Of a DNA stretch of 9,810 nt, positions 1-9,810 are shown piece by piece. The position numbers and the translations under genes were made by a program. The DNA is taken from NCBI GenBank assembly GCA_946479615.1, contig CAMLGR010000165.1:1-9810 (forward strand). Reading direction: 5' to 3'. Source of the DNA: an uncultured Bacteroidota bacterium. GTDB lineage: Bacteria; Bacteroidota; Bacteroidia; Chitinophagales; Chitinophagaceae. The stretch's first letter is position 1. The number at the start of each line of letters is the position of its first letter. Below the pieces are notes generated by a model, which was given only the letters and a program-made list of their open reading frames with translations, did not search any database and was not told the origin of the DNA.

Positions 1-679
1 TGATCACATCTTCAAGGGAACGGCCAATAAGATCATAATCATTTTTCATGAATCCTGTTACCAATCCCGCGATATTTCCCCATTGGCGGATAGCATCTTT
101 TAAGAGCACCTGCTGTTTTAATATTTGCCTGGCATCTGAAGTTCTTACTTCGATCTGCGGATGTACAATCGTTACATATAATTCAGGAGCCGGTATGGAA
201 ATAATATCCAGGGGATGGATCGCACGGACAAGACTTACTCCACCAAGAATACAGGGCGCAATATTGTCTGCATGCTTTACGCCGGAAGCCAGTTTCTCAC
301 CATTCATCGCAAACTGTACCAGTTCATCGCGGGAAAAAATATTGCCGAGTAAATGATTGGCGCCCACTGCCGCACCTGCTGCACTGGCTGCACTGGAACC
401 TACACCGCTTCCTGGCTTGATATGTTTCTCGATCGTTACTTCAAACCCATTGTTGGTATTCAACCTTTCCATCATCGATAACAGCACCACTCCGGCTACA
501 TTTTTTTCCGGTTCTGTTGGAAGATTGAACTCATCCCTGTTATGAATAATTACTCTGGGTTCATCGAGCAACCGGAATTCCATGATATCATAGGGATCAC
601 CAACGGCCAGTCCCAAAATATCGAATCCGCAAACGAGATTGGCGACGGTGGCGGGCGACTTTATTTTTACTTGTTTCAT
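1..679 (-). CDS. thrB: Homoserine kinase, 3' end beyond the window
   Basis: Phosphorylates homoserine to O-phosphohomoserine with ATP, the fourth step of threonine synthesis from aspartate; cytosolic. My reverse-strand translation from the ATG at 679 stays open for 226 codons to the window edge, so about the last quarter of a typical ~310-residue protein is missing. The N-terminus reads SPATVANLVCGFDILGLAV (residues 8-26), the usual start of homoserine kinases. Residues 89-97 (PGSGVGSSA) are the glycine/serine-rich ATP loop of the GHMP kinase superfamily. The start has no Shine-Dalgarno sequence, as is normal in Bacteroidota, and it sits directly before the conserved first strand. The gene follows thrA on the same strand after a 150-bp gap, in the classical thrAB order; thrC may follow outside the window. 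The gap contains a heptamer palindrome, so co-transcription with thrA is likely but not certain. Confidence 0.95.
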   Translation of the reverse strand, partial: MKQVKIKSPATVANLVCGFDILGLAVGDPYDIMEFRLLDEPRVIIHNRDEFNLPTEPEKNVAGVVLLSMMERLNTNNGFEVTIEKHIKPGSGVGSSAASAAGAAVGANHLLGNIFSRDELVQFAMNGEKLASGVKHADNIAPCILGGVSLVRAIHPLDIISIPAPELYVTIVHPQIEVRTSDARQILKQQVLLKDAIRQWGNIAGLVTGFMKNDYDLIGRSLEDVI

Positions 680-696
680 TTAAATAGTTTAAAGGA

Positions 697-832
697 AAAT
701 GTAAAATCTAAAATGTAGAATGCAAAATGTAAAAGTGATTCACTAACCCAGAGAGATATCCTTTTACATTTTAGATTTTACATTTATTTATTCCTTATTC
801 CTCATTTCTTATTTCTTATTTATTATTTATTA
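697..832. repeat. Heptamer palindrome, copy 1 (thrA-thrB gap)
   Basis: An imperfect inverted repeat that fills the gap between thrA and thrB. The left arm is a run of 7-bp units (AAATGTA, AAATCTA, AAATGTA, GAATGCA, AAATGTA). Positions 697-717 pair perfectly over 21 bp with 765-785. The next left units can pair instead with 761-770, so the hairpin has several registers. The right arm continues outward through a second unit class seen on the minus strand as AATAAGA and AATGAGG and ends in an AT-rich stretch that holds the thrA stop codon. The same unit classes recur at 6991-7142 and 7641-7818. On the thrAB transcript it would form a strong hairpin without a clean U-tract, so I infer RNA stability or partial polarity rather than full termination. 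Confidence 0.85.
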
Positions 833-3289
833 CCCTCTTCCCGCTCTCGTCACATCCGCAAACACCCCACTGGCCGTTACTTCAGCGCCGGCACCGGCGC
901 CTTTGATCACGAGCGGCTGATCTTTATACCGGTCTGTATAAAATAATACTACGTTGTCTTTTCCATACAGGTGGTAAAGATCATGTTTGGGATCGATATG
1001 CTGCAATCCTACCGAAGCCTTGCCATTGTTATACGAGGCTACGAATTTCAATTTACAGCCTTCTTTTGTTGCTTTTTCATACAACTTTTTAAAATGCGCT
1101 TCTTCTTTGGCCATGGCTGCATAAAAATCAGCGACACTTCCCTGCATACAGGAAGCCGGCATAAAAGAGTTGTTAGCGATCTCGCTCATTTCTATCTTTT
1201 CGCCTGCTTCACGTGCCAGGATCATGATCTTGCGCATGACATCGGTGCCACCGAGGTCAAGCCTTGGATCAGGTTCGGTATATCCTTCTTCCTGCGCTTG
1301 TTTTACCACATCGGCAAACAAACGGGTGCCGTCATAATTATTAAATACAAAATTCAAAGTGCCGCTTAACACTGCTTCGATACGATTGACACGGTCGCCA
1401 CTGCGGAGAAGATCGTTCAATGTACCGATGACAGGAAGGCCGGCGCCTACATTCGTTTCAAAAAGGAATTGGCAATTATATTCGCGGGCCAGGTCCTTTA
1501 ATTTTTTATAATTATCATAGGAAGAAGAGGCTGCGATCTTATTACAGGCGACAACCGATATGCTTTTTTGTAAGAACTGGTCATACATTGCAGCTACTTT
1601 ATCGTTGGCAGTCACATCTACAAAAATGGAGTTGCGGAGATTGCGGGAAATGATATTATCAGCAAACTTTTGCAGATCGGCTGGTTCCCCCTGTTCCAGT
1701 TTCTCTTTCCATTTATCCATGGGGATACCTTCTTCCTCTATCAGCATCTTACGGCTATTGCTCAAACCGATCACGCGAACCTGTAAACGCATCTGCTGTT
1801 GCAGGAAAGCAGCCTGTTGTTGTAACTGCCCGAGGAATTTAGCGCCTACATTACCTGCACCAACGATGAAAAGGTTTACCTGTTTGTAAGTAGTCTCGAA
1901 AAATTCTTCATGCAATACGTTGATGCCTTTCTTTACATCTTTGGTAGAGATAACGGCCGAGATATTTTTTTCAGAAGAACCCTGCGAGATCGCGCGGATA
2001 TTCACCCCGTTTCTTCCCATAGCGCCAAACATACGTCCACTGATACCCGGATGGCTCTTCATATTCTCACCTACCAGCGCCACGATAGAAAGATTGCCTT
2101 CGATCTTTAACGGTTCTACCTTCTGCAATGCAATTTCATTGGTAAATGCTCCGTCTACCGCCTGTTTGGCCCGGGTAGCAGCAGCGGCTTCAATGCCAAC
2201 ACAGATAGAATGTTCGGATGAACTTTGTGTAATAAGGATCACATTGATCTTTTCATTGCTCAACGATTCAAATAACCGCTTCGAAAAGCCAGGAATACCA
2301 ATCATGCCACTTCCTTCAAGACTGATCAAAGCGATATTATTGATACTGGAGATACCCCGGACAATATTTCCATTGCGGGTAGCTACCGATTCGATCAGTG
2401 TACCTTCATCACCTGGTGCAAATGTATTTTTGATCCAGACAGGTATATTTTTATTCATCACCGGCTGTATTGTCGGCGGATAGATCACCTTCGCACCAAA
2501 ATGTGAAAGTTCCATAGCTTCCTGGTAAGAAATATGCGGGATGATCCGCGCATTGCTGGTAAGACGTGGATCGGCCGTCATCATGCCACTTACATCTGTC
2601 CATATTTCCAGTTTGGTGGCTTCAGCGGCAGAGGCAATAATAGCAGCGGTATAATCAGAGCCGCCACGGCCAAGCGTGGTTGTTATTCCCTGCGCATTCG
2701 CCGCTATAAATCCGGGCAGTATATACAAATTGCCTTTATCGGCAGTAAAAAAATCACTGATCTTTTTACGGGTGGCTGCAAAATCAACTTCAGCAGCAGT
2801 AAAAACGGAATTGGTAACGATCAGGTCCCGGCTGTCTTTCCAGGTATTCTCAATTTTTTCTGATTTGAATTTGGCAGAAATGATCTGGGAAGATATCCAT
2901 TCGCCATAACTGCTGATCCTGTCTTTGGAACGCGGCGTCAGTTCTCCCAATAAAAAAATACCATTGCAGATATCTTCAATTTCATTGCAGCTTTTCTTCA
3001 CCAGGCTCAACAACTGGCTTTGATTGGCCACCGGTATCAATTGCTTGACCGTATCGAGATGGCGCTGTTCGATGACAGCAAGTTTTTCCTTGTATGATTC
3101 TTTACCTTCTGCGGCCAGTTCTGCAGCACCGAGCAACAGATCCGTTACACCTCCGAGTGCTGATACGACTACAACTGTTTTTTCTCCTTTACCGGCTGCA
3201 ACAGCGGGAATATTTTTTACGATCGCTACGACTTTATTTATGTTTTCTGCATTGGCTACTGAAGTGCCACCGAATTTTAAAACCTGCAT
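830..3289 (-). CDS. thrA: Bifunctional aspartokinase / homoserine dehydrogenase
   Basis: Catalyses the first step (aspartate to aspartyl phosphate) and the third step (aspartate semialdehyde to homoserine) of the threonine/methionine branch, in the cytosol. The 819 residues match the length of E. coli ThrA (820). The aspartokinase domain spans about 1-300, with KFGGTSVA at 5-12 and a GRGGSDYTA substrate/ATP motif at 207-215. Paired ACT regulatory domains span about 310-465, with the typical QGSSEKNIS at 436-444 that in this family forms part of the threonine-binding feedback site. The homoserine dehydrogenase begins near 470, with the nucleotide-binding GAGNVG at 477-482, GTLNF at 643-647 and EPDPRLDLGG at 672-681. 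The start has no Shine-Dalgarno sequence but gives exactly the conserved N-terminus (MQVLKFGG). It lies downstream of a Thr/Ile-rich leader ORF and upstream of thrB. Feedback inhibition by threonine is expected from the ACT domains. Confidence 0.97.
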   Translation of the reverse strand: MQVLKFGGTSVANAENINKVVAIVKNIPAVAAGKGEKTVVVVSALGGVTDLLLGAAELAAEGKESYKEKLAVIEQRHLDTVKQLIPVANQSQLLSLVKKSCNEIEDICNGIFLLGELTPRSKDRISSYGEWISSQIISAKFKSEKIENTWKDSRDLIVTNSVFTAAEVDFAATRKKISDFFTADKGNLYILPGFIAANAQGITTTLGRGGSDYTAAIIASAAEATKLEIWTDVSGMMTADPRLTSNARIIPHISYQEAMELSHFGAKVIYPPTIQPVMNKNIPVWIKNTFAPGDEGTLIESVATRNGNIVRGISSINNIALISLEGSGMIGIPGFSKRLFESLSNEKINVILITQSSSEHSICVGIEAAAATRAKQAVDGAFTNEIALQKVEPLKIEGNLSIVALVGENMKSHPGISGRMFGAMGRNGVNIRAISQGSSEKNISAVISTKDVKKGINVLHEEFFETTYKQVNLFIVGAGNVGAKFLGQLQQQAAFLQQQMRLQVRVIGLSNSRKMLIEEEGIPMDKWKEKLEQGEPADLQKFADNIISRNLRNSIFVDVTANDKVAAMYDQFLQKSISVVACNKIAASSSYDNYKKLKDLAREYNCQFLFETNVGAGLPVIGTLNDLLRSGDRVNRIEAVLSGTLNFVFNNYDGTRLFADVVKQAQEEGYTEPDPRLDLGGTDVMRKIMILAREAGEKIEMSEIANNSFMPASCMQGSVADFYAAMAKEEAHFKKLYEKATKEGCKLKFVASYNNGKASVGLQHIDPKHDLYHLYGKDNVVLFYTDRYKDQPLVIKGAGAGAEVTASGVFADVTRAGRG

Positions 3290-3330
3290 TGTTTGCTATT
3301 TGAATAGATGAAAGATTTCGCTGATGAACA

Positions 3331-3348
3331 AAAGAGTAGTAACTCTTT
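3331..3348 (-). terminator. Candidate attenuator terminator upstream of thrA
   Basis: On the minus strand AAAGAGT and ACTCTTT form a 7-bp stem with a 4-nt loop, followed by a short T-rich run (TTGTT). It lies 42 bases before the thrA start and about 50 bases after the leader-peptide stop codon, where an attenuator terminator belongs. The stem is AU-rich and the tract is interrupted, so it is weak for an intrinsic terminator. I could not identify a convincing anti-terminator pairing by eye. Confidence 0.4.
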
Positions 3349-3385
3349 GAGAAGCTTTGTAAAGCCCGGGGTTGATATGGTAAAT

Positions 3386-3407
3386 ACAATCCGCTTTAGC
3401 GGATTGT
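3386..3407 (-). promoter_or_regulatory. Perfect hairpin overlapping the thr leader stop codon
   Basis: A perfect 9-bp stem, ACAATCCGC with GCGGATTGT, closes a 4-nt loop. On the minus strand the leader ORF ends inside it: codons ACA ATC CGC form the 5' arm and the TAA stop is the loop. A ribosome finishing or stalling in the Thr/Ile codons would therefore decide whether this hairpin forms. It has no T-run after it, so I read it as a pause or anti-terminator-type element rather than a terminator. Confidence 0.55.
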
Positions 3408-3449
3408 TCCTGTTGTCGTAATAATAATGGAAGTGGCAATGGAATTCAC
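3396..3449 (-). CDS. Putative threonine-operon leader peptide (17 aa)
   Basis: A short ORF begins at GTG 3449 and would read MNSIATSIIITTTGTIR. Nine of its 17 residues are threonine or isoleucine, including the run III-TTT. It closely resembles in composition the E. coli thrL leader, which is rich in Thr and Ile codons and senses charged tRNA-Thr and tRNA-Ile. It lies 106 bp before thrA on the same strand, and its stop codon is in the loop of a perfect hairpin. No ATG exists in the frame and there is no Shine-Dalgarno sequence. A GTG at 3506 would give a 36-residue form that is also Ser/Thr/Ile/Ala-rich. The exact start is therefore uncertain. Ribosome-mediated attenuation is inferred from codon content and position; expression is unproven. 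Confidence 0.6.
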   Translation of the reverse strand: MNSIATSIIITTTGTIR

Positions 3450-3552
3450 TGCTTTAATAGAAGCTGAAGTAGTTGATGAGGCGATATGATTTAATATACT
3501 TGCCACGTTGTTAAGTGAGGCACAAGATACAGAGGAATTATGAGACTGGAAA

Positions 3553-4368
3553 TTATTTTGCCAATGATTCGGCTGCTTTTTTTACACTACCCGATTTTAT
3601 TAACAACTGTTTGGTTTTATCATAATCGGTGAGTTTCATTCTTTCCATCAGCATTTTTACACCACGATCGATCAGCTTTTCATTGGTGAGTTGCATATTC
3701 ACCATCTTATTATCTTCTACCCTGCCGAGTTGTATCATCACTGTTGTAGAGATCATATTCAGCACCAGTTTCTGCGCGGTACCACTTTTCATGCGGGTGC
3801 TGCCTGTTACAAATTCAGGCCCTACCACCACTTCAATGGGAAAATCGGCGGCTGCACTAACAGGTGTATCCGGATTACAGGAAATGCTGCCGGTGATGAT
3901 CCCGTTTTTACGGCATTCATTCAGTGCACCGATTACATAGGGTGTTGTACCGCTGGCTGCAATACCGATCACCACATCTTTATTCGATACATTAAATACC
4001 TGCAGATCTTTCCATCCTTGTTCCGCATCATCTTCTGCAAATTCGATAGCGGTAGTAATAGCTTTGGAACCGCCGGCGATCACTGCGATCACCAAACCCT
4101 GTGGCACACCGTAGGTCGGCGGGCATTCACTGGCATCGACGACAGCCAGGCGGCCGCTGGTGCCGGCTCCTATATAAAATAAACGACCACCCATCAGCAT
4201 CTTGTCGCTGATCGCTTCCGTTAATTTTTCTATTTGTGGGATTGCTGCTTTTACTGCAGCAGGAACTGTATTATCCTCTGCATTGATATGAGTAAGAATT
4301 TCACCAACGGACATTTTTTCCAGGTGACGATAAGAACTGGTCTGCTCCGTAATTTTCTCAAATGCCAT
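3553..4368 (-). CDS. murQ: N-acetylmuramic acid 6-phosphate etherase
   Basis: Cleaves the D-lactyl ether of MurNAc-6-phosphate to give GlcNAc-6-phosphate and D-lactate during peptidoglycan salvage; cytosolic. The 271-residue protein is a SIS-fold enzyme, slightly shorter than E. coli MurQ (298). Residues 66-87 carry the signature IGAGTSGRLAVVDASECPPT, followed by SASGTTPYV-type SIS residues near 137-145 and the GPEFVTGSTRMKSGTAQK block at 183-200. Glu81 and Glu112 fall at the same spacing (31 residues) as the catalytic glutamates Glu83 and Glu114 of E. coli MurQ. It starts 10 bp after the end of the upstream kinase gene, so the two are almost surely one transcript. A C-terminal helical tail (about 245-271) is present. 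No frameshift or odd composition is seen. Confidence 0.96.
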   Translation of the reverse strand: MAFEKITEQTSSYRHLEKMSVGEILTHINAEDNTVPAAVKAAIPQIEKLTEAISDKMLMGGRLFYIGAGTSGRLAVVDASECPPTYGVPQGLVIAVIAGGSKAITTAIEFAEDDAEQGWKDLQVFNVSNKDVVIGIAASGTTPYVIGALNECRKNGIITGSISCNPDTPVSAAADFPIEVVVGPEFVTGSTRMKSGTAQKLVLNMISTTVMIQLGRVEDNKMVNMQLTNEKLIDRGVKMLMERMKLTDYDKTKQLLIKSGSVKKAAESLAK

Positions 4369-4378
4369 AAATCATCTT

Positions 4379-5218
4379 TTAACTATGGTAATCGATCAAG
4401 CCATTCATTGGTTTCTTCATCACTTTTCCCAACTCGAATTCATAGCCCCTGCAAAGTTCTTTCAACACATCCTTAAATCCAAATGCGACACTACCCACAA
4501 AGTTGACCGGATACTTCCAGATTTCATTGTATTTGCAAAGATGATTAAAGAAAAAGTCATTCAGGCCATCTTCGATGATATTTTCTATCATATAATGAGT
4601 GCGGTTTTCTGCAAGGAACTTTGCAAAACCGGCTAAATACCTGTTGGGTAATGGTTTCTTATATACATTTTCCAGGATCTCTGCCGTATTGGTCAGGTAG
4701 GTCACATCAAAACGACCACGCAATTCTTCATCAAATGTGCCATACAGATAATATTGCAATACTTTTCGTCCCAGGTAGGCCCCACTGCCTTCATCGCCCA
4801 ATACATATCCAAGCCCCGGGCTGTTCCGTACTATCCTGCTTCCATTATAATAACAGGAATTGGAACCAGTTCCCAATATACAGGCGATCCCTTTTTCGTG
4901 ACCGCATACCGAGCGGGCGGCACCAAGCAGATCACTGTTGACCTCTATCGCTGCTTTCGGAAACACTTTGCGAAGTGCATTTTTTACCAGTTTTACATTG
5001 GCAGGATTAGCGCAACCAGTACCATAATAATACACTTCATCGATCCGGGTATTTTTAAGCCGGGGAATAAGTTCTTTGACGAGCAGATCACGGATCTGTC
5101 CGGTATCCAAAAAATAAGGACTGATCCCCTGCGTGATAATTGACCGGGTTTTACCATCCCCTACCAATCCCCACTCGGCTTTGGTAGCCCCGCTATCTGC
5201 TATGAGTTGTATTGACAT
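4379..5218 (-). CDS. BadF/NAGK-family amino-sugar kinase (MurK-like)
   Basis: An ASKHA-fold ATP-dependent kinase of the BadF/BadG/BcrA and N-acetylglucosamine kinase family, 279 residues. Visible motifs are the N-terminal phosphate loop DSGATKAEW (8-16), a candidate catalytic aspartate in NSDLLGA (94-100), the second phosphate motif GTGSNS (116-121), GDEGSGAYLG (141-150) and the adenosine-loop-like VGSVAFGF (241-248). The tight link to murQ (10-bp gap, kinase first) suggests that it makes the MurQ substrate, MurNAc-6-phosphate. In Tannerella forsythia a kinase of this type, MurK, is encoded next to murQ and acts on MurNAc. GlcNAc or another amino sugar remains possible, because the family is promiscuous and no residue I can see settles specificity. 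No transporter gene lies next to it here, unlike in Tannerella. Confidence 0.85.
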   Translation of the reverse strand: MSIQLIADSGATKAEWGLVGDGKTRSIITQGISPYFLDTGQIRDLLVKELIPRLKNTRIDEVYYYGTGCANPANVKLVKNALRKVFPKAAIEVNSDLLGAARSVCGHEKGIACILGTGSNSCYYNGSRIVRNSPGLGYVLGDEGSGAYLGRKVLQYYLYGTFDEELRGRFDVTYLTNTAEILENVYKKPLPNRYLAGFAKFLAENRTHYMIENIIEDGLNDFFFNHLCKYNEIWKYPVNFVGSVAFGFKDVLKELCRGYEFELGKVMKKPMNGLIDYHS

Positions 5219-5251
5219 TTTTTTATTGTTATTATGAAGAAGGCAATCTTT

Positions 5252-5331
5252 CGGTTTGACAACCGGCAGTTAATTTCTGATTATTGGATGAAGCCGCCAC
5301 TCCAGGACACTGACTGCCGGCTGTCAAACCG
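5252..5331. repeat. 19-bp inverted repeat between divergent genes
   Basis: The arms CGGTTTGACAACCGGCAGT (5252-5270) and ACTGCCGGCTGTCAAACCG (5313-5331) match at 18 of 19 positions, with a 42-bp spacer. The one mismatch becomes a U-G pair in a minus-strand transcript, so the stem would be fully paired in a 5' leader of the kinase gene. It could be an RNA hairpin, a paired operator for the divergent promoters, or a small repeat/MITE-like element. No target-site duplication is evident at its ends. Confidence 0.6.
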
Positions 5332-5350
5332 CTAGACTGCTACACTGAAC

Positions 5351-5379
5351 TTGGCATTCCGTTCAAATCCAGTATTTTG
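5351..5379 (+). promoter_or_regulatory. Candidate housekeeping promoter for the S41 protease
   Basis: TTG (5351-5353) lies 19 bp before TATTTTG (5373-5379). This resembles the Bacteroidota housekeeping pattern (TTG near -33, TAnnTTTG near -7), although the -7 element is one base short of the consensus. Transcription would begin about 15-20 bases before the ATG at 5403. Confidence 0.45.
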
Positions 5380-5402
5380 CAGACAAATTACGCTAAAGAT
5401 AA

Positions 5403-6995
5403 ATGATGGGAACTAAAAAATTGCAGGTTTGGCTACCACTTCTCTTCTCCATAGTATTGATCGCAGGAATGTTTTTCGGGTATAAGCTGAACACAGCAGG
5501 TAACACTAAGGGTTTTTTTCAAACCAGTAAATCCACCTCGCTTCAGGAAGCACTCGACCTGATCCGTTTAAAATATGTTGATGCGGTAAATATCGATTCA
5601 CTCGAAGGTGGCGCTATACAGGAAATGATGAGCGCACTCGATCCGCACTCCGTATATTTTCCACCCGTTCAATTGAAAGAAGTCAATGAAGAACTGGCCG
5701 GCAATTTTGACGGCATCGGTGTTGAGTTCAATATTTTTAATGATACGGTGAATATAGTATATGTAGTACCTGAAGGTCCGAGTGATAAAGCCGGACTGAA
5801 GATCGGTGACCAGTTATTAAAAGCGGACAGTAGTTTCCTGAGTGGAAAAGGACTGGGTACCGCGCAGATCAAGGAACATATACGTGGTGAAAGAGGATCG
5901 AAAACCAACCTCGTTGTGTTGAGAAATGGCGCACAGCAAACGGTACAGGTAACAAGAGGAAGTATACCCGTGTATTCAGTCGATGCTTCTTATATGATCG
6001 ATGCTACTACAGGTTATATCAAGCTGAATAAATTTACCGAGACCAGTTACGAAGAATTCATGAGTGCATTGGAAGGATTGCAGAAACAAGGCATGAAGCA
6101 ACTGATCTACGATCTGCGTGGCAATGGTGGTGGCTATATGAATGAAGCCATCGATATGGCTGATGAATTTCTGGATGGAGATAAATTAGTCGTGTATACA
6201 CAAGGCGTCAATAGTAAAAAACGCGAATACCGCTGTAAACGCCCGGGTTTATTTGAAACAGGAAAACTGGTATTATTGGTAGACGAACTTTCTGCCAGTG
6301 CTACGGAAGTATTGACCGGCGCTTTACAGGACTGGGACAGGGCCACGATCGTCGGCCGCCGCACATTTGGTAAAGGATTGGTGCAGGAGCAATATGATCT
6401 GAGTGATGGTTCGGCACTCCGTTTAACAGTTGCGCGGTATTATACACCATTGGGAAGAAGTATTCAGCGTCCTTATGACAAGGGAAAGAAAGTGTATATG
6501 GATGAGATCTGGGAGCGGTATTCCAATGGCGAAGCATTATATGCCGATTCCAATAAGATCAGTAATGGAAAACAATTCGAAACACCGGCTCATCGCATCG
6601 TATATGGTGGTGGCGGTATCATGCCGGATATATTTGTGCCCATCGATACTTCTACCTATCCTGCCGGTATCAACCGGATCTTTGTAAATGGCAACTTCAA
6701 TAATTTCGTTTATCTCTATTATTTGCGTCATCGCCCTGATATTGATAAATATTCTTCTGCCGGTGCTTACCTGCAGGGATTCGAAGGAATGAATGGCATG
6801 TGGGATCAGTTTACACAATATGCAGCGAAAGATTCTGTGAACCTGCAGGTATTAAATGATCAGCAAAAGGAAGTATTGCAAAGAAGATTAAAAGCCTATC
6901 TCGGCCGGTTTCGCTGGAGAAACTCTGGCTATTACCAGGTATTGAATGATGATGACCTGGTGATCAGGAAAGCGGTGGAAGAGTTGAGGAAATAA
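5403..6995 (+). CDS. S41-family C-terminal processing protease
   Basis: A periplasm-facing serine protease of the CtpA/Prc family (MEROPS S41), which cleaves envelope proteins near their C-termini. The 530 residues contain an N-terminal hydrophobic anchor (about 9-27, uncleaved signal or signal peptide), a cap/N-domain with the family's SALDPHSVYFPP (77-88), a PDZ domain (about 90-185) and the peptidase core. The core shows YIKLNKFTE at 205-213, DLRGNGGG at 237-244, the nucleophile Ser299 in LSASATE, and Lys324 and Gln328 in FGKGLVQ. The 25-residue Ser-Lys spacing equals that of plant-type CtpA, so the catalytic dyad is intact. A C-terminal extension of about 170 residues follows, as in Bacteroidota homologues. 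ATG at 5403 and ATG at 5406 are both possible starts. It is monocistronic, with its stop codon inside a heptamer palindrome that probably also ends its transcript. The native substrate is unknown. Confidence 0.95.
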   Translation: MMGTKKLQVWLPLLFSIVLIAGMFFGYKLNTAGNTKGFFQTSKSTSLQEALDLIRLKYVDAVNIDSLEGGAIQEMMSALDPHSVYFPPVQLKEVNEELAGNFDGIGVEFNIFNDTVNIVYVVPEGPSDKAGLKIGDQLLKADSSFLSGKGLGTAQIKEHIRGERGSKTNLVVLRNGAQQTVQVTRGSIPVYSVDASYMIDATTGYIKLNKFTETSYEEFMSALEGLQKQGMKQLIYDLRGNGGGYMNEAIDMADEFLDGDKLVVYTQGVNSKKREYRCKRPGLFETGKLVLLVDELSASATEVLTGALQDWDRATIVGRRTFGKGLVQEQYDLSDGSALRLTVARYYTPLGRSIQRPYDKGKKVYMDEIWERYSNGEALYADSNKISNGKQFETPAHRIVYGGGGIMPDIFVPIDTSTYPAGINRIFVNGNFNNFVYLYYLRHRPDIDKYSSAGAYLQGFEGMNGMWDQFTQYAAKDSVNLQVLNDQQKEVLQRRLKAYLGRFRWRNSGYYQVLNDDDLVIRKAVEELRK

Positions 6996-7142
6996 GAAAT
7001 GAGGAAGTAAATGTAAAATGTAGGATGTAAAATATAAAATGTAAAAGGAGTGATCGGTATCCGGCCACTCCTTTTACATTTTACATTCTGGATTTTGCGG
7101 TTCTACATTTACTTCCTCATTCCTTATTTCTCATTTCTTATT
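6991..7142. repeat. Heptamer palindrome, copy 2 (between convergent genes)
   Basis: An imperfect palindrome that fills the gap between the S41 protease gene and the leftward membrane-protein gene. From the outside in, both arms carry AATAAGA, AATGAGG-type units, the linker AAGTA, then AATGTAA-type heptamers. The core AATGTAAAAGGAGTG (7038-7052) pairs perfectly over 15 bp with 7066-7080 around a 13-nt loop. The right arm has two extra outer units and an AACCGCA unit missing from the left, as expected from gain and loss of heptamers. The core hairpin is flanked by T-rich sequence on both strands and probably acts as a bidirectional terminator. Each outermost AATAAGA unit contains the stop codon of the adjacent gene. 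Confidence 0.88.
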
Positions 7143-7475
7143 CTCCATTCCCCAACCTCTTATCCAACACCTCCTTCTTCTCTACTTTATAAGAAAGTAC
7201 CAGGCCAAATCCACCGCCGATAGCGATCATGGAAAAATAAACGGCCGCCGGTTCTACACGGCGCGGAATAGCAAAGGTATCAAGCAGGAAAGCCAGTAAT
7301 AATCCTACACCGGCGCCGACCAGTAAGGAGCCGGGCGGCGATACACTTCTTTAGGGTTCATGCCTTTCTCGATCATAGCCAGGTTTTCCCGTTTGTGCAT
7401 ATACACAACCCCAAAAACCAGTAAGAAAAAGCCCAGCGGGATCAAAACGGCCACAAACATCTCTGTTGCGTTCAT
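7138..7475 (-). pseudogene. Frameshifted small membrane protein, DUF6249-like
   Basis: From ATG 7475 the frame reads 56 residues (starting MNATEMFVAVLIPLGFFLLV) and stops at 7305. The protein-like sequence continues in another frame from about 7332 (GSLLVGAGVGLLLAFLLDTF) to a stop at 7138-7140. The two parts together give about 112 residues, with transmembrane segments near 7-26, in GSLLVGAGVGLLLAFLLD, and in AVYFSMIAIGGGFGLVLSY. Between the first two segments is KRENLAMIEKGMNPKEVYRR, a pattern typical of small DUF6249 membrane proteins encoded near ECF sigma genes. The break lies in the GC-rich stretch around 7330-7340 and needs one missing (or two extra) bases. It may be a true mutation or a sequencing error; I see no classical slippery site. 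Two ECF-type promoter sites lie upstream, so it is a likely target of the neighbouring sigma factor. Confidence 0.75.
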
Positions 7476-7523
7476 AACTAGTGATTTATTGTTATTTTAT
7501 AAATTTTGTTTCTGTTCTTCTAT

Positions 7524-7550
7524 GACTGCCCTTTTTAAAGAGAGGTTACA
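7524..7550 (-). promoter_or_regulatory. ECF-type promoter site C (toward the membrane-protein gene)
   Basis: On the minus strand TGTAACC (7550-7544) is followed after 14 bases by GCAGTC (7529-7524). The layout equals that of the sites at 7609-7635 and 7831-7857, with one -10 base different. It lies 49 bases before the start codon of the frameshifted membrane-protein gene and is the best placed to drive it, with a leader of about 40 nt. Confidence 0.6.
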
Positions 7551-7608
7551 GGTTGAAAGAACTTTTTTTGAGGATCAGCCTGCCCGGGCAAACTGGTCAC
7601 GAAATTAG

Positions 7609-7635
7609 GACTACGGCTTGCTGAAAGAGGTTACA
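7609..7635 (-). promoter_or_regulatory. ECF-type promoter site B (toward the membrane-protein gene)
   Basis: On the minus strand TGTAACC (7635-7629) and GTAGTC (7614-7609) are separated by 14 bases. This is an exact match in both boxes and in spacing to the site before the sigma gene. It lies 85 bp upstream of site C, so the two could be tandem promoters of the same leftward gene. Confidence 0.62.
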
Positions 7636-7640
7636 GGGGT

Positions 7641-7818
7641 AAAATAAGAAATGAAGAATAAGGAATGAGGAAGTAAATGTAAAACCGCAAAATATAAAAT
7701 GTAGAATGTAAAAGGAATGGCCGCTTATTAAACACCCCTTTTACATTCTATATTTTGCGGTTTTACATTTTACATTCATTTTCTCATTCCTTATTCCTCA
7801 TTTCTTATTTCTTATTTT
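7641..7818. repeat. Heptamer palindrome, copy 3 (between divergent promoters)
   Basis: The largest member of the family, with the same outer (AATAAGA, AATGAAG, AATAAGG, AATGAGG) and inner (AAATGTA, AACCGCA, AAATATA, GAATGTA) units. Positions 7675-7696 pair perfectly over 22 bp with 7749-7770. The arms differ in the number and order of heptamers. The symmetry extends beyond the units to GGTTACAGG (7629-7637) and CCTGTAACC (7829-7837), which contain the -35 boxes of promoters B and A. It therefore sits between two divergent promoters rather than at gene ends like copies 1 and 2. Confidence 0.87.
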
Positions 7819-7830
7819 CTCCCCGCATCC

Positions 7831-7857
7831 TGTAACCCAATTCCTTACTTTGTAGTC
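7831..7857 (+). promoter_or_regulatory. ECF-type promoter site A, sigma gene autoregulation
   Basis: TGTAACC (7831-7837) and GTAGTC (7852-7857) are separated by 14 bases, identical in boxes and spacing to site B on the other strand. An AAC-containing -35 box is usual for ECF sigma factors. The predicted start of transcription (about 7863-7866) is only a few bases before the ATG at 7869, giving an almost leaderless mRNA. I infer that the sigma factor activates its own gene. Confidence 0.65.
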
Positions 7858-7868
7858 TTACTCACAGA

Positions 7869-8447
7869 ATGTCTACCGGACTGAATGATAACGAGATCAT
7901 TAGCAAAGTTTTGGCTGGTGACCAACAGGCGTATGCCGGGTTGGTGAACCGCTACCAGAACTATGTTTTCACGCTTACTTTACGGTTTACCAAAAACCGT
8001 GAGGACGCGGAGGAAGTCGCGCAGGATATATTTATAAAAGCTTACCGGTCGCTGGTCAACTTCAGGGGAGAATCGAAATTCAGTACCTGGTTGTATACGA
8101 TCGTCAATACAACCTGCATCACATTCCTCCGGAAGAAAAGACTGGATATCCATTCGCTGGATGATGAAAAAATATTTGAAGCAGCTGATAATCCTGATTC
8201 CGGCATGGGCGCCAACCAGGTGGAACAGAAATCAAGGGTAACGATGGTTACACAGGCTATCAACCTGCTAAGTCCTGATGATGGACAGATCATAACTTTG
8301 TTTTATAAAGCCGAACAAACATTGGAAGAGATTGCGCAAACATTGAAGATAGAACCGAATACAGCCAAAGTAAGATTGCATAGAGCAAGAGCGAGGCTCA
8401 AAGAAAAAATGGAACAGTATTTTTCACAGGAAGTGAAAGACCTGTAA
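7869..8447 (+). CDS. ECF-family RNA polymerase sigma factor
   Basis: A 192-residue group IV (ECF) sigma-70 factor, which directs RNA polymerase to a specific promoter set. Region 2 spans about 25-92: NRYQNYVFTLTLRFTKNREDAEEVAQDIFIKAYRSL-type sequence with the core-binding DAEEVAQDIF (46-55) and the -10 recognition part FRGESKFSTWLYTIVNTTC (65-83). Region 4 spans about 128-185, with the helix-turn-helix TLEEIAQTLKIEPNTAKVRL (151-170) that reads the -35 box, followed by HRARARLKE. The linker between them is acidic and short, and no region 3 is present, as usual for ECF factors. The only early ATG gives a normal N-terminus. It is followed after 42 bp by a membrane anti-sigma candidate. Matching promoter sites lie upstream on both strands. 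The signal it answers to is unknown. Confidence 0.96.
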   Translation: MSTGLNDNEIISKVLAGDQQAYAGLVNRYQNYVFTLTLRFTKNREDAEEVAQDIFIKAYRSLVNFRGESKFSTWLYTIVNTTCITFLRKKRLDIHSLDDEKIFEAADNPDSGMGANQVEQKSRVTMVTQAINLLSPDDGQIITLFYKAEQTLEEIAQTLKIEPNTAKVRLHRARARLKEKMEQYFSQEVKDL

Positions 8448-8489
8448 CTGTAAAATATAGAGTGAAAATGATTTTTACTATTAAAAAGA

Positions 8490-9032
8490 ATGACTATGGA
8501 TGCAACTCATAACAGCGATCAGCAGGATATGGAAATACGCCTATGGGAATATATCGATGGACTGTCTGCAGAAGCTGAAAAAACAGTGATTGAACAATTA
8601 CTGCAAAATAACAACGCCTGGAAAGCGAAATACAGCGAGTTGCTGGATATACATCAATTGATGCAATCTTCCGAACTGGAAGAACCTTCGCTGCGGTTTA
8701 CCAAAAATGTAATGGAAGAAATTTCGAAACTTCATATTACACCGGCTACCAAAACCTATATCAATAAAAATATCATCCGCGGTATTGCCATCTTTTTTGT
8801 TACCACCATTGTCGGTTTCCTGGTATATGGATTTGCACAGGTCGATTGGTCAGGCAGCAGTTCCGGTTCCGGTGTTTCCAACATACCCGTTGATATGAGC
8901 AAGGTCGATATCAGCAAATTCTTCAACAGCACCTATATGAATGTATTTATGATGATCAATGTGATACTGGGTCTTTTCCTTCTTGATCGTTATCTCGCTG
9001 CCAAAAGAGAAAAATTACATAAAGATGCTTAG
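8490..9032 (+). CDS. Putative membrane anti-sigma factor with two TM helices
   Basis: A 180-residue protein encoded 42 bp after the sigma gene, so its partner is very likely that sigma factor. The cytoplasmic N-terminal part (about 15-80, with EIRLWEYIDGLSAEAE at 15-30) has the helical pattern of the anti-sigma (zf-HC2-like) fold but no cysteines and no zinc-ligand set, so it would be a zinc-free variant. Transmembrane segments lie at about 95-118 and 149-169, joined by a Gly/Ser-rich loop (WSGSSSGSG, 120-128) and a short periplasmic segment. The C-terminus is basic (KREKLHKD) and cytoplasmic. The name rests on position and topology, not on a strong motif. ATG 8490 and ATG 8496 are both possible starts. 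It would hold the sigma factor at the membrane until a signal arrives. The loop between the helices is too small for a large sensor domain. Confidence 0.75.
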   Translation: MTMDATHNSDQQDMEIRLWEYIDGLSAEAEKTVIEQLLQNNNAWKAKYSELLDIHQLMQSSELEEPSLRFTKNVMEEISKLHITPATKTYINKNIIRGIAIFFVTTIVGFLVYGFAQVDWSGSSSGSGVSNIPVDMSKVDISKFFNSTYMNVFMMINVILGLFLLDRYLAAKREKLHKDA

Positions 9033-9055
9033 TGAAGCAGTTCATTAAGTCCGGT

Positions 9056-9091
9056 AGAGCCTTTCGTGAAAACGGGAGGCTCTTTTTCTTC
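9056..9091 (+). terminator. Intrinsic terminator after the anti-sigma gene
   Basis: AGAGCCTTTCGT and ACGGGAGGCTCT form a 12-bp stem (including two U-G pairs) closed by a GAAA tetraloop, followed by TTTTCTTCT. It begins 24 bases after the stop codon and cleanly ends the sigma/anti-sigma transcript. Confidence 0.88.
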
Positions 9092-9115
9092 TGTCAGAGT
9101 GTGGCTATAAGTTGT

Positions 9116-9240
9116 GGTGTTAGGTGTTAAGTTTTAAGTGTTAGGTTATCTTGATAACCGGTAGTTAACTATCCATTTTCACGCTCTTCATCACCCAACA
9201 CCTAACACCTAGCACCTAACATCATTCTCCCCTAACACCT
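9116..9240. repeat. Heptamer palindrome with a different unit (GGTGTTA)
   Basis: The left arm is made of GGTGTTA, GGTGTTA, AGTTTTA and AGTGTTA heptamers. The right arm carries the complementary AACACCT-type units, including variants with one base changed and a detached unit at 9234-9240. Positions 9116-9128 pair perfectly over 13 bp with 9197-9209. Inside is a separate perfect hairpin, GGTTATC-TT-GATAACC (9144-9159). The architecture (facing arms of 7-bp units) is that of the other three palindromes, but the unit sequence is different. Its right end abuts the promoter of the downstream gene. Confidence 0.8.
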
Positions 9241-9254
9241 GTCAGCAGAATCAG

Positions 9255-9262
9255 TACATTTG
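9255..9262 (+). promoter_or_regulatory. -7 element before the CBS-like gene
   Basis: TACATTTG matches the Bacteroidota -7 consensus TAnnTTTG at every defined position and lies 16 bases before the ATG at 9279, implying a 5' leader of roughly 10 nt. No TTG is found at the right distance upstream; that position falls in the heptamer repeat. Confidence 0.5.
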
Positions 9263-9278
9263 CTTCCAAATCACCGCT

Positions 9279-9810
9279 ATGGATATCAGGAATAATATAT
9301 TGGAGACGATCGGTAATACCCCTATGATCCGCTTGAATAAGATCACCAGGGATCTTCCCTGTCCCGTGGTCGCCAAAGTGGATTATTTCAACCCCGGTAA
9401 TTCGATCAAGGACCGTATGGCGCTGAAGATGGTGGAAGTAGCGGAAAAACAAGGCCTGTTAAAACCCGGCAGCACGATCATCGAATGCACTTCCGGCAAT
9501 ACCGGTATGGGACTGGCCCTGGCAGCTGTGGTCAAAGGATACAAATGTATTTTCACGACTACTGATAAACAATCCAAAGAGAAAAGTGATATCCTGAAAG
9601 CCGTGGGCGCCGAAGTGATCGTTTGTCCCACCAACGTAGAACCCGACGATCCCCGCAGCTATTATTCCGTAGCCCGGCGCTTGCATGCCGAGATCCCTAA
9701 TTCCTTTTTTTGTAACCAATACGATAACCTCGCCAACAGGCAGGCGCATTATGAAACCACAGGCCCGGAGATCTGGAAACAAACCGATGGAAAGATCATC
9801 CACCTGGTCG
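9279..9810 (+). CDS. PLP-dependent cystathionine beta-synthase / cysteine synthase, 3' end missing
   Basis: A fold-type II PLP enzyme that condenses serine (or O-acetylserine) with homocysteine or sulfide in cysteine/transsulfuration metabolism; cytosolic. The 177 residues in the window read MDIRNNILETIGNTPMIRLN at the start, with the PLP lysine Lys44 in GNSIKDRMA and the phosphate-binding TSGNTG at 71-76. The later blocks KSDILKAVGAEV (102-113), ARRLHAEIPNSFF (132-144) and NQYDNLANRQAHYETTGPEI (146-165) look closer to cystathionine beta-synthase than to bacterial CysK. Unlike human CBS there is no N-terminal haem-binding extension. Whether the C-terminus carries paired CBS regulatory domains lies outside the window, so I leave the gene symbol empty. 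It has its own promoter and faces away from nothing else here. Confidence 0.93.
   Translation, partial: MDIRNNILETIGNTPMIRLNKITRDLPCPVVAKVDYFNPGNSIKDRMALKMVEVAEKQGLLKPGSTIIECTSGNTGMGLALAAVVKGYKCIFTTTDKQSKEKSDILKAVGAEVIVCPTNVEPDDPRSYYSVARRLHAEIPNSFFCNQYDNLANRQAHYETTGPEIWKQTDGKIIHLV

Follow-up and report, generated by a model that had tools for sequence, protein, structure and literature searches.

The 9,810-nt window, that is, the whole stretch of DNA that was analysed, carries three equally spaced promoter-like sites around the genes of an ECF sigma factor and a probable anti-sigma factor. In all likelihood, these sites are promoters read by the sigma factor next to them. We are confident that the locus represents an autoregulated sigma/anti-sigma switch of Bacteroidota, which would act via AAC-N18-GTC promoters at its own operon, at the gene of the small membrane protein DUF6249 and, in the Chitinophagaceae, at genes for a DUF2807 lipoprotein and a small secreted protein family. 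The motif, its fixed spacing and orientation, its conservation, its co-movement with the targets and its co-occurrence with the sigma gene can be read from the sequences themselves.

The pattern TGTAACC-N14-GYAGTC matches the window exactly three times, at 7831-7857 on the plus strand and at 7609-7635 and 7524-7550 on the minus strand, as the original prediction had it. None of 200 dinucleotide-preserving shuffles of the window contains a match (mean expected number 0.00, maximum 0). The -10 box, proposed as GYAGTC, is present in this form and is longer than proposed: the third base after GTC is an A in all three sites (GTAGTCTTA, GTAGTCCTA, GCAGTCATA). The putative autoregulatory promoter of sigma spans 7831-7860 (+), with the -35 box TGTAACC at 7831-7837, the -10 region GTAGTC at 7852-7857 and the conserved A at 7860. 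Its transcription start, positioned from other ECF promoters, is predicted around 7863-7866, 3-6 nt 5' of the sigma ATG. On the minus strand, a proximal site (TGTAACC-N14-GCAGTCATA, 7521-7550) and, 85 bp upstream of it, a distal tandem site (TGTAACC-N14-GTAGTCCTA, 7606-7635) point toward DUF6249.

This layout, one site before sigma and two toward a divergent membrane-protein gene, agrees with what had been proposed. The gene itself (7138-7475, minus strand) is not intact: its first frame stops after 56 codons, the downstream part lies in another frame, and a relative is matched by tblastn in two frames. The break may be genuine or may have arisen in assembly. For this interrupted copy, PF19762 gives 24.5 bits (2.8e-05) over the first 51 residues, under the cut-off of 33 bits; all five intact relatives scanned are above it, with 48.1 to 66.7 bits. 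The predicted DUF6249 structure (pLDDT 75) consists of three long helices. An S41 protease gene (5403-6995, plus strand) adjoins DUF6249 in the window; in Flaviaesturariibacter, where the locus is split, DUF6249 again has such a gene as its neighbour (L085, 2-1009), and the protease may take part in signalling.

The sigma gene (7869-8447, plus strand) encodes a protein of 192 aa with the composition of ECF (group IV) factors, regions 2 and 4 only in about 190 residues. It matches Pfam Sigma70_r2 (2.6e-18) and Sigma70_r4_2 (4e-10) and NCBIfam sigma70-ECF (1.1e-29), and the closest solved sequences are 8z6g_B, 6in7_B and SigW (5wuq_A). The sites show, at the sequence level, what is typical of promoters of this group: an AAC-type -35, a GTC-type -10 and the AAC-N18-GTC arrangement.

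Directly 3' of sigma and in the same direction, as in class I anti-sigma systems, lies the gene of a probable anti-sigma factor of 180 aa (8490-9032, plus strand). Its predicted structure (pLDDT 78) has a four-helix N-terminal domain (residues 6-81) and two long helices (93-117 and 148-179) that, judged by eye, look transmembrane. In a fold search (Foldseek, VIA), the best eight VIA rows correspond to six proteins, all of them anti-sigma domains: RsiW, RslA, MucA, the SigK partner, RseA and ChrR. Pfam and NCBIfam scans of the 180-aa protein returned no family. The zinc ligands Hx3Cx2C of the zinc-binding subset are absent from an alignment of 33 anti-sigmas; class I factors include members without zinc ligands, according to an excerpt of PMC7406223. 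An ORF of at least 110 aa follows sigma in 78 of 81 loci (the window and the best 80 of 451 related loci), its kinship not having been checked for each. In the Flavobacteriaceae members among the loci L057-L079, the anti-sigma is only about 130-150 aa long; it has lost most of the N-terminal domain and retains a PS-type motif and both helices, the residual short N-terminal part in Flavobacterium bearing PS-x-x-FT. Past the anti-sigma gene, an inverted repeat (I7) with TTAGGTGTTA-type units occupies 9115-9224.

A different, imperfect palindromic repeat of ~170 bp lies between the divergent promoters (7642-7810; inverted repeat I2, 74-nt arms, 82% complementary), and further ~150-170-bp copies are found in intergenic gaps of the window, at 6989-7142 and ~697-820. 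Such a palindrome could have spread the sites, or their similarity could be a matter of chance, but an origin of this kind is next to impossible: the sites are outside the palindrome, the shuffles contain no match, and a search at E 1e-8 found no copy of the palindrome in 80 related loci (best 80 of 451), most of them with sites. Chance is ruled out by the shuffles together with the confinement of the sites to the regions upstream of sigma.

This confinement is seen in the related loci, for which the sigma protein was searched against genome contigs and the best 80 of 451 confirmed loci were taken. The strict motif is present in 45 of these 80. Its generalised form, TGTAAC-N17-[AC]GTC-NN-A, has 163 matches in 81 sequences (the window and the best 80), all of them at most 700 bp upstream of sigma, with none in the remainder of the 641,503 bases (0.64 Mb). 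The order of the sites in the 81 sequences is minus-plus in 34 and minus-minus-plus in 25, the window included; 17 have sites on a single strand (seven minus, seven plus and three double minus), and five have no site. The absence of sites from L062 and L017 means little, because their upstream sequence is nearly missing (L062 has almost none and L017 98 bases).

The spacing is nearly constant as well. In 51 mostly Chitinophagaceae sequences, 92 of the 96 intergenic TGTAACC..NYAGTC pairs are exactly 14 bp apart. The 92 tabulated sites were selected by their boxes, which therefore do not vary. Their spacer columns are close to random, Y is T in 88, and the A at the third position after GTC, which lay outside the selection, is found in all 92. 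In 29 more distant loci (Flavobacteriaceae, Sphingobacteriaceae and others, 11 of them close Flavobacterium), a motif-free dyad count, made without a shuffled control, places TGTAACC-N16-CGTC among the top pairs, with 25 loci containing it. This is, by its spacing, the same AAC-N18-GTC geometry, with C replacing A. The original prediction was to fall if boxes and spacing were not conserved in related sigma loci; both are conserved. The assignment to the adjacent sigma, initially made from position alone, is backed by this conservation around a free spacer, and also by sites staying with split targets and by their presence and absence across genomes, as described below.

Autoregulation is suggested by a plus-strand site (PWM score of at least 12) before sigma in 77 of the 81 loci (the window and the best 80 of 451). 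Between the final C of GTC and the first in-frame sigma start codon lie 9-13 nt in 65 of these 77 (median 11; 11 nt in the window), the start codons being assigned by script and one of them uncertain (L070, a fragmentary frame). Since ECF transcription usually begins 5-9 nt past the -10 core, a sigma leader of about 2-6 nt is predicted, and the sigma mRNA would be near-leaderless. Because it is conserved across orders, the predicted short leader is likely to be under selection. Short leaders are rare in mapped Bacteroidota transcriptomes: excerpts give 5.5% leaderless transcripts and a median leader of 24 for Flavobacterium psychrophilum (PMC9723704), and about 3.7% of leaders below 10 nt for Bacteroides thetaiotaomicron (PMC7366714). 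A leaderless ECF sigma transcript is described for sigEp1 of Mycobacterium tuberculosis, where the promoter is not the ECF-type one (PMC4921905, in part). We put forward, tentatively and as a rather doubtful idea, that the sigma transcript is near-leaderless by design from Chitinophagales to Flavobacteriales, with ordinary leaders on the targets, and that the loop uses leaderless translation and so amplifies when normal initiation is impaired. If true, the switch would sense the translation state besides the envelope. Neither the putative near-leaderless sigma transcript nor the break in the DUF6249 frame was part of the original prediction.

Two half-boxes at a fixed spacing could also form the binding site of another DNA-binding regulator, in which case the sites would be operators. 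This is highly improbable: they are non-palindromic and point at the target gene, the 9-13 nt that separate GTC from the sigma start codon in 65 of 77 loci would be unusual if an operator were to control a start farther upstream, and AAC-N18-GTC is a known ECF promoter geometry (GAAT-N18-GTCT in Sinorhizobium meliloti, from the sections of PMC3616915 consulted).

Taken as ECF promoters, the sites keep close to DUF6249 in other genomes. In 73 of the best 80 of 451 loci, a divergent copy is present no more than 1600 bp 5' of sigma, and of the seven loci without a nearby copy, L017 and L062 have little or no upstream sequence. All 44 measured loci have a site before DUF6249, with a median of 46 nt from the proximal GTC to the ATG (range 7-116), and a second tandem site is present in 21 of the 44, at a spacing of 63-102 bp, most commonly 69. 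In Flaviaesturariibacter flavus, DUF6249 is on a separate contig with its own site pair, and sigma retains its single site. In genome G113, the two genes are 274 kb apart on the same contig, DUF6249 again having a site pair. In the two genomes where DUF6249 is truly unlinked, the sites travelled with the gene. DUF6249 was separate from sigma in four regions (L303, L309, L361 and L367), of which only that of G113 (L309) is clearly unlinked; the other three are on different contigs of draft assemblies, and G198 (L367) resembles a contig break.

It had been proposed that the consensus might allow the wider regulon to be read from the genome. With the strict motif this fails, as almost nothing is found outside the locus: 13 genomes gave 31 matches versus 2 in the reversed control, of which 27 are in the locus, two at unlinked DUF6249 and two inside ORFs. 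With one mismatch, 12 of 45 matches in 13 Chitinophagaceae genomes were neither in the locus nor at the unlinked DUF6249 gene, versus 17 in the reversed control, and the system was read as a private circuit without a wider regulon. For the Chitinophagaceae this reading was overturned by the [AC]GTC-NN-A form and the downstream genes, which reveal a small envelope regulon; two of the 12 off-locus matches (L140 and the G012:C16 site in L183) precede DUF2807. The relaxed motif gave 162 matches in 37 genomes versus 48 in the reversed control (summed by hand): 86 in the locus, two at unlinked DUF6249 and 74 outside, the latter again to be set against the 48. No such regulon was obtained in Flavobacterium, and for the Flavobacteriaceae the private circuit stands. 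In a 12-genome Flavobacteriaceae set, which includes one Flavipsychrobacter and one Nubsella, nine of 32 matches were off-locus (hand count) versus 27 controls; eight of the nine were retrieved, and all eight are inside ORFs.

Among 20 off-locus regions, picked mainly for between-genome resemblance, nine sites lie about 59-87 bp upstream of a gene for a DUF2807 lipoprotein (L177 being credited by sequence within an over-long frame). By eye, the protein (head-GIN/Toastrack) looks like a lipoprotein. All four distant-target proteins scanned pass the DUF2807/Toastrack (PF10988) cut-off of 24.2 bits, with 135.9 to 175.9 bits, and the remaining DUF2807 targets were assigned through sequence searches or HMMs. 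When each of 37 Chitinophagaceae genomes is represented by its best DUF2807 gene, a PWM score of at least 17 is found upstream in 20 and of at least 14 in two more; 17 of the 37 score below 17, 15 of them below 14. Second DUF2807 copies (31, six of them from Flavobacteriaceae) never reach 17; those of L231 (11.9) and L234 (8.3) exceed 7.7, the 99.9% point of a null that used 250-bp stretches of the sigma loci themselves; only one stretch scores above 12, and it is the site of DUF6249 itself in L050, over 1 kb upstream. In G014-G025, a set of 12 genomes from Flavobacteriaceae and other groups, no site was found before DUF2807. In L201, L220 and L242, DUF2807 is preceded by GGTAAC one base nearer CGTC, perhaps a spacing variant.

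A small secreted protein family has sites in 12 of 30 retrieved loci, two of which are weak and distant (L280 and L284, with GAC for GTC, 275-279 bp from the gene). A Pfam scan of one member, from G027, gave no family. In 11 of the 12 loci, a TAnnTTTG housekeeping -7 box lies within the ECF spacer (by eye, partly by script); composite promoters of this type were noted in L271-L280, L284, L301, L305, L344 and L352. Two Niastella genomes (L181 and L182) have a CGTC site 49 bp ahead of a gene for a secreted protein of 663-664 aa, which in L181 has CBM9 and beta-lactamase-type domains. Other candidate targets, from ten Pfam-scanned proteins, include TonB-receptor-like, outer-membrane barrel, MacB-like, aspartyl-protease, esterase and DUF4440 proteins, with one or two cases each.

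The motif co-occurs with the sigma gene across genomes, which were counted as sigma-positive by E-value (1e-40 or better in Flavobacterium, 1e-45 or better in Chitinophagaceae). In 61 Flavobacterium genomes, the CGTC motif is present in 15/15 sigma-positive versus 2/46 sigma-negative genomes (Fisher 1.9e-12). In 117 Chitinophagaceae genomes, TAGTC is found in 36/45 versus 3/72 (Fisher 3.1e-18; all p values given here treat related genomes as independent), and either form in 43/45 versus 11/72, so that nine sigma-positive genomes lack TAGTC and two lack both forms. The cut-off is imperfect and misplaced at least G151, which was filed as sigma-negative but has a diverged sigma/DUF6249 locus under it. 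The in-locus co-occurrence is not independent of the earlier results, because eight entries of the 117-genome sample recur from earlier sets and at least five further sigma-positive genomes have sites identical to those of the related-locus set. The absence from sigma-negative genomes and the sites outside the locus are the newer evidence.

In 219.6 Mb of sigma-positive genomes there are 56 off-locus CGTC sites, against 9 in 288.2 Mb of sigma-negative genomes (p 1e-12), and the reversed-pattern control runs in the opposite direction (22 versus 57, summed by hand). The dearth in sigma-negative genomes is therefore not due to a lack of sequence, the control being unmatched in composition. Counting both types, 66 off-locus sites in sigma-positive genomes comprise 14 before DUF2807, 19 before small secreted genes and six before DUF6249 away from sigma (39/66 at the three families), 18 at other genes or unclear and nine inside long ORFs (stop-to-stop frames of at least 450 nt on either strand). 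In sigma-negative genomes, eight of 12 sites are inside long ORFs, one is before DUF2807 (in G135), one before DUF6249 and two are classed as other. The off-locus gene classes come from HMMs of families that were first found in other genomes, so these two labels do not stand independently of that discovery.

The sites could also be promoters of several paralogous ECF sigmas with a common TGTAAC/GTC recognition, the linked sigma being one user. The Chitinophagaceae offer 8 to 147 first-look sigma-relative candidates (candidate ECFs) per listed genome, the CGT-box motif SM6 was suggested to be readable by several sigmas in F. psychrophilum (excerpt of PMC9723704), and the co-occurrence is compatible with a second ECF of the same specificity and history. 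The off-locus sites are, moreover, mostly CGTC and the window's AGTC. Against this, the two forms mix in single sigma loci, 15 loci having C at sigma and only A at DUF6249, several DUF2807 promoters have the AGTC form (L197, L206, L207, L208, L218, L246, L362, L364 and L366), and the sites are rare in genomes without the linked sigma. We regard this alternative as unlikely. The coexistence of both forms within single loci also rules out the base before GTC as a clean clade switch, and the residues separating the A-form and C-form groups follow the tree; an A or C at this position may tune promoter strength. One record titled Williamsia sp., an actinomycete, contains a Bacteroidota sigma locus (L041), and this assembly is probably mislabelled or contaminated.

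With the linked sigma as the user of the sites, the switch could work as follows. The membrane-anchored anti-sigma would retain sigma at the inner membrane, and an envelope signal, presumably stress, would release it. Sigma-bound RNA polymerase would then initiate at AAC-N18-GTC promoters. One of them would drive the sigma/anti-sigma operon, forming a positive loop, and one or two would drive the divergent DUF6249; in Chitinophagaceae, further copies would drive the DUF2807 lipoprotein and the small secreted proteins. The loop would be closed by the anti-sigma, which comes from this sigma operon too and would act as a built-in inhibitor.

Few Bacteroidota ECF sigmas have known promoter codes or regulons, and the present one appears readable from sequence. 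Its candidate regulon has a named core, sigma/anti-sigma and DUF6249, to which the Chitinophagaceae would add a Toastrack lipoprotein and small secreted proteins, so that DUF6249 and one DUF2807 clade gain a probable regulatory home. The private circuit of Flavobacterium and the expanded circuit of Chitinophagaceae form a natural contrast, and the predicted near-leaderless self-promoter is deeply conserved.

Autoregulated ECF/anti-sigma modules are of a known kind, and the present member is apparently undescribed: in the open-licence papers searched, nothing was recognised on this motif or sigma, and DUF6249 was named only in a paper on bean WAK genes. SigR-type promoters have a comparable AAC/AAT-N18-GTC geometry with a GTC core. 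The same geometry and core, in an autoregulated ECF operon, characterise RpoE1 of S. meliloti (PMC3616915, as far as the excerpt goes); unlike RpoE1, the present system has an extended TGTAACC -35, an A three bases past GTC, A or C before GTC, a Bacteroidota host and a predicted near-leaderless sigma mRNA. The nearest sigma sequences and anti-sigma folds are those of SigW-RsiW (5wuq), AlgU-MucA (8z6g/6in7) and RpoE-RseA (1or7). In these pairs the anti-sigma is membrane-anchored and responds to envelope signals; in comparison, the anti-sigma of the window has no zinc-ligand motif and seemingly two membrane helices.

Within the Bacteroidota, SM6 of F. psychrophilum comprises ECF-type promoters that were mapped in a member of the Flavobacteriaceae and have a CGT -10 box; its targets include the sigma/anti-sigma operon THC0290_1774/1773; the target selection given in the excerpt of PMC9723704 is mainly T9SS, Band-7 and others, and DUF6249 and DUF2807 are not named there. 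EcfO of Bacteroides fragilis and the Das/Dma systems of Bacteroides are likewise tied to stress or the envelope (PMC7366714, PMC13088901 and PMC12596196, in part). EcfO is set beside the present sigma by system description and not by motif, and the Dma proteins cross both membranes, whereas the anti-sigma of the window has 180 aa and two helices. For SigP of Porphyromonas gingivalis, another ECF sigma, the promoter motif proposed is C(T)AAA(G/C/T)A(T)A(C)T(A/G)A; this is unlike the present one, and SigP acts with PorX (excerpt of PMC4800418). Finally, DUF2807 is among the Pfam models unified as Toastrack in the PSP/Lia envelope stress systems (PMC11237479, in part); here, the link to the sigma factor is a promoter motif and not an operon, and the protein is, by eye, lipoprotein-like.
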